The notes under the pieces are model-generated. The model saw only the letters and a program-made list of their open reading frames with translations. It had not been told where the DNA came from and did not search any database. A DNA stretch of 7,178 nucleotides. It comes from DASVDK01 sp036381125 [NCBI: Thermodesulfobacteriota bacterium]. Its GTDB lineage: Bacteria > DASVDK01. The stretch lies in assembly GCA_036381125.1 (NCBI GenBank), contig DASVDK010000344.1:1-7178 (forward strand). Direction: 5' to 3'. The translations under genes and the position numbers were made by a program. Positions 1-7,178 of this stretch are shown one piece after another (positions within the stretch are counted from its first letter, which is position 1; every line of letters starts with the position of its first letter).

Positions 1-402
1 GTGGGGCCGGCCCAGCGGACGGAGGCGCTGCTCGGGCCGTACGAGCTGCACGACTTCGCCCTCTACTACATCCTCCGCTACGGCTACGCGCCGCCGAAGG
101 TCGCCTTCATGTCCCACGGGGCGTGGGGCGACGTCGCGTGCGGCGCCTGGCCGGACGTCCCGCCCGAGCGGCGCCGGGCGTACGGGCTCGGCGAGATCAA
201 GCGGACGCTCGCGGTCTTCCTGCGGCGCTTCTTCGAGACCAGTCAGTTCAAGCGGAGCTGCATCCCGGACGCCCCCAAGGTCGGCTCGGGCGGCTCCCTC
301 TCGCCTCGCGGCGACTACCGCGCGCCGAGCGACGGCCGCGCCGCGCCCTGGCTCGCGCAGCTCGACCTCATCCCGGACGGCGACCAGGACCTGTCTGCAT
401 AG
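1..402 (+). CDS. nadE: NAD+ synthase, C-terminal part (5'-truncated by window edge)
   Basis: This is the last ~133 codons of an NAD+ synthase, the cytoplasmic enzyme that amidates nicotinic acid adenine dinucleotide to NAD+ using ATP and ammonia or glutamine. Visible hallmarks are GPYELHDF (residues 12-19 of the visible part), FKRSCIPD (83-90), and [13 protein letters not shown] (93-105) followed by P109-S110-D111. These match the closing motifs of the long, glutamine-dependent-type NAD synthetases, where the usual text is close to [24 protein letters not shown]. The GTG at position 1 is most likely an internal valine codon, because the ATP-binding and amidotransferase parts are missing and the family is about 600-700 residues long. 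The frame ends at TAG 400-402. Family membership is well supported. Whether an N-terminal glutaminase domain exists cannot be seen here. Confidence 0.9.
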
Positions 403-610
403 GCCGGTTGCGGAACCAGCCGGGACACGCCGGCCGCCGGCACCGGAGCCCTGCCCCGAGGCTGTGCCGATACGGCCGAGAACCGGTGGAGCACGGCCCC
501 GGCTCTCCGCGGCGTCGCGATCGGGCACGGGCACCGGTGACGCGGATCGCGTCTCTCGCGCAAAGTCTGCCGGGCCGCGGTCCCCGGGGACGAGCCGACC
601 CGGAGCATCC

Positions 611-644
611 GCTCCACTGAAACGCCCGTTAAGCGGGAGCTTTT
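611..644 (+). terminator. Weak candidate terminator after nadE
   Basis: GCTCC at 611-615 can pair with GGAGC at 636-640, directly followed by TTTT at 641-644. Alternatively CCCG 625-628 pairs with CGGG 634-637 around a TTAAG loop. Both stems are short and the site lies about 210 bases past the nadE stop. It is one of the few T runs in the region, which is the main reason to list it. Confidence 0.25.
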
Positions 645-660
645 CGACGCGCGGCGCGCT

Positions 661-676
661 CGGTCCGGTGGTTGCA
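661..676 (+). promoter_or_regulatory. Candidate sigma-54 (-24/-12) promoter for dctP-mcp
   Basis: CGGTCCG-N4-TTGCA compares with the consensus TGGCACG-N4-TTGCA. Nine of twelve defined positions agree, and the near-invariant GG (662-663) and GC (674-675) are exactly 10 bases apart. Transcription would start near 687, giving a 5' leader of about 58 bases before the dctP ATG at 745. GG-N10-GC alone is common in such GC-rich DNA; the complete TTGCA is less so. No convincing sigma-70 promoter was found in this gap. This is an inference from matching by eye. Confidence 0.35.
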
Positions 677-731
677 AAGCAGGATGCGCCACCGGAGGCG
701 CCGGGAGGAGCCCGGGGCCCGGAGGCCCGAT

Positions 732-738
732 GGGAGGA
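732..738 (+). promoter_or_regulatory. Ribosome-binding site fixing the dctP start at 745
   Basis: GGGAGGA, a strong Shine-Dalgarno match, lies 6 bases before ATG 745. An in-frame ATG at 730 overlaps the Shine-Dalgarno element itself and would add MGGAL ahead of a clean signal peptide, so 745 is the better start. Confidence 0.75.
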
Positions 739-744
739 GCCCTC

Positions 745-1743
745 ATGTCGCGATCGATCGCTCTCGCCGCCGCGCTGGCGGCTGCGCTCGTCGCCGCGCC
801 GCCGGCCGCCGTTCAGGCCGCCGCGCCGACGGAGCGCATCGTCCTCAAGTTCGGCCACATCACGCCTCCGGGCAGCCTGCACGACCTTGCCGCCCAGGAG
901 TTCGCCAGGCGGGTGAACGCCCAGCTCGAGGGTCGGGTCGAGGTCAGGGTCTACGGGAACTCGGCGCTCGGCACCGACGAGGAGATGGTCAAAGGGATCC
1001 GCACCGGCGCGGTCGACATGTTCCTGCCGGGCGGCGTGATGAGCACCGTCGACCCGATCTTCGGCATCTTCGAGCTGCCCTACCTGATCGACGACCGCGA
1101 CCACATGCGCCGGGCGACGGAGAACCGCGCCGTCCAGCACGCGCTCTACCCGAAGGCGCTCGCCAAGGGGATGCGGATCCTCGGCATCTGGGAGCACGGC
1201 TTCAAGCAGGTCACGAACAACACGCGGCCGATCGTCCGTCCGGCCGACCTGCGCGACCTGAAGATCCGGGTGCCGTCGGCCGTCTGGCGGCTGCGGACGT
1301 TCCAGGCCTTCGGCGCCTCGCCGGCCGCGGCCCCGTGGAAGGACGTGTACGACCTCCTCAAGACCGGCCGGATGGACGGCCAGGAGGCGGCGCTGACGCT
1401 CTTCATGTCGGCCGGCATCCAGCACGTGCAGAAGTACCTGTCCCTCACCGACCACGTCTACACGCCGGCCTACCTCGTGATCAACGAGGACGTCTACCGG
1501 AAGCTGCCGAAGGACGCCCGGCGGGTGCTCACGAGGGTCGGCTACGAGATGGCGGAGTGGTCGCGCAAGGAGGGGGCCCGGCTCGACAGGGAGCTGATGG
1601 CCAGGCTGCCCCCCACGATTGAGGTCAACGAGGTCGACAAGGACGCCTTCTTCCGCGCCTCGATCCCGCTCTACGAGCAGTTCGCCAGCGAGGTGCCGGG
1701 CGGGACGATCCTCATCAAGACGATCCAGGGGCTTCGGCGGTAG
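745..1743 (+). CDS. dctP: TRAP transporter solute-binding protein, DctP family (orphan receptor)
   Basis: A 332-residue exported binding protein of the DctP family, which captures organic acids (typically C4-dicarboxylates or other carboxylates) in the periplasm for tripartite ATP-independent transporters. Residues 1-25 form a signal peptide: MSRS, then an Ala/Leu-rich core, with cleavage likely after VQA (23-25). Mature family hallmarks follow: [11 protein letters not shown] (34-44), [17 protein letters not shown] (76-92), [10 protein letters not shown] (106-115), DLKIRVP (171-177) and TGRMDGQE (207-214). R175 in KIRVP corresponds to the family's conserved arginine that salt-bridges the ligand carboxylate. 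Length is normal. No DctQ or DctM membrane subunit is adjacent. The next gene, in the same direction, is a chemoreceptor, so this receptor may serve sensing as well as, or instead of, uptake. The ligand cannot be read from sequence. Confidence 0.93.
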
Positions 1744-1795
1744 GTGCGTCCCGCGAGGGGGCGGCGGCGATGGGGGCGCGGGTGATCGCCTGGAG

Positions 1796-1801
1796 GGGGA
1801 G
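1796..1801 (+). promoter_or_regulatory. Ribosome-binding site supporting the chemoreceptor start at GTG 1809
   Basis: GGGGAG ends 7 bases before GTG 1809, within a longer purine run starting GGAGG at 1792. The alternative ATG at 1770 has only GAGG (1755-1758) 11 bases upstream, which is a poor distance. Confidence 0.5.
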
Positions 1802-1808
1802 CCGCGGC

Positions 1809-3908
1809 GTGAAGGGGCGCCTCGGGCTGCGCGGCAAGGTCCTGGCGAGGGCGGCGGCGATCATCCTCGTCCTGCTGGCCGCCAACACCTGGCTGAACGT
1901 GGCCTCCGCGCGGCAGTACCTCCTCCAGGAGATCGCGGCGCGAGCCGAGGCCCTGGCGCCGCGGCTGAGGACGCCGGTCGAGGGCTACCTGCGCAGCGGG
2001 CTCGGCATCGACATGCTCGAGTCCTTCTCGACCGACGCCCAGCAGATGGTGGTCGGCAGCAACGGGTACCTCCTCAGCGCCGCCTACCTCGACAGGGGCG
2101 GGGTGATCCGCGTGCACAACGACGCCGGCCGCATCGGCCGCCCCGAGCCGTCGAAGGCGGTGGCGGCGGCGCTCCCGAGCGTCGGGCGCGAGCCGATCCT
2201 GGTGAACGATTCGGCCGGCGGCGAGATCGTCGCGTTGATCGGCCTGACCGACGCCGCGGGGGGGCCGGCCGGCGCCCTGCGGCTCGGCTTCTCGCAGGCG
2301 ACGCTCGACGCGGCCTTCGGCAAGGTCCTCCGCGAGCAGGGCCTCCTCCTCGTCCTCTCGCTCGCCCTCACGTTCGTCGCCTTCTCGATGCTGCTCGGCC
2401 GGTCGGTCCTGCGACCGCTCACCGCGATCGGCGACGCGGCGGCGGCGATCGCCTCGGGGACGCTGTCGCGCCGCGTCCCGGTCACCGGCGACGACGAGAT
2501 CGCGGAGCTCGGGCGGCGCTTCAACCAGATGGCCGACCAGCTCGAGGCGGTCCTCGCCCAGGTACGGAGCGCCTCGCAGTCGGTGGCCGGCGCCTCGGCC
2601 GAGGTCGCCCGCAGCCAGGGGGACGTGCGCGCCGGCGCCGAGTCCCAGCACGCCTCGCTCGGCCGGACCGCCACCGCCATCGGCGAACTCGACCGTGCCG
2701 CCGCCACCATCCAGGACCGCGTGGAAGGCCTGTCGAAGTCGGCGGAGGTTGCCTCGGCCACCAGCCTCGAGCTGGCCGCCTCGGCCGACGAGGTCACGGC
2801 GCACATCGACGAGCTGGCCCGGTCGGTCGAGACGACGACCGCGGGCGTCACCGAGATGGCCACCTCGCTCAAGCAGGTGGCGGCCACGGTGGAGCAGCTC
2901 GCCGGCGCGACCGACGTGACCGCCTCGACCATCGCCGAGATGGACGCCTCCATCGCGGAGATCGAGAAGATGGCGGGCGAGGCGGCGGCCGTTGCCGAGC
3001 AGACCGCGGCCGACGCCGAGGGCGGGCGCGCCGCCGTCGACGCCACGGTCGAGGGGATCGAGCGGATCCGCGCCGCGAGCCAGTCGGCCGCGCAGGTCCT
3101 GCGCGGATTCGAGGGGACCGCGACCGAGATCGGCAAGATCCTCCGGCTCATCGACGACGTGGCCGACCAGACGAACCTCCTCGCGCTGAACGCCGCGATC
3201 CTCGCCGCCCAGGCGGGGGAGCACGGCCGCGGCTTCGCGGTCGTGGCGGGCGAGATCAAGGGGCTCGCGGAGCGGACCGGCGTCTCGACGCGCGAGATCG
3301 CCGGGCTGATCGGCAAGGTGCAGCAGGGGGCGCGCGCCGCCGTGCAGGCCATGGAGGAAGGGGAGGGGGCGATCGCGGAGGGGGTCGAGCGCAGCCGGCG
3401 CGCCGGCGACGCCCTCGCGCAGATCCTGGCCGGGACGGGCCGCGCCCGCACCCTTGCCGCGCGCATCGCCCGGGCGACCGAGGAGCACGCCAGGGGGAGC
3501 CGTCAGGTGACCGACGCCGTAACGCAGATCTCCACCATGGCGAGCCAGCTCAAGGCCGCGGCCGACGAGCAGAGCCGCGGGGGGCTCGAGATGGCGCGCG
3601 CGGCCGAGGCCATGACCGAGGCGTCGCGGCGAGTCCGGCAGTCGGCCCACGAGCAGCGCGACGCCAGCAAGGCGATCGGCGCGACGATGGAGCAGGTCGT
3701 CGAGGCGGTGAAGGTCATCGCCGCCGCCACGCAGCAGCAGAAGCGGGAGACGCGCGAGGTGGCGAGCGCCCTCGAGGCGATCCGCGGGCTCGCCGAGCGC
3801 ACCACGGTCACCGCGACCGGGATGGACCGCGTCGTGGAGTCGCTCACGCGCGAGGCGGCCGTCCTCGAGTCGTCCCTCGCGAGGCTCCAGGGGGAGGCCG
3901 CGGCCTGA
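1809..3908 (+). CDS. Methyl-accepting chemotaxis protein with single-Cache-like sensor, HAMP and long signalling hairpin
   Basis: A 699-residue transmembrane chemoreceptor. Order: short basic N-terminus, TM1 (about 11-31), periplasmic sensor of about 144 residues (32-175), TM2 (178-197), HAMP (198-249, with LRPL and [14 protein letters not shown]), then a long coiled-coil hairpin to the C-terminus. The sensor carries [22 protein letters not shown] text (from 86) resembling a single Cache fold. The hairpin tip is [13 protein letters not shown] (452-464), then [22 protein letters not shown], the diagnostic CheA/CheW-contact region. [10 protein letters not shown] (583-592) fits a CheR/CheB methylation site. 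The tip has Leu and Gln (465, 468) where E. coli-type receptors have Glu and Arg. There is no C-terminal NWETF-like CheR tether. GTG 1809 is preferred over ATG 1770 (which would add 13 residues) for its better RBS and canonical N-terminus. It begins 65 bases after dctP (26 if ATG 1770 is used), so co-transcription is likely. Confidence 0.93.
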
Positions 3909-3940
3909 GTCGCCCCCGGCGGCGGGGCGGCTCCCGGCGC

Positions 3941-3971
3941 CTCGCCGGCCGGCGCGTGCCCGGCCGGCGAG
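3941..3971 (+). terminator. Strong GC hairpin after the chemoreceptor (possible terminator, no U tract)
   Basis: CTCGCCGGCCGG (3941-3952) pairs perfectly with CCGGCCGGCGAG (3960-3971) around a 7-base loop CGCGTGC. The 12-bp all-but-one G:C stem lies 32 bases past the chemoreceptor stop. No T run follows, so it may be a Rho-independent-like terminator of a high-GC genome, an mRNA-stabilising structure, or a DNA-level palindrome. The inverted repeat is seen directly; its role is inferred. Confidence 0.45.
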
Positions 3972-3978
3972 CCGGCGG

Positions 3979-3984
3979 TACACT
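3979..3984 (+). promoter_or_regulatory. Candidate -10 box (TACACT) for the MFS gene
   Basis: TACACT matches TATAAT at 4 of 6 positions, including the key TA and final T. It is flanked by nearly pure G/C sequence and sits just after the hairpin. No clear -35 lies 16-18 bases upstream. A start of transcription near 3991 would put the GTG at 3992 at or near the mRNA 5' end. Confidence 0.35.
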
Positions 3985-3991
3985 GGCCGCC

Positions 3992-4015
3992 GTGACCGCG
4001 CCGGCGACACCGTGA
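3992..4015 (+). CDS. Possible 7-codon leader peptide overlapping the MFS start
   Basis: GTG 3992 opens a 7-codon frame (M-T-A-P-A-T-P) that stops at TGA 4013-4015. This stop overlaps the GTG start of the permease in the sequence GTGA. The frame begins 7 bases after the TACACT box, the spacing expected for a leaderless start. The permease has no Shine-Dalgarno sequence of its own, so coupling through this frame would explain its initiation. The arrangement is visible; translation of the leader is speculative. Confidence 0.2.
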   Translation: MTAPATP

Positions 4016-5202
4016 CCCTTCCGTATCGCTACGCCGTCCTCGGACTGGTCCTGGCCATCCAGGCGTCCGCCACGATCGGCACCATCGGCCTGCCGGCGCT
4101 CGCGCCGCTCATCAGGGCCGACCTCGGTCTCTCGCGCACCGAGGCGGGATCGCTCGTGTCCCCCTTCTACGTCGGGTCGCTCGTGATCGGCGTGCCGGCG
4201 GGGTATCTGGCCGACCGCCTCGGCGTGCGCTGGACGCTCGTCGCCGGCCAGGCGGTCATCGCCCTGTTCCTCTTCGCCCTCGCCGCGGTCGGCTCGGGGT
4301 GGCTCGTGCCGCTCGCGATCGGGGCGGCCGGCTTCGGCTTCGCCCTCGTCAACCCGACGACGACCAAGGCGGTCATCGCCTGGTTCCCGCTCGCCTCGCG
4401 CGCCACCGCGGTCGGCGTCAAGCAGACCGGGTTGCCGCTCGGCGGCGCCATCGGCGCCGCGGTGCTGCCGGGGCTCGCGCTCGCGGTCGGCTGGCGCGAC
4501 GCCATCCGCGCCACCGCGCTCCTCGTCGCCCTCTGCGCCGTGGCGACCGCTCTCGTCTACCGGGAGCGTACGGACGAAGGGGGCGCGGCGGCGCCGAGGC
4601 CCGGATCGGCCTGGGCGGTGCTGCGCAACGGGGACCTCTGGCGGCTGTCGCTCGTGACGGTGCTCTTCGCCACGGTCCAGGTCTCCTGGACCGGCTACTT
4701 CGTCCTCTTCCTCACGGAGACGGCCGGCCGTTCCGTCGTGGAGGGGGGCGCGATGCTGGCGCTCGCCAACGTCGCCGGCATCGGCGGCCGGATCGCCTTC
4801 GGGCTCCTCTCGGACCGGGTCTTCGGAGGGCGCCGGCGGATCGTCCTCGTGATCGCGGGGGCCGGCTCGGGGCTCGTCGCCGCGGCGACGGCGCTGGTCG
4901 GCCCCGGCACGCCGTCGGTCGCCGTCGCGCTCCTCGCCGTCGTCTTCGGCATGCTCGGCATCGGCTGGAACGGCGTGCAGCTCACGCTCCTCGTGGAGCT
5001 GGCCGGCAAGGCGCTGGCCGGCACGGCCGTGGGCCTCGGGCTCGCCGTGAGCGCGCTCGGCGTGATTCTCGGGCCGCCGGCCTTCGGGCGGCTCGTCTCC
5101 CTGGTCGGGGGCTACGGGCCGGCGTGGGTCGCGCTCGCGGGCGCCATGGCGCTCGCGCTGCTGCTGCTCGCGACGGTCCGGGAGCCCGCCCGCCGCGTCT
5201 AG
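4012..5202 (+). CDS. MFS permease, 12 predicted membrane helices
   Basis: A 396-residue major facilitator superfamily transporter of the inner membrane. The sequence is almost entirely hydrophobic segments in a 6+6 pattern, with a polar central loop around 184-208. Motif A is clear in the first half (GYLADRLGVRW, 64-74), with its second-half counterpart GRIAFGLLSDRVFGGRRR at 259-276. KQTGLPLGGAIGAA (137-150) and GIGWNG (316-321) resemble the permeases often grouped with CynX/NimT-like or organic-anion MFS carriers. The substrate cannot be assigned. Start GTG 4012 gives a normal N-terminus running into helix 1; no Shine-Dalgarno precedes it. The gene stands apart from the dctP-chemoreceptor pair behind a hairpin and its own -10-like box. 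Family confidence is high; function within the family is unknown. Confidence 0.92.
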   Translation: MTLPYRYAVLGLVLAIQASATIGTIGLPALAPLIRADLGLSRTEAGSLVSPFYVGSLVIGVPAGYLADRLGVRWTLVAGQAVIALFLFALAAVGSGWLVPLAIGAAGFGFALVNPTTTKAVIAWFPLASRATAVGVKQTGLPLGGAIGAAVLPGLALAVGWRDAIRATALLVALCAVATALVYRERTDEGGAAAPRPGSAWAVLRNGDLWRLSLVTVLFATVQVSWTGYFVLFLTETAGRSVVEGGAMLALANVAGIGGRIAFGLLSDRVFGGRRRIVLVIAGAGSGLVAAATALVGPGTPSVAVALLAVVFGMLGIGWNGVQLTLLVELAGKALAGTAVGLGLAVSALGVILGPPAFGRLVSLVGGYGPAWVALAGAMALALLLLATVREPARRV

Positions 5203-5207
5203 AGCAC

Positions 5208-5247
5208 GTCGCGCTGCCGAGACGCGCGACCACGCCTCTCGGCGTGG
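5208..5247. terminator. Two hairpins in the convergent junction, possible bidirectional terminator
   Basis: GTCGCGC (5208-5214) pairs with GCGCGAC (5224-5230), and CCACGCC (5230-5236) pairs with GGCGTGG (5241-5247) around a TCTC loop. The first starts 6 bases after the permease stop. Neither is followed by a T run. Position between converging genes favours a termination role, but the evidence is structural only. Confidence 0.35.
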
Positions 5248-5340
5248 CAGGAGCCAGGCCCTCGCGGGCTACGGGGGACGCCGTCGGCTCGTCTCACGGG
5301 CGCCCGGGGCTCGCGGCAGCGGCCGGGCCGAGGGGCGTGG

Positions 5341-5367
5341 AAAATGGAAAGACCTGACCCCATGGAA
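5341..5367. repeat. AT-richer relic resembling the REP-associated transposase (RAYT) end sequence
   Basis: GGAAAGACCTGACCCC (5346-5361) is preceded by AAAAT in otherwise almost pure G/C DNA. GACCTGACCCC (reverse GGGGTCAGGTC) is, from general knowledge, a recurrent sequence around IS200-like REP-associated tyrosine transposases in many bacteria. No transposase is present here, so this would be a solo remnant or a non-autonomous copy. The core AGACCTGACCCC is flanked by a direct 6-base repeat ATGGAA (5344-5349 and 5362-5367). It ends right at the stop codon of the minus-strand gene. Confidence 0.45.
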
Positions 5368-5754
5368 CTAGGCGTCGGCCTCCTCCACGCGAAGCTCGGT
5401 CCGGCAGCGACGGCAGATCACCGGGCGTTTCAGCGGGAAGCGCCCGGCGGCCTCGAACGCCTGCTCGAGCCCGCAGCGGGCGCAGCGCCCCTCGAGCCGC
5501 ACGAGCGAGCGGTGCTCGCCGAGCCGCCGGACGGCCAGCACCGGCCCGGCCACGAGCAACGCCGGCACGAGCACGAAGTGCGCGACCGGGATGAGAACCG
5601 CCGCCACCGCGAGCCCCCAGCAGGCGCCGAGGGCGACGAGCGCCCGCCGCGCGCGCAGCCCCGGCGGGTTCAACGCCACGGCCGCGCGCGCGGGCGCGGC
5701 CTCGGCGCCGAACGCCTGCAAGCGGACCGGCACCTCGATCAGATCGGCCGCCAC
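5368..5754 (-). CDS. Small membrane protein with C-terminal zinc ribbon, function unknown
   Basis: A 128-residue protein not recognised as a named family. The N-terminal 35 residues are mixed (AADLIEVPVRLQAF...). Residues 36-76 are hydrophobic, enough for two closely spaced membrane helices (about 36-57 and 59-75). The basic stretch RRLGEHRSLVRLEGR then leads to a likely zinc ribbon with two CxxC knuckles: C91-A-R-C94 and C114-R-R-C117, 19 residues apart. A short acidic tail ends at TAG 5368-5370. The start is GTG 5754, only 4 bases after the PhzF stop, so it is almost certainly translated from the same message. Base use matches its neighbours, and the complete ribbon argues against truncation by the adjacent repeat relic. 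A cytoplasmic metal-binding or nucleic-acid/protein contact is possible, but no function is claimed. Confidence 0.75.
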   Translation of the reverse strand: MAADLIEVPVRLQAFGAEAAPARAAVALNPPGLRARRALVALGACWGLAVAAVLIPVAHFVLVPALLVAGPVLAVRRLGEHRSLVRLEGRCARCGLEQAFEAAGRFPLKRPVICRRCRTELRVEEADA

Positions 5755-5758
5755 GTCG

Positions 5759-6679
5759 TCAGCCCGGCAGCGTGACCGTGCCGTCGATGACCGGCTCCAC
5801 GCGGCCGGCGACTCGCACCGTCATCGCCTCCGGCGTGTGCCCCTCGACCGACACGTCGAGCCGCGACGGCCGCCGCATCTCCACCCCCTGGCGGACGGCG
5901 AGCCTGCCGCCGGGGAGCCGTCCGGCCGCAGCAAGGTAGGCGCCGAGACACCCGGCGGCCGAACCGGTCGCCGGGTCCTCGACCATGCCGAGCGACGGGG
6001 CGAAGAAGCGGGCGCGGGCCTCGCCGCCGCCGGTCAGCGCGAAGGCGAAGACCCCGGCCGCGCCCCAGCGGTCGGCGAGCCGGCGGACCGCGGCGAGGTC
6101 GGGCGCCAGCGCGGCCACCGCCTCGGCGGACGCAAGCGGCACGAGGAGCTGATCGACCCCGGTCGAGACGAGGCGCGGCGGGAGGGCGGCGAGGCCGACG
6201 CCGCCGGCCGGCCGGCCGAGCGCGCTCGCCAGCTCGTCGGCGTCGCGCCCTTCGATCGTGCGCCCGAGGCGGGGACGCCCCTGCGTCATGACGACCCGCG
6301 CGACCCGCAGGCCGCCGGCGCCGTCCGGCTCGGTCTCGAGCGTCACCGGCAGGACGCCGGCCTGGACCTCGTGGCGGATCTCGGTGCGCGGCGCGACGAG
6401 CGGGAACGCCCCCTCGCGAGCCATGACCCAGGGGGTGCCGACCAGCGGGTGGCCTGCGAAGGGGAGCTCGCGGCCCGGCGTGAAGATGCGGACGCGGTAG
6501 GCGGCCGCCGGGCTCGACGGGGGGAGGACGAAGGTGGTCTCCGAGAGGTTCAGCTCGAGCGCCAGCGCCTGCATCTCGTCGTCCGTGAGCCCGCGGGCGT
6601 CCGGGAAGACGCCGAGGGGGTTCCCCTCGAGCGGCGCCTCGGCGAACACGTCAACCTGGTGGAAGCGCAACCGACGCAT
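5759..6679 (-). CDS. PhzF-family isomerase-like protein
   Basis: A 306-residue cytoplasmic member of the PhzF/DapF-like superfamily. It has the full set of family signatures: FHQVDVFAEAPLEGNPLGVF at the N-terminus (6-25), NLSETTFV with E47 (the general acid/base glutamate, E45 in PhzF), ELPFAGHP with H77 (H74 in PhzF), and EDPATGSAAG with D235 and S240 (D208 and S213 in PhzF; numbering from memory). PhzF itself isomerises trans-2,3-dihydro-3-hydroxyanthranilate in phenazine synthesis. No other phenazine genes are here, so the real substrate is unknown, as for most family members. ATG 6679 is preferred to an upstream TTG at 6718: it gives the canonical N-terminus and lies 10 bases from a -10-like box. 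GAGAGG lies too close (2 bases) to act as a normal Shine-Dalgarno element. First gene of a two-gene operon. Confidence 0.94.
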   Translation of the reverse strand: MRRLRFHQVDVFAEAPLEGNPLGVFPDARGLTDDEMQALALELNLSETTFVLPPSSPAAAYRVRIFTPGRELPFAGHPLVGTPWVMAREGAFPLVAPRTEIRHEVQAGVLPVTLETEPDGAGGLRVARVVMTQGRPRLGRTIEGRDADELASALGRPAGGVGLAALPPRLVSTGVDQLLVPLASAEAVAALAPDLAAVRRLADRWGAAGVFAFALTGGGEARARFFAPSLGMVEDPATGSAAGCLGAYLAAAGRLPGGRLAVRQGVEMRRPSRLDVSVEGHTPEAMTVRVAGRVEPVIDGTVTLPG

Positions 6680-6689
6680 GGCCTCTCGA

Positions 6690-6718
6690 CTTCTACCCGA
6701 TCGTCGCGTCTTTGGCAA
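6690..6718 (-). promoter_or_regulatory. Candidate phzF promoter, TTGCCA-N17-TAGAAG
   Basis: Read on the minus strand, TTGCCA (6718-6713) is 5 of 6 to TTGACA, and TAGAAG (6695-6690) is 4 of 6 to TATAAT, with an ideal 17-base spacer. The -10 ends 10 bases before ATG 6679, so transcription would begin about 4 bases before the start codon, predicting a nearly leaderless mRNA. It shares its -35 palindrome with the opposing folB promoter. Confidence 0.5.
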
Positions 6719-6740
6719 ATCGCGCTCCGACCGCTACCAT
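6712..6740 (+). promoter_or_regulatory. Candidate folB promoter, TTGGCA-N17-TACCAT
   Basis: TTGGCA (6712-6717) is 5 of 6 to TTGACA, and TACCAT (6735-6740) is 4 of 6 to TATAAT, with an ideal 17-base spacer. The -10 ends 11 bases before ATG 6752, predicting a 5' leader of about 5 bases or none. No Shine-Dalgarno precedes the ATG, which agrees with leaderless initiation. Confidence 0.55.
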
Positions 6741-6751
6741 GAACGCCGAAC

Positions 6752-7178
6752 ATGGACCGCGTGATCGTGAAGGGGCTGGTGGTCGAGGCGTCCGTCGGCG
6801 TGTCCGATGCCGAGCGAGCGGCGCCGCAGCGATGCCGGGTGGACGTCGAGCTCACGGCGGACCTCGAGGCGGCGGGCACGTCGGACGACCTCGCGAAGAC
6901 CATCCACTACGGTCACGTGATCGAGACGCTGCGCGAGGTGGCCGCCACGCAGACGACGCGCCTCGTCGAGGCGCTGGCCGGCCGCATGGTCGACGCCCTC
7001 TTCGAGCGCTTCGGACCCGAGCGGATCACGCAGCCGCCGCAGCCGGGCCGCGCGATCGCCGTCAAGCTGCGACTCGTCAAGCTCGACCCGCCGATCGACG
7101 CCCCCGTCGACGAGGTCGGCGTCGAGCTGGAGCGGACCGCCGCCCCGCGGCGCCCCGCCGGCGCCGGCCCCCTCGGGT
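6752..7178 (+). CDS. folB: Dihydroneopterin aldolase FolB (3' end outside window)
   Basis: An open frame of 142 codons from ATG 6752 to the window edge. FolB converts 7,8-dihydroneopterin to 6-hydroxymethyl-7,8-dihydropterin in folate synthesis, as a cytoplasmic oligomer. Family marks in order: DRVIVKGLVVEASVGVSDAER (2-22) with E21 at the catalytic glutamate position; APQRCRVDVEL (24-34); SDDLAKTIHYGHV (44-56) with Y53; RLVEALAGR (70-78) with E73 for pterin binding; LRLVKLDPPI (106-115) with K110 at the catalytic lysine position; and the usual end VGVELER. A Pro/Gln-rich stretch (ITQPPQPGRAIA, 92-103) looks like an insertion of about 10 residues before the last strand. The tail TAAPRRPAGAGPLG runs past the normal end of about 120 residues and could be a linker to another domain such as FolK, or just an extension. 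Confidence 0.9.
   Translation, partial: MDRVIVKGLVVEASVGVSDAERAAPQRCRVDVELTADLEAAGTSDDLAKTIHYGHVIETLREVAATQTTRLVEALAGRMVDALFERFGPERITQPPQPGRAIAVKLRLVKLDPPIDAPVDEVGVELERTAAPRRPAGAGPLG

Follow-up and report, generated by a model that had tools for sequence, protein, structure and literature searches.

Divergent promoters that stand back to back and overlap in their upstream elements form a known class. Prokaryotic bidirectional promoters, described by Warman, Grainger and colleagues, have overlapping -10 elements and start sites that lie 7 to 25 bp apart, most often 18 bp, according to the portions of two reports considered here (PMC10268837, PMC12825309). As to promoters lying directly against open reading frames, leaderless genes with a TANNNT box are known from several phyla, as described in part of one survey (PMC3160421), and a passage on Deinococcus presents the -10 motif adjoining an ORF as an experimentally established promoter for leaderless mRNA, with expression boosted by a -35 element put 17 bases upstream of that ORF-adjacent -10 (PMC12340547). 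A narrowly phrased search of open-licence PMC full text for an overlapping, shared or common -35 of divergent promoters found no paper, which is weak evidence on novelty.

We examined the divergent phzF-folB gene pair in a stretch of 7178 bases with 75% G+C, hereafter the window, and collected its features in Table 1. The gap between the two genes (6680-6751) comprises 72 bases with 61% G+C, and G+C as low as this is found in only 1.4% of the window's 72-base stretches. The near-palindromic core of the gap is short, with arms TTTG and CAAA around a single central G and with the next bases outward unpaired, and both TTGNCAA and TTTGNCAAA occur once each in the window. The -35 hexamers read from the core in the two directions overlap at five of six positions (6713-6717). 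An earlier note on this DNA had described the gap as a pair of mirror-image divergent promoters; upon rereading of the gap on both strands all of its coordinates, hexamers and spacings proved exact, and the symmetry it proposed holds for the -35 core with its equal 17-base spacers. It does not extend to the -10 boxes, which are not mirror images of each other, as TACCAT has a final T and TAGAAG has none at this sixth position.

Table 1. Features of the phzF-folB gap and its flanking genes (window positions)
Feature	Positions	Strand	Evidence or remark
phzF-like gene, PhzC-PhzF family, 306 aa plus stop	5759-6679	-	Pfam PF02567, E 1.3e-63
Stretch from -10 to phzF ATG (6679), 10 bases	6680-6689	-	GAGG 2 bases before ATG
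Leftward -10-like box TAGAAG, 4/6, without final T	6690-6695	-	17 bases from TTGCCA
Near-palindromic core holding the putative shared -35, TTTGGCAAA	6711-6719	.	read directly, both strands
Rightward -35 TTGGCA, 5/6	6712-6717	+	sequence, promoter scan, matrix
Leftward -35 TTGCCA, 5/6	6713-6718	-	sequence, matrix
Rightward -10 TACCAT, TANNNT type	6735-6740	+	17 bases from TTGGCA
Stretch from -10 to folB ATG (6752), 11 bases	6741-6751	+	no Shine-Dalgarno-like word
folB-like gene, dihydroneopterin aldolase, runs off window end	6752-7178	+	Pfam PF02152, E 3.3e-27

We think it reasonably likely that the gap holds two back-to-back sigma-70-type promoters that share one -35 and give rise to mRNAs with very short leaders. 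The shared -35 arrangement itself is real and probably functional, the putative folB-side promoter being well supported and the phzF-side one weaker, with its TAGAAG box devoid of the final T. The encoded proteins begin with MDRVIVKGL (FolB) and MRRLRFHQVDVF (PhzF), and we take both ATGs to be plausible, judging by the known family starts of FolB and PhzF.

Against the sigma-70 consensus (at least 4/6 per hexamer and at least 9/12 in total, spacers of 15-19 bases, both strands), exactly two sites in the window pass the 9/12 threshold, the rightward and the leftward gap promoters. When scored with an E. coli matrix, applied here to DNA of a high-GC organism, the same two sites rank first and second among 14,294 positions, with scores of 9.3 and 8.6 relative to 6.3 for the third. 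Judged on sequence, the gap thus features back-to-back divergent promoters with overlapping -35 hexamers, of which the rightward one (TTGGCA-17-TACCAT, 9/12) conforms to the sigma-70 rule of a 16-18-base spacer with A2 and T6 in the -10, whereas the leftward one (TTGCCA-17-TAGAAG, 9/12) fails the strict -10 rule for want of T6. A promoter scan demanding both A2 and T6 accordingly reports the rightward site alone, as would be expected if only the folB promoter were real, the short palindrome had produced the leftward match incidentally, and transcription of phzF came from elsewhere or were weak. We regard this alternative as possible, though rather unlikely. The final T that TAGAAG lacks is highly conserved, and the mirrored -35 comes cheaply, as it needs just one further A once TTGGCA is present. 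What chance seldom supplies is the leftward TA-starting -10: with the core and the right promoter held fixed, a TA-starting box with at least 4/6 matches at a spacing of 16-18 bases arose in just 0.8% of 50,000 left-side shuffles, and a box of any form with at least 4/6 matches in 2.0% of them. Further arguments against a folB promoter acting alone are the second rank that the leftward site still attains by matrix, as well as the scarcity of substitutes for it, the only other leftward gap site among the 25 top-ranked being a shifted reading of the same TTGCCA/TAGAAG site (2.8 relative to 8.6).

The position of a palindrome at the centre of a divergent gap is also what one would look for in an operator, and the shared cores that recur in other genomes adjoin Rrf2, HxlR or MarR regulator genes. 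We nevertheless consider it improbable that TTTGGCAAA is primarily a site where a dimeric regulator would act on phzF, folB or both, with promoters lying elsewhere or overlapping it: its arms measure only 4 bases, it occurs a single time in the window, no DNA-binding regulator is found among the Pfam-matched window proteins (two of the seven proteins were without a match), and no operator is needed to account for two -10 boxes spaced at exactly 17 bases.

AT-rich hexamers are rare in the window because of its 75% G+C. Dinucleotide shuffles of the whole window (n = 300) gave a mean of 0.18 sites, with at least two sites in 6/300 and a mirrored pair in 0/300, and dinucleotide shuffles of the gap itself (n = 20,000, spacers of 16-18 bases) gave 182 sequences with a rightward site, 96 with a leftward one, 4 with both and 1 in which the two shared their -35, these shuffle figures all concerning one spot that the earlier note had picked among many. 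The shared -35 pair exceeds chance. It is very improbable that the AT-richer gap of a GC-rich genome simply yielded functionless E. coli-like hexamers, a view favoured by the unusual composition of the gap and by the choice of this spot among many, but opposed by the single shared pair among the composition-preserving gap shuffles. The proposal of divergent promoters with a common -35 is well supported by the sequence statistics, and held back by the leftward -10 without its conserved final T.

According to the shared -35 reading, the 7-base core TTGGCAA would serve as the -35 of both promoters, with a 17-base spacer on each side. Applying the usual 7-base step, with the last -10 base taken as -7, RNA polymerase bound in one orientation would produce folB mRNA from about 6747-6749, with purines present at 6748-6750, and polymerase bound in the opposite orientation would produce phzF mRNA from about 6683. 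The predicted, unmapped start sites lie about 64 bp apart, and the resulting leaders of some 3-5 bases on both sides would lead to a leaderless or near-leaderless translation start. The nearly exact overlap of the -35 hexamers, together with very short predicted leaders, would explain why the whole gap takes up only 72 bases.

For folB, where a TANNNT box stands 11 bases before the ATG and none of four Shine-Dalgarno-like words is found in the preceding 25 bases, these features are compatible with the leaderless starts that had been proposed for both genes; predicted leaders of 3-5 bases are nevertheless not strictly leaderless. Upstream of phzF there is no TANNNT, and the GAGG 2 bases before the ATG is too close for an ordinary Shine-Dalgarno sequence, yet gives reason against claiming a leaderless start. 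Given a -10-like box without the final T and a GAGG directly before the ATG, phzF could use another start. Unlike folB, dctP at 745 carries a clear Shine-Dalgarno-like GGGAGGAG. The window contains five TANNNT boxes in total (3979, 6735 and 6908 on the forward strand, 5938 and 4570 on the reverse strand), and two of the three on the forward strand adjoin gene starts, one lying 27 bases ahead of mfs and the other 11 bases ahead of folB. This pattern fits an organism that would have both Shine-Dalgarno-led and near-leaderless genes.

The box at 3979-3984, TACACT, belongs to the promoter-like site that ranks fourth in the window (3956, with a 17-base spacer), and 7 bases separate the end of this box from a GTG at 3992. 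A frame of 7 codons begins with that GTG, and its TGA (4013-4015) shares bases with the GTG at 4012 where the MFS gene starts. The 3992 frame may be a leaderless mini-ORF upstream of the MFS transporter gene and coupled to it. A strong GC hairpin follows the chemotaxis gene (3934-3978, -38.1 kcal/mol, z -2.4, no T run); it lies directly before TACACT, overlaps the -35 region that goes with this box, and is possibly a terminator.

Among 38 loci with phzF homologues, with the start taken as the nearest in-frame ATG or GTG, a TANNNT box lies 4-13 bases before the start in 14 (13 distinct) and is absent in 24. In one Chloroflexota class, each of the six distinct phzF loci (L033, L034, L040, L041, L042 and L043) features TAGACT or TACACT 6-9 bases ahead of the start codon, which suggests that phzF genes may be leaderless in that class.

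As five positions are common to both -35 hexamers, the two polymerase orientations would be mutually exclusive, and polymerase bound one way would have to occlude the other. The earlier note had concluded from such one-way binding, which we likewise infer, that the two genes would compete. In E. coli, however, the basal activity of five out of five tested bidirectional promoters was too low for RNA polymerase competition, which appeared on activation of one direction or, with a single exception among the five, on strengthening it, as reported in the portion of the study considered here (PMC12825309). The E. coli promoters share a -10, whereas the present locus shares a -35, so that the result would carry over by analogy. 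With E. coli basal activity too low for competition, phzF and folB could compete only if one direction is strong, and exclusion would matter only where one direction is strongly used. Both genes at the locus are ordinary metabolic ones, and any regulatory use of their mutual exclusion is hypothetical.

To see the layout in other genomes, we searched 198 Actinomycetota genomes with the pattern TAN16TTGNCAAN16TANNNT and with a control in which the left spacing was broken (N12). There is no genome-wide excess of the layout, with 187 matches in 58/198 genomes relative to 192 matches in 67/198 for the broken-spacing control, which counts against a widespread class. Both patterns exceed their read-backwards controls (82 and 96, respectively), as expected given that the right half is by itself a frequent form of promoter. 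Among the matches listed, all 30 sites with TANNNT on both sides were read, and 7 of them lie between divergent open frames whose ATG or GTG is no more than 50 bases away in each direction, relative to 2 of 20 broken-spacing control sites, which were hand-picked from the listed control matches rather than random; this is not a clear difference. The seven sites reduce to four gene pairs, as three and two of them are orthologous, namely rhomboid/LemA in three genomes and Rrf2/alpha-beta hydrolase in two. We take the hydrolase beside Rrf2 to resemble homoserine O-acetyltransferase. In the alignments, invariant columns are concentrated in the element, at 17/19 relative to 15/32 in the spacer for rhomboid/LemA (three genomes) and at 19/19 relative to 22/32 for Rrf2/hydrolase (two genomes). 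Divergent promoters with a shared -35 thus seem to exist as conserved, though rare, elements, and the Rrf2 core could also be a regulator site. Another locus (L130, 997-1047) has a shared -35 from which the genes of a MarR regulator and a YceI-family protein run in opposite directions, with the MarR ATG 6 bases beyond its -10, close to the phzF-folB layout.

It is doubtful that mirror promoters in which a single palindromic TTGNCAA would act as -35 both ways constitute a compact class apart from the bidirectional promoters with a shared -10. If they did, divergent gaps of about 70 bases would be accounted for in leaderless-rich bacteria, with polymerase orientation acting as a switch between two genes, and the conserved rhomboid/LemA and Rrf2/hydrolase cases would fall in that class.

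The PhzF scan of genome contigs returned 18 loci at 29-42% identity; the best-scoring PhzF match has 51% identity over nearly the whole length and comes from the class of genome G930, and pieces of about 60-70 residues reach 54%. At E 1e-3, PhzF is matched in 143/247 Acidobacteriota genomes; at E 1e-50, matches are found in 0/299 Pseudomonadota, 2/198 Actinomycetota, 7/201 Chloroflexota, 1/29 in the class of G824 and 6/177 in the class of G930, where FolB is matched in 116/177 genomes at E 1e-8 with 31-44% identity. A window fragment without a Pfam match, which we take to be the C-terminus of an NAD synthetase, is matched at E 1e-30 in 8/101 Chloroflexota (two at 71%) and in 16/150 Pseudomonadota (up to 62%). 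None of 160 loci, most of them covering about 1.5 kb on each side, contains both a PhzF match (41 loci) and a FolB match (31 loci), a count that comes with most matched genomes having given no locus for gene-order comparison, and the phzF-folB order may occur elsewhere. Plasmid matches to DctP (1137 records) and FolB (14 records) are all below 60% identity, viral contigs contain no relative of FolB, PhzF or DctP and no exact match to two patterns, and the Rfam search gave no matches. Elsewhere in the window, AAAATGGAAAGACCTGACCCCATGG (5341-5365) is AT-richer than its surroundings and resembles a repeat that many bacteria carry close to REP-type transposases; viral contigs contain no exact match to it over 22 bases.

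Overall, the locus is a further example of an already recognised arrangement. With back-to-back divergent promoters it has in common two outward promoters in a divergent gap with shared upstream DNA, and it differs from them in the nearly exact overlap on the -35 and in its very short predicted leaders. The Actinomycetota rhomboid/LemA and Rrf2/alpha-beta hydrolase sites likewise lie in a divergent gap and have two -10 boxes at 17-base spacers from a TTGNCAA core; they involve other genes, AT-richer DNA and ordinary leaders, with the ATG 16-40 bases beyond the -10. The folB side resembles the TANNNT leaderless genes of Actinobacteria, Deinococcus-Thermus and others, as partly described in PMC3160421 and PMC12340547, in having a TANNNT box directly before a start without a Shine-Dalgarno sequence in high-GC DNA, whereas the distance of 10-11 bases between box and ATG is slightly long at this locus and the phzF box is not a TANNNT. 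The symmetry, with one site where two mutually exclusive orientations of RNA polymerase would yield divergent RNAs, recalls the bidirectional promoters of Warman, Grainger and colleagues. The locus lies outside the definition given in the portion of PMC10268837 considered here, as it is the -35 and not the -10 that overlaps, and the predicted starts are about 64 bp apart. It offers a clean, minimal natural case for asking if mutual exclusion of two genes can follow from a shared -35 as opposed to a shared -10, and bears as well on how short leaders shape divergent gaps.
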